Shown here: piece by piece, positions 1 through 50,771 of the stretch
Position numbering within the stretch: the stretch's first letter is position 1
Layout of the letters: each line of letters opens with the position of its first letter
NCBI GenBank assembly: GCA_025355505.1
Contig: JANXZM010000103.1
Span: 1 to 50,771, forward strand
DNA from: Acidobacteriaceae bacterium
GTDB taxonomy: Bacteria > Acidobacteriota > Terriglobia > Terriglobales > Acidobacteriaceae
DNA length: 50,771 bases
Direction of reading: 5' to 3'
Translations under genes and position numbers: made by a program
The notes under the pieces: model-generated
What the model was told of the DNA's origin: nothing
The model's input: only the letters and a program-made list of their open reading frames with translations
Databases searched by the model: none

Positions 1-1
1 T

Positions 2-79
2 TGGCGTCCCCGACGGGATTTGAACCCGTGTTACCGCCGTGAAAGGGCGGTGTCCTAGGCCAGGCTAGACGACGGGGAC
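2..79 (-). tRNA. tRNA-Glu (anticodon UUC)
   Basis: On the minus strand the segment folds as a full cloverleaf. The acceptor stem GTCCCCG pairs with CGGGGAC, the T-arm reads GGGTTCAAATCCC, and the anticodon stem CCGCC/GGCGG encloses the loop CTTTCAC with anticodon TTC, which reads Glu codons GAA/GAG. CCA is encoded at positions 2-4. The gene faces the window edge, so its transcription unit cannot be followed. Confidence 0.97.
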
Positions 80-203
80 GTTTCTGGTGAGATAGTTGTT
101 TGCCAGCAGTGTTCATAGTAACAGGGCGCATTTTCCGCGTCAAAACCAGATGCGCTGCACACTTAACCATCGAACCGAACGCGGCGCCATTTAGAATGCA
201 GGG

Positions 204-797
204 ATGGGCGATTCGCTTTATTTGAGCCTGTGGTTTCCCAGTTTTGATGAGGCCGAGATTCTGCCGCGAACGGTCAGCGTGCTCCGGCAAATTCCGTTTT
301 CCGCGGCGCGGGACGGGGTGGCCTACTCGGCAATCCAGCCGGTCTCGTGGAGTGAGCCGACGATTCTGGAGCGCCGCTACCGTCCTGGGGTTGCACCGGA
401 AGTAGCCGTGACAGAAGTCGCGGAATTTCTCCACGACGATTATGCCTACGTTTTCGAGGCCTATTGGAATTTGTGGACCCCTCCTGAGGGTGCGGCGAAA
501 TGGGTATTGGAGCCGTCGCTGGTGCGACTGGTGGCGCAAGGGATGGAATTTGAAGAGCGCGCAGCGGAAGAGACGGGGCACATTCAAATTGATTTTGGTT
601 TGGACACATCCTTCCTGCACGAGGAAGTTGAGTTTACTTCCGAGGCGGAGCAGAACGTTCGGAGCAACGTGCAAAAACTGGTCGAGTTTACTGCCCTGGT
701 GGAAAAGAATGCGGGGGCGACGGGACGGTTGCTTTGGTCCGAGTCAGAGGAGAATCTGGCGCAGAAGCTGATCAATCGGCTGCAGAGAGTGCAGTAA
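204..797 (+). CDS. conserved hypothetical protein, 197 aa
   Basis: I do not recognise a family for this soluble-looking protein. It has no signal peptide, membrane segment or cysteine cluster. The first half is mixed and rich in aromatic residues (W-F-P near residue 10, a Y-W-N-L-W-T-P stretch around residue 87). The second half is acidic and probably helical, including a Glu-rich section around residues 115-165. The ATG at 204 follows a purine-rich GCAGG a few bases upstream. The reading frame is intact and codon usage resembles the neighbours, so it is likely a real gene. It stands alone, transcribed away from the tRNA and convergent with ppdK. No function is proposed. Confidence 0.7.
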   Translation: MGDSLYLSLWFPSFDEAEILPRTVSVLRQIPFSAARDGVAYSAIQPVSWSEPTILERRYRPGVAPEVAVTEVAEFLHDDYAYVFEAYWNLWTPPEGAAKWVLEPSLVRLVAQGMEFEERAAEETGHIQIDFGLDTSFLHEEVEFTSEAEQNVRSNVQKLVEFTALVEKNAGATGRLLWSESEENLAQKLINRLQRVQ

Positions 798-854
798 GGG
801 CATCAAGCCCATGATGTCCCGGCCCGATGCCCTGCGCTCGATGCCCTGCAAAAG

Positions 855-3710
855 TTATTTGGTTCGTCCCGCGTCAACGTGCAGCTTTTCGCCGGCTGCG
901 GCCTGGGCCGCCGCCAGTCTTGCCGTTAGTACGCGGAACGGTGAACAGGAAACGTAGTTGAGGCCGGTCTGGTAGCAGAACTCGACCGACGATGGTTCGC
1001 CGCCGTGCTCGCCGCAAATGCCAACCTTCAGGTTGGGACGCGTCTTGCGACCTCGTTGGGTCGCCATCTTGATCAACTGACCTACACCTTCGCGATCGAG
1101 AACGGCAAACGGATCCTGCTTGATGATTCCCTCCGCGAGGTAGGTGGGCAGGATTTTGTTGACGTCGTCGCGCGAGAAGCCCCAGGTGGTCTGCGTGAGA
1201 TCGTTGGTGCCGAAGGAAAAGAACTGCGCTTCCTTGGCGATCTCATCGGCGATCAGGGCGGCGCGCGGCAACTCGATCATCGTGCCAACGAGGTATTCGA
1301 CGGTGCGTCCTTTTTCTTTAAAGACTTCTTTCGCTACCCGGTTGACGATCGCCGCCTGGTTCGCCATTTCTTTCAGGGTGGCGGTGAGCGGGATCATCAC
1401 TTCGGGAAAGACCTTGACGCCGGCTTTGGCAACGGCGGCGGTCGCTTCGAAGATGGCGCGCGCCTGCATCTCGGTGATTTCGGGATAAGTGATGCCGAGG
1501 CGGCAGCCGCGATGTCCGAGCATGGGGTTGAACTCGTGAAGCTGCTCGACGCGGCTGAGGAGCATGGGCATAAGCTTCTTCAAATCGCCTACAGCTTTCG
1601 CTCCGTAGTCGCGGTACTTCGACACCAGCGATTTTTTCTGCTTTGAGTCTGCATACTGGAGGGTAGCGATGTCCACCATCAGGTCTTCGCGGCGCGGCAG
1701 GAACTCGTGCAGCGGCGGATCCAGCGTGCGGATCGTCACCGGGAATCCGTCCATCGCGCGGAATACGCCTTCAAAATCCTTGCGCTGCATGGGCAGCAGT
1801 TTCTTGAGTGCCGCACGGCGGTCTTTTTCGGTATTGGCGAGAATCATGGCGCGCATGAGGGGAATTTTCTGCTCACCGAAGAACATGTGCTCGGTACGGC
1901 AGAGGCCGATGCCCTCGGCGCCAAATGCCCGTGCCTGCTTGGCGTCGCGGGGAATGTCGGCGTTGGCGCGGACTTGAATCGTGCGGTACGGGTCAACCCA
2001 GCTCATGAATTTCCGCAGCTCTGGATCGTCGGGGGAGGGATCGAGAGTGTTCATCTTGCCATTGATTACGCGGCCCGTGGTGCCATCGAGCGAGATCCAG
2101 TCGCCGGCTTTGAATGTCCGCCCTTTGACGCGCATCTCGCGCGCTTTTTCATCAACGTCAATATCTCCTGCGCCCGCGACGCAGCACTTGCCCATGCCGC
2201 GCGTGACCACTGCGGCGTGGCTGGTCATGCCGCCACGCGAGGTCAGAATGCCAACGGCCAACTCCATGCCGTGGATGTCTTCGGGGGTGGTCTCGGCACG
2301 CACCAGGATGAAATTTGTATTCGTCTTCGCGCGGCGTCCCTGTTTGATCGCGTCTTCGTTTTTTGTGTTCTGGTCGTCGGCTTCCCTCTTACATTTCACA
2401 ACCTCATCCGCAGTGAAAACGATCTGCCCGACCGCCGCGCCCGGCGAGGCAGGAAGCCCCTTGGCAAGCACTTCGACCTTCACGCCTTTTTCGTCGAGCC
2501 GTGGAACCAGGAAGTCGTACAACTGATTCGGATCGACTCGAAAGATGGCTTCTTCTTTCTTGATGAGCCCTTCGTCCACCATCTGCAATGCGACGCGAAC
2601 CGCGGCCAGTCCGGTGCGCTTGCCGTTCCGTGTTTGCAGCATGTAGAGCTTGCGGTCCTGGATGGTGAACTCAAAGTCCTGCATGTCTTTGTAATGCTTT
2701 TCCAGCCGTGTGGTGATTTCGCGGAGCTGGTTATAGACATCGGGCATGACCTTTTCGAGTTCGAGAATTGGAACCGGAGTACGAACGCCCGAAACCACGT
2801 CCTCTCCCTGCGCGTTCAGCAGAAATTCCCCGTAGAACTCCTTCGTTCCATTGGCCGGATTGCGGGTGAAGCCGACGCCGGTGCCGCTGGTGTCGCCGAG
2901 GTTGCCGAAGACCATGGCCTGTACGTTGACGGCGGTGCCGAGCATGTCATCGATGTTGTTGATGCGGCGATAGTGCTTGGCGCGATCGTTCTGCCAGGAG
3001 CGGAACACGGCATCGCGCGCCATGACCAGCTGTTCGTTCGCATCCTGCGGAAAGTCGCGATGAGCGTGCTTCTTGACGGCCTTCTTGTACTCCACGATTA
3101 CCTCTTGCAGCGCTTTGGCGTCGAGGTCGGTGTCGAGCTTCGTCTTTTTCTGTTTCTTCTTGGCGTCGAAAATTTCTTCAAACACCGATTTCTCGATGTC
3201 GAGCACGACATTGCCAAACATCTGAATCAGGCGGCGATAGGAGTCATAAGCGAAGCGCGGGTTGCTCGTGCGGCGGGCAAGGGCTTCGACGCTCTGGTCG
3301 TTGAGACCGAGGTTGAGGATCGTGTCCATCATGCCGGGCATCGAGAACTTCGCGCCTGAACGCACGCTTACCAGCAGCGGGTTCTCGCCTTTACCCAGTT
3401 TCTGGCCTTGAAGACTCTCGAGCTTGGACAGCGATTCTTCCATCTGGCGGTCGACGTCTTTCGACACCGCGTTGTGGCGCATGTATTCGCGGCAGGCTTC
3501 GGTCTGGATGGTGAAGCCGGGAGGCACCGGGAGGCCGGCGTTCGTCATCTCGGCGAGCCCCGCGCCTTTGCCGCCGAGAACGTCCTTCATCTTGCCATTG
3601 CCGTCGGCGTTGCCGCCGCCAAAGGAGTACACATATTTTGTGATCGCGGTTTTCGTTGCCGCAGTTTTGGTTTCGATGATGCCGGGATTAGGGAGAGTCG
3701 TCGCTGCCAT
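855..3710 (-). CDS. ppdK: pyruvate, phosphate dikinase
   Basis: This cytosolic enzyme interconverts pyruvate + ATP + Pi and PEP + AMP + PPi, linking glycolysis and gluconeogenesis. All three family domains are visible. The N-terminal ATP-grasp region starts with the GGKGAGLAEM motif. The swivelling phosphohistidine domain carries GGMTSHAAVVTRG (His498 counted from this start). The C-terminal PEP/pyruvate TIM barrel ends with CGEHGGEP (Cys899). At 951 aa it is slightly longer than the usual ~880-900 aa; the extra length is a Lys-rich insert in the ATP-grasp part (about residues 185-195) and a variable N-terminus. An in-frame ATG exists at 3728, but the ATG at 3710 is preceded by GAGG at good spacing, so I chose it. 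It is the last gene of the recO-glyQ-glyS-ppdK run. Confidence 0.96.
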   Translation of the reverse strand: MAATTLPNPGIIETKTAATKTAITKYVYSFGGGNADGNGKMKDVLGGKGAGLAEMTNAGLPVPPGFTIQTEACREYMRHNAVSKDVDRQMEESLSKLESLQGQKLGKGENPLLVSVRSGAKFSMPGMMDTILNLGLNDQSVEALARRTSNPRFAYDSYRRLIQMFGNVVLDIEKSVFEEIFDAKKKQKKTKLDTDLDAKALQEVIVEYKKAVKKHAHRDFPQDANEQLVMARDAVFRSWQNDRAKHYRRINNIDDMLGTAVNVQAMVFGNLGDTSGTGVGFTRNPANGTKEFYGEFLLNAQGEDVVSGVRTPVPILELEKVMPDVYNQLREITTRLEKHYKDMQDFEFTIQDRKLYMLQTRNGKRTGLAAVRVALQMVDEGLIKKEEAIFRVDPNQLYDFLVPRLDEKGVKVEVLAKGLPASPGAAVGQIVFTADEVVKCKREADDQNTKNEDAIKQGRRAKTNTNFILVRAETTPEDIHGMELAVGILTSRGGMTSHAAVVTRGMGKCCVAGAGDIDVDEKAREMRVKGRTFKAGDWISLDGTTGRVINGKMNTLDPSPDDPELRKFMSWVDPYRTIQVRANADIPRDAKQARAFGAEGIGLCRTEHMFFGEQKIPLMRAMILANTEKDRRAALKKLLPMQRKDFEGVFRAMDGFPVTIRTLDPPLHEFLPRREDLMVDIATLQYADSKQKKSLVSKYRDYGAKAVGDLKKLMPMLLSRVEQLHEFNPMLGHRGCRLGITYPEITEMQARAIFEATAAVAKAGVKVFPEVMIPLTATLKEMANQAAIVNRVAKEVFKEKGRTVEYLVGTMIELPRAALIADEIAKEAQFFSFGTNDLTQTTWGFSRDDVNKILPTYLAEGIIKQDPFAVLDREGVGQLIKMATQRGRKTRPNLKVGICGEHGGEPSSVEFCYQTGLNYVSCSPFRVLTARLAAAQAAAGEKLHVDAGRTK

Positions 3711-3744
3711 GTGGGTCCTCGTCGTCATTGTTATTTCGTAGATG

Positions 3745-5895
3745 TTATTTTGGAGATTCCTTGCCTTCGGTCACGATCTCAGAGAAGTCCGCGATGGTGG
3801 AGAATTCCTTGACCACGGTCTGCAACAGAGCCAGGCGATTGGCGCGGAGATTGTCATCGTCAACCATGACCATGACCTTATCGAAAAATTTGTCGATGGC
3901 GGGACGCAGCTTAGCGATTTCGAGCAGCGCCGCTTCATAGTCGCGCGCCGCTCGCAGATTCTCGACGGTTGCCGCGGTCTGCGGGATCAGCGCGGCCAGT
4001 TCCTTTTCGGACTCTTCCTGAAGGCTGAATGGATCGAGGCGTGCCGCGATACGTCTATTGTTTTCAGCAGCCTGGCGAAGAATGTTCTTCATGCGCTTGA
4101 AGGCGCTGGAAATCGATTCGAAATCGGACGAGCCCCGCACTTTGCTCACAGCCTCGGCACGGGCGGCGGCGTCCAGCACATCGTCGGAATCGACGGCGAG
4201 TACGGCGCTGACGACGTCATAGGCGTAGCCACGCGCATCCTTCAAGTAGAACTCGATGCGCTCGCGGAAGAAGCTGCGCGCCGATTCGGCGAAGGCGGCG
4301 TTGGAGAATTTCTTCTCCGCCTCGGAGCCCTGATAGCGAGCGCGGGCATCGGCCATGATCTCCGAAAGACGGAACGGCAGCTTGTGCTCGGCGATCGTCT
4401 TCACGATGCCGTTCGCCTGGCGGCGCAGTGCGAACGGATCCTTCGATCCGCTGGGAATGAGACCGAGCGCGAACATTCCGGCGATGGAGTCGGCCTTGTC
4501 GGCGATCGAGACAACCGCTCCCTCGATAGTCACTGGGGCGCTGTCCTCCATCGACTCGGGCTTGTAGTGATCGTAAATGGCCCGCGAAACTTCCAGCTGC
4601 ACGTCGGGCTTCATGTCTTCATCGAGTTGCTGCACGCGCGCGTACAGACCGCCGACAATTCCCTGCAGCTCGGTAAATTCCTTGACCAGTTCCGTGGTCA
4701 AATCGGTTTTCGCGAGCAGCGCCGCTTTGTGGACTACGCCTGGCCGAACCGCCATGCCACTCTGCTTCACGGTCTCGGCGAGCCAACTCGCCATGCGCTG
4801 TATGCGCATCGTCTTGTCGTAGTAGCTGCCGAGATCTTTCTGGAATGTGACGTTACGCAGCAACTCGACGCGCTGGCGGAGGGTCTGTTTCTGATCCGTC
4901 TGCCAGAAAAAGCGGGCATCGTTGAAGCGGGCGCGCAAAACGCGTTCGTTGCCATGGCGGATCAATCCGTCCGAGTCGGCAGCCGTGTTGAGCACAGCGA
5001 GGAAGTACGGCAGCAGCTTCCCATTCGCATCTTCGATGGCGAAATACTTCTGGTGGTCGCGCATCACCGTAACCAGCACTTCTTCCGGCAAATCGAGAAA
5101 CTCGGGATCGAAGCTGCCGAGGACAGCCGAAGGAAATTCCGTCAGATTGACGACGGTCGCGACCAGCGGCTCGTCTTCGCGCCAGCGCGCTCCGGGGATG
5201 GTGCGCGTGGCCGCGTCGAGCGCTTTGCGGATCACCTGCTCGCGTTCGGCGGCGCCGAGAACCTTCGCGCCACGCAGGGCTTCGACATAGGCGCTGGGCC
5301 TGGAGATGGCGACGGAATCGCCCCCAATTATGCGGTGTCCGCGAGAAGTCTTGCCCGCGGCGATGCCAAACAATTCCAGCGGGACGACCTGCTCATCGAG
5401 CATGGCCACCAGCCAGCGCACGGGACGAACGAACGATTCCCCGCGCTTGCGCCAGTACATATTCTTGGGCCAGTAGAGTGAGGAAATTTCTTTGGGAAGC
5501 GTCTCAGCAAGAACCTCGGAGGCGGTGCGGCCCTTTCGCGTGACGGTGGCCGCAAGGTATTCGCCCTTGGGAGTGCTGACTTTCTCCAGCTTCGCCACAT
5601 CCAAGCCGACTTTCTTGGCGAACGCGTGCGCTGCCGGAGTGGGCTGCCCATCTTTATATGCGATCTGCGCGGAGGGCCCGTTCACCTGCTCGGTAATGTC
5701 GGGCTGCGCGGCAGGAATGCCCGGCGCCAGAACCGCGAGACGCCGGGGTGTATCGAGATAGGTGATCGTGCCGGCTGGTGTCAGGCGCTCGCGCTCGAAA
5801 AGCGCGTACAGTCGTTCGCGCAGCTCACGAGACGCGGCGTCAATCATCCTCGCCGGGATTTCTTCGCATCCGATTTCGAGCAAAAAGTCAGGCAT
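3745..5895 (-). CDS. glyS: glycyl-tRNA synthetase, beta subunit
   Basis: GlyS is the tRNA-binding subunit of the bacterial alpha2beta2 glycyl-tRNA synthetase and works with GlyQ, encoded just upstream. The 716 aa length is normal for the family. It opens with the typical LLEIGCEEIPARMI block. The C-terminus carries the DALR-type anticodon-binding helix bundle, with the characteristic FFDKVMVMVDDD-like and LRANRLALLQ segments. It follows glyQ after a 115-bp spacer and is followed by ppdK, so the three are probably co-transcribed. The frame is intact with no missing segments. Confidence 0.96.
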   Translation of the reverse strand: MPDFLLEIGCEEIPARMIDAASRELRERLYALFERERLTPAGTITYLDTPRRLAVLAPGIPAAQPDITEQVNGPSAQIAYKDGQPTPAAHAFAKKVGLDVAKLEKVSTPKGEYLAATVTRKGRTASEVLAETLPKEISSLYWPKNMYWRKRGESFVRPVRWLVAMLDEQVVPLELFGIAAGKTSRGHRIIGGDSVAISRPSAYVEALRGAKVLGAAEREQVIRKALDAATRTIPGARWREDEPLVATVVNLTEFPSAVLGSFDPEFLDLPEEVLVTVMRDHQKYFAIEDANGKLLPYFLAVLNTAADSDGLIRHGNERVLRARFNDARFFWQTDQKQTLRQRVELLRNVTFQKDLGSYYDKTMRIQRMASWLAETVKQSGMAVRPGVVHKAALLAKTDLTTELVKEFTELQGIVGGLYARVQQLDEDMKPDVQLEVSRAIYDHYKPESMEDSAPVTIEGAVVSIADKADSIAGMFALGLIPSGSKDPFALRRQANGIVKTIAEHKLPFRLSEIMADARARYQGSEAEKKFSNAAFAESARSFFRERIEFYLKDARGYAYDVVSAVLAVDSDDVLDAAARAEAVSKVRGSSDFESISSAFKRMKNILRQAAENNRRIAARLDPFSLQEESEKELAALIPQTAATVENLRAARDYEAALLEIAKLRPAIDKFFDKVMVMVDDDNLRANRLALLQTVVKEFSTIADFSEIVTEGKESPK

Positions 5896-6010
5896 TGGGC
5901 AATTCCATCTATGGTCTCAAAAGTTCGGCGAAGTAAATGTGGGCTCCGTCACAAACGAAGCGTGTCGATTGGCAAGAAGGAATTCCTCTGTGTTCCCTGT
6001 GGTAAAGCAC

Positions 6011-7081
6011 TCATCCCACCGGAGCAAGCTTGCCATTCTTCTCCTTAGCCGCTGGCTTTGGAACCTCACCACTCTTCTCACTTTGTTTTTCAGTCGGGTA
6101 CTGTTGATCCATCCAAGCCTTGGCGATGCCCACGGCGAGCGTCCGCACGCGCGCAATAACTCCGACGCGCTCGGTCACGGAAATCGCGCCCCGGGCGTCC
6201 AGAATATTGAAGTAGTGCGAGCATTTCAGGCACAGATCGTAAGCGCCGAGCAGCGGGAAGCGTGACTTCTCGCGGACAAAACCTTCTCCCGCGCCCGGAT
6301 CACTGCTCACCCTTCGACTCAACTCCAAGTCCTTGCGCAACTCTCCGTAGCGTTCAATCAGTTTCTTGCACTCGGCCTCGCAGAGTTCGAAATGCTTCCA
6401 CGCGCTCTGCACATCCGCCGCTTCGAAGTTGTACACCGAGAACTGCTGCTCGTCGGCCAGACGCACGTCTCCATACTTCACTTCCCTGCCCGTCTCCGGA
6501 TCGCGCGCCCACACGATGTCGTAGATGGAATCGACGTCTTGCAGAAAAGCGCACAGCCGCTCCAGGCCGTACGTCAGTTCGGCGGAGATGGGATCGAGGT
6601 CAACGCCGCCACACTGCTGGAAGTAGGTGAACTGTGTGACCTCGAGGCCGTCGAGCATGACCTGCCATCCGATACCCCACGCGCCGAGCGTCGGAGACTC
6701 CCAGTTGTCTTCTTCAAACTTGATGTCGTGCTGACGCAGGTCAATGCCAATCGCGGCGAGCGATTCGAGGTAAAGTTCCTGCACGTTCTCCGGCGGCGGC
6801 TTCAGTATCACCTGCAACTGCAAGTGCTTGAACAGGCGGTTGGGATTCTCCCCGTAGCGCCCATCGGCAGGACGCCGCGAAGGCTGCACGTAAGCAACCT
6901 TATATGGATTCGGCCCCAGCACGCGCAGGAACGTCTCCGGAGCCATGGTGCCGGAGCCGACTTCCACGTCGTAGGGCTGCTGGATCACCGCGCCACGCTC
7001 CGCCCAAAAAGTTTGGAGCTTCAGGATGAGTTGCTGGAAGGTCAGCGAATTGGATTTGGATGGAGTCAATTGAGCTTTCAA
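6011..7081 (-). CDS. glyQ: glycyl-tRNA synthetase, alpha subunit
   Basis: GlyQ is the catalytic subunit of the alpha2beta2 glycyl-tRNA synthetase and activates glycine with ATP. Diagnostic blocks are visible: [18 protein letters not shown], the [16 protein letters not shown] segment, [19 protein letters not shown], and the class II motif 3 region around LTYGLERL. The family is normally about 290-300 aa. This protein has 356 aa because of a roughly 40-residue Lys/Glu/Pro-rich C-terminal tail after the conserved core. The gene starts 13 bp after the recO stop, which supports an operon. Confidence 0.96.
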
Positions 7082-7094
7082 TTTTACCCAGAGG

Positions 7095-7832
7095 CTAGAT
7101 CTTTTCCAGCATTCCCGCCGTCATCAACTTTTTCTCGATGTGCCGCTCCAGAATCTGGAGAAGAAACTTGCGCAGGTCCGCACACACCACTTTCGGCCAA
7201 TCAATCCCGACGAACTCCGAAACGCGCGAGCGCAGCATCTGCGCCGCAATCTTTCTCGATTCTGACGACAGTTCCGACGACGCCACGCGCTTGTCGTCCA
7301 GGCACATCAGGCCGTCGGCGAGCGCGTGATAGAACGCCCGGTTGCCGTCGAGGGCGCGTCCGCAGACAACGCACTCCGAAAATTCCGGCAGAAATCCCAT
7401 GAGCCGCGTCATCCACAGCTCAAAGTAGGTGAGCGGCATCCACAACACCGGGCCGCGCAGTTCCTGCAAAACCGCCAGAGTCAACCGAAAAACGGCGTCA
7501 CTCGCCTCGCGGTCCGGCATTAACTCGTCGAGCAACTCTGCCACGTGAGCCAAAGCCACCGCACGCGAGTAACTGACCTCGCTGGCCATCGGCGATTCGA
7601 TCACTTCGCAGGAATCAAGCCGCGCCAGTTCCTGCCGCTCGCGGTCGTCGTAAAACGCCCGCACATAAGTGAGCGGCTCAAGCGCGCCTCCAAAGCGGCG
7701 TCTCGACTTCATGGCCGCGCGCGCCACGCCTTTCACCTTGCCTTCCAAGCGAGTAAAAAGCGTGACCAGCAAGTCGGACTCGCGCAGCGGATACGTGCGC
7801 AGAACAATCGCTTCCGACTCCTTCAGCGCCAT
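7095..7832 (-). CDS. recO: DNA repair protein RecO
   Basis: RecO loads RecA on gapped DNA together with RecR (recR is in this window at 39117). The N-terminal OB fold has the family signature ([34 protein letters not shown]). A helical middle follows, then a zinc-site region with the pattern CVVCG...MCLDDK near residues 153-180, in which only three cysteines are obvious. The 245 aa length is typical. It is the first gene of a minus-strand run into glyQ and glyS (13 bp apart). Confidence 0.93.
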
Positions 7833-7892
7833 GGAAGGTCAACAGGTTAATGAATGATTGTAATGGAGGGCGAGAGGGATGGAAAGTTGACG

Positions 7893-8005
7893 GATTGGCT
7901 ACGAGCTACGAACCTCGGGCTACGAGCAAGCAATTGCATCTGAAAACTTTGCTCCTAATTGGGCAGACTCGGAGTATTGTTTGCTCGAAGCCCGTAGCTC
8001 GAAGC
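7893..8005. repeat. spacer with short imperfect repeats (CTACGAG-type)
   Basis: The recO-ferredoxin spacer contains repeats of a 7-8 base word: CTACGAGCTACGAACCTCGG and GCTACGAG on the left, and the opposite orientation CTCGAAGCCCGTAGCTCGAA on the right. The two arms could pair. Nothing coding is seen. It belongs to the spacer-repeat class described in the findings. Confidence 0.6.
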
Positions 8006-8009
8006 CAGA

Positions 8010-8270
8010 TTATCGGCCGAAGTACTTGGCATTCCGCTCGGTGTACTCTTTCCACTTTTCCGGCAGATCTTCGAGGGCGAAGATGGCCGAGACCGGGCAC
8101 ACCGGAACGCAGGCGCCGCAGTCGATGCATTCCACGGGATCGATATAGAGCATCTCCTCGGTCCCGAACTTGTCGGAGTCCTTCTTGGGATGAATGCAAT
8201 CCACCGGGCAGGAGTCAACACAAGCGGTGTCCTTGGTTCCGATGCAGGGCTCGGCAATTACGTAGGCCAT
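8010..8270 (-). CDS. fdxA: ferredoxin, 7Fe / dicluster type
   Basis: This small soluble electron carrier has 86 aa. The N-terminal cluster motif is C9-x7-C17-x3-C21-x3-C25, with proline after Cys21, as in 7Fe ferredoxins where one cluster is [3Fe-4S]. The second motif, CIDCGACVPVCP (about residues 49-60), is a classical [4Fe-4S] pattern. The acidic middle and the basic C-terminus (KWKEYTERNAKYFGR) also fit the FdxA group. It is monocistronic as far as can be seen, with 165 bp between it and the upstream radical SAM gene. It could feed electrons to that protein, but proximity is the only evidence. Confidence 0.93.
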   Translation of the reverse strand: MAYVIAEPCIGTKDTACVDSCPVDCIHPKKDSDKFGTEEMLYIDPVECIDCGACVPVCPVSAIFALEDLPEKWKEYTERNAKYFGR

Positions 8271-8435
8271 AAATTCTCATGCTCCTCGGGCGCACGGAGT
8301 GGATGGGACTCATAATTCTAGCAAGAATCCCGCTATCGGCGCAGGCAGCAACCACCAAGCAGCAGCTTTCCAAGGTCGAAGAGCGCAGAAGCGCGTTTCA
8401 ATTGAAGGGACACCCATTCCGCTGGGCCGCCCCGC

Positions 8436-10022
<1,587 letters not shown>

Positions 10023-10413
10023 AGGGGTTTAGCGATTCCGCAAAGCGCTGCTTTGCTGCGTCCTTGACTGATGGAAGAAATCGACGACGCCAGAGCGACG
10101 GGTTCCCCTGGCGCTTGTTAATTTGTAGGTTTTCGTTTAAGCGTACCCCAGCGCACATTGTACACCGCGATGGGTATGGGAATCGTATCAGTGCATCGCT
10201 TCAGTGATGCCGAAAGAAGAACCTTCTGGAAACGGCTGTAGCCGCTGCGGTGGCGTGTCATCTCAAATTCTGAATATGCCGACCACCCCAGCGCCTGGAA
10301 GCGATCTCCGGATACGAACCTCACACTCTCTGCAATTGATGCAGTGATGTTTAAACAAGCCGCATGTAATGATTTCCTGTGCTACAGCGAGGTAACCAGT
10401 CCCAAATTGGGGA
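10023..10413. other. gene-free stretch, 391 bp
   Basis: No convincing gene, RNA or operator was found. It contains a small hairpin (GCAAAGCGCTGCTTTGC, near 10040) and short CGGCTGTAGCCG-type palindromes like those seen elsewhere in the window. A 68-codon minus-strand frame at 10118-10324 has no family features and no ribosome binding site. Confidence 0.5.
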
Positions 10414-12459
10414 TTAGGAGGCTACTCTGGCGTTCGAAGGCTCATACTCCACAATGTACCCCGCCACCGCGCTCGCTGCCACGGTCAGCGGCGACGCCAG
10501 GTACATCTGCCCCGGCCCGCTGCGTCCGGGAAAATTTCGGTTCTGCGCACTGATGACGACCTGGTCGGGGCGCGTCGATACTCCCGGCCCCGCATTGATG
10601 CACGCGCCACAACTGGGTTCGATCACATGCGCGCCCGCTCGCTCGAAAATCTCAAGATAGCCTCTGCGCTTCGAGTACTCGCGGGTTTCCTGCGAACCGA
10701 ACTGGATCCAGAACTCGACATTCTTCGAAACTCGTTTTCCCTGCTGTAAAGCATCGGCGAGAACGGACGCGTACATGTCCATGTCCTCGTTCTTCCCCGC
10801 GGTACAAGTTCCGCCATAGGCGATTTCAATCGGCACGCGCGCGTCGAGTTCGCGGATGTATTTGCCGTTTCCTGGATCGCCCGGAGTTGCAACCATAGGT
10901 GCGATCTCCGCCGCGTCGAGTTCAATCACCTCGGCATATTCGGCGTCCGGATCGCTCTGCAAGCCTTCGATCATTTTTTCAATTTCGGCACGCTCCATGC
11001 TGCGGCGCTCCATCAGAAACTCGATTACCTTTTCATCGGGAGCGACGATGCCGGTAAAGCCCCCGATCTCCGCCGCCATGTTCGTCATGGTAGCGCGCTC
11101 GTCCACGGAAAGCGCCTCCACCGCTTCGCCCGCGTACTCCATCACTTTTGCCAGCGCCTTGCCGCTGCGCACGTAATCGAGGGAAAGAATCTTCAGGATG
11201 AAATCTTTCGCCGTAACATTCGGATACCGCTTGCCCCGAATGACGATCTTGACCGACTCCGGCACCTTGACGCGAACGTCTTTGGTGATCCAGGAGTTGA
11301 ATACGTCGGTCGTGCCGATGCCGAAGGCGATGCATCCGATGGCGCCGACGTGCGGCGTGTGCGAATCGGACCCTACATTCACCTGCCCCGGCAGCGCATA
11401 GGTTTCCAACATCACCGAGTGGCATATGCCCTCCGAGCCTTTCCTGTCGGTGAGTTCGCCGTGCAGCTTGATTCCCTGCCGCTTGGCGAAATCTTCCTGC
11501 TTCAGCTTGAGTTGAGTGGCTAAATCGAGCAGCCCCATCTTTTTCTTTTCTTCGGAAATGACCTCGTCGAGAAAGGTGAGGTGGTCGCGGAAGAAGCGGA
11601 TGCTCGAGGCGTCGTTGACTGGAACATTTTTGCCGACGCATTGCTCGTAAAAAATGGACGCCATTGGCGTGACGTACTCATGGCTGAAGCGCAGATCGAC
11701 GCTGGTAAAGCCGGTGTCACCCGGCTTGACGGCGGCAACGCCGACCGTGCCCTCGGGCGTGACCATATGCCGAGCAAGAATCTTCTCCGCGAGAGTCATG
11801 GCTTGTGTAGGGCGGACACTCTTGTCCGCCGCCTTTGTCGGCGGCAGAAACACTTTCCCTTGCATGCGCGCCACATTGAAGGGGAAAAGTCCCCCGTATT
11901 CGATCACCTGCCGAGTGATCTCATCTTCTCCAGCAGTGAATTCACTGAGCGCGATTTCTTCTCCGGCACGAATCCGGTCGATCAAAGAAAAGTCGGTTGA
12001 AGTCAGCAACCCAAGATTCTGGCAGTTCTGCTGGTAGATGCGCTCAATATTCTCCCCAATCGCGACTTGAATCCCGGCACACATTTCCGCATAGGGCGAC
12101 TGCTCGCGACTGGAGCCTTTGCCGCGACGCTTACCGCTCACCGAGCACACGAATCCGCCTTTCTTCACATCGCCGCGTCCAATTGGCAGCGCGTCGCCGC
12201 ACCTCAAGCCAACGTAAGGAATCTCGCCGAGCGTCCGGTCAAAGTAGAAGCAGCAGTGCGCGGGAGTAATCTCGTCGGTAGAAATGTCGTCGCGGAGTTT
12301 GGGATTGCCGGCTGGATTCTTCGTGTCCCACGGCAGATCCCAACCCGCGAGTTGCTTCTTGATCAACTCCGGGTCTTCGGTGAGAAAAAGAATGCGTCCC
12401 AGCAGCCGCACCTTGTCGGGACGCTTTTCAACCTTGCGTTCAAGAAGAGACGAAATCAC
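10414..12459 (-). CDS. aconitase-family hydratase, fused small-then-large domain order
   Basis: This is a 681 aa [4Fe-4S] hydro-lyase (aconitase, homoaconitase or isopropylmalate isomerase superfamily). The small swivel domain comes first (residues 45-165, with the DDISTDEITPAHC block and the GSSREQSPYAE substrate loop). The large catalytic domain follows from about residue 220, starting MTLAEKILARH. Cluster ligands are C552, C617 and C620 (GGTCTAG and EPSCGACINAGPG). The GSDSHTPHVGAIGC block is intact. AcnB also has swivel before catalytic core, but with an N-terminal HEAT domain that is absent here. The large part starts like a LeuC or homoaconitase large subunit, so a LeuD-LeuC-like fusion is likely. 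Citrate, homocitrate and isopropylmalate chemistry cannot be separated from sequence alone. The start codon is GTG, without a clear ribosome binding site. Confidence 0.9.
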   Translation of the reverse strand: MISSLLERKVEKRPDKVRLLGRILFLTEDPELIKKQLAGWDLPWDTKNPAGNPKLRDDISTDEITPAHCCFYFDRTLGEIPYVGLRCGDALPIGRGDVKKGGFVCSVSGKRRGKGSSREQSPYAEMCAGIQVAIGENIERIYQQNCQNLGLLTSTDFSLIDRIRAGEEIALSEFTAGEDEITRQVIEYGGLFPFNVARMQGKVFLPPTKAADKSVRPTQAMTLAEKILARHMVTPEGTVGVAAVKPGDTGFTSVDLRFSHEYVTPMASIFYEQCVGKNVPVNDASSIRFFRDHLTFLDEVISEEKKKMGLLDLATQLKLKQEDFAKRQGIKLHGELTDRKGSEGICHSVMLETYALPGQVNVGSDSHTPHVGAIGCIAFGIGTTDVFNSWITKDVRVKVPESVKIVIRGKRYPNVTAKDFILKILSLDYVRSGKALAKVMEYAGEAVEALSVDERATMTNMAAEIGGFTGIVAPDEKVIEFLMERRSMERAEIEKMIEGLQSDPDAEYAEVIELDAAEIAPMVATPGDPGNGKYIRELDARVPIEIAYGGTCTAGKNEDMDMYASVLADALQQGKRVSKNVEFWIQFGSQETREYSKRRGYLEIFERAGAHVIEPSCGACINAGPGVSTRPDQVVISAQNRNFPGRSGPGQMYLASPLTVAASAVAGYIVEYEPSNARVAS
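11806..11846. repeat. two-hairpin intergenic-type element inside the aconitase-family gene
   Basis: The sequence holds hairpin GCGGACA-CTCT-TGTCCGC (11812-11829). CCGCC-TTTGTC-GGCGG follows directly (11829-11844). Read on the coding strand it encodes part of the linker between the swivel and catalytic domains (roughly residues 205-217, PPTKAADKSVRPTQ). It has the look of an intergenic repeat captured in frame. Confidence 0.75.
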
Positions 12460-12490
12460 AAGGGTGATTGTAACGCTTGCGCTGTGACGG

Positions 12491-12558
12491 TGGAGCGACG
12501 GGCGTCCTCGCCCGTCCTTGGGCAGCCAGGTGGCCGGGCGGGGACGCCCGGCGCTCCA
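12491..12558. repeat. palindromic GC-rich intergenic element
   Basis: Inverted repeat with outer arms TGGAGCG...CGCTCCA and inner arms CGGGCG/CGCCCG, ending exactly at the suhB stop. A shorter relative of the same element lies at 16659-16694. It may act as a transcription or mRNA-stability element, but no T-tract follows. Confidence 0.75.
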
Positions 12559-13407
12559 TTAGAATTTACGATCCTTCGCGTAGGTGACCGGACTGGCCAA
12601 CGGATCCAATCCCCGGCCTGCGAAGATCTCCTTGAACTCGTGCAAGAGCGCATGGTGCACCAACCCGTTCGACGCCAGCGTCTCGCGGCTTGCGATCTGG
12701 AACGCGCCGCCCGAAAAGTCCGTAACCTTCCCGCCGGCTTCTTCGGCAATCAGCACGCCCGCCGCCGTATCCCACGGATTGAGATTAAATTCCCAGAAGC
12801 CATCAAACCGGCCCGCCGCCACATTGCACAGATCAAGCGCAGCCGACCCCGCTCGCCTTACTCCGTGGGTGCGCAACGTGAGCTGGTGATAAAAATAAAT
12901 ATTCGGATTCTTATGCCGCTTCTGGCTGGGGAAGCCGGTGGCGATCAGGCACTCTCCCAAATTCGCGGTCGCCGACACATGGATTGCTTCGCCGTTCAGC
13001 CGCGCGCCGCTGCCAAGTTCGGCGGCGAACATTTCGTCGCGCGTCGGATCGTAAATCACTCCGGCGATCCGTTGTCCGCGGCGCTCCACCGCGAGCGAAA
13101 CGCAAAACACCGGATAGCCGTGCGCAAAGTTCGTTGTGCCGTCGAGCGGATCAACATACCACTTGTAGTCGCTGCCGGTTTCGATGCGCGTTCCCTCTTC
13201 ACCCATCACGTCATGAGTCGGAAACTGCTTGCGAATGCGCTCCAGAATCAGCGCTTCCGATTTTCGATCGGCCACCGTGACCAGGTCCACGTCGCCCTTA
13301 TATTCAATCTTCACGTGCTGCCGAAAGTAGTCCATCAGCAGCACGCCCGCTTCACGTGCCATCGCCTGCATCGGAGAAATCAGGTCCAACGATTGATCGG
13401 GTGTCAT
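12559..13407 (-). CDS. suhB: inositol monophosphatase family protein
   Basis: This Mg2+/Li+-sensitive sugar/inositol phosphatase-fold protein has 282 aa. The metal-binding motifs are complete: GEEGTR (about residues 70-75), WYVDPLDGTTNFAHG (about 83-97) and WDTAAGVLIAEEAGG (about 210-224). The DPLDGT motif supplies the catalytic Asp residues. Family members hydrolyse inositol-1-phosphate or related sugar phosphates, and SuhB-like forms also act in rRNA antitermination. Which role applies cannot be decided. It lies downstream of the Hfq-like gene in the same orientation, separated by a short spacer of GAGAACTGAGAAC-like words. Confidence 0.93.
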   Translation of the reverse strand: MTPDQSLDLISPMQAMAREAGVLLMDYFRQHVKIEYKGDVDLVTVADRKSEALILERIRKQFPTHDVMGEEGTRIETGSDYKWYVDPLDGTTNFAHGYPVFCVSLAVERRGQRIAGVIYDPTRDEMFAAELGSGARLNGEAIHVSATANLGECLIATGFPSQKRHKNPNIYFYHQLTLRTHGVRRAGSAALDLCNVAAGRFDGFWEFNLNPWDTAAGVLIAEEAGGKVTDFSGGAFQIASRETLASNGLVHHALLHEFKEIFAGRGLDPLASPVTYAKDRKF

Positions 13408-13424
13408 GACGCGTCAAAACCTTG

Positions 13425-13473
13425 GTTCAGGGTTGGTTGTTGGGTTACTGAGAACTGAGAACCGGGAACCGAT
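13425..13473. repeat. spacer with short imperfect repeats (ACTGAGA / GGTT words)
   Basis: The suhB-hfq-like spacer is built of reiterated words: GGTTCAGGGTTGGTTGTTGG followed by ACTGAGAACTGAGAAC and GGGAACC. No coding potential is seen. Confidence 0.55.
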
Positions 13474-13479
13474 CTCTGG

Positions 13480-13743
13480 CTACTTCTTCTTGCTGTCTTC
13501 CGCGATGTACATAATCTCATGCTTGAAGATGAACAAATTCGGACCATCCTCGCGTGTCACTCTCACCATGTTCTTGTCGTAGTACTCAATCCAGCCGCGG
13601 ACTACTTCGCCGTCGGCCAGCTTCAGGCTCACGACCTTCTGCTTTTCACCCAGCGCTTTCAGATAAGCCGCTTCTTCAAATGTCTCGTCCGGAGGCGGAG
13701 TGCGCTTCTTGTTGAACGCGGGGTTTCCTGACTGTAACGGCAT
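13480..13743 (-). CDS. hfq: Hfq-like Sm-fold RNA chaperone
   Basis: This 87 aa protein has an extended, charged N-terminus (residues 1-32) and then an Sm-like core. The Sm1-like strand region is VVSLKLADGEVVRGWIEYYD (37-56). The Sm2-like motif is LFIFKHEIMYI (70-80), which matches the position of the Hfq YKHAIST motif; FKHEI keeps the Lys-His pair at 74-75. Length and fold pattern match Hfq, but overall similarity is clearly divergent and the genomic context is not the classic miaA-hfq one. If functional, it would bind U-rich RNA as a hexameric ring. It lies 30 bp downstream of the molybdoenzyme gene on the same strand. The gene symbol is tentative. Confidence 0.75.
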   Translation of the reverse strand: MPLQSGNPAFNKKRTPPPDETFEEAAYLKALGEKQKVVSLKLADGEVVRGWIEYYDKNMVRVTREDGPNLFIFKHEIMYIAEDSKKK

Positions 13744-13773
13744 GCCGCTATTTTACAACGTCAAGCACCAGGC

Positions 13774-16629
13774 TCAGGCTTTCTTCGCAGGAATGTAGAA
13801 CGCCGCTTCCTCCGGACGCACGACCCGCGGAATCCACAGTGGACGGCGAAGCCCCCCAGGCCCTGGCGCGGGACGAGTCAGCGCCTTCCACCGTTGATAA
13901 ACCGCAAAGGAAAGATTAGTATCGACGAAGATGTCACCGTAGCGGTCGTCAGCTCCGGCGCGCTCCACACGCACCATCTGGTGCCAGCAGTGCATGCCGC
14001 TGATGGGGTCGGGATGCACCGGGAATGTAAGGTTTTGGTGCACGCCGGCATCACTCCACCACACTCGCTTCGTATCGGGATCGGTTGTCTCGTAGGGCTC
14101 CACTCCCGAGAGCTGGCGCATTTTCCATTGTCCCTTGCCGACCTCTTTAAGATCGACCCACGCGCTCGACATGCGTTCAACCTGATCATCCTTATTGAGA
14201 CGCCAGCGTCCCATGTGATGAGAACAGGCGACCACGCCCGGCGCCAGCCCCTCCGTGACCCATGCGTGCAACACAAAGAAACCGATCTCGGTGTGGACCT
14301 TGAGCAAGTCGCCGGTGCGAATGTCGCCGAGATTGCTGGCATCTACGGGATTCACCCACAGCGGATTCTTGTGCGCGATCTCGTAAAGGAATTTCGAGTT
14401 CCCCGAGCGCGTGTGGATAAGATGCGGCAAACGAAAAATGGGCAGCAGCGTGAACACCTCGCCGTTCGAATCCTTTGGCCATTCGACAAGCGGCGCGTAG
14501 CGCGAATCAAAATCCTGAGCAGGCTTTCCCAGCGACGCGGCTTGCGCCGAGCGATGAATATGGCTGCGATAGTATTCCGGAAGCGCGAATTCAGGCCACT
14601 TCCAGTCCGCCATGGTTTTCGAGAACAACTCAAGTTTCCGCGACGGCGTGTTGTAGCCGACGACGGCTTCGCCATCCACCATCACGCCAACCGCTTTGCC
14701 TTCTTTGGTGACCACGCCGTTGGCTTCGACTTTCGATCCGGAGAGATCGGCAGGAGCCACCGGCTTCTCATTCAGCTTGTAGACGTCGGTGGTCACTTCG
14801 TAGGCGCCGTATTTGCGCATGTATTCCAGCGGTTTCAATCCTTCCTTGGCGGCGGCTTCGGGCAAACCCGGAACTGAATTTTCAAAAATCCAACCGTAGT
14901 ATTCGTCGACCGTCAGTTTCTGTCCGGGACGATACGGAGATTCGAACCACTGCCGAATCCCCATCGAACCATCGGGATCAATGGCCCACGAGAGGTTGAT
15001 CCAGAATTCATCCTCTTCCCAAACTTCTCCCGGATTCGCCTGATACGTGAAGTCGAATTTCTTTCCCGCTTTTTCCTGCAGAACGCGCAGCACAGGTTGG
15101 CGAAAGCCGATCCACTTTCCGGCGTAGGATTCCTGGCTCATCAGGTCGTGACGCTCGGAACTGAAACCCATGGGCAAAACATAATCCGCAAACCACGCAG
15201 TCTCGTTCCAGGTCGGCGTCATCGCGGCATGCAAACCGACTTTCTCCTCGTCGCGAAGCATTTCGATCCAGGAAAATCCATCGGGATAAGTCCACACCGG
15301 ATTGAATACGCGCGTGAAATAGGAATCGATGCGGCCGCGGCCTTCCTTGAGGAAGTGCGGGAGCAGGGGCGACATTTCATGGACGCACAGCGGCCACTCC
15401 CGCGGGTAGAGCAGTTCGTTCCAGCGTTTCTGGGGCGGCGGATTCTTGAACGGACGCGGCACAAACTTGTTCCACGAATTCAGGTTGTGGCCACCCGGAG
15501 TTCCCACCGAACCGGTGAGCACGTGGAGCAGCATCAATGCGCGCGCGGGTTGCCATCCACCCAGATTGCCGGAGGCGCTGCCGCGCCACAGATGCGATGC
15601 GAAGCGACTTCCGGCGGTGGCAATCTCGCGCGCCGTTTTGACGATGACTTCCGCCTTCACTCCACTTTCTTTTTCCGCAAACTCCGGCGTGAATTGCGCG
15701 TAGTGCCGCTTCAACGCTTCGATCAGCGCTTCGAAACTATGATCTTTGGCGCGAAATCCATCGACTTCGAGTTCTTCCCAGTTGGTCCAGGTCTTCACGA
15801 AGGTGGCGTCGAAGCGATTTTCGCCAAGGATGACCATCGCCATCGCCAGCAGAACCGCTGCTTCGGTACCGGGATAGCTCGGCATCCAGTAATCCGCCAT
15901 GCTCGCCGTATTCGAAAGGCGCGGGTCCATGACCGCGAGTTTGGCTCCCGCCATTTTTCCTTCGATAATGCGCTGGGCATGCGGGTTGAAATAGTGCCCG
16001 GACTCAAGATGGGCGGAGAGCAGCAGGATGAAACGCGCGTTGGCGTGGTCGGGAGAAGGCCGGTCGGCATGGTGCCAAAGCAGATAGCCCAAACGCGCCG
16101 AAGACGAGCACACATTCGTGTGGGAGTTGTGGCCGTCGATGCCCCACGCCTGCAAGGTGCGATCCATGATGAAGTCGTGCCCCGGCCGGCCCACGTGGTA
16201 CATGACTTCTTCACCGCGATTCTCCTGAAAAGCTTTACGGATGCGCGCACCGAAAGTTTCCAGCACTTCGTCCCACGAGGTCCGAGTCCATTTCCCACCA
16301 CCGCGAGGGCCCGAGCGCTTCATCGGATAAAGGATGCGGTCGGGATCATGAATCTGATTGATTGTGGCCGGGCCTTTCGCGCACAGGCGTCCGCGGCTGG
16401 CGGGATGCTTCGGGTTGCCTTCAAACTTCGCGACTTGTCCGGTTTCCTTATCGACATAGGCGAGAAGTCCGCACGCCGATTCGCAGTTGAAGCAGATGGT
16501 GGGAACAAGTTGGTAATGCTTCTCGACGCGGCGAGGCCAGGCTTCGGCATCGTACTCGACCCAATCGTCCCACTTCTCGACCGGCGGGCAATACGAAAGA
16601 TGGCTGCCGTCGCGCTTAAATTCGGTCAT
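13774..16629 (-). CDS. molybdopterin oxidoreductase catalytic subunit (Psr/Soe/Ttr-like CISM family)
   Basis: This 951 aa catalytic subunit binds a bis-MGD cofactor and one [4Fe-4S] cluster. The cluster motif is C46-x2-C49-x3-C53-x29-C83. The segment NVCSSSARLG places Cys174 where the Mo ligand is expected; Cys ligation is typical of polysulfide, thiosulfate, tetrathionate, arsenate and sulfite enzymes of the complex-iron-sulfur-molybdoenzyme (CISM) family. The C-terminal cofactor-binding domain includes LPIFRLPHLIHTRSGNSKFL and VVACSHHMGRW. No twin-arginine signal peptide is present, so it probably faces the cytoplasm, as in SoeABC sulfite dehydrogenase, rather than the periplasm. The gene directly follows the FeS-NrfD partner gene. 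The substrate cannot be assigned; sulfite or another sulfur oxyanion is a reasonable guess. Confidence 0.9.
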   Translation of the reverse strand: MTEFKRDGSHLSYCPPVEKWDDWVEYDAEAWPRRVEKHYQLVPTICFNCESACGLLAYVDKETGQVAKFEGNPKHPASRGRLCAKGPATINQIHDPDRILYPMKRSGPRGGGKWTRTSWDEVLETFGARIRKAFQENRGEEVMYHVGRPGHDFIMDRTLQAWGIDGHNSHTNVCSSSARLGYLLWHHADRPSPDHANARFILLLSAHLESGHYFNPHAQRIIEGKMAGAKLAVMDPRLSNTASMADYWMPSYPGTEAAVLLAMAMVILGENRFDATFVKTWTNWEELEVDGFRAKDHSFEALIEALKRHYAQFTPEFAEKESGVKAEVIVKTAREIATAGSRFASHLWRGSASGNLGGWQPARALMLLHVLTGSVGTPGGHNLNSWNKFVPRPFKNPPPQKRWNELLYPREWPLCVHEMSPLLPHFLKEGRGRIDSYFTRVFNPVWTYPDGFSWIEMLRDEEKVGLHAAMTPTWNETAWFADYVLPMGFSSERHDLMSQESYAGKWIGFRQPVLRVLQEKAGKKFDFTYQANPGEVWEEDEFWINLSWAIDPDGSMGIRQWFESPYRPGQKLTVDEYYGWIFENSVPGLPEAAAKEGLKPLEYMRKYGAYEVTTDVYKLNEKPVAPADLSGSKVEANGVVTKEGKAVGVMVDGEAVVGYNTPSRKLELFSKTMADWKWPEFALPEYYRSHIHRSAQAASLGKPAQDFDSRYAPLVEWPKDSNGEVFTLLPIFRLPHLIHTRSGNSKFLYEIAHKNPLWVNPVDASNLGDIRTGDLLKVHTEIGFFVLHAWVTEGLAPGVVACSHHMGRWRLNKDDQVERMSSAWVDLKEVGKGQWKMRQLSGVEPYETTDPDTKRVWWSDAGVHQNLTFPVHPDPISGMHCWHQMVRVERAGADDRYGDIFVDTNLSFAVYQRWKALTRPAPGPGGLRRPLWIPRVVRPEEAAFYIPAKKA

Positions 16630-16658
16630 TGCTGAATCTCCATAATCCCAACCTTGCT

Positions 16659-16694
16659 GGTGGAGCGCCGGGCGTCCCCGCCCGTCGCTCCACC
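16659..16694. repeat. palindromic GC-rich intergenic element
   Basis: Near-perfect inverted repeat with 9-bp outer arms GGTGGAGCG/CGCTCCACC and inner GGGCG/CGCCC, between the two molybdoenzyme genes. It is a short version of the element at 12491-12558. Confidence 0.8.
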
Positions 16695-16714
16695 GAATGA
16701 CCCATCACGTTCAG

Positions 16715-18253
16715 CTAGCTATTCGGCACACTCTGTCCCGCCATTACGAAGCACCATTCGAAAATCAAAAGTCCAGCCAGCGCCAGTATGCTTGCCAACC
16801 CGGCTGCGATGCGACTGGGCGCGCCGAACACAGGGCCAATCAACAAAAGCAGCAGCGGAACAATTCCGCCCAACGCAACCGCGCCGACCCAGAAGGCGCG
16901 TGCGAACGGTCCCTGCGTCATGAGTCGTGCCCCGTAGCGCGCGTTGTCGGTGGTGTGCGGCATCGCAACCTCGCCAAGCAGCATGAGCAAGTGCAAAACT
17001 AAACTGATGACCAGGGTGGGAACCGCGACTGATAGGGCTTGCGCCGAACCACCGATCGCGTCCGGAAGCAGCGCCAGTGCCGCCGAGCCACAGAGCAAGG
17101 CTTGCACGATCAAATGTGCGGGCAGGAGCGGCGTCTGCCACAGGTCGCGCCCTTCGCACTGCCCGAAAAGAAACGCGGTGTAGGCAGCGGCGCAAAAGCC
17201 AACCAGCACCGTCGGCCACAACAAGATAGAAGTAGCGACGGAAAATCCCGCCACCGCGCCCAGCCAGAACACGCCGCACAATCCGCTGTATGCGATCAGA
17301 ATAAACGCGCCCCGAGCCAGCCACGATTTACTTTGCGGGGTAAACACTACACGCAGGAATCGAGCCTTGTGATCGAGATCCCAAACCAGCAGCACTGTAG
17401 TTAAAGCTGTGAACAACAAGGCAACGGTTGCGAGCGCAATATCGCGGACGCGATTGCCCGACAATCTTCCAAGCGCCATGGCAATCGCCGGCACAGCAAG
17501 CGCACCCGAACCGATTGACTTCGTCCAGCAGTAGGCCGGAACCTGCCACCCCCAGGGACGGGCATGCGAAACGTCATAGGCGGCGAGAGCGTTTTTTTGC
17601 AGCAAAGGACTGTCGAGCGGATAGACCGCGCCGCCACCAAGCACAGCCGCATTGCGCTGCGACCACATGTAAATCGATTCATGGCGCGCCGCGGTGGGAA
17701 CGATCGCGCTTTCGTCGGCATCGATGTAGTAGAGCTTGGGCTGGGTTCCCTGCTCGGGCTTGCGGACGCGCACCGGTTCCCGCGCCACCAGTTGCGCCGC
17801 TTCACTTGCAGGATCGCTCAGATCGCCGGCAATGATGGCGTGTTCCGGGCACACGATCACGCATGCGGGTTCGAGTCCAAGCTCGGTGCGATGCGCGCAG
17901 AAATTACACTTGGCAGCAGTGCCCTCGTCCGGATCCATGTATATCGAATCGTAGGGACAGGCTTGCATGCAGGCTTTGCAGCCAATGCACTTGTCGGAAT
18001 CGAAATCGACAATCCCGTCTTGGCGCTGATACATCGCGGTCACGGGACAGATGGTGACGCAGGGAGGCTTCTCGCAATGATTGCAACGCGTGACCTGAAA
18101 TACTCGGCGCGTGTTGGGGAACACGCCCTTCTCGACATACTTGACCCAGGTCCGGTTCACGCCCACCGGAACCTGGTTCTCGGTCTTACACGCCACCGTA
18201 CAGGCGTGACAACCGATGCACTTGCGGTTATCGATTACGAAGCCGTATTTCAT
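16715..18253 (-). CDS. FeS electron-transfer subunit fused to NrfD/DmsC-like membrane anchor
   Basis: This 512 aa protein unites two CISM subunits that are usually separate. Residues 1-200 form a DmsB/PsrB-like ferredoxin module with four cysteine groups for four [4Fe-4S] clusters: C12-x2-C-x2-C-x3-C, CNHCEKPPCVTICP, CIGCKACMQACP, and CNFCAHRTELGLEPACVIVCP. From about residue 240 to the end there are roughly eight hydrophobic helices, as expected of a quinone-interacting NrfD/PsrC/DmsC-type anchor. It would pass electrons between the quinone pool and the Mo subunit encoded next. It has no signal peptide, which again fits a cytoplasm-facing enzyme. It is first in the two-gene operon; 85 bp with a palindrome separate it from the catalytic gene. 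Confidence 0.88.
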   Translation of the reverse strand: MKYGFVIDNRKCIGCHACTVACKTENQVPVGVNRTWVKYVEKGVFPNTRRVFQVTRCNHCEKPPCVTICPVTAMYQRQDGIVDFDSDKCIGCKACMQACPYDSIYMDPDEGTAAKCNFCAHRTELGLEPACVIVCPEHAIIAGDLSDPASEAAQLVAREPVRVRKPEQGTQPKLYYIDADESAIVPTAARHESIYMWSQRNAAVLGGGAVYPLDSPLLQKNALAAYDVSHARPWGWQVPAYCWTKSIGSGALAVPAIAMALGRLSGNRVRDIALATVALLFTALTTVLLVWDLDHKARFLRVVFTPQSKSWLARGAFILIAYSGLCGVFWLGAVAGFSVATSILLWPTVLVGFCAAAYTAFLFGQCEGRDLWQTPLLPAHLIVQALLCGSAALALLPDAIGGSAQALSVAVPTLVISLVLHLLMLLGEVAMPHTTDNARYGARLMTQGPFARAFWVGAVALGGIVPLLLLLIGPVFGAPSRIAAGLASILALAGLLIFEWCFVMAGQSVPNS

Positions 18254-18354
18254 GCTTTGGAAGTTCGACCCGAAAAATGTAGGTCAATCATACTTGGGTC
18301 TGGTCGAAACGGGAGTGATGGGGGTGAGGCTGCTTGCTACATCTTTCACAAATT

Positions 18355-18381
18355 GTCATCCTTGGCTTCGCACAGGATGAC
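18355..18381. repeat. short palindrome GTCATCCT...AGGATGAC
   Basis: An 8-bp perfect stem GTCATCCT/AGGATGAC with an 11-base loop lies between the cysE stop and the start of the FeS-NrfD gene. It could be a weak terminator for cysE, but no T-run follows on either strand, so it is listed as a repeat element. Confidence 0.55.
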
Positions 18382-18394
18382 GAAACTGGTGCTG

Positions 18395-19102
18395 CTAAAT
18401 CTGGTAATCGATATCTTCGATGATCCGTTGCAGCGATTCTGAAACCGGCTCAAGTCCGCCCGTACCCTCCAGGCGGCGCACTCGCTCCGCCAACTTGTTC
18501 ACTTCAGACGCGACTGCGGCCAATGCCTCCGAAAGGGGATCGTTGATTTGCTTGGGGTCGGTGATGACGACGCGCTTGCCTTCTCGAAAAATGATGTGTC
18601 CCGGCACGCCGACCACGGTGGAATCGTCGGGCACGTTTCGGAGCACGACCGACCCGGCGCCAATCCGGCAATTGTGTCCCACCGTGATGTTGCCCAGAAT
18701 CTTCGCGCCTCCACCGACCACTACGTTGTCGAGAAGGGTCGGATGCCGCTTCCCCCGTTCCTTGCCGGTTCCACCAAGCGTCACTCCCTGGTAGAGCGTG
18801 ACGTCCTCACCGACAACGGCAGTCTCGCCGATCACCACACCCATGCCGTGATCGATAAAGAGGCGGCGGCCAATTTTCGCGGCGGGATGGATTTCGATGG
18901 CGGTGAGAAGGCGCGCGACCTGCGACAACCAGCGCGCCAGCAGAAAGAAGCCGTGGTTCCACAACCAGTGGTTGATGCGATAGAACCAAACAGCATGGAG
19001 GCCGGAGTAGCAGAGATAAACTTCCAGGCGCGACTTGGCCGCGGGATCGCGCTCCAGCACGGTGGCAACGTCCTCACGAATTAGCGACAAAAGATGCGGC
19101 AT
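18395..19102 (-). CDS. cysE: serine O-acetyltransferase
   Basis: CysE makes O-acetylserine from serine and acetyl-CoA, the first step of cysteine synthesis. The 235 aa protein has the helical N-terminal domain ([18 protein letters not shown]) followed by the left-handed beta-helix hexapeptide domain (residues ~70-170). The latter includes the catalytic block [32 protein letters not shown], with the active-site His after Asp. It starts 4 bp after the cysK stop, so the two are translationally close and form an operon whose products interact as the cysteine synthase complex. The C-terminal tail ends in I-D-Y-Q-I; a C-terminal Ile is what CysE uses to dock into CysK. Confidence 0.96.
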
Positions 19103-19106
19103 GAAG

Positions 19107-20078
19107 TCAGGCCGAAAGTTGCGACGTCGGAATCTGCAACGCCTGGTTCCGGAGCCCTTCGAAGAGGATACTACTGAGGTAACGCTCGCCGAACGAGGGC
19201 AGAATCACAACAATCAATTTTCCGGCATTTTCAGGACGGCGCGCCACCTTTAATGCCGCAACCACGGCCGCGCCCGAAGAGATGCCCACCAGCAGACCCT
19301 CTTCAAGCGGGAGCCGCCGCGCCATGTCAATGGCCTCGTCATTGGTCACGGTGATGACCTCGTCAAGGTAATCCCGGCGCAGGATGCTGGGAACAAAACC
19401 GCCGCCGATTCCCTGAATCTTGTGCGGCGCCGGCGTTCCGCCGGAAAGCACAGCGCTATCTGCCGGCTCCACCGCCACCGCCTTGAACGACGGCTTCTTG
19501 GGCTTGATGTATTCGCAGATGCCGGTTATGGTTCCGCCGGTACCGACACCGGCGACTAGAAAATCGACGCGCCCGTCGGTGTCATCCCAAATCTCGGGAC
19601 CGGTGGTTTCGAAGTGAATCTTCGGATTCGCCGGGTTGTCAAATTGCTGGAGCATGTAGGCGTCTGGAGTGTTCGCAAGCAATTCTTCGGCTTTCAGAAT
19701 CGCCCCCTTCATGCCCCGAGGACCGGGCGTAAGCACGATCTCGGCGCCAAACGCGAGCAGCAGCACGCGCCGCTCCAGGCTCATGGTCTCAGGCATGGTG
19801 AGGATAAGCTTGTAACCCCTCACAGCCGCTACGAAAGCCAGAGCGATCCCGGTGTTGCCGCTGGTCGGCTCGATCAGAACGGTTTTGCCGGGCTGAATCC
19901 TGCCGGCACTCTCGGCATCGGCAATCATGCTTACACCGATCCGGTCTTTTACGCTGGCCACGGGATTCTGGCTTTCCAGCTTCGCCACAACTTCGGCAAC
20001 TGCGCCTTGCGTAACCCGGTTCAGGCGCACCAGCGGCGTGTGGCCGATTAGTTCGGTTACATCCTTTGCGATTTTCAT
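19107..20078 (-). CDS. cysK: cysteine synthase A (O-acetylserine sulfhydrylase)
   Basis: This PLP enzyme converts O-acetylserine and sulfide to cysteine. At 323 aa it has normal length. The PLP lysine is in [11 protein letters not shown] (K43-44 region), the substrate loop is [10 protein letters not shown], and the phosphate-binding loop is [10 protein letters not shown]. It is first in the cysK-cysE operon. A sulfide source is suggested by general sulfur assimilation; no cys or sat genes are in this window. The upstream region (20079-20160) has AT-rich segments but no promoter I can defend. Confidence 0.97.
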
Positions 20079-20435
20079 AGATTTGCGGTTTTATGGACCG
20101 GATTTAACACCATTACTTCTAGTACGACAGTGTTACAAAAACCAGCGAATTTGTGGGTGTTTATAAAATCTCCCGGAAAAGTGGGCCTTCGGGAAATCGA
20201 CCCTAGCCATCAGGCGGCTGAACTTACGCTCGCAAGTTGCTTATTATCAGCACTATGCAAGCTTGTAACGCTGTAGCGCCAGCAGTCTAAGGGGCGCGGG
20301 CTTCAGCTACGTCCCTTTTCTTGTGTGGGGACGTGGCTTTACCGCCGCCCAAGGGGCGACGTGTCGACGTCTACGTGATTCTGGAATGGGGTACGGCGAT
20401 TGTGAACTTGGTACTAGCGCTGTGCTGCTAAACAG
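20079..20435. other. gene-free stretch, 357 bp
   Basis: Region between the cysK start and the downstream end of the zinc-ribbon gene. It carries the cysK promoter region and otherwise nothing recognisable. A plus-strand open frame beginning at 20323 runs across the zinc-ribbon gene and has no family features. Confidence 0.5.
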
Positions 20436-20639
20436 TCATGCGTGTTCGGCTGTCTTTGACCGTCCGCGCTTGTCTTCGCGAAGTTGCGCTGCTGTAAAGG
20501 CGGAGCCGCAAGTGCCGCATCTCCAGCTTGTAAATGCGCTGGTCACCAAGCTTGTCCCATCATTATTCGTCTGGGATTGGTTGGCACGCACCGCCAGAAC
20601 CAACTCACCGCCGCACTCCGAACATTCACGTTTTTGCAT
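20436..20639 (-). CDS. small zinc-ribbon protein, 67 aa
   Basis: The protein has two CxxC knuckles, CSECGG (residues 6-11) and CGTCGSAF (41-48), spaced as in zinc ribbons. A Thr/Ser-rich middle and a basic C-terminal tail (REDKRGRSK) follow the usual pattern of acidobacterial mini zinc-ribbon proteins. No function is known to me. It starts the accessory island. Two palindromes lie upstream of its start (20740-20753 and 20796-20814). Both have counterparts upstream of other small zinc-knuckle genes in the window. Confidence 0.72.
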   Translation of the reverse strand: MQKRECSECGGELVLAVRANQSQTNNDGTSLVTSAFTSWRCGTCGSAFTAAQLREDKRGRSKTAEHA

Positions 20640-20739
20640 AGCCCTCGTCGAAGACTCGCCAAAGAAAGAACCGGTCGCCGAGCCGCAGCGCCGTTGTGGT
20701 CTGCTCCTATTACTATGGCACAGATATCCGGGAACAACT

Positions 20740-20753
20740 GGTCAATATTGACC
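20740..20753. promoter_or_regulatory. perfect 14-bp palindrome GGTCAATATTGACC
   Basis: Candidate operator about 101 bp upstream of the zinc-ribbon gene start at 20639. A close relative (CTGGTCAATTGTGACCAG) lies at 31456-31473, 33 bp upstream of another small zinc-knuckle gene. Confidence 0.5.
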
Positions 20754-20795
20754 GACACGAAAAAACGATCAGGCCCGCAATCTTACTTTCCGCAA

Positions 20796-20814
20796 GTGAG
20801 CTATCTTGCTCAGA
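20796..20814. promoter_or_regulatory. inverted repeat GTGAGC-TATCTT-GCTCAGA
   Basis: Near-palindrome (GAGC...GCTC) about 157 bp upstream of the zinc-ribbon gene at 20639. Almost the same sequence occurs at 28688-28706, about 155 bp upstream of the zinc-ribbon gene at 28861. Confidence 0.45.
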
Positions 20815-21094
20815 CGCAAAAAATTCGCACCTGTCATTCTTATTCCACTGAGTGTGTAGACGGAGCTGCGACCGCTGATTCGTAGGTCTCAGGTTTAGGT
20901 CGCCGCGGATCAGGTCATCGCATCACCGTGAAGCGGCCGCATCCAGCCCGTCAGCATTCTTCATCCGTGTGTACGCCGCAAAACCCTGCGGCGAGACACG
21001 ATTCGACCCTGAAAAGTCTCGTACATCGAACTTGGGACAACACCTCCAGGCGGATGAGAGGCGTTAGCCCGGGAAACAAGGACGGTCAACAATC

Positions 21095-21328
21095 ATGCCT
21101 CTCATTCAACTGCTGGAAGTTCTCATCGTGGCGGGTGTCCTCCTGTGACTGGTGAATCGTTTCATTCCCATGCAGGGAACCATCAAGTCAATTCTGAACG
21201 GCGTCGTGGTCATTTCGGTGGGTCTGTGGCTGCTGAATGTCTTTGGACTCTTCCATTCGATTTCCCGGATCCACATTGGCACGCAAAGAAGACAACTTTT
21301 CCGGCCGGCAGCAGAACCGGAGAGTTGA
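21095..21328 (+). pseudogene. small two-helix membrane protein (Thivi_2564-like), TGA in place of a Trp codon
   Basis: From ATG 21095 the frame reads MPLIQLLEVLIVAGVLL, then TGA (21146-21148), then LVNRFIPMQGTIKSILNG, VVVISVGLWLLNVFGLF and onward to a stop at 21326. The two halves are in the same frame and together match a common small membrane protein type (Thivi_2564-like). In that type a Trp precedes LVNRFIPM, so a single TGG-to-TGA change would explain the break. The rest stays open for 59 codons. Either this is a recent pseudogene or a sequencing error, or, less likely, it is a readthrough codon. No other gene here uses internal TGA. Confidence 0.65.
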
Positions 21329-21414
21329 ACTTCTCGTCTTTGGCGAAGTCATTGGCAGCGCGGTCAACGCGACCACCGGAAACTTGCGCTAGAGCAAGCG
21401 TACCTTATGCATGA

Positions 21415-21568
21415 TCTGATTCAGTCCGGTTGGCAAGACTGGATGCTCGGAAGGGGCGACCCTCGGCGGCTAAAGCCGCTTGCGTGGCGGGTTCTAACGG
21501 CATGGCTAAAGCTAAAACCATGCCCCTTCAAAACTGTCCGGCAACCAACTTGATCAGAGTTTCCCTAA
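21415..21568 (+). repeat. 154-bp direct repeat, copy 1
   Basis: Gapless match to 27206-27359 with 8 differences (about 95% identity). Contains hairpins CGGCGGCTAAAGCCGC-like and GGCATGGCT...ACCATGCC-like. It ends just before the ribosome binding site of the Gln-rich protein gene. Confidence 0.9.
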
Positions 21569-21592
21569 GGAGCAATAAGTAATGGAGGCACT

Positions 21593-22255
21593 ATGAAAAT
21601 AATAGGAATCACCAGCACAGCCCTTCTGTCTTTGCTTCTCGGAATCGCTGCTCCTGCGCACGCACAGCACGAGCAGCAGGGCGAAAAGCAAGACCATCCC
21701 CAACAGCAGCAGAGCAAGCATGAGCAAGCCAAACCCGAAGCGGAGCATGCTCAGCGGCAACGTCAGCCGACCCAGAAGCAACAACAGCCACAGCGCGCTC
21801 AGCAACAGCAACGTCAGGATCAGAACAAGCAGTCCCAGCACCGCGCTCAGCAACAGCAACGCGGCAATCAACGACCCCAGCGCACTCGGGAACAGCAGCG
21901 TGTCGAGCGGAGCGCTTGGCAGCAGCATCGCTCACAACACTGGGATTCCGATCATCGCAGCTGGCAACAACGCGGCGGGTACAACGGCTACCGCATTCCT
22001 GACGAGCGCTTCCGTGGATTCTTTGGCCAGGGCCATGGGTTCCGCATCTACGGCCTCCCCTTCCTGGTTGTAGGCGGATATCCCCGCTTCCAATACGGCG
22101 GCTACTGGTTCAGCATGGTTGACCCGTGGCCGGAATACTGGGCGAATGACTGGTACGACACCGACTACGTCTATGTCACTTACGTCGACAACGGTTACTA
22201 TCTCTTCAACCGCAGGTATCCCAACGTCGGAATTGCCATAAGCATCTCGATGTAG
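21593..22255 (+). CDS. secreted Gln/His/Arg-rich protein, 220 aa
   Basis: Begins with a clear Sec signal peptide (residues 1-24, cleavage after AHA). A low-complexity region of Gln, Arg, His and Lys follows (about residues 25-120). A conserved-looking aromatic C-terminal domain (about 130-220) has GYRIPDERFRGFFGQGHGFRI-type segments and many Tyr/Trp. Similar exported proteins occur in Acidobacteriota, without a known role. The ATG at 21593 has an excellent GGAGG site 6 bases upstream. It follows the 154-bp repeat and precedes a DUF3309 gene with its own ribosome binding site. The basic, disordered middle could bind the cell envelope or nucleic acid; that is a guess. Confidence 0.8.
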   Translation: MKIIGITSTALLSLLLGIAAPAHAQHEQQGEKQDHPQQQQSKHEQAKPEAEHAQRQRQPTQKQQQPQRAQQQQRQDQNKQSQHRAQQQQRGNQRPQRTREQQRVERSAWQQHRSQHWDSDHRSWQQRGGYNGYRIPDERFRGFFGQGHGFRIYGLPFLVVGGYPRFQYGGYWFSMVDPWPEYWANDWYDTDYVYVTYVDNGYYLFNRRYPNVGIAISISM

Positions 22256-22321
22256 ATGTTCTACCCGGTGCAACTTCGGGAGAGGCTGCACTCCTCATGA
22301 ATTCCTGACAAGGAGCAACAC

Positions 22322-22477
22322 ATGCTTGGAACTATATTGATTGTGATTTTGATCTTAGCGCTTCTTGGGGCCCTCCCACGGTGGCCGCATAGTCGAGACT
22401 GGGGTTATTATCCGTCCGGAGGATTGGGAACGATCCTGTTGATCGTAGTCATTCTTCTGGTCCTCGGCCGCATTTGA
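22322..22477 (+). CDS. DUF3309 family small membrane protein, 51 aa
   Basis: Two hydrophobic helices (residues ~1-16 and ~33-51) flank the loop LPRWPHSRDWGYYPSGG, the hallmark of DUF3309. The family's function is unknown; members are widespread in stress or symbiosis regions. A strong AAGGAG lies 6 bases before the ATG. It is 66 bp downstream of the Gln-rich gene and is likely co-transcribed. A hairpin at 22512 may end the unit. Confidence 0.88.
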   Translation: MLGTILIVILILALLGALPRWPHSRDWGYYPSGGLGTILLIVVILLVLGRI

Positions 22478-22511
22478 CGGGAGGACAGGTCGTCAACGCC
22501 GATCACTCTTG

Positions 22512-22548
22512 GCGCGAGTCCACTCCAGGGCTCGCGCTGCTTTCTTTC
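22512..22548 (+). terminator. probable Rho-independent terminator
   Basis: Stem GCGCGAG/CTCGCGC with a 12-base loop, followed by TGCTTTCTTTCC. Located 35 bp after the DUF3309 stop. The T-tract is imperfect. Confidence 0.5.
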
Positions 22549-22613
22549 CCGCCACAGACGTTCGCAAGGGTCCGGTTGATGTGACGGGTATCGAGCCCGC
22601 GTTTACTTTACCC

Positions 22614-23636
22614 TCATTCTGTCTTAGCGCTGAAGAACCCGTTCATATCCGGAGCCCTCTTGGCAGCGCCGGGTAATTGTTCGACTCCGAGCGCTCTCAG
22701 GCTCAACCGCAGAACACTTTCGTGGTGATAGAGTTCGTCGCGGGTGGTGCCGGCGGGAGTTCGTGAACTAATGATCAGCGCCGGAATGTGGCCCCCGCCT
22801 TTTAAGTCGCGTCGCTTCGGATCGTATCTCGAATCCGCTTTCGAGCCAGTCTCACATCCTTCATCAAACAGAATTACCAGAAGCCCGCCGCGTTTGAAGG
22901 TTGGCGATTCAATCAGTGGCTCCATGTTGGCCTTCAGCCAGGTATCGGCTCCTTGCAAGGCTCGATGATCTCCACAGCCTGCCCTCTGCCGTGTCACCGC
23001 ATTGTGGTGCCCGTCGTTATACAGGTTGGGGACGATGAACGAGTAATCGGGCAGACTGTCGTGCTGTAAGTCACGGGCAAAGCTCTCAAAAGAAACAATA
23101 TTAGCCGCTTGTGAAGCTTGCCCCGGCGCAACCTTGCCCTGACGGACGCTTTCAAAATACGCGAATGGATTGTGACGCTTTACATACGGAAAGTGATCGG
23201 GACCCACGTAGCCGGCCCGTGGTATGCTTTCCGCGTATGCTTTCCATGTCTTGCCGTTCGCAGTGAGGACGCTGGCGATGTTGTCTCCCGCCACTTCCCC
23301 GGGAAATTTGTCGGCTAGATACCCGATCCAAGGCGATCTGGTGCCGCTCCGCCCCGCGGTCAAGTAGAAGTAATTGTTGATTGAGGGATGGGTGTTTGCG
23401 TAGTAGTTCGTAGCCACGCCGTACTTTGCTGCCAGCGTATTCAGGTACGGAAGATCCTTTGTGTTTCCGATTACCTCATCGTAGTTCTGGTTCTCCTCGA
23501 CGACCACGAACACGTGCTCGAAACGAGCCATCGGAGCCGGCGTGGGAGTTGCAGGAACCTCAGAAATGCCAGTCTGCTGTCGGGCGCAGGATACCCAACT
23601 CGCAGTGAGTAGAAGTAATAGCAGCCGCACTCGCAT
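22614..23636 (-). CDS. secreted phosphoesterase, AcpA/phospholipase C-like
   Basis: This 340 aa protein has an N-terminal hydrophobic leader ending in Cys17 (SWVSC); it may be a lipoprotein, although the lipobox is not canonical. The mature part opens with FEHVFVVVEENQNYDEVIGN, the metal/nucleophile-proximal motif of the acid phosphatase AcpA / phospholipase C phosphoesterase family. NTHPSINNYFYLTAG, VPNLYNDGHHNAVT and LLVILFDEGCE-like blocks follow, giving the His/Asp/Glu ligands expected of the alkaline-phosphatase-like fold. It probably releases phosphate from extracellular esters. It is convergent with the DUF3309 unit and divergent from the zinc-dependent phospholipase-like gene, so two predicted phosphoesterases are back to back. 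Confidence 0.88.
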   Translation of the reverse strand: MRVRLLLLLLTASWVSCARQQTGISEVPATPTPAPMARFEHVFVVVEENQNYDEVIGNTKDLPYLNTLAAKYGVATNYYANTHPSINNYFYLTAGRSGTRSPWIGYLADKFPGEVAGDNIASVLTANGKTWKAYAESIPRAGYVGPDHFPYVKRHNPFAYFESVRQGKVAPGQASQAANIVSFESFARDLQHDSLPDYSFIVPNLYNDGHHNAVTRQRAGCGDHRALQGADTWLKANMEPLIESPTFKRGGLLVILFDEGCETGSKADSRYDPKRRDLKGGGHIPALIISSRTPAGTTRDELYHHESVLRLSLRALGVEQLPGAAKRAPDMNGFFSAKTE

Positions 23637-23759
23637 ACTCGCCTAGCATACAGGTAGCTGGGAGGCCGGAAGTGTTCACTCTTGACCAGAATCGCAGGGG
23701 TATCAATGCCAGACTGGATTTGGAGATTTCCTTAATCGCCTGAAAGGTCTACGAAATCC

Positions 23760-25112
23760 ATGCGAAGCTCTGGTTTGACTAGCTCGCGTCTGACTAGCCC
23801 CAGGCACTCATCGCCGTCGCTCCGCGCCATAGCCGCCCATTGGCGTTTGTTGGCTACGCGTGTAGTGACACTTGTTCTCGTCGTGGTGATAGGCAGCGGC
23901 GCTTCGTTCGCTTACTCCGTTCTGACGCACGAGGAAATTGTGGATCTGCTCTGGTCTGACGAGATTCGCCCTCTGCTGCTCAAGCGATACCCCGGGCTCT
24001 CTGAGGACCAGATCAAGGAGGCGCATGCCTACGCCTACGGAGGCGCCGTCATCCAGGACCTGGGTTATTACCCTTTCGGCAGCGCGGAATTCAGTCAGCT
24101 GGTGCACTACGTTCGCAGCGGAGATTTTGTTCGTGAGATGTTGCTGGAGAGCACAGATGTTAACGAGTATGCCTTCGCCCTGGGCGCGCTGGCACACTAT
24201 GCGTCGGACATAACCGGGCACCCGGCAGTCAACCAGGCGGTGGCCATCGAGTATCCAAAGTTGCGAGCGAAGTTCGGCAAGTCGGTGAGGTATGCGCAGG
24301 ACAAGACGGCACACTTGAAAACGGAGTTCGGCTTCGACATGGTGCAGGTGGCGAAGAATCGTTACGCATCGCAGCAGTACCACGATTTCATCGGGTTTAA
24401 AGTGTCAAAGCCGCTGCTGGAGCGAGCCTTCCCGGTGGTATACGGATTGGACTTGAAAGATGTGCTCGCCCATGAGGATCTCGCCATTGGCTCCTATCGC
24501 TTCTCGGTCAGCCGGCTGATCCCGCAAATGACCCAGGTCGCGCTACAGACCCGTAAGAAAGACATGATGCGCGAGCGGTCCGACTTCGCGAAGAAAAAAT
24601 TCCTGTACCGTCTTTCGCGCGGCGCCTACGAGAAGGAGTGGGGGAAGGACTACACCAAGCCTGGATTCGGAACCCGGATCCTTTCAACCCTCTTGCGCTA
24701 CATGCCGAGAATCGGTCCCTTCAAGGGGCTGGGCTTCAAGAACCCGACTCCGCAGACCGAGGACATGTATTTCAAGAGCATCAATTCGACCGTCGATCAA
24801 TACCGGATCTTCCTGCACGCAGTGGGCACGGACTCGCTCCTGCTTCCCAACCGTGATTTTGATAGTGGCCAGGCGACCCAGGCGGCGGAATACTCGCTCA
24901 CCGACGACACCTACGCAAAGTTGCTGGGGCAATTGTCGAGCCACAAGTTCGAGCGGACGACTCCGGACCTGCGCACCAACATTCTCGACTTTTATTCCAA
25001 CTTGGCGGCTTCGATCGAGACGAAAAAAGATCAGGATGATTGGAAAAACGTGTTGACGGAGCTGGACCAACTGAAGGCGATGACTCCGGTTCCGACTGGC
25101 CCTGCACGGTGA
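23760..25112 (+). CDS. zinc-dependent phospholipase C family protein
   Basis: The 450 aa protein has a signal-anchor or signal peptide (about residues 28-51, RVVTLVLVVVIGSGASFA). The Zn-dependent PLC-like helical domain follows: YSVLTHEEIVDLLW, AYAYGGAVIQDLGYYPFG, and ALGALAHYASDITGHPAVN. These carry His and Asp residues in the order expected for the three-zinc site. The C-terminal half (about 260-450) is basic and helical and I recognise no domain in it. If active it would cleave phospholipid head groups outside the cytoplasm. It is divergently transcribed from the AcpA-like phosphoesterase (123-bp spacer). Confidence 0.82.
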   Translation: MRSSGLTSSRLTSPRHSSPSLRAIAAHWRLLATRVVTLVLVVVIGSGASFAYSVLTHEEIVDLLWSDEIRPLLLKRYPGLSEDQIKEAHAYAYGGAVIQDLGYYPFGSAEFSQLVHYVRSGDFVREMLLESTDVNEYAFALGALAHYASDITGHPAVNQAVAIEYPKLRAKFGKSVRYAQDKTAHLKTEFGFDMVQVAKNRYASQQYHDFIGFKVSKPLLERAFPVVYGLDLKDVLAHEDLAIGSYRFSVSRLIPQMTQVALQTRKKDMMRERSDFAKKKFLYRLSRGAYEKEWGKDYTKPGFGTRILSTLLRYMPRIGPFKGLGFKNPTPQTEDMYFKSINSTVDQYRIFLHAVGTDSLLLPNRDFDSGQATQAAEYSLTDDTYAKLLGQLSSHKFERTTPDLRTNILDFYSNLAASIETKKDQDDWKNVLTELDQLKAMTPVPTGPAR

Positions 25113-25157
25113 CGCCCGAGCTTTTCAGGGCACGTCCGCGCGACCCATCGAAAACTG

Positions 25158-25367
25158 CTAGGCGCTAACCCGTACGGATACTAACTCTGGGTTGCAGTGG
25201 GAATTTTGCATGGATTTGACCGCGTCTTCCGCTGTAAATCTCCCCATCACCAGGGCCAGCTTGCGGTTGGTTGTCGTCTGGATGGGAACCTTATCAACCC
25301 GCAGCACGTATTGCGGGGCGTGAGCGCCGCCGCGGTTGACCTTCACAACAAATTTGATGTTTTTCAT
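25158..25367 (-). CDS. small hypothetical protein, 69 aa
   Basis: The frame opens further upstream, but the ATG at 25367 follows GGAAGGA at ideal spacing and begins a compact basic protein (MKNIKFVVKVNRGG...). It has no membrane segment, and one Cys near the end (NSHCNPE). The segment QTTTNRKLALVMGRFTAEDAV suggests a small alpha/beta fold. I do not recognise the family. Its upstream region (25485-25562) resembles the region upstream of the SYLF gene. Confidence 0.65.
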   Translation of the reverse strand: MKNIKFVVKVNRGGAHAPQYVLRVDKVPIQTTTNRKLALVMGRFTAEDAVKSMQNSHCNPELVSVRVSA

Positions 25368-25484
25368 GATTCCTTCCAGGTTCTTGGATCTTCTTATCGC
25401 TGCCAACGCGAACCTTGATCTGCTTGGGTTTGGCGTCGGAAAGATTCCCAGCGGATCAACAAGTGTCAACACTCAGACTTCTCC

Positions 25485-25562
25485 CCAGAGGAATCAAAGG
25501 GGAGACACTTTCCAGTTAGGCTAACTTAGTTCAGAGGACCTGAAAGAGTAAGAAAACGTACT
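25485..25562 (-). promoter_or_regulatory. upstream region shared with the SYLF gene, copy A
   Basis: About 65-70 bp that align with 28495-28570, with a conserved core reading CTTAGnTCAGAGnACCTGAA and then AGAG on the plus strand. It lies between the divergent hypothetical (25367) and SagB-like (25622) genes. Candidate shared promoter or leader. Confidence 0.45.
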
Positions 25563-25621
25563 TGCTCAAGATCAATGTTAGGCTTGTGCACTACCATTGT
25601 CAAGTTTTCCATACCAGTCCA

Positions 25622-27199
25622 ATGCCCAACCACCTCAACTCCGAAGCTGCCTGGAATTACCACGAAGCTACCAAGCATTCCTACACCAGCGTTCGCACCA
25701 ACCCGCATTTCCTGGACTTTGGCAACCAGCCCCTGCCATTCAAGATCTACCCTACGCTGGAGCCATCGCGCATGCCCACCGAGGTTCGCCAGACAGGCGT
25801 CGCCGCCCTTTCTGCGATCACCGGTGGCGTCCCCGCCCAGCCCCCCCTCCAGAGCAATACAGCGCCGGATTTTGAGGCTGTGGCCCAACTCCTGTACCTT
25901 TCCGCAGGCATCACCCGGCAGAGAAAATATGCAGGCGGAGAAATCTATTTTCGCGCCGCCGCCTGCACGGGTGCGCTCTACGAGGTCAAGCTCTATCTGT
26001 GTTGCGGCGACCTCGCGAACCTTCAGGCGGGCGTCTATCACTTCGCCCCTGCCGAGTTCGGCCTGCGCCGGCTGCGCGCCGGAGACTATCGCAGCGTCCT
26101 GGTCGAGGCCACTGGCGGTGAGCCCGCCATCGCTCAGGCACCGCTAATCATCGTCTGCACCTGCACCTACTGGCGCAATGCCTGGAAGTATCAGGCTCGC
26201 ACCTACCGCCATTTCGGCTGGGACAACGGCACGCTGCTCGCCAACCTGCTGGCCGTCGCCACCGCCCTGGGCCTGCCCGCAAGGGTCGTGTGCGGCTTTG
26301 TGGACGCGACGGTGAACGGCCTGCTGGATATCGATGCCCAGCGCGAGGTGGCCTTCTCCTTGGTCGCCCTCGGTCACAACTCCGCCCTTTCCGCGGACAC
26401 CGCTCCGCGAGTGCTTCCGGAGATCTCCACCCTCGGACTCGAAACTGTCCCGCTCTCTCGGGACGAGACTGACTATCCCCTCATGCGCGAAATGCACGCC
26501 GCCTCTTCACTGGATTCGGCGGAGGAAGTTGCAACATGGCGCGAACGTATACCGCCGGGGAGCGCCGAAATGACTAAATTCCCGCCGCCCGCCGGACCAG
26601 TCGCCAATCTCCAGCCTCTATCCGACGCGGAAATGGCTCGTGACCCGATCGAGCAGGTCATCCTGCGTCGCGGCTCCAGCCGCCAGTTTGCGCGCACCCC
26701 GATCAGCCTGGCGCAGCTTTCGACAATCCTTGACCGAGCGACCCGCGGTATATCCGCTGACTTCCTCGATCCCATGGGATCTCAATTGAACCACCTCTAC
26801 CTGATTGTGCATGCCGTCGAGGGTCTCGAGTCTGGAGCCTACGTCTTCCACCGCGACCGTGGAGTGATCGAGTGTCTAAAGCATGGAAATTTTCGCGACC
26901 AGGCTGGCTACCTCGGACTGGAGCAGCAGTTGCCTGCCGACGCCGCCGTGGACATTTTCTTTCTGGCAGACATGCAGCCTATATTCGATCGCTTTGGGAA
27001 TCGGGGATATCGTGCCGTACAGCTTGAAGCCGGCATCCTCGGCGGCAAGCTCTACCTGGCGGCCTACGCCCAGCGTCTGGGCGCCACCGGCCTCACCTTT
27101 TACGACGACAACGTGACCCGCTTCTTCTCCCCACATGCCGAAGGCAAGAGCGCCATATTCCTGGTGGCCGTGGGCAACAGCGTCAAACGCCAACCCTAG
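25622..27199 (+). CDS. SagB/ThcOx-type dehydrogenase with two nitroreductase-like domains
   Basis: This 525 aa flavoenzyme-like protein is a tandem of two nitroreductase-fold halves. The first half (about 60-255) contains GEIYFRAAACTGALYEVKLYL and the DNGTLLANLLAVATALGLPARVVCGF segment. The second half (about 320-520) contains SSRQFARTPISLAQLSTIL and AVQLEAGILGGKLYLAAYAQRLGATGLTFYDD. It opens with AAWNYHEATKHSY, typical of SagB-like proteins. An in-frame ATG at 25562 exists, but family alignment supports ATG 25622. SagB enzymes oxidise azolines in RiPP toxins, yet no YcaO, SagC or precursor gene is seen nearby, so a stand-alone FMN oxidoreductase role is more likely. The C-terminal end runs into copy 2 of the 154-bp repeat. 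Confidence 0.85.
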   Translation: MPNHLNSEAAWNYHEATKHSYTSVRTNPHFLDFGNQPLPFKIYPTLEPSRMPTEVRQTGVAALSAITGGVPAQPPLQSNTAPDFEAVAQLLYLSAGITRQRKYAGGEIYFRAAACTGALYEVKLYLCCGDLANLQAGVYHFAPAEFGLRRLRAGDYRSVLVEATGGEPAIAQAPLIIVCTCTYWRNAWKYQARTYRHFGWDNGTLLANLLAVATALGLPARVVCGFVDATVNGLLDIDAQREVAFSLVALGHNSALSADTAPRVLPEISTLGLETVPLSRDETDYPLMREMHAASSLDSAEEVATWRERIPPGSAEMTKFPPPAGPVANLQPLSDAEMARDPIEQVILRRGSSRQFARTPISLAQLSTILDRATRGISADFLDPMGSQLNHLYLIVHAVEGLESGAYVFHRDRGVIECLKHGNFRDQAGYLGLEQQLPADAAVDIFFLADMQPIFDRFGNRGYRAVQLEAGILGGKLYLAAYAQRLGATGLTFYDDNVTRFFSPHAEGKSAIFLVAVGNSVKRQP

Positions 27200-27205
27200 G
27201 GATTA

Positions 27206-27359
27206 TCTGATTCAGTCAGGTTGGCAAGACTGGATGCTCGGAAGGGGCGACCCTCGGCGGCTAAAGCCGCTTGTGTGGCGGGTTCTAACGGCATGGCTGA
27301 AGCTGAAGCCATGCCCCTTCAAAACTGTCCGGGAACCAATTTGAACAGAGTTTCCCTAA
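27206..27359 (+). repeat. 154-bp direct repeat, copy 2
   Basis: Starts 7 bp after the SagB-like stop. Gapless 154-bp match to 21415-21568 with 8 differences. Contains the same two hairpins. Confidence 0.9.
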
Positions 27360-27450
27360 CACTACGCCAAATATCCAATTCATTCTCATCTTGTATCTCC
27401 TCAGTGTATTGCGCTTGAACATTAAAAGGGTTCTCTCGCATTCTGGCTCT

Positions 27451-27624
27451 TTAGGCTGCGGAGTTCTTCTGGCAAGTTGCCTTAACACCCGTCAGGATCC
27501 CTAGCCCCAGCAGCACGAGCCCGCCCACAACAATCCAGTGCGTCGGTACGTGGATCAAGCTCGCGCCATAGATGAGACCGGCAATCACGGCCACAAAACC
27601 GGTTAGGTAAATTCCGAATGACAT
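27451..27624 (-). CDS. small two-helix membrane protein, 57 aa
   Basis: Reads MSFGIYLTGFVAVIAGLIYG, then ASLIHVPTHWIVVGGLVLLG, then LGILTGVKATC and a polar tail, giving two transmembrane helices separated by a short HVPTHW turn. A strong GGGAGGAG lies 7 bases upstream of the ATG. The reading frame is short but the start signal and hydrophobic pattern are convincing. Function unknown; it resembles other small membrane proteins of the island. Confidence 0.75.
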   Translation of the reverse strand: MSFGIYLTGFVAVIAGLIYGASLIHVPTHWIVVGGLVLLGLGILTGVKATCQKNSAA

Positions 27625-27752
27625 AGCAGCTCCTCCCGGCAGAACCCGGCCCTTTGCATCGCCTTTCGGGAATCAGATAAAGCTGCCCGAAACCGCTACG
27701 CGGTCCCGGTCATCGCGAATCATGTCTTACTCGCAGATGCTTATCAACTTAC

Positions 27753-28469
27753 TTACTTCTTGTCTTCTTTGAGTTCTGCGGCGTGGGCCTGGTGACTTGC
27801 GTCGGAAACAGCTTTCAAGAACGCGTTTGCGCTTGCGGGAGTTGACGCTTTGCCCGAAAGAATGTTGCGGAACCTCATGTGCTTGCCATAAATGGCGTAC
27901 GTGGAGTCGTTGTCCTGCTCCACCACTGCACCTTCGAGGGTCAGGCCGGCGAACACGCCTTTCGAGCGTGAGTAGGTCAGCATTTCAGTGTTCAGCTTCC
28001 AGTCGGTTCCGGCGGAAGCATGACGGCCTACCGGGCCCGCTGCCACCGATCCTTCTCCGGTGAGTGCGAACTTGCTGGAAAGCAAATGCTGCAAACCACG
28101 GTCGTTCATGACCAGCATAACCAGGTCAATGTCTTCGATCCCGATCTGCAATCCCCAACTTCCGCCACCAACCGAGATGAATGCGGGGGCGCTCCAGCCT
28201 TCAGACGTGCGGCACGTAGCCACACCGCGTCCGTGCTTGCCGCCAAAGATGAAACCGCCTTTGATCAGGTTTGGCACTACGACGATGCACTTTGCGCCAG
28301 TCAACACTTCTTCCGGGATGCCTTTGTCCGGAGTCGCCATAATGGCGTGCAGAACTTCGACCGACGATTGCATGCGGTCGACCGTGTCTTCACGAGCCGA
28401 GCCTGCCCATGCGAGGGTTCCGACCAAGCCGATCGAACTCATCAGCAACAGCAACATTATTTTTTTCAT
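27753..28469 (-). CDS. SYLF (YSC84) domain lipid-binding protein, secreted
   Basis: The 238 aa protein has a signal peptide (residues 1-22, cleavage near AWA). The SYLF domain covers the rest, with the typical blocks GAKCIVVVPNLIKGGFIFGGKHGRGVATCR, PAFISVGGGSWGLQIGIEDIDLVMLVMND and SRSKGVFAGLTLEGAVV. SYLF domains bind phosphoinositides in eukaryotes; bacterial exported forms are linked to envelope or stress functions, without a defined reaction. The ATG at 28469 follows AAGGAG. Its upstream region (28495-28570) resembles that of the 25367 gene. Confidence 0.9.
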   Translation of the reverse strand: MKKIMLLLLMSSIGLVGTLAWAGSAREDTVDRMQSSVEVLHAIMATPDKGIPEEVLTGAKCIVVVPNLIKGGFIFGGKHGRGVATCRTSEGWSAPAFISVGGGSWGLQIGIEDIDLVMLVMNDRGLQHLLSSKFALTGEGSVAAGPVGRHASAGTDWKLNTEMLTYSRSKGVFAGLTLEGAVVEQDNDSTYAIYGKHMRFRNILSGKASTPASANAFLKAVSDASHQAHAAELKEDKK

Positions 28470-28494
28470 GAATTGCTCCTTATGAAACCTGCGG

Positions 28495-28570
28495 AACTAA
28501 GAGGGGAAGACTTCAGATGAACTGACTTAGCTCAGAGAACCTGAAAGAGAGAGAAGAGGTACTCGCCTCA
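28495..28570 (-). promoter_or_regulatory. upstream region of the SYLF gene, copy B of the shared block
   Basis: Aligns with 25485-25562. The conserved core reads CTTAGCTCAGAGAACCTGAA and then AGAG on the plus strand. It lies 26-101 bp upstream of the SYLF start. Confidence 0.45.
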
Positions 28571-28687
28571 GCCATGATGATTGCTCAACCGACAGGACGA
28601 TAGCTGGTCTACATTGCTCACATTCGCCGATTCGCCAAAATAGAGCGCAGCTTTCACCATGCAGCGGCTACCACTTTTTATGCAGTT

Positions 28688-28706
28688 GTGAGCAATCTTG
28701 CTCAGA
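28688..28706. promoter_or_regulatory. inverted repeat TGTGAGCAA-TC-TTGCTCAGA
   Basis: Palindrome with perfect GAGCAA/TTGCTC arms and a 2-bp centre, 155 bp upstream of the zinc-ribbon gene at 28861. It nearly matches 20796-20814. Confidence 0.45.
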
Positions 28707-28860
28707 ATAACGAGCATCGGCGTGTCATCGTCAAAATGGCGGAGATGCGGAAAAGGGAGATCCTCTTCAAGAGCACTTCGGCCACTTGCCTCTTAACGGA
28801 ACGTTTTACGTCTATCGGACACGGCCGTGCATGGGGAGAAAGAACGAAGGTGGAAGGCCG

Positions 28861-29073
28861 ATGGCACCCGTTCTCTATCAGTTTCGCGATCGCCTCCGCA
28901 GACGGCTTGCCATGATCACGGCATCGGCCTCGAAGCTGTTTGCGTCAGTTACGCCACAGGTTCGCGGTTACGCATCGCAAAGGATGTGTCCGTTTTGCGG
29001 GTTAATCACGCCGCGGTCGAAGACGTCTTGCCTGGAGTGCGGGAAGTCCCTGGCTCCGGCCACGACCAGATAA
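28861..29073 (+). CDS. small zinc-ribbon protein, 70 aa
   Basis: A basic N-terminal half (MAPVLYQFRDRLRRRLAMI) precedes a C-terminal zinc ribbon, CPFCGLITPRSKTSCLECGKSL, with two CxxC knuckles 14 residues apart. The ATG at 28861 has GGAAGG upstream. In-frame ATGs at 28786 and 28831 would add up to 25 residues without improving the protein. Function unknown. It may bind nucleic acid or act as a protein-protein module. Confidence 0.7.
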   Translation: MAPVLYQFRDRLRRRLAMITASASKLFASVTPQVRGYASQRMCPFCGLITPRSKTSCLECGKSLAPATTR

Positions 29074-29142
29074 AGATTAAAGATAAATGAGTTTCCGAGG
29101 ACGCTTATTTTCAGGACGCTCAAATCCGCGAAGGAGAGCACC

Positions 29143-29289
29143 ATGCTTTGGACAATTTTCATTGTACTTCTGATTCTGTGGCTTCTAGGTTTTAGCCTCC
29201 ACGTAGCCGGCGGTCTGATTCACTTGCTGCTGGTGGTTGCGCTGGTGGTTCTGGTCATTAACCTGGTGAGCGGCCGACGTGTGGTATAA
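29143..29289 (+). CDS. lmo0937-type small membrane protein, 48 aa
   Basis: Reads MLWTIFIVLLILWLLG, a glycine-containing turn, then LIHLLLVVALVVLVINL and the basic end VSGRRVV. This is the well-known pattern of the lmo0937-like family: two helices, GG turn, basic tail. GAAGGAGAG lies just upstream of the ATG. Function unknown, often stress associated. It is 69 bp after the zinc-ribbon gene and may be co-transcribed with it. Confidence 0.85.
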   Translation: MLWTIFIVLLILWLLGFSLHVAGGLIHLLLVVALVVLVINLVSGRRVV

Positions 29290-29331
29290 AGCTATCTTTA
29301 CAGTCGGCAGCTTGAGCTTTCAAGGACTCGA

Positions 29332-29583
29332 ATGAAAAAGCAGTACCTGCACCTCTCCGCTTATTCTTGTGACAAGTGTGCGGGCCCGGTGGTAGCGGGC
29401 TCGACCGCAGTACGCGAGAATGAAATATCGAAAGAGACCGACATCCGGCAAGTGGGGGCGATTTGCCTGACGTGCGGCCATCGGCAAAGCAAGGCAACCG
29501 AGCCGGGCCTGACCCGCTCCTTTCCACCCACGCAATGGGAGTTTACGAAAGCGATTGGCGCTGGCAGCGTAGAACGACATTGA
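29332..29583 (+). CDS. small CxxC protein, 83 aa
   Basis: Contains CDKC (residues 13-16) and CLTC (45-48), a possible split zinc ribbon, in a soluble protein with no membrane segment. It begins MKKQYLHLSAYSCDKC. It is 42 bp downstream of the lmo0937-like gene in the same direction, supporting a small operon. No clear Shine-Dalgarno sequence is seen. I do not recognise the family. Confidence 0.6.
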   Translation: MKKQYLHLSAYSCDKCAGPVVAGSTAVRENEISKETDIRQVGAICLTCGHRQSKATEPGLTRSFPPTQWEFTKAIGAGSVERH

Positions 29584-29614
29584 GCAGCGACGAGTAGCGG
29601 CTTGCGAACGCGCG

Positions 29615-29833
29615 TCAGGTTCGGGAACGCGATCCAGCAATGCTCAGCGCGATCCCGCCCGCGATCAGTACAACGCTGATGATTGGCGAAACACGCTCAC
29701 TGTGACTGGTCTGAACGCCGAAGTTCGTATCCCCAACCCTAATGCCATCCGTCTCGGTGTGGGGGATGGGCACGACTAGGGAGGCGATGCCGAGCACAAC
29801 CAGGAGCAGGCCTGCAAATAGCAACATTTTCAT
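29615..29833 (-). CDS. small membrane protein, 72 aa
   Basis: Two hydrophobic helices (residues ~3-22 and ~49-66) flank a polar, probably extracytoplasmic loop (PIPHTETDGIRVGDTNFGVQTSHSERVSP). It ends in a basic SRSRT tail. This looks like a conserved acidobacterial small inner-membrane protein of unknown role. It is downstream of, and in the same orientation as, the Crp/Fnr gene (50 bp apart). Confidence 0.7.
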   Translation of the reverse strand: MKMLLFAGLLLVVLGIASLVVPIPHTETDGIRVGDTNFGVQTSHSERVSPIISVVLIAGGIALSIAGSRSRT

Positions 29834-29883
29834 ATCAAGTCCTCGTCATCGTGGTCAATGGCAATTTGGGCTGCGGAGAGCAG

Positions 29884-30564
29884 CTAGTCGTGCAGAACTA
29901 CGCCCAGCAGCGAACTGTGGACCTGCAAACCGCCTTCCGGGCCGCCGGAGTAGTGAACAAAACCCAGTTTTCTGAACCGGTTCATGAAAAAGCTCACCCG
30001 CGAACGAGTGGTCCCGACCATTTCCGCCAGACTCTCCTGACTAATTTTGGGAACCACAGTCTCGGGCACGCCTTCCTTGCCAAAATGAGCGAGCAGAAGA
30101 AGGACGCGCGCCAGCCGCTTTTCGCTGGAGTTAAACAACTGGTCGACCAGATCCTCTTCATAGCGGACATTCCGCGCCAGCAAATACGCCATGAACAAAT
30201 CGGAAAATGAGTGTTCGCGGTGCAGCGCACTCATCATCGCCTTTTTGTCGATCCGCTGCAGTTCACAATCCGTCATGGCCGCCGCAGATCCCATGCGCAG
30301 AGTCTGACCGGCCAGCGCCCCTTCGCCAAAGAAGTTTCCGTCAGTTAACATGCCGAGGGTCGCCTCTCTGCCGGCATGGGAGACGACGGTGAGCTTCACT
30401 TTTCCCTTTTGGATATAGAAGACCGCGTCCGCAGCATCCCCCTGCGCGAAGATTCCCTGCTTTTCCGCAAAAATCAGGTTCTTCCTGCCCTCGCCAATGG
30501 TTGCGAGGAAGGTGTCGGGATTGAACTCGCGGCTCTTTTTATTCGCTGGTGAAGGGGAACCCAT
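29884..30564 (-). CDS. Crp/Fnr family transcriptional regulator
   Basis: The 226 aa protein has a cyclic-nucleotide-binding-like beta barrel (residues ~30-130, with FAQGDAADAVFYIQKGKVKLTVVS and NFFGEGALAG) and a C-terminal winged helix. The recognition helix lies in QESLAEMVGTTRSRVSFFMNRFRKLGF. It lacks the N-terminal cysteine cluster of Fnr, so oxygen sensing through an Fe-S cluster is unlikely; the effector is unknown. It is the only evident DNA-binding regulator inside the island and is a candidate to control the shared palindromes, though none has been shown to be its site. Confidence 0.93.
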   Translation of the reverse strand: MGSPSPANKKSREFNPDTFLATIGEGRKNLIFAEKQGIFAQGDAADAVFYIQKGKVKLTVVSHAGREATLGMLTDGNFFGEGALAGQTLRMGSAAAMTDCELQRIDKKAMMSALHREHSFSDLFMAYLLARNVRYEEDLVDQLFNSSEKRLARVLLLLAHFGKEGVPETVVPKISQESLAEMVGTTRSRVSFFMNRFRKLGFVHYSGGPEGGLQVHSSLLGVVLHD

Positions 30565-30798
30565 CGCCTACAATTTTAACCCTAAAAGGTGATTTGCCCT
30601 AATGAAGTTGTGACGCCCCGTCGCCAAGATTCCTTTTGGCCGGGGTTCTGAAAGTGAGCCGTTGTACACAGTATTTCGAAAGAAAATCAACGAGCCTTGA
30701 GGCAGCGAGGGGCCGTGGGTCCGTCCAACCGGGCGGCTTGCACCTCTAGCGCAGCCAGGAGCTTGCACGATGAGGCGGGCACGCCGGAGGAGTCCTTC

Positions 30799-31221
30799 AT
30801 GCCGCCAGAAGTTCACCTCGGTACAATCCTGATGTCGGAATGGCCGCCGCTCCTCGGGCTGGAGAGTGAGCCCTACTCCGGACACTGGCGCGTGATCAAT
30901 GGGCTCGATGGATTCGCTCTGGATCGCAAGATTCACGCGGCCGGATGGAATTTCTTTTTTATCGCGGCGGAAGTGAAGGTGATGTTTATTGGCGCGCCGG
31001 GAACGAATAAGATCCAACACGCATTGCATCGGATTTTAGGCAAAGTAAACCATCAACACTTCAACGGCCTGGAAGTGACCGGGATCGTTGCCAAGCGTTT
31101 TCTGGGTCTGCCCTATGCCATCGTTTCGGCACATTCGCGGCATGTCCAACAAAACTGCTACCTGGATGGTGTCGCGGTCCGGCGATCGTCCCAGCAAGAT
31201 GCAGCACGGGCCCGAGGTTAA
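30799..31221 (+). CDS. hypothetical protein, 140 aa
   Basis: I chose the ATG at 30799 because GGAGG precedes it; the open frame extends back to 30697 without features. The protein has a W-P-P-L-L-G-L-E-S-E segment near the start. A conserved-looking block FALDRKIHAAGWNFFFIAAEVKVMFIGA follows, then VTGIVAKRFLGLPYAIVSAHSRHVQQNC. I recall similar proteins in Acidobacteriota with no known function. No signal peptide; one possible amphipathic or hydrophobic segment around residues 50-70. Confidence 0.65.
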   Translation: MPPEVHLGTILMSEWPPLLGLESEPYSGHWRVINGLDGFALDRKIHAAGWNFFFIAAEVKVMFIGAPGTNKIQHALHRILGKVNHQHFNGLEVTGIVAKRFLGLPYAIVSAHSRHVQQNCYLDGVAVRRSSQQDAARARG

Positions 31222-31282
31222 GCGCGTTCTCCGGCCCAGCGATTGGAAAGGAACTTGAGTCCAAGCCGGCATTGCGGACCCG

Positions 31283-31423
31283 TTACTCTTTCTCAGTCGC
31301 CAATTGCCGGGCTGGATGCGGATCGGTGCGGGGCAATCCAGTACTAAGCTCGCACTTCTCTCGCGGCTTGGCGCCGCAAGTGGGGCAACGAACACCCAAG
31401 GCTTGTTCCTTCTCCGCTTTCAT
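31283..31423 (-). CDS. mini zinc-knuckle protein, 46 aa
   Basis: Read directly from the minus strand: MKAEKEQALGVRCPTCGAKP, then REKCELSTGLPRTDPHPARQ and LATEKE. The pattern CPTCG-x4-EKCEL-x-TG-x-PRT-x-PH is a recurrent small acidobacterial protein type, with CxxC plus a third Cys and a His as possible zinc ligands. No clear Shine-Dalgarno sequence is seen. The palindrome CTGGTCAATTGTGACCAG is 33 bp upstream. Confidence 0.6.
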   Translation of the reverse strand: MKAEKEQALGVRCPTCGAKPREKCELSTGLPRTDPHPARQLATEKE

Positions 31424-31455
31424 GACTCAAGAATGCGGTATTGCCCGGCAAGAAG

Positions 31456-31473
31456 CTGGTCAATTGTGACCAG
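31456..31473. promoter_or_regulatory. 18-bp palindrome CTGGTCAATTGTGACCAG
   Basis: Arms CTGGTCA/TGACCAG are perfect, 33 bp upstream of the mini zinc-knuckle gene start at 31423. It shares GGTCAAT...TGACC with 20740-20753. Confidence 0.5.
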
Positions 31474-31604
31474 TGCACCTACATCGGAATCAAGCATTCT
31501 TGCGGTTGGTGGAACTCGTTTCCCGCCAGGGTCCGCGGCACAGGCAAGAATCGCTCATTTGAAATTGCGCATCCAACCACTGCACGGTGAAGAGGATGTC
31601 AGAC

Positions 31605-31805
31605 ATGGAAGAGAGGACGTCAATCTTTGACGAGAAATACCGGGTTGTCGCCATCGAAGGTGACCGCCTTGTCATCCGCGGAATTCTCACCGGCGATGTC
31701 CTGACCATCCTCAACCCTGAGCCTGACACTCCTCTTACGCATAAAGACTATCCGGTCGGAAAATTGATCGCGCTGACCGATCCGTCCGCTGCGCCTCTGA
31801 ATTAA
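31605..31805 (+). CDS. small hypothetical protein, 66 aa
   Basis: Reads MEERTSIFDEKYRVVAIEGD and onward. A compact beta-rich protein with the segment RLVIRGILTGDVLTILN, resembling a small barrel. GAGG is 9 bases before ATG 31605; upstream GTG 31587 and ATG 31596 are alternative starts. No family recognised. It ends 63 bp before the tRNA-Gln gene. Confidence 0.55.
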   Translation: MEERTSIFDEKYRVVAIEGDRLVIRGILTGDVLTILNPEPDTPLTHKDYPVGKLIALTDPSAAPLN

Positions 31806-31868
31806 CATCTGAATTGAGAGCGTCAACCTCTGCCGTCCTGGCGGAGGGAATTTTGATGCCGAAAAGGT

Positions 31869-31942
31869 TGGCAGCCCGGCAGGGATTCGAACCCCGATAC
31901 GCAGCTCCAGAGGCTGCAGTCCTACCGTTGAACGACCGGGCT
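31869..31942 (-). tRNA. tRNA-Gln (anticodon CUG)
   Basis: The minus strand gives acceptor stem AGCCCGG/CCGGGCT, T-arm GGGGTTCGAATCCC, and anticodon stem GCAGC/GCTGC with loop CTCTGGA (anticodon CTG, reads CAG). CCA is encoded at 31869-31871. Confidence 0.96.
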
Positions 31943-31982
31943 ATAGCGCGATTCTAAACCATTTTGCGGCGACTGCAAAACG

Positions 31983-32030
31983 ACGCCCTCATGGTTTCCT
32001 TCGTGCATCCTTCGTGTCCGTTGTGGTTCA
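31983..32030. repeat. spacer with short imperfect repeats (CCTTCGTG words)
   Basis: Reads TTTCCTTCGTGCATCCTTCG and then TGTCCGTTGTGGTT: reiterated CCTTCGTG-like words between tRNA-Gln and the isochorismatase-fold gene. Same class as 36565-36606. Confidence 0.55.
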
Positions 32031-32119
32031 AGCCTTTGGACCTCCGCCGCATGGCCGCCTGAGCGCGCAAGATTCTCCACCCGAGTTAGAATCGCTGGCA
32101 GTGGTGCAAGGAGTCGCCT

Positions 32120-32737
32120 ATGCCCAGCAGCGAAACTTTCCCCGGAACTATCCCAGCCGACACCGACTACGCCGAAATGGCCCGCCGTCCGCTTGAGGCC
32201 GAGCAGTGCGCTCTCATCGTTGTAGACATGCAGGAAAAATTGCTGCCGCCAATCTGGGAAAAAGAACGACTGGCGCGAAATGTGCAACTGCTGATTCGCC
32301 TGGCTGGAATCCTGAAGATCCCGGCGCTGGTAACCACGCAATACGCAAAGGGCCTGGGCAACACCGAGCCGGCCATTGCATCCTTGTTGCCCGACAGTCC
32401 GCCCATCGACAAGCTGACGTTCTCCTGCTTCGGCAGCGAAGTGTTCTGCTCGCTGCTGAAGCGCTTACCGGGCCAGCGGACGACCGTACTGCTGTGCGGC
32501 ATGGAAACGCACATCTGCGTAATGCAGACTGCGATGGGGGCGCTGCGGGAAGGCTATCTGGTGCACGTGGCTTCGGATGCAGTCAGCTCGCGGACAGAAT
32601 TAAACTGGCGGATCGGACTGGATCGCATGCGCGCCGCCGGAGCCATTCTTTCCTCGACCGAAATGATGATCTACGAACTGCTGCGTTCTTCGGGCGCGCC
32701 CGCGTTTCGAGAACTGCTGCCCTATCTGAAGGGCTGA
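32120..32737 (+). CDS. isochorismatase-family cysteine hydrolase
   Basis: The 205 aa protein has the triad of the family: Asp36 in ALIVVDMQEKL, Lys98 in IDKLTFSCF, and Cys133 in CGMETHICV. The cis-peptide-forming segment before the Cys is conserved. Members hydrolyse isochorismate, nicotinamide or N-carbamoyl compounds; YcaC-like forms are of unknown substrate. No pathway neighbour helps to choose. The ATG at 32120 gives about 25 residues before the first strand, slightly long but without a better start. Confidence 0.9.
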   Translation: MPSSETFPGTIPADTDYAEMARRPLEAEQCALIVVDMQEKLLPPIWEKERLARNVQLLIRLAGILKIPALVTTQYAKGLGNTEPAIASLLPDSPPIDKLTFSCFGSEVFCSLLKRLPGQRTTVLLCGMETHICVMQTAMGALREGYLVHVASDAVSSRTELNWRIGLDRMRAAGAILSSTEMMIYELLRSSGAPAFRELLPYLKG

Positions 32738-32773
32738 GGATTCACGCCGGCGATTCGGGGCGTCAATTCCCCC

Positions 32774-32825
32774 GTAGAGACAAGGCTTGCCCCGTCTCGG
32801 GAGACGCGCCAGGCGGAGACTCTAC
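32774..32825. repeat. palindromic element GTAGAGAC...GTCTCTAC type
   Basis: Arms GTAGAGAC and GGAGACTCTAC with an inner GGCTTGCCCCGTCTCGGGAG hairpin. It overlaps the stop codon of the P-loop kinase-like gene. A related element is at 47330-47392. Confidence 0.7.
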
Positions 32826-33694
32826 TCGGCCGCTTCCTCTTTCTGCTTCACCCGCACCACCGTTATTTTCGAAAACCCCTCCTCAAACGTCGGAGGCTTC
32901 AACTTGCCCGCCATCTTGCGCATGATGTCTTCCGGGATGGCGCGGCCTCGGCGCTGGTGGCGTTCCATGCAAACCTCCACCGGAACATCGAAGAACAAGC
33001 CCTGCACATCGTAGCCGTAATCCTTGGCCAGCTTGATCCAGCTATGGCGGTCGTGGGGCGTAAGGTTCGTCGCATCCACGTAGTTCATCGGACGACGGGC
33101 AACCAGCCTAGCCTTCAGCATGGATCGCAGGTTGGAAAATACCAGATCCTGAAAGCGTTGCTCCTGCGCGTCATCGAAAAGAAGTTCGCGCAGCAGATCG
33201 CTTGAAAGCGGATGAATGCTGTGCCGCTTGAACCACGAACTCTTGCCCGATCCCGGCAATCCGATCGCCAGGACTACCGTTCCCTTGCTGGCGCGAGCGG
33301 GAGCAGTCGCAGCTACAGCCGGCAACTTCGCCACAACCACAGGTTGCGCGGCGGAGGGCTCTGCCGTGGCAGCTTCCGCGGCCGCTACCGGCTTCGGACG
33401 AGATACGCCACGACCTCCGCGGCTGCGACGGCGGCGGGGAGTTCGTGGCCTTGGCTCACCAGTCGCCGAATCGGCGGCAGGCTCCGAGACGGGCTCCGGC
33501 GCCGGCGCTGGTCTCGACCGGCGGCGCGGCTCGACTACTGGAGTTTCCGCTGGAACTGGAGCTGGGGCCGGCGCAGCAGGCTCATTATCATAAAATCTCG
33601 GCTGCAAGGGCTCGGGTGCGTTCGCTGCTTCCTTAGGAGGATCGTCTCCGGGCTTCTTGCGGCGCTTCAAACGGTCGCTCATCCATTTGCGCAT
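32822..33694 (-). CDS. P-loop kinase-like protein with Pro/Ala-rich N-terminus
   Basis: The C-terminal half is an AAA_33/zeta-toxin/PNK-like kinase domain. It has Walker A GLPGSGKSSWFKRH, then SSDLLRELLFDDAQEQ, VDATNLTPHDRHSWIKLAKD and RHQRRGRAIPEDIM. The N-terminal ~140 residues are low-complexity Pro/Ala/Glu/Arg with RRRSRGGRG-like basic stretches, suggesting a disordered nucleic-acid-binding tail. The frame is open to 33796, but ATG 33694 (MRKWMSDRLKRRKK) is the likeliest start. Such enzymes phosphorylate polynucleotide ends or small molecules; the substrate here is unknown. The 3' end overlaps a palindromic element. Confidence 0.8.
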   Translation of the reverse strand: MRKWMSDRLKRRKKPGDDPPKEAANAPEPLQPRFYDNEPAAPAPAPVPAETPVVEPRRRSRPAPAPEPVSEPAADSATGEPRPRTPRRRRSRGGRGVSRPKPVAAAEAATAEPSAAQPVVVAKLPAVAATAPARASKGTVVLAIGLPGSGKSSWFKRHSIHPLSSDLLRELLFDDAQEQRFQDLVFSNLRSMLKARLVARRPMNYVDATNLTPHDRHSWIKLAKDYGYDVQGLFFDVPVEVCMERHQRRGRAIPEDIMRKMAGKLKPPTFEEGFSKITVVRVKQKEEAAE

Positions 33695-33770
33695 ATAGCT
33701 TGCTTGTAGCATACCAGCGTATACCGGAGCAATCTGCGCCCCGTGGCGGCAAGGATACCCGGGGTGAGGC

Positions 33771-33848
33771 ATGAGACATTGAATCATTGAGACCATGAAT
33801 CATTGAGACAATGATTGAATACCTCAATGTCTCAATAATTTAATCATG
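33771..33848. repeat. spacer with short imperfect repeats (AATCATTGAGAC words)
   Basis: The word TGAATCATTGAGAC appears in direct and inverted form (ATTGAATCATTGAGAC, CATGAATCATTGAGAC, CAATGATTGAATACCTC, AATGTCTCAATAATT). The spacer could fold. Related words recur at the end of hemQ (34739-34774). Confidence 0.65.
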
Positions 33849-33874
33849 TTTACAATGGTTGCCAGGGTAAATTT

Positions 33875-34759
33875 ATGAATTCACCGCATCCCGCAACTCT
33901 CCCGGTTGCCGCCGGGCAACTCCCCGCCGTGCCGCTGACCCTCGAAGGCTACGCCACTCTCCACCAGATGATGCGCTTCCGCTGGACCGCATGGCGCGCG
34001 CTTGCCGAAAACGACCGGCACGAAATCGCGAACGAAGCGGCGCGATTGCTGGGCGAGATGGAAGGCAAGTCCGATGGCCAGTCGGCGCTGTTCTCGTTGC
34101 TCGGACACAAAGGCGACCTGATGCTGGTCCACTTCCGCGAGAGCTTCGACCAGCTCAATCAGGCGGAACTCGACGTGGCCAGACTTAGACTCAATGACTT
34201 CCTTGAGCCTGCCACTTCGTATTTATCGGTGATTGAGCTGGGGCTGTATGAGTCCACGCTGAAGACCTACAAGGCGCTCGCCGAGCGCGGCGTCGAACCA
34301 CACTCGGACGAATGGAAAAAATCGATCCAGGAAACCATCGCGCGCCAGAAAGAGGCGATGAAGCCGCGCCTGTTCCCAGCGATGCCGCCGAACCGCTACC
34401 TCTGTTTTTATCCCATGGATCGCCGCCGAGGCGAAGACAAGAACTGGTACACGCTCCCCATGGAAGAGCGCCAGCGCCAGATGAGTGAACACGGCATGGT
34501 CGGACGCCGCTATGCCGGAGAGGTGAAACAGATCATCACCGGCTCCATTGGTTTTGACGATTGGGAGTGGGGAGTCGATCTCTTCGCCGACGATCCCCTG
34601 GTGTTCAAGAAACTGATCTACGAGATGCGCTTCGACCACGTCAGCGCCGTCTATGCGCTGTTCGGAAGTTTCTATATCGGGTTGCGCTGCCCGGCGATCC
34701 GCCTGCACGACTTGCTGGAAGGAAATTTACCAGCGCATGGAATCATTGGTACTCAATGA
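33875..34759 (+). CDS. hemQ: HemQ-type coproheme decarboxylase (chlorite-dismutase family)
   Basis: This enzyme uses peroxide to decarboxylate coproheme III to heme b in the coproporphyrin-dependent pathway. The 294 aa protein has two ferredoxin-like halves. The motif FYPMDRRRGEDKNWY (178-192) carries the likely catalytic Tyr179; the nearby Lys of other HemQs appears as Arg183. MSEHGMVGRRYAGEV (203-217) carries a candidate proximal His206. FDDWEWGVDLFADDP and GSFYIGLR complete the signature. Residue assignment is by motif position only. The C-terminal tail HGIIGTQ runs into a repeat-rich spacer and may be altered. No other heme genes are in the window. Confidence 0.9.
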   Translation: MNSPHPATLPVAAGQLPAVPLTLEGYATLHQMMRFRWTAWRALAENDRHEIANEAARLLGEMEGKSDGQSALFSLLGHKGDLMLVHFRESFDQLNQAELDVARLRLNDFLEPATSYLSVIELGLYESTLKTYKALAERGVEPHSDEWKKSIQETIARQKEAMKPRLFPAMPPNRYLCFYPMDRRRGEDKNWYTLPMEERQRQMSEHGMVGRRYAGEVKQIITGSIGFDDWEWGVDLFADDPLVFKKLIYEMRFDHVSAVYALFGSFYIGLRCPAIRLHDLLEGNLPAHGIIGTQ

Positions 34760-34774
34760 TTCAATGCCTCAATT
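34739..34774. repeat. spacer repeat words at the hemQ 3' end
   Basis: GAATCATTGGTACTCAATGA followed by TTCAATGCCTCAATT: inverted ATCATTG/CAATGAT words matching those at 33771-33848. It covers the hemQ stop and reaches the stop of the convergent ATL gene. Confidence 0.55.
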
Positions 34775-35069
34775 TTTTGAACTTAAACTCGTGCAGCTTC
34801 ATATCCACGCGCGCCCCGCGGAAGGTCACTCCCTCCATCCGCAGGCGAAATCTTTGCTCAGCGCCATTTTCTCCGCTTAGCTTGATGGCCCCGCCCGAGC
34901 CGACCACCCGATGCCACGGCAATCCCTGAACCTGTTGCAGAATGCGCACCACTTGACGGGCAGCTCCGAGCCACCCCGCAGCCTTGGCTAAAGCTCCGTA
35001 ACTCGACACTGCTCCCGCCGGCAGAGCGCAAATGCAGCGCACGACGCGGGCACGCTTATCCTCCTGCAT
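34761..35069 (-). CDS. alkyltransferase-like protein (ATL), active-site Cys replaced by Trp
   Basis: The 102 aa protein has the MGMT-type DNA-binding fold: LPAGAVSSYGALAKAAG, GAARQVVRILQQ with the Arg finger, then LPWHRVVGSGG. In true O6-alkylguanine transferases this last motif is PCHRV. Here it is PWHRV (Trp52), the hallmark of ATL proteins. These bind O6-alkylguanine without repair and flag it to nucleotide excision repair. ATG 35069 has GGAGAG at good spacing; the longer frame would need TTG. It is convergent with hemQ. Confidence 0.88.
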   Translation of the reverse strand: MQEDKRARVVRCICALPAGAVSSYGALAKAAGWLGAARQVVRILQQVQGLPWHRVVGSGGAIKLSGENGAEQRFRLRMEGVTFRGARVDMKLHEFKFKKLRH

Positions 35070-35256
35070 GCTTCTCTCCAATTTGGATTGCGTGGACTTG
35101 GATTGAGATTTCCGATTCACGGGCAATACTTACCGGACATTGATGCTACTGTAGCTTCACGAATACAAATTCTTACACAGACTCGTAAAACCCGGGATTA
35201 CGATTTGTGCATCCTACATTCTTACCCACCACCAAAACTTCCTTTTGGAGAATAAT

Positions 35257-35979
35257 ATGTTTCGCGCGTTAAAAGCCCTGCCCCTTACGTTAGCCCTTGC
35301 CGCCCTGAGCTTGTTTGCCGCCAGTTGTGGTTCCACTAGTCAATCGCAGATTCGAGTGGTTGATGCCATCCCCGACGCCTCGGCATCCTTGGATGTCAAT
35401 ATCAACGGAACCAAGATCACCACCACCGCCCTGGCATTCGGAGCTATTTTCCCGAGCACCAATCCCCCCGCGACTTACACGAAGGTGAAGGCGGGCAGTG
35501 CCACGATCACCGCGTTCTTGACCGGCACCACCGGGAACCCGGTCAACACCGGCACTACCACTTTGAGCGGCTCGACGCAGTACACGGTGGTCCTGAATGG
35601 CTTCGCGTCCAACGACGGTACCCCCGGGGTCCTCACCGACAACAACGCGGCGCCGACCGCTGGCAACCTGGAATTCCGCATCGTCGACGCGTCGGCCTTC
35701 ACACCCGTTGGCGGGTTTGATGTGTATATCACCCCGCCCTCCGGGGACATCACGGGTGTCACGTCCCAGACCATCACCCTCGGGCAGGCAACCACCTACG
35801 AAAGCGTTGCCAACGCTAGTTATAACGTCGTCATCATTCCACACGGGGGCCAGATTCCAGTTGTTAACCAGAATTACCCTGAGGCAGACGGATCGATTCG
35901 CACCGTGGTGATCGTGGACAACCAGGGCGGCGGTAGCGGACCAGCGCAGTTTCCGCTGCTGTTCACTGACCACAATTAA
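35257..35979 (+). CDS. DUF4397-domain lipoprotein
   Basis: The 240 aa exported protein has a signal peptide ending in a lipobox-like FAASC (Cys24). Two DUF4397-like immunoglobulin-type repeats follow: QIRVVDAIPDASASLDVNINGTK in the first and LEFRIVDASAFTPVGGFDVYITPP in the second. Each has the R-x-V-x-D/A-S-P-like opening. It probably acts in the envelope or is surface-anchored; no ligand is known. ATG 35257 follows TTTTGGAG. It is convergent with the STAS gene, with a terminator between. Confidence 0.88.
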   Translation: MFRALKALPLTLALAALSLFAASCGSTSQSQIRVVDAIPDASASLDVNINGTKITTTALAFGAIFPSTNPPATYTKVKAGSATITAFLTGTTGNPVNTGTTTLSGSTQYTVVLNGFASNDGTPGVLTDNNAAPTAGNLEFRIVDASAFTPVGGFDVYITPPSGDITGVTSQTITLGQATTYESVANASYNVVIIPHGGQIPVVNQNYPEADGSIRTVVIVDNQGGGSGPAQFPLLFTDHN

Positions 35980-36036
35980 TTGTGGGCAAACCGCTTCGGC
36001 CCAACAGGCGTCGCGCTGCAACCTTCAGTAAAAGGA

Positions 36037-36060
36037 ACCGGGCCTCGACCGAGGCCCGGT
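36037..36060 (-). terminator. terminator between convergent genes
   Basis: Hairpin ACCGGGCCTCG/CGAGGCCCGGT with a 2-base loop. On the minus strand it is followed by TCCTTTTACTG, so it best serves the STAS gene, and it may act on both. Confidence 0.75.
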
Positions 36061-36067
36061 GAACCTC

Positions 36068-36421
36068 CTAAGCCGCATCCTTCTTGAACGACTGAGCGGC
36101 CACTTCTTCATCGTCAAACACTTCAAAAACAGTAAGCAGCTTGGTGATCTGCAGCAGATCTCCCACGCGCTGGCTCAGCCGCGCCAGTTTCACCGCGCCC
36201 CCGGCGCTGCGGGCAGTCGTGTAAAGCGAAACCAGTGTTCCGAGCCCGCCGCTATCGATGTAATTCACTTCGTGCAGATTCAGCACAACCCTCGGGCTCC
36301 CGGCCAGCAGTTTCTTGACCGTGTCGCGCAAGCTGGCCGATTCTTCGCCAAACACGAGTCGACCGCTGCAATCCACCACCAGCACGCCCTCCACCGTCCG
36401 TGTGCTCATTCTCAGTTGCAT
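36068..36421 (-). CDS. STAS-domain anti-sigma factor antagonist
   Basis: The 117 aa protein is a single STAS domain: MQLRMSTRTVEGVLVVDCSGRL, VVLNLHEVNYIDSGGLGTLVSLY and LTVFEVFDDEEVA. The IDSGGLG motif contains the Ser that anti-sigma kinases phosphorylate in SpoIIAA/RsbV-type switches. ATG 36421 starts the conserved fold; the frame is open upstream into the spacer. No anti-sigma factor or sigma gene is adjacent, so the partner is unknown. Confidence 0.92.
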   Translation of the reverse strand: MQLRMSTRTVEGVLVVDCSGRLVFGEESASLRDTVKKLLAGSPRVVLNLHEVNYIDSGGLGTLVSLYTTARSAGGAVKLARLSQRVGDLLQITKLLTVFEVFDDEEVAAQSFKKDAA

Positions 36422-36564
36422 AGGCGTTCTTCTCCAAAGTATTCGCAGTAAAACTCGACCCACGAGCGTACCCCTCCTGCCTCCGCCGCGCAAGCGGCCG
36501 GCGTTCTTGGTTGAACGTAACTTCGTCAACCACCAAAGGACGCGATGTCACACAAAGGTTGAAC

Positions 36565-36606
36565 CCTCGAAGCTTTCCTTCGTGGACCTTCGTGGCCTTG
36601 GTGGTG
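36565..36606. repeat. spacer with short imperfect repeats (CCTTCGTGG words)
   Basis: TTTCCTTCGTGGACCTTCGT followed by GGCCTTGGTGGTG, with inverted partners (ACCACCAAAGGAC) at 36530-36545. Same class as 31983-32030. Confidence 0.55.
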
Positions 36607-36670
36607 AATGCTGTTAGCCCGTGACGAGAGCAAACTCCTCGCGCGTGAGACTGTATAATCGAGAACTCCG

Positions 36671-38608
36671 ATGAGCTACCAGGTCCTGGCGCGCAAATAC
36701 CGGCCACAGAAATTCTCCGAGGTCATCGGCCAGGAACACGTCACCCGCACCCTGCAAAATGCGATCGCGCAGGAGCGCATCGCGCACGGCTACATCTTTA
36801 GCGGACATCGCGGCATCGGCAAGACAACGGTTGCCCGCATCCTGGCGATGGCGCTGAACTGCCGCGCCAGCTCCGACAACAAGCCGTCGGTCGAGCCTTG
36901 CGGCATTTGCGATTCCTGCACCGAGATTCGCGCCGGCAACGCGGTGGACGTGATCGAAATTGATGCGGCCACCAATCGCGGCATCGACGAGATCCGCGAA
37001 CTGCGCGAAGCCGCGCGCTATCTCCCGGCCCGCGATCGTTTCAAGATCTACATCCTCGACGAGGCCCACCAGATCACCGACGCGGCCTTCAATGCGCTCC
37101 TAAAAACATTGGAGGAGCCTCCCAGCCACGTGATCTTCATGATGGCCACCACGCAGCCCGAAGATATTCCCCAGACCATCCGCTCGCGCTGCCAGCACTT
37201 CAGTTATCGCGCCATGAAGTTCGAAGCCATCATCGGGCAACTGCGTGACATCGTGGCGAAGGAGAATATCCCCGCCGACGAGGACGCCCTTGCCCTCCTG
37301 GCGGAAGCGGGCGACGGCTCGATGCGCGACGCGCTCTCCATCCTCGACCAGGCCATCGCCTCCACCAGCGACCACCTGACGCACGATTCCGTTCGCAGCC
37401 TGATCGGTTCCGCCCCTGCGGCGGCGCTGGAAACCGTGATGCAGGCGGTCTCGGAAAGTTCGAGCGAGAAAATTCTGGTACTGGTCGATGAACTCATCGG
37501 CGAAGGCCACAGTCCCACGCATTTTGCGCGCCAGTTGGTGCGCTTCCTCAGAAATGTAACGGTGGCGAAGATCGCAGGCAAAGACTCAGCGCTCCTGCAA
37601 GTTTCTTCCGATGAGCGCGCCCGCGCGAGCCGCATCGCCGAACTATTCAGCGAGGAAGACCTGACGCGGCATCTGCAGATCATGCTGCGCACCCACGGAG
37701 AACTCGGATACCGTCAGGAACAACGCTTCCACCTCGAACTGGGATTGCTAAAAATGGCGCATGCGCAGCGTCTGCTTCCGATCGAGCAGTTGCTGAGCGA
37801 TGCCGCGGCCTCCGCTTCGGGATCTGCGCGCACCGCACCTCGGCCGGTTCTCGCTTCGCCCCTCGCTTCTCATTCTCTGCCCGCTGAGGCCCGGCGCACT
37901 GAGTCTTCCTCAGCCGCACGATCGAGTTCGGTGTCTCCATTCGCAGCCGATTCGGCCCGCAAAGGCACTCCCAAGGCGGAGGCGTCCGGCGGTATCGCAG
38001 CATTGGCGGACAAGCATGCCCTGAGCGCAGTCGAAGGGCATGCCCTGAGCGCAGTCGAAGGGAGCGTCCGCACCACACACCCGGCGCCATTCACTGGACC
38101 GAGCGCGACCAGCGCCAACGTCGTCATCATGGGATCGGCCGCGCCCGCGGTTGAAGAGTTATCGCCAGCACCCGATCCGCAGCCAGTGGGGATTGTCGCG
38201 GTGAAGGCCGAAGCAATATCCGAAGTCAGCGCCGACTCTTTTCGCGACGCCGTTCTCAACGAGCTGGGAAATCAGCCCATGCTGGTTTCCATGCTGGAAA
38301 ACGCGGAGTGGAGCCTGAACGGAAATACGTTGCTCGCAAAAGCCGCAGCTTCGAGCACGATGATCGAAATGTCATTCACCAACGACGCCCGCCGCGTCGC
38401 CAGCGCCGCCGCCAGCGGCCTGGCCGGCAGGCCGATCAAGATGCAAGTCGAGCCCGGTGGAACGCCGCAAGCGGTGTCCCCGGCACGCAAGTCTTCACCA
38501 AACGGCAGCGCACGCAGCCGCGCCGAACAAGATCCAATCGTGCAACGCATGAAAGAAAAGTTCGGCGCCGAAATCCGCACCGTGATCGACTATCGAGAGA
38601 AAGGATGA
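36671..38608 (+). CDS. dnaX: DNA polymerase III subunit gamma/tau
   Basis: DnaX is the clamp-loader ATPase of the replisome. The AAA+ core is complete: Walker A GHRGIGKTTVARI (about 45-57), a zinc-binding cysteine group (C59 region then CGICDSC about 77-83), the DEAH-like ILDEAHQIT, and the sensor IRSRCQHF. Domain III follows to about residue 370. The C-terminal tau part (about 380-645) is low complexity and ends with a conserved polymerase-binding-like block (PIVQRMKEKFGAEIRTVIDYREKG). At residues 449-464 two copies of HALSAVEG come from a tandem 24-bp repeat. It is the first gene of the dnaX-ybaB-recR cluster, the usual bacterial order. Confidence 0.96.
   Translation: MSYQVLARKYRPQKFSEVIGQEHVTRTLQNAIAQERIAHGYIFSGHRGIGKTTVARILAMALNCRASSDNKPSVEPCGICDSCTEIRAGNAVDVIEIDAATNRGIDEIRELREAARYLPARDRFKIYILDEAHQITDAAFNALLKTLEEPPSHVIFMMATTQPEDIPQTIRSRCQHFSYRAMKFEAIIGQLRDIVAKENIPADEDALALLAEAGDGSMRDALSILDQAIASTSDHLTHDSVRSLIGSAPAAALETVMQAVSESSSEKILVLVDELIGEGHSPTHFARQLVRFLRNVTVAKIAGKDSALLQVSSDERARASRIAELFSEEDLTRHLQIMLRTHGELGYRQEQRFHLELGLLKMAHAQRLLPIEQLLSDAAASASGSARTAPRPVLASPLASHSLPAEARRTESSSAARSSSVSPFAADSARKGTPKAEASGGIAALADKHALSAVEGHALSAVEGSVRTTHPAPFTGPSATSANVVIMGSAAPAVEELSPAPDPQPVGIVAVKAEAISEVSADSFRDAVLNELGNQPMLVSMLENAEWSLNGNTLLAKAAASSTMIEMSFTNDARRVASAAASGLAGRPIKMQVEPGGTPQAVSPARKSSPNGSARSRAEQDPIVQRMKEKFGAEIRTVIDYREKG
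38015..38062 (+). repeat. tandem 24-bp repeat in dnaX, palindromic core
   Basis: Two identical, adjacent 24-bp copies, each CATG plus CCCTGAGCGCAGTCGAAGGG. The core is a widely seen REP-like element. It translates in frame to HALSAVEG twice. Confidence 0.92.
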
Positions 38609-38611
38609 AGC

Positions 38612-38700
38612 AGATTTGTGATTTGTAAATTGCAATTGAAAGCCCCTTCGCGCGCAGATTTGAAATTGCCAATTACAAGTCACCAATCACAAATTCTCTT
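38612..38700. repeat. AT-rich spacer with repeat words (AATTTG / ATTACAA)
   Basis: Words such as GATTTGTGATTTGTAAATTG and CCAATTACAAGTCACCAATC occur in opposite orientations between dnaX and ybaB. AT-rich against a GC-rich background. Confidence 0.6.
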
Positions 38701-39003
38701 ATGTCTGGTTTCAATTTGCAGGAACTAATGTCGCAGGCCAAGCAGCAGTACGAGACGCTGCAAAAAAAGCTGGAGCAGACCGTGGTCGAGGCTTCGTCCG
38801 GAGGCGGTTCCGTCACCGTTAAAATGGATGGCCGCAAACAGGTGCTCGGCATCAAGATCGATCCGGAGGCAATCCAAGCCGGCGATGTCGAGATGCTGCA
38901 GGATCTCGTGATGGCCGCACTGAACGAAGCCGGACGCAAAGTCGATCAGGCGATGCAATCCAGTGTGGGTGGAATGCTGGGCGGGCTGGGAGGACTTTTG
39001 TAA
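38701..39003 (+). CDS. ybaB: YbaB/EbfC family nucleoid-associated protein
   Basis: The 100 aa DNA-binding protein is a homodimer in relatives. It has the characteristic N-terminal helix (LQELMSQAKQQYETLQKKLEQTVVEASSGGG), the VTVKMDGRKQVLGIKIDPE strand, and the DLVMAALNEAGRKVDQ helix. Its place between dnaX and recR is the classical one. It likely bends DNA and may couple nucleoid structure with recombination. A spacer of AT-rich repeats lies on each side. Confidence 0.96.
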   Translation: MSGFNLQELMSQAKQQYETLQKKLEQTVVEASSGGGSVTVKMDGRKQVLGIKIDPEAIQAGDVEMLQDLVMAALNEAGRKVDQAMQSSVGGMLGGLGGLL

Positions 39004-39112
39004 TTTCGCAATTTCGCAATTTTGTAATTTGAACCTCGACGGCACTCGCTAAGAGCCACCAGCCTAGAGCTGGCAGCCGGGTTCGAATTACACGATTACA
39101 GAATTACAAAAC
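39002..39112. repeat. AT-rich spacer with repeat words (TTTCGCAA / ATTACA)
   Basis: TTTCGCAATTTCGCAATTTT at the left end and AATTACACGATTACAGAATT near the right end face each other across a small hairpin (CCAGCCTAGAGCTGG). Lies between ybaB and recR. Confidence 0.6.
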
Positions 39113-39116
39113 CCTT

Positions 39117-39716
39117 ATGTCCAAATTTGCCGAACCGATGACCCGGCTGATCGACGAACTCAAGAAGCTGCCGGGAATCGGCAGCAAGAGCGCACAGCGT
39201 CTCGCCTTTCATATTCTGCGGTCGAGCGAAGATGACGCCGAAGCCCTTGCCTCCGCCGTTCGCGACGTAAAGGCCAAGCTGCGTCTGTGCTCCATCTGCA
39301 ACAACATCACCGACGTCGATCCCTGCGTGTACTGCACCAGTCCTACCCGGAACCAGAAGCTGGTCTGCGTGGTCGAGGAGCCGACCAACATCGCCGCCGT
39401 CGAAAAGACGCGGCACTTTAACGGCGTCTACCACGTGCTCCACGGTTCGATCTCACCACTGCACGGTGTCGGCCCTGAACAGTTGCGCATCGCAAACCTG
39501 ATCAGCCGGGTCGGCCGGGGCGAAATCGAAGAGGTCATCCTGGCCACCAATCCCACCGTCGAGGGAGAAGCCACCGCCACCTATCTGGCGCAGCAACTCA
39601 AGCGGCAGGGACTGCGCGTGACCCGGATCGCCATGGGCATTCCCGTCGGCAGCGACATCGAATACACCGACGAAGTCACCATGCTGAAGGCCATGGAAGG
39701 TCGCCGGGAAATGTAG
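39117..39716 (+). CDS. recR: recombination protein RecR
   Basis: The 199 aa protein has the N-terminal helix-hairpin-helix region ([21 protein letters not shown]) and the zinc finger [16 protein letters not shown] (four cysteines). The Toprim domain follows ([29 protein letters not shown] and [21 protein letters not shown]). The C-terminal clamp-forming end is [26 protein letters not shown]. It acts with RecO (7095-7832) and RecF in gap repair. It is the last gene of the dnaX-ybaB-recR set. Confidence 0.97.
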
Positions 39717-39781
39717 ATTCGCCCGTAGAGCCTGCGGGACTTCAAAGGCCTGTCCCGGCTTCAAAGCACCCGTGCCTAACT

Positions 39782-40339
39782 TTGTGCCTCACCACCGGCA
39801 ACGTTCACGCCGGGACCTTTGACAACGCGTTCTGGCTGAACGGAACCACGACGGGGCACATGATCGCGTGCGGATTCGTGCAGGGGTCGGCGAAGACGAA
39901 GCTGATCCCATCGAATCCACAGATGTATTTCTTCCCATTTGTAAATCACTTCATCACGAGCACGGGTGTGTCGAAGTTTGTCGTGAACAACACGAAAGGG
40001 GACGAGCGTTCGCCGCTCACCGAGTTTTACAACGGAACCACCGACCGGGTGTTCTTCGGCGTGGGCTCGACCGACGGTTTCCTGAAGAGCTCGACCATTA
40101 CAGGTTCGTTGACCACACCCGTCTGCGCGGCTGTAGCGACAGCGAGTTGTGTGAAGGCCCCGGTCGCTCTCGGAGGGACCAGCGGGATCGTGATCGACAA
40201 CCAATTGTCCAACGGCGGGACGAACATCTACTTCACGACCCTGGCCGTGGGGTCGGTGAACGCCCAGAAATGCAATGTGGCAGGCGGGGCTGCGAATCCG
40301 CGTTGTGCGGTGAAACTGACGCAATCGGGGTTGAACTAA
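39782..40339 (+). pseudogene. C-terminal fragment of a secreted acidobacterial protein, no start
   Basis: The frame is open upstream into recR and has no usable start (only a TTG at 39782) and no ribosome binding site. The 185-codon segment has the composition of an extracellular beta-rich protein (many Thr, Gly, Asn) with FWLNGTTTGHMIACGFVQG, FYNGTTDRVFFGVGSTDGF and a C-terminal CAVKLTQSGLN end. Such endings occur in large exported acidobacterial proteins. The missing 5' part was probably lost when the fragment arrived next to recR. A decaying pseudogene is most likely. Confidence 0.6.
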
Positions 40340-40765
40340 GGCGGCGGAACGAGTTTTTTGGTGTGTCCTTGCACCCGATACTGTGCAACACTTTGAAACA
40401 CCCGGCTGCTGGCCCCCTAGAACTGCCCCCGTCAAACCCAGCGAGTGTAGCGATTAAATATCCGTATTATCTGTAACTTACGAAAATTATTGAAACCATT
40501 GCGCGGAGTCTGCAACTGGCGACCCAATTGCTCCTTCCCATGACGTCTGTATCCTCGCTCCGTTTGAACCCTTTGCTGGCGCGAGATGCACAAGCGGACG
40601 TCAACCACGTCCGCGCAAATCTCCGAGCCAGCCGCGCCGGGCTGCGATGTAACCGCATCTCATCCGACGCTCCCGAAACCGGGTCTAACCGCCCGGTTTC
40701 ATTTTTTTTGTCGCAATCACGGGATTCCTTTGCGCAGCCCCGGGCGAAGCACAGCGTCCGCAATC
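40340..40765. other. gene-free stretch, 426 bp, with an orphan terminator
   Basis: Contains an AT-rich patch (TATTATCTGTAACTTACG, near 40465) and a strong plus-strand terminator (40675-40709), but no plus-strand gene that needs it nearer than the fragment ending at 40339. A small RNA ending at about 40709 is possible. Confidence 0.5.
40675..40709 (+). terminator. strong Rho-independent terminator
   Basis: Perfect 9-bp stem GAAACCGGG/CCCGGTTTC, 8-base loop, then ATTTTTTTTG. The T-run is on the plus strand only. Confidence 0.88.
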
Positions 40766-41317
40766 TCAGTCGCCAGCGGTACCCATCAGGAATCCGTTAG
40801 CTTCCTCTTTCTCTGCAACCAGTCCTTCCGGCAGCCGACCCCGGTTGTACTCCGCCATACGGTTTTTCCACTTGAGAAAATCGGTGATGCTCTCGGGTTC
40901 AATGCGAATTTCCACCCGCCGCAAACTCGCCAGCAGAAGATTCATCTCGTTCTGGAACCCGATCGCGGAACGCAGGTTCTTCGCCGACGCCTTGACCCGC
41001 TCGATCTCGCGCCCGCACACCTCGAGTAGCCCCCAGCCCGCAGGCAGTTCCTCGGCTCGTATCAGACCGCGCGGCGCCAGGTAATACCGCTCACATCCCA
41101 CGCCCATCTCCGGCTTCTGCCGGAAGGACTTGTCGCGATCCGCCAGGAAATCCGCGCGCGACACCTTGCTCTCGACCAGCACCGAATGGCACGCCTTCTT
41201 CCACCCAATCGCGTCCGGCATCTCGCCACTGACGCACGCCTGCTCGCTAAGCACCACTCCGCAGCGATAGCGCCGCAACCACCGCACCGCCATCGAAACC
41301 AGTTTTGCATGAGTCAT
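40766..41317 (-). CDS. PD-(D/E)XK nuclease-like protein (MmcB-like)
   Basis: The 183 aa protein has the segment GWKKACHSVLVESKVSRADFLADRDKSFR, where DAIGWKK...VESKVSRADF fits a D-x(n)-E-x-K restriction-like nuclease core. The order and the ADF-x-x-D-x-K tail resemble MmcB-type DNA repair proteins. The C-terminal half (about 95-183) is charged and helical. The frame begins MTHAKLVSMAVRWLRRYRCGVVLSE. Function is inferred from the fold pattern only. It could act in DNA repair, consistent with nearby recR, but there is no operon link. Confidence 0.6.
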   Translation of the reverse strand: MTHAKLVSMAVRWLRRYRCGVVLSEQACVSGEMPDAIGWKKACHSVLVESKVSRADFLADRDKSFRQKPEMGVGCERYYLAPRGLIRAEELPAGWGLLEVCGREIERVKASAKNLRSAIGFQNEMNLLLASLRRVEIRIEPESITDFLKWKNRMAEYNRGRLPEGLVAEKEEANGFLMGTAGD

Positions 41318-41427
41318 GTTTGCTCGGTCACACCTGCATGGTCTACCAAAGAAGTTTGCGAGGCGAACGTCGTTCTGAAAAGTGTCAGACTGGCTACTGG
41401 CTTTTGGCTTTTGGGTGGCTTAGCGCT

Positions 41428-43074
41428 TCAGCCCTGCGATACCTGACCTGCTCCCGGAATCGGCTTTAGCCGCTGCGGGCGACTACGTCCGCCTTCTGCG
41501 GCAGCACGCAATGCCCGCACCAGCACCGGCCGCCGCAGCACCACCTCCAGCAAATGTCGCGCCCCGGCTACGTCTTCCGCCGACCGTTCCACCGCCGAGT
41601 ATCCCGCCGCCCGCACCAGTACGAAACGGTCCTGCAAACCCACCTCGATCCGCGGAACGTTCTCGCTTTCATTCCCATTGCACCCACGGTGCGCATCCAA
41701 CGCCTTTGCCAGACGCAAGACGCCCGCCAACTCCATCGCGATCGTCCGATCCGCTAGTTCCAGCACTTGCATAGTCTTTCCCCGAAAACGCGGTAACGCC
41801 CCGCGATGATAGCGCGCCACCACCGCCGCCAGTTCCAGTTCTCGCGCATTCCAACCCAGAGGCCGAGCCAGCCCGCGGATCATCCGGTACGAAGTCTTTT
41901 GGTGATTTTCCGCGCCCTTCGCTTTGCCAACCTCATGCATCAGCGCCGCCGCCTGCAGCACCGCTCGCGAGTCAGGTTCCTCATTCGGCGCCCCCTGCTT
42001 TTCCGCCGCCACGCCTGCCCTCATCAGCCCCGCATCCTTCAGGCCGTCGTACAAAAGAAGTGCCAGCTCGGCCACACGCTGCGAATGCAGAAAATCGGGA
42101 TCCAGATATCCAGCCCATGCCCGAAGACGGCTCATCGCCGCCGCACGCAACTGCGGGCCCGACGGCAACTCCGCCCGCCAGACGCGCCATAGCGACTCGC
42201 GGCCCACCATCTTCTCGCGATAGCGCTCAATCCTCTTAGCGCGCTCCAGGTTCAACTTCTCCCGCCACCGGCTCCGGCTCTCCACGTCCGGAAACGCCTC
42301 AATCTCCACCGCCAACGCCCACAGCACATCCAGATCGTGCACCTCGCCCAGCACATCCTGCAGCTCTTTCAGATCGCCGCCCCACAACGCGTGCTGCCGC
42401 GGCAGAAAATTTTCCACCGTATAGCGGAACCGTTTGAGGCCGATGCGAAGTTCGTGCAACGCAACTTGCGACCGCGTCCGCAGAGCGCGTTTGTGCAGGT
42501 CGTAGGCCTCTATCCACTTTTCCAGCGCCAGATGCACGTACACCACGCTCCCCGGTCGCACCCGCGACGCCCGCTGCGGCAGACTTCTGGTCCACTGCCG
42601 CCATTGCTTCCGGTCAAACTGATTAAGGTCCTTGAAGGCGTGCTGCTTGCATTCGGCTTCGCGCGCGTGCACATGATCAAGCAGCTTGACCGCCACCGGA
42701 TCACTGGGATCGCTCAGCTTCTCGATCCACTCCTGCATCACTTGCATGTCGCGCAACTCACCCAGCGCCTGGAAAAGTTTCTTCCCCGCCTTCTTCATGT
42801 CTTTCCACGAAGAATCGGGATCGATGGCCATCAATCCATCGGCGAGAGACCGGCCACGCCGCAACGCAACCCGAAGATCGTGCACCGCATCGGCATCGAA
42901 ACCCACGGCCGCCCGATCACACTCCAGCAGCACGCGCCCCATCCAGGCCCGCAGCCCAAGCTTGGGCTTGGAGTTCGCAGGCTTCGAACTTGGACTGCCT
43001 CCCACCGTGGCTCCTTTGGTTGACGGGAACCATTGTCGCCTCTTTGCGCGGATTCTTCTAGCGACAGATCTCAC
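41428..43074 (-). CDS. CHAD-HD fusion protein (polyphosphate-associated)
   Basis: The 548 aa protein combines a CHAD domain with a Ppx/GppA-like HD domain. In CHAD (residues ~45-290), HDLRVALRRGR (65-75) and LHELRIGLKRFRYTVE (206-221) supply the conserved His and basic helices that bind polyphosphate. In the HD part (~325-465), the metal-type residues are H330, H380-E381 (MHEVGK), H391 and H423 (RYHRGALP). The HD pair is altered to HE. No N-terminal phosphatase domain of exopolyphosphatase is present. The C-terminal tail includes an intergenic-type hairpin (41461-41472). The start is GTG 43074 with AAAGGAG upstream. It probably binds polyP granules; whether it also hydrolyses anything is unknown. 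Confidence 0.85.
   Translation of the reverse strand: MRSVARRIRAKRRQWFPSTKGATVGGSPSSKPANSKPKLGLRAWMGRVLLECDRAAVGFDADAVHDLRVALRRGRSLADGLMAIDPDSSWKDMKKAGKKLFQALGELRDMQVMQEWIEKLSDPSDPVAVKLLDHVHAREAECKQHAFKDLNQFDRKQWRQWTRSLPQRASRVRPGSVVYVHLALEKWIEAYDLHKRALRTRSQVALHELRIGLKRFRYTVENFLPRQHALWGGDLKELQDVLGEVHDLDVLWALAVEIEAFPDVESRSRWREKLNLERAKRIERYREKMVGRESLWRVWRAELPSGPQLRAAAMSRLRAWAGYLDPDFLHSQRVAELALLLYDGLKDAGLMRAGVAAEKQGAPNEEPDSRAVLQAAALMHEVGKAKGAENHQKTSYRMIRGLARPLGWNARELELAAVVARYHRGALPRFRGKTMQVLELADRTIAMELAGVLRLAKALDAHRGCNGNESENVPRIEVGLQDRFVLVRAAGYSAVERSAEDVAGARHLLEVVLRRPVLVRALRAAAEGGRSRPQRLKPIPGAGQVSQG
41461..41472. repeat. short hairpin CGGC-TTTA-GCCG in the CHAD-HD gene 3' end
   Basis: Same CGGCTAAAGCCG hairpin as in the 154-bp repeats, here encoding the C-terminal residues around RPQRLKPIPG. 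Confidence 0.6.
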
Positions 43075-43221
43075 ATTGTGATCTCCTTTTGCCCAGGCGT
43101 TGGTTGTGTTTTTATTCTGGGTTCACACTCAAGAGAGACAGAGTGGAAAAGATTCCCTCACGTTTCGAAAAAGTTTTTGGGGAGATCGCCGGAATCGGCC
43201 CAGAAGACTGATCCGTTTGGG

Positions 43222-43251
43222 CAAAAAAAGCCAGCCCATGTTGGGACTGGC
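43222..43251 (-). terminator. Rho-independent terminator of lon
   Basis: On the minus strand the hairpin GCCAGTCCCAACATGGGCTGGC is followed directly by TTTTTTTG, 29 bp after the lon stop codon. Confidence 0.9.
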
Positions 43252-43279
43252 AGATGAGAGGCGCAACCTGAGAATTTTC

Positions 43280-45691
43280 TTAGTTGCTAAGCACCTTCTC
43301 GCGTTCCTCGGCGTCCTGGATTTCCTCGCGAGGCGAGGCTGGCAGCGCAAATGCCAGCACCTCGTCGATGGTCTTCACGTAGTGGGGAGTTAATCCGAGC
43401 AACTGCTCGGGCGTCAGGTCTTCCTCGACATTGGTTTTGTTCTCCGCCGGCAAAATCACGTCATGGACACCGGCGCGTTTCGCGGCCAGCACTTTCTCTT
43501 TTATGCCGCCTACTGGAAGCACGTTCCCGCTCAGCGTGATCTCGCCCGTCATCGCCGTCAGCGGACGAACCTGCTTGCCCGACAGCAACGACACCAGCGC
43601 GGTCACAATCGTGACGCCCGCCGAAGGCCCGTCCTTCGGGATCGCTCCCGCGGGCACGTGAATGTGGATGTCGTGGGTGGCGAAAAATTCTTCGTCGATG
43701 CCCAACTGCTTCGCGTTCGAACGCACCCAGCTCAATCCCGCCTGCATGGACTCGCGCATTACGTCCTGAATCTGCCCGGTGATGGTCAGCCCACCTTTGC
43801 CTTTCATCTGGTTGGCTTCGACGAACAACACGTCGCCTCCCGATGGCGTCCACGCCAGTCCCACCACCACGCCCGCGCGCTTGGTGCGCTCCGCGATTTC
43901 GCCCTCGCTGCGCACCTTGATGCCGCCCAGAAACTCCAGCACGATCTCCCTGGTGACCACCAGCTTCTCGTTCTTCCCTTCCGCCAGCCGGCGCGCCTGC
44001 TTACGGCAGATGGTGCCGATGGTCCGTTCCAGGTTCCGTACCCCAGCCTCGCGCGTGTAATGACGGATGATGAAGCTCACCGCCTCTTCCGGAAATTCGA
44101 TCTGCTCCTGCGTGATTCCGTTTTCCTCGATCTGCCGCGGAATCAGGTATTGGAATGCGATGTGTACTTTCTCTTCCTCGGTGTAGCCCTGAAGCTCGAT
44201 AATCTCCATGCGGTCGCGCAGTGGCTCTGCGATCGGATCGAGCATGTTCGCGGTCGTAATGAACAACACCTTGGAGAGATCGAAACTCACGTCCAGATAG
44301 TTGTCGCGAAAAGTCGCGTTCTGCTCCGGATCGAGCGCCTCCAGCAACGCCGAGGCCGGATCGCCGCGGAAGTCACGCCCCACCTTGTCAATTTCGTCGA
44401 GCATGAAGACCGGATCCTTCGTCTCCGCGCGCCGTATGCCCTGGATGATCTGGCCCGGCAACGCTCCGATGTAAGTGCGACGGTGGCCGCGAATCTCGGC
44501 TTCGTCGTGCACTCCGCCGAGCGACAGACGCACGAACTTGCGCCCCAACGCGCGCGCAATGGACTTCCCCAACGAAGTTTTGCCTACGCCCGGAGGCCCA
44601 ACGAAACACAGTATCGGCCCTTTCATGTTGGGCTTTAACCGCCGCACCGAAAGATAATCCAGGATGCGGTCTTTCACTTTCTGCAAGTCGTAGTGGTCGG
44701 CGTCGAGAATCTCCTTCGCCTTCAGAATCTCAATTTCTCCACCCGATGTCTTTGCCCACGGCAGTACGGCCAACCACTCGATGTAGTTTCGTGTCACCGA
44801 ATAATCCGCCGCCATCGGCGACATCCGCGCCAGTCGCCCCAATTCCTTCAGCGCTTCTTTCTTCACTTCGTCGGGCATGCCTGCCGATTCGATCTTTTGC
44901 TTCAGTTCGTCGGTGTCCCGCTGACCCTCGTCCTGCTCGCCCAGTTCTTTTTGGATCGCCTTCATCTGCTCGCGCAGGTAATATTCGCGCTGGGTCTGCT
45001 GCACCCGATCCTGCACTTCCGACTGGATCTTGTTCCGCAGTTGCTGCACTTCCAGTTCCTTGGCCAGATGCTGATTGATCTTTCCCAGCCGCACCCGCAC
45101 ATCGCTGGTCTCCAGCGTCTCCTGCTTGTCGGCCGTCGACAGCGACGGCAGTGACGAGGCGATAAAATCCACCAACCGTCCCGGTTCTTCAATGTTCATC
45201 GCCACCGTCGAAAGCTCATCCGAGAGCGTCGGCGAACCAGCCACGATCTGCTGGAACAACGTCAGCACGTTGCGCTGCAGCGCTTCCATCTCGGAATCCT
45301 TGGGCGGAATCGTCTCGGGAATCGTGGTCACCCGCGCACGCATGAACGGCGAAAGCTGCGCGAAATCCGCCAGCTGAACCCGCTCCAGTCCTTCCGCAAA
45401 AACAAACAGGCTCTGGTTCGGCATCTTCACAACTTTGTGCACCACCGCCAGCGTCCCGATGGCGTACAGATCAGTCGGCTGCGGCGAGTCCACGCGCGCC
45501 TCGCGCTGCGCCACCACCACGATGGTTTTGTCCTCGCCCAGCGAGTTGATCAGTTGCACGGAACTTTCCCGCCCCACCGTCAGCGGAAGTACAGCATGGG
45601 GGAACAATACCGTGTCGCGCACCGGCAGAATCGGCAGCGACCGCTCTGTGGTTTCGTAAGAAGTTTGCTCGATGGAACTAGGATCGCTCAT
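43280..45691 (-). CDS. lon: ATP-dependent protease Lon
   Basis: Lon is the homo-hexameric AAA+ serine protease for damaged and regulatory proteins. Three parts are visible. The N-terminal LON domain starts LPILPVRDTVLFPHAVLPLTVGR. The ATPase has Walker A GPPGVGKTSLGKS, Walker B PVFMLDEIDKVG, and the sensor arginines. The protease carries the Ser in KDGPSAG (Ser690 from this start) and the Lys in GGIKEKVLAA (Lys731). At about 803 aa it has normal length. ATG 45691 has AAGGGA upstream; the frame starts 8 codons earlier without a ribosome binding site. It ends in a good terminator. Confidence 0.97.
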   Translation of the reverse strand: MSDPSSIEQTSYETTERSLPILPVRDTVLFPHAVLPLTVGRESSVQLINSLGEDKTIVVVAQREARVDSPQPTDLYAIGTLAVVHKVVKMPNQSLFVFAEGLERVQLADFAQLSPFMRARVTTIPETIPPKDSEMEALQRNVLTLFQQIVAGSPTLSDELSTVAMNIEEPGRLVDFIASSLPSLSTADKQETLETSDVRVRLGKINQHLAKELEVQQLRNKIQSEVQDRVQQTQREYYLREQMKAIQKELGEQDEGQRDTDELKQKIESAGMPDEVKKEALKELGRLARMSPMAADYSVTRNYIEWLAVLPWAKTSGGEIEILKAKEILDADHYDLQKVKDRILDYLSVRRLKPNMKGPILCFVGPPGVGKTSLGKSIARALGRKFVRLSLGGVHDEAEIRGHRRTYIGALPGQIIQGIRRAETKDPVFMLDEIDKVGRDFRGDPASALLEALDPEQNATFRDNYLDVSFDLSKVLFITTANMLDPIAEPLRDRMEIIELQGYTEEEKVHIAFQYLIPRQIEENGITQEQIEFPEEAVSFIIRHYTREAGVRNLERTIGTICRKQARRLAEGKNEKLVVTREIVLEFLGGIKVRSEGEIAERTKRAGVVVGLAWTPSGGDVLFVEANQMKGKGGLTITGQIQDVMRESMQAGLSWVRSNAKQLGIDEEFFATHDIHIHVPAGAIPKDGPSAGVTIVTALVSLLSGKQVRPLTAMTGEITLSGNVLPVGGIKEKVLAAKRAGVHDVILPAENKTNVEEDLTPEQLLGLTPHYVKTIDEVLAFALPASPREEIQDAEEREKVLSN

Positions 45692-45922
45692 GTTTTTCCC
45701 TTGAGTGACTTTCACTCAACCTTGGATGAATTGAACTGCCACAAAGATGCAGCCTAGGTGCTAGGTTGTTGAATTCTAGACCTTTTTTAGCCTTTTGCAA
45801 GACACAGAAGAGATTCGGCCCCCCCCTCCGGTAACCCAGCTTCGGGACATACCTCCCCTCCTGCACGCCCCGTCTACGCGCATGCGTCAAATCAGCCACT
45901 TTCTCCGGTTCCCAGCCTCCAA

Positions 45923-46294
45923 CTAAAACACGTGCTTCGCGCGCTCGCCCTTAAACACCAGCTCTTGCAGAACGCGCTCGTTCGCCGCATTCAAGACGTA
46001 AATTTTCTGATCGTCGCTGGCCTTCGCGCCCAACGGAACCAGTGCGCACTTTGCGCGCACCTCAACCGGCTTCTTCGTCCCCAACTGCCGGAACACCATG
46101 ATGTGGTCGGATCCCTCCATCACGTGACGGATATCGTAGCTCCCCTTGGGCAACAGCGTGTCCGCCACCCGGACCTTCTCTGCAAACGTTACCTGGTGGT
46201 TGTCGGCAATTCCCAACTGATTTTCGGCGGCCGACAGCGCACCCAGCATAAAGACACACATTAAGACAAGAATCCCAGCAAGCATCTGACGCAT
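45923..46294 (-). CDS. exported hypothetical protein, 123 aa
   Basis: Signal peptide (residues 1-22, cleavage near ALSAAE), then a small beta-rich protein: VTFAEKVRVADTLLPKGSYDIRHVMEGSDHIMVFRQLG and LGAKASDDQKIYVLNAANERVLQELVFKGE. Similar exported proteins occur in Acidobacteriota without known function. AAGGAGG precedes ATG 46294, a strong translation signal. It is upstream of lon in the same orientation, but 231 bp away, so probably a separate unit. Confidence 0.78.
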   Translation of the reverse strand: MRQMLAGILVLMCVFMLGALSAAENQLGIADNHQVTFAEKVRVADTLLPKGSYDIRHVMEGSDHIMVFRQLGTKKPVEVRAKCALVPLGAKASDDQKIYVLNAANERVLQELVFKGERAKHVF

Positions 46295-46507
46295 ACAAGC
46301 CTCCTTATGGCTCTGGGCTAGAACGGCCCACCTTCAGGCTAGAACGAAAGGTGCGGTTCCCGCAGTGCACTGCCTCACACAAGGTTGTGATGAAAGGCCA
46401 CCGATAGAAATACGCCGCATGCAGCTTGGCCACGCCTTCCTCGACCATTCATCGGCGTTGCCCTGCAAGATCATGAATCCCAGATGTGCTGGGTACTGGG
46501 CATTGCC

Positions 46508-47317
46508 TCAAGCTTCCGGATAAATTCCCAGCACCTTCACCAGCTCCGCCACCTCGCCTAAATGCCGCAGGGCATTGCGCGCGTCTTCATCGTCGCCGCG
46601 CAGCAGATCGACAAAAAACACATATTCCCATGGACGCCCGCGCATGGGCCGCGACTCGATCTTGCTCAAACTGATGTCGCGCAGCGCGAACACGCTGAGC
46701 GCCTTGAACAACGCCCCCGGAATGTTCTTCACCTTGAACGCCAGCGAAGTCTTATCCGCGCCGCGCACCGCCAGCGGCTTTCCCCGCCGAATCAGAAAAA
46801 AACGGGTAAAGTTCTTCTTGTCATCCTCAACTCCGGCCTTCAGAATCTTTCCGCCATACACTTCGGAGGCCCGCCGGCTGGCAATCCCCGCCGCATCATG
46901 CAAGGCCTCCGCCACCACGTGCTTCACGCTTCCCGCGGTGTCGTAGAAGGGCTGTGGCTCCAGCTTAGGATTCTTGGCAAACAGGTCGCGGCATTGATCG
47001 AGCGCCACAGGATGCGAGAACACCCGCCGGACGTCCCCAACCTTGGTGCCCGGCAGCGCGATCAGGTTGTGCACAATGCGCAAACGAAATTCGCGCACGA
47101 TGTGCACCTCGCGGCCCAGCAGCAGATCGAAATGTTCGGCGACCGAACCCGCCAACGAGTTCTCAATCGGAATCACCGCGCCGTCCACCGAACCGCGCGT
47201 GACGCGGTCAAAGACCTCCAGCGAGCGCGCGCAAGTCACCACCTTGGCCCGCGGCAACATCGCTTCCGCCGCCTCGTGGCTGAAAGAACCAAGTTCTCCC
47301 TGAATCGCAATCTTCAT
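46508..47317 (-). CDS. pheA: prephenate dehydratase
   Basis: Converts prephenate to phenylpyruvate in phenylalanine synthesis. The 269 aa protein has the catalytic domain (MKIAIQGELGSFSHEAA, VDGAVIPIENSLAGSVAEHFDLL, FYDTAGSVKHVVAEA, NFTRFFLIRRG). A C-terminal regulatory ACT domain follows, with SLAFKVKNIPGALFKALSVFALRDISLSKIESRPMRG and WEYVFFVDL. The frame opens upstream to 47398, but the extra residues are translated palindromic element. ATG 47317, with AAAGGG upstream, starts the fold. Stand-alone type, without chorismate mutase fusion. Confidence 0.95.
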   Translation of the reverse strand: MKIAIQGELGSFSHEAAEAMLPRAKVVTCARSLEVFDRVTRGSVDGAVIPIENSLAGSVAEHFDLLLGREVHIVREFRLRIVHNLIALPGTKVGDVRRVFSHPVALDQCRDLFAKNPKLEPQPFYDTAGSVKHVVAEALHDAAGIASRRASEVYGGKILKAGVEDDKKNFTRFFLIRRGKPLAVRGADKTSLAFKVKNIPGALFKALSVFALRDISLSKIESRPMRGRPWEYVFFVDLLRGDDEDARNALRHLGEVAELVKVLGIYPEA

Positions 47318-47329
47318 CAAGCCCTTTCT

Positions 47330-47392
47330 GTAGAAACGGGGCTTGCCCCGTTTCACTCCGCGATTGGGAGACGCGGCAAGCCGCGTCTCTAC
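47330..47392. repeat. palindromic element GTAGAAACGGGG...GCGTCTCTAC
   Basis: Two back-to-back hairpins: AAACGGGG-CTTG-CCCCGTTT on the left and GAGACGCGG-CAAG-CCGCGTCTC on the right, between the pheA start and the acetyltransferase stop. Related to 32774-32825. Confidence 0.8.
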
Positions 47393-47404
47393 GGGCAATC
47401 GAAC

Positions 47405-47866
47405 TCATCCCACCGGCGACCGCGCTAACTCCTTCGCCATAACTAGAGCGTCGAGTTGTCCAGAATAGTAGCCCGCGACCGTCTTCTCCACGAAGTATCC
47501 TTTCTCCTTATAGAAGCGAATCGCGGCTTCGTTATTCACCGGAGTCTCCAGCGCCACCGTTGCCGCGCCCGACCTTGACAGCTTTTCTTCCGCAGCCTGC
47601 AACAAAACCGAGCCGATACCGGTCCGCCGAGCCTTCGCAATCACATCGATGGTAATGATGTGCCCACTCTTGCGCCGACTCTCCGCCACAATAAATCCGT
47701 CAATGCCGCCGTCGCCTTCGGCCACCAAAGTAAACGACCCCGGCCGGCGCATATAAAAAGCCAACTCCGGCCGCGAGTACGCCAATTGCGGATCAAAGCA
47801 ATCCTGGTCAATTTGCCAAAGCGTGTCAAAGTCAGCTTTCTCGAATTGTCGGATGCGAAACGACAC
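47405..47866 (-). CDS. GNAT acetyltransferase (RimI-like)
   Basis: The 153 aa protein is a single GNAT fold: FRIRQFEKADFDTLWQIDQDCF, SGHIITIDVIAKARRTGIGSVLLQAAEEKL (acetyl-CoA pyrophosphate loop R-x-x-G-I-G) and NNEAAIRFYKEKGYFVEKTVAGYY. This pattern fits RimI-type N-terminal or small-molecule acetyltransferases. The frame is open to 47995; the fold starts at GTG 47866 (VSFRIRQF), chosen here with moderate confidence because no strong ribosome binding site is present. The gene is divergent from the RHS gene. Confidence 0.88.
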   Translation of the reverse strand: MSFRIRQFEKADFDTLWQIDQDCFDPQLAYSRPELAFYMRRPGSFTLVAEGDGGIDGFIVAESRRKSGHIITIDVIAKARRTGIGSVLLQAAEEKLSRSGAATVALETPVNNEAAIRFYKEKGYFVEKTVAGYYSGQLDALVMAKELARSPVG

Positions 47867-48092
47867 GCCGCCATTGTAGCGGGAGTAAACAATTCGGAGG
47901 TGAGGGTGCCCCGCTACGCGGGCCTTTCGAGAAGTGGAGCGCGTGTCGACCCTCGACGATCTGTTGTCCAAGAACGGAGCAAATGGCAACCTCAAGTTGT
48001 CGTTGGATTTTAAGGGTGCGCCAACTCCTCGATTTCAAGGGAGCAGGTCACAATTGACACCCTTACAGCGGCCGTGGTAACACTGTGGCGCC

Positions 48093-50771
48093 ATGAGATA
48101 CTTTCTTCTCTGCATCTTCGCCTTCTGCATCGTTGTTACCTTCGCAGGATCGGCCCATGCACAGACGCCGTGCGATAACACTGGGCATTTTGTATGTTTG
48201 ACAGGCTTTTCCATCTCGCCGGGATCGATCCGCGGTGACCGGTCCGAGCCCGCCACTGCACAGGTTCAAGTTTTTGTTTCTTACGGCTACACTAGTACGC
48301 CCATTCCCCTGGAAATGTGGGGAAGTGGCGGTGGCTATCTGTACACTAATTGCTCGGGTCAATGGGTCGCAATCACAGACATTAGCTGTAATTTTGCCGT
48401 GACCCAGGGTAGCAACACACTGACATTTCCGATTCAGGGCTTGGACCTTTACACCTATCCCACGACTTCCACCGTGACCGTCTACGAGAACATTACTCTT
48501 AGCGCCTCGGTCAACCTTATAGGCGATCCGCAACTGACGTGTACCAGCGCACTCTGCGCCCAGCCCATCAACCTGCTGAATGGAAACACGTGGATCACGC
48601 AGCACGACTACAGTCTGCCTGGACTGGGTGGAGGCATCGCCCTGGATCGCACCTGGAACAGCCTATGGCCCAGCTCCGGCAACGCCCTGCCCGTCAGCGG
48701 AATGTTCGGGGATAGCTGGCGCAGCACCTACGAGGAACATCTCCTGGTTTCCGGCACTTTTCTGACCTACTACACGGCCTCGGGAGACCACTGGTTTTTC
48801 AACTACAATTCGGGAAGCCAAACCTATTCTGTTGTCAGCCCGCCGGACCAGCACGCCACCATCACCTACAACTCAGCCACGCTTCAATATCTCCTGACTT
48901 TGAAGAGCGGAGACACGCGCGTTTTCAACGGCGCCGGCAACCTCCTCTCCCTGGTTGATCGCAATGGCAATACAGCCACGCTGACCTACGACACCTCCAA
49001 CCGGCTTTCGCAGGTCAAGGATGCGGCGAACCGCACCGTCACCTTCAACTACACCAACCCATCGTTCCCGAACCTGGTCACCACCGCCCAGGACGCGACT
49101 GGCACCATCGCCACGTACACATATTTGTCCAGTCTCCTCTCCAACGTCACCTATCCCGACGGCTCTCAATTCAACTTCACCTACGACCTCAACAACCTGA
49201 TCCTCAGCGTCACCGACGCCCAAAGCAAGGTGATCGAAAGCCACACCTACGACAGCAGCCGGCGCGGCCTGACCTCTTCGCGCGCCAACGGGGTGGAAGC
49301 GGTGACCGTGAGCTATCCGGCCCCGGGAACGACTACGGTAACCGATTCGGCGGGGAACACCACAACCTACGGATACACCTACGAGCAAGCGGCAAAGTAC
49401 GTGAGCGCGGTGACCGGCCCCGCCTGCTCAAGCTGCTATCCACAGACCACGTCCTCCTACGGCTATGACCCGTACGGCAACCGGACCTCCACCGTGGACG
49501 GCAACGGAAACATAATTTCCTACACCACCGACCCCAACGGCAACCAAACCAGCACGTCGACCACGCTGGCGAATGGACAAGCCGCAACCACGCAGTGGAC
49601 CTACAACAATTTCGCCGAAGTCCTGACCACGACCGATCCGCTGAACAACGTAACCACGAACGGGTACGATCCCAAGGGAAATCTGCTGACCGCAACCACC
49701 CCGTCTCCCGACGGAGGCACCACCCCAGGCAGCGTCACCACGTTTACCTACAACGCTAACGGCACCTTGAAAACCATCAAGGACCCGCTCGGCAACATCA
49801 CGACGCTCACCTATTACACCACGGGTCTGGTCAACACCGTCAAGGACGCCAACGCCAAAGTGACGACCTATACCTACGATCCGCGGGGCAACCGGCTGAC
49901 CATTCAGGACCCGGTCAACGGGGCCACCAAGCTGACGACATTTACCTATGACCCAATGAACCGGATGACCTCGATCACGTATCCTGCCCAGACCACGGCG
50001 GTACAGTTCCACTACGACTATCGCGGGCGGCGCGACTACGTGACCGACCAGAACGGCAACAAGACGACCTATACCTACGACGATGCCGACCGGCTGGCGT
50101 CGGTAACCGATGCTCAGAGCCCGACGCCGGGGGTGACGCAGTACGGCTACGACAATGAAAATAATCTGACGACCATCACCGACGCCCTCAGCCACCAGAC
50201 CGTGCTCAGCTACGATCCGCAGCGCCGCCTGTCCCAGACCAAGTTTCCCTCGTTGCTGGTCGAAACCTATGGCTACGACAACAATAACAACCTGACCTCG
50301 AAAATTGACCGGAAAAACCAGGCGATCCAGTATTCCTACGACGCGCTGAACCGGCTGGCGAAGAAGACGTATCCGGATCAGAGCACCGTGACCTACACCT
50401 ACGACCTGAACAGCCGTCAGACCCAGGCGCAGGACGCGACGGGCACCTACGGCTTCACCTACGACAACATGAATCGGCTGACGCAGACGACGACGCAGTA
50501 TGCGTTTCTAACCGGGCAGAATTTCCAGAACAACTACACCTACGACGCGGCTTCAAACCGCAAGACGCTGACCGCGCCCGACGGCAGCACGAACGCCTAC
50601 ACCTACGACGTGCTGAACCGCCTGGCTACGCTGACCAACTCGCTGACCGGCCAGTTCGGCTTCGGCTATGACGCTCTCAGCCGCCGGAATTCGCTGACCC
50701 GGCCCAACGGCGTCAACACAACCTACACCTATGACCCAGTGTCCAACCTGCTCTCCACGCTGCACAAGCTG
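48093..50771 (+). CDS. secreted RHS/YD-repeat protein, 3' end outside the window
   Basis: One uninterrupted frame of 893 codons runs from ATG 48093 to the last base. A signal peptide (residues 1-23, AGSAHA) is followed by a Cys-containing N-terminal domain. The RHS entry segment follows (INLLNGNTWITQHDYSLPGL, GGGIALDRTWN), then a long series of YD/RHS repeats. Many are of the form TYTYD-x(2)-NRL-x(3)-D-x-G-N (for example TTYTYDPRGNRLTIQDPVNG and YTYDAASNRKTLTAPDG). RHS proteins form hollow beta-cocoons that often shelter a C-terminal toxin; the C-terminus and any immunity gene are not visible. No good ribosome binding site precedes ATG 48093, so the start is approximate. Confidence 0.9.
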   Translation, partial: MRYFLLCIFAFCIVVTFAGSAHAQTPCDNTGHFVCLTGFSISPGSIRGDRSEPATAQVQVFVSYGYTSTPIPLEMWGSGGGYLYTNCSGQWVAITDISCNFAVTQGSNTLTFPIQGLDLYTYPTTSTVTVYENITLSASVNLIGDPQLTCTSALCAQPINLLNGNTWITQHDYSLPGLGGGIALDRTWNSLWPSSGNALPVSGMFGDSWRSTYEEHLLVSGTFLTYYTASGDHWFFNYNSGSQTYSVVSPPDQHATITYNSATLQYLLTLKSGDTRVFNGAGNLLSLVDRNGNTATLTYDTSNRLSQVKDAANRTVTFNYTNPSFPNLVTTAQDATGTIATYTYLSSLLSNVTYPDGSQFNFTYDLNNLILSVTDAQSKVIESHTYDSSRRGLTSSRANGVEAVTVSYPAPGTTTVTDSAGNTTTYGYTYEQAAKYVSAVTGPACSSCYPQTTSSYGYDPYGNRTSTVDGNGNIISYTTDPNGNQTSTSTTLANGQAATTQWTYNNFAEVLTTTDPLNNVTTNGYDPKGNLLTATTPSPDGGTTPGSVTTFTYNANGTLKTIKDPLGNITTLTYYTTGLVNTVKDANAKVTTYTYDPRGNRLTIQDPVNGATKLTTFTYDPMNRMTSITYPAQTTAVQFHYDYRGRRDYVTDQNGNKTTYTYDDADRLASVTDAQSPTPGVTQYGYDNENNLTTITDALSHQTVLSYDPQRRLSQTKFPSLLVETYGYDNNNNLTSKIDRKNQAIQYSYDALNRLAKKTYPDQSTVTYTYDLNSRQTQAQDATGTYGFTYDNMNRLTQTTTQYAFLTGQNFQNNYTYDAASNRKTLTAPDGSTNAYTYDVLNRLATLTNSLTGQFGFGYDALSRRNSLTRPNGVNTTYTYDPVSNLLSTLHKL

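Follow-up and report, generated by a model that had tools for sequence, protein, structure and literature searches.

The linker between the two domains of a fused aconitase-superfamily gene from an Acidobacteriaceae bacterium holds a REP-type repeat, and the domain fusion is older than this repeat, which arrived later, because fused orthologues across the phylum have a short linker that is free of it. The gene lies in a stretch of 50,771 nucleotides, which is called the window here. We propose, with a probability of about 0.88, that an old Acidobacteriota fusion received an in-frame, GTAG-tagged REP insertion at a tolerant linker, that such insertions have recurred across relatives, and that the repeat is a passenger rather than a scar of the fusion.

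The fused enzyme and the age of its fusion

The gene occupies positions 10414 to 12459 on the reverse strand and encodes 681 amino acids from a GTG start, with no internal stops. A first-pass annotation of the sequence had described a fused gene with the swivel domain encoded first and the catalytic domain second, and Pfam and NCBIfam domain placement, together with the orthologues, agrees with this order. Pfam places Aconitase_C (PF00694), the swivel, at residues 108 to 153 and Aconitase at residues 225 to 667, both above cut-off. The LeuD/HacB-like swivel domain spans residues 54 to 171 (11947 to 12300, reverse strand), as evidenced by TIGR02087, PF00694, and the small subunits 1v7l, 3vba, and 2pkp from the PDB; the LEUD_arch match among the NCBIfam models covers these same residues. 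The LeuC/HacA-like catalytic domain at residues 225 to 667 (10459 to 11787, reverse strand) emerges from Pfam, NCBIfam, alignment, and structure matches. All of the listed NCBIfam matches to LeuC/LeuD and HacA/HacB models score below their curated (equivalog) cut-offs. Among solved structures, the nearest are archaeal-type isopropylmalate/citramalate isomerase and homoaconitase subunits, with 4nqy matching the catalytic half (E of 7.1e-65) and 1v7l matching the swivel (E of 1.3e-7).

Three cysteines of the catalytic domain (Cys552, Cys617, and Cys620) are conserved without exception across 32 aligned sequences, as is a GSSRE motif at residues 115 to 119. We take the cysteines to be the ligands of a [4Fe-4S] cluster and GSSRE to be substrate-binding residues. 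Judged from its sequence, the fused protein is probably a [4Fe-4S] hydro-lyase, for which we infer catalytic activity and a substrate, and the enzyme encoded in the window presumably still works, because the frame is open and the remaining sequence is conserved. The sole usual neighbor is an inositol monophosphatase-type gene, which is adjacent or near in 49 of 62 loci; as a clue to the substrate, this neighborhood is uninformative.

The catalytic half opens at Met221 with MTLAEKILARH, and matches to LeuC/HacA-type models in NCBIfam start at residues 220 to 222, which bears out the earlier remark that this segment resembles the beginning of a free large subunit. The start Met of that subunit is indeed still visible (11797 to 11799, reverse strand), and the orthologue alignment retains it in 95 of 96 sequences. 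An internal start at Met221 was considered and rejected, since a Shine-Dalgarno-like signal lies ahead of the catalytic Met in only 1 of 94 sequences, versus 81 of 1289 other internal Met codons.

Linker length was compared among 96 distinct orthologues, comprising 94 full-length distinct rows plus L037 and L040; four partial loci (L034, L035, L038, and L039) and 20 exact duplicates had been dropped before these counts. A short linker of 12 residues, measured from the conserved segment before Leu-Pro to the catalytic Met, is present in 67 of the 96 orthologues. The other 29 have a longer linker, 26 of them by at least four residues. A search of the phylum returned a match at an E value of at most 1e-60 in 54 of 199 genomes. 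In 46 of these 54, the match has at least 41% identity and covers both halves (in two pieces in G083 and G147), whereas seven have large-subunit-only frames of 418 to 462 amino acids at 37 to 41% identity, and in G100 the match is partial, with 39% identity, and lies on the edge of a contig. Across the phylum, orthologues with as little as about 41% identity are a single fused open reading frame (ORF). Of 43 distant loci that were aligned, 42 have the same short linker, and L188 has 47 extra residues.

A GTAG-tagged REP in the linker and its relatives in the genome

The interdomain linker comprises residues 204 to 220 (11800 to 11850, reverse strand). Within it, a GTAG-tagged REP copy at 11805 to 11838, on the forward strand, is read in frame and translated as ...AADKSVRPT.... 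Its core is a perfect palindrome, GGCGGACA-CTCT-TGTCCGCC, that forms a hairpin at 11811 to 11830 with arms of 8 bp and a loop of 4 nt. A copy on contig C37, adjoining the gene for ribosomal protein L4, is identical over all 34 nt. Relative to the commonest linker, the net change in length is +18 nt, which is less than the 26 to 34 nt or so of recognizable repeat; therefore, this was no clean insertion, and the repeat took the place of some original linker sequence.

The first-pass annotation had drawn a two-hairpin element from 11806 to 11846 and thought that it looked like an intergenic repeat. The first hairpin does lie in the 34-nt repeat, and the intergenic character holds, but the second hairpin (11828 to 11845, with arms at 11828 to 11833 and 11840 to 11845) does not belong to the element. 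It is half repeat flank and half native codons, and we judge it fortuitous and exclude it from the repeat because one of its arms consists of Leu-Pro-Pro codons that are also present in element-free orthologues, and because that arm is missing at the C37 copy.

Within the window alone, the palindrome pattern is weak evidence, with one match at three mismatches against a chance mean of 0.55. The source genome (4,160,867 bases in 119 contigs) has 14 exact copies of the window-type palindrome, and the reversed control has none. GTAG stands beside the stem in 9 of these 14 copies, including the one in the window. REP-type palindromes are thought to be mobilized by Y1/RAYT transposases. There are eight matches to Y1_Tnp transposases in this genome, and two of the eight loci (L076 and L078) are adjoined by GTAG palindromes of related sequence that are not of the exact window type; no exact window-type copy lies beside any of the eight. 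The identification of the linker element as a REP-type repeat is based on the 14 copies against none in the control, the GTAG tag in 9 of 14, and the related palindromes at two of the eight Y1 transposase genes. The window-type palindrome is also present in 25 of 61 relatives searched, and in 21 of 24 within the genus, while the control is absent from all 61.

The 14 copies are mostly intergenic. Two lie clearly within conserved genes, namely, the fused gene and a family-2 glycosyltransferase (L070:4602-5849, forward strand). Two further copies (L063 and L066) are in possible N-terminal extensions, and the ORF call at L068 hinges on the choice of start codon. At L063:2862-4907 (reverse strand), the copy sits in open frame immediately before the probable start of selB, and gene callers may assign SelB a false N-terminus owing to this REP. 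Also, four window-type palindromes occur inside 1 kb at L064:1886-2885, by restriction-modification genes (N6_Mtase and ResIII).

A different type of REP is found just upstream of the fused gene, where two inverted GACGGGCG-type REP palindromes in a REPIN-like arrangement (12491 to 12558) lie in the short gap between it and the inositol monophosphatase-type gene. The genome has 62 exact copies of GACGGGCGNNNNCGCCCGTC, among them positions 12497 to 12516, and none of the control.

Four other conserved genes of the genome also contain REPs in frame. The glycosyltransferase at L070 carries a window-type REP (ADAEADKSVRPRR), as evidenced by the genome copy survey and by an alignment in which an insert is present at the REP site in 10 of 15 orthologues and missing in five. 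Two of its relatives (L210 and L211) have two inverted REPs at that site, amounting to a whole REPIN. We further inspected 15 of the 62 GACGGGCG-type loci, four of which fall in ORFs that carry Pfam domains; these encode an ABC exporter, a dihydrodipicolinate-synthase-family aldolase, a GHMP kinase, and an FAD oxidoreductase. In the ABC exporter (L230:751-2703, reverse strand), the repeat is in frame and separates the first strands of the nucleotide-binding domain. Alignment with solved structures is interrupted by the insert, residues 376 to 399, and the loop is strongly variable among 12 aligned orthologues at exactly that position. Structure matches likewise break at residues 193 to 262 of the aldolase (L225:1087-2244, reverse strand) and at residues 191 to 273 of the IspE-like GHMP kinase (L233:902-1963, forward strand), both of which have repeat-derived insertions. 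In the FAD oxidoreductase, the repeat sits ahead of the domain and may be outside the true gene.

Two insertion sites and the competing explanations

The linker is the first of two insertion hot spots in the orthologue alignments. The second, loop 2, comprises residues 231 to 245 (11725 to 11769, reverse strand), where relatives have inserts at about residues 233 to 243, some 20 residues beyond the linker; the copy in the window has none. Of the 96 orthologues, 26 have a linker insert of at least four residues (a cut-off of three likewise gives 26) and 21 have an insert of at least three residues in loop 2; in 50, the linker is not lengthened and loop 2 is free of inserts. Elsewhere in the protein, internal inserts of at least three residues are confined to five rows (L030 at residue 89; L120 and L127 at 487; L036 and L037 at 499), and short C-terminal tails, counted apart from these, occur in five. 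On a tree built without the linker and loop region, by a quick method with SH-aLRT support only and with many open forks, a minimum of 19 changes was needed in the linker and of 15 in the loop, or 20 and 14 when other length cut-offs were applied; gain and loss are indistinguishable from these counts alone.

Several unrelated repeat families are present at the two sites. A GACGGGCG-type pattern, GGACGGGCGNNNNCGCCCGTCC, occurs in 26 of 61 genomes, and TTCGACNNCGCTCAGGNCAGGC, from a TTCGAC...CAGGC repeat, occurs in 28 of 61, in each case with a control of zero; one copy of the latter is inside the fused gene of G009. In G083, from a different taxonomic family, AGTACCACCTGCGNNAGCGGGTGG has 21 exact copies (control, zero), one of them in the same linker. 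The pattern for a second subfamily, GCGCGGGCGNNNNCGCCCGCGC, was weak and was set aside, with matches in 14 of 61 genomes and controls in two. In flanking sequence that had not been chosen by repeat (0.69 Mb), a comparison of low power, only two linker queries and four loop-2 queries had an off-gene match.

Among the 29 lengthened linkers, 12 had stems that beat shuffled sequences (p of at most 0.05), versus none of the 67 short ones; for loop 2, such stems were present in 12 of 21 loops with an insert versus 5 of 75 without. In 14 of the 29 lengthened linkers, stems were no better than shuffles (p of at least 0.3), which suggests that many inserts are decayed repeats or non-palindromic, such as the types of 25 to 28 residues and L109. 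The linker of L109, at 54 residues, is made of short PNRA-type, hexapeptide-like repeats and is unlike the palindromic inserts. Only one of 96 orthologues has both inserts, against 5.7 expected (hypergeometric, 0.006), but we do not claim that the two exclude each other, since independent pairs were nonsignificant (eight pairs; median p of 0.25). The assembly G015 has two versions of the gene (L003 and L031) that share 96% identity beyond this region, the insert being in the linker in one and in loop 2 in the other; these are possibly two strains in one bin.

The sequence of events that we favor begins with the old fusion, in Acidobacteriota, of a LeuD-like swivel domain and a LeuC/HacA-like catalytic domain. 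Long afterward, a nonautonomous GTAG-tagged REP, mobilized via RAYT/Y1 transposases, would have entered the interdomain linker in frame and replaced some of the native linker. Most palindromes would land between genes, and those within genes would persist solely where the frame is kept and the site is tolerant. The REP may have been retained, in a nearly neutral manner, since a flexible linker would tolerate changes in length and sequence; the nearby loop would tolerate other repeats in other species, and both sites are probably exposed.

The first-pass annotation had favored a fossil fusion, in which a repeat between separate LeuD-like and LeuC-like genes became the linker upon loss of a stop codon. 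The mostly intergenic location of the repeat elsewhere and the surviving large-subunit Met would fit this idea, to which we nevertheless give very little credence. Fused homologues with a short, hairpin-free linker occur across the phylum, in other genera and in other families, including distant ones, and the Met is equally conserved in orthologues without the repeat and lacks a Shine-Dalgarno signal. The alignment that had been suggested as a check yielded these hairpin-free fusions and, among the 54 matching genomes of the 199 from the phylum, no close homologue in which the small and large genes are separate neighbors. Both of the refutations that had been foreseen, that all homologues are fused and share the same linker or that the element is unique in the genome, were formulated too simply. 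How domains came to be fused is not shown by the presence of a repeat at their boundary. That the hairpin is instead functional, slowing ribosomes on the mRNA or shaping the folding of two domains so that the palindrome is under selection, is also unlikely, if less so. Its position at the boundary and the differing stem sequences that are still paired at the same place in several species speak for selection; independent arrivals of different repeat subfamilies would also yield differing paired sequences, however, and the hairpin is missing in 67 of 96 orthologues and decayed or unpaired in many that bear an insert.

Growth of the linker by local slippage or drift, with the palindrome as a GC-rich coincidence and no mobile DNA involved, could hold for a few relatives, considering that some inserts (the 28-residue types and the hexapeptide-like repeats of L109) have no palindrome. 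For the copy in the window, it is very unlikely in view of the exact 34-nt identity with another copy, the 14 genomic copies against none in controls, and the same repeat in other genes and at intergenic sites. An assembly artefact or a pseudogene is scarcely credible: the assemblies are drafts in many contigs and many of the named relatives are metagenome assembled, but the orthologues that span both halves have open, stop-free frames, and inserts appear in many independent assemblies.

Beyond the passenger reading, one might imagine that REPs and REPINs are a continuing, transposase-driven source of linker and loop peptides for conserved enzymes in Terriglobales and other Acidobacteriota, with unrelated families converging on one linker and some peptides co-opted into protein function. 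We regard this broader idea as speculative and rather improbable. Two sites of one enzyme repeatedly struck by different repeats provide a natural insertion scan of tolerant positions.

Comparison with known systems

Both domains and the Cys residues are common to the window protein and to the separate LeuC/HacA and LeuD/HacB subunits (4nqy, 4kp2, 1v7l, and 2pkp), and its catalytic half begins as free large subunits do. It differs in being one chain, swivel first, with NCBIfam scores under the curated cut-offs. Aconitase B (AcnB) has the domain order HEAT-swivel-catalytic. Its catalytic domain is C-terminal, as in the window protein, which has no HEAT domain and whose match to AcnB (PDB 1l5j) is confined to the catalytic part, residues 473 to 821 of 865.

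Literature searches returned no paper on both Sulfotelmatobacter and aconitase; for REPs and Acidobacteria, the relevant papers were that of Di Nocera et al. (2013; PMC3733652) and PMC6006769, and on REPs within reading frames there was nothing closer. As far as these searches show, two things are new: that in-frame REP insertion occurs in Acidobacteriota, and that unrelated repeats have made use of one linker again and again.

In kind, in-frame REP insertion at tolerant linkers is known from Rickettsia (PMC10969869) and from recB of Xanthomonas (PMC3733652). In its passages on GTAG REPs, Di Nocera et al. describe a short palindrome with GTAG at one end, present in many copies that are mostly extragenic and in some cases intra-ORF (PMC3733652). 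There, GTAG is the tag of a known REP superfamily, tyrosine transposase genes are flanked by such repeats, and different REPs lie at about the same recB site in two Xanthomonas species. GTAG repeats are listed for Proteobacteria, Cyanobacteria, Chloroflexi, and the PVC group, and the passage of that paper on Acidobacteria concerns TIRYT transposases. The repeats described here are alike in palindrome, GTAG tag, copy number, mainly extragenic location, and intra-ORF copies; they differ in that they occur in Acidobacteriota and in that one linker was struck in many species by unrelated families.

Finally, the palindromic elements of Rickettsia are in-frame repeats of about 150 bp in genes for conserved proteins, as summarized in a review (PMC10969869, citing Ogata et al. 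2000, 2002). The likeness is an in-frame repeat in a gene whose homologues are without one, whereas the element in the window is only about 34 bp and belongs to a family that is mostly intergenic. Protein-coding palindromes, best known from Rickettsia, are thereby extended to environmental Acidobacteriota with large genomes.
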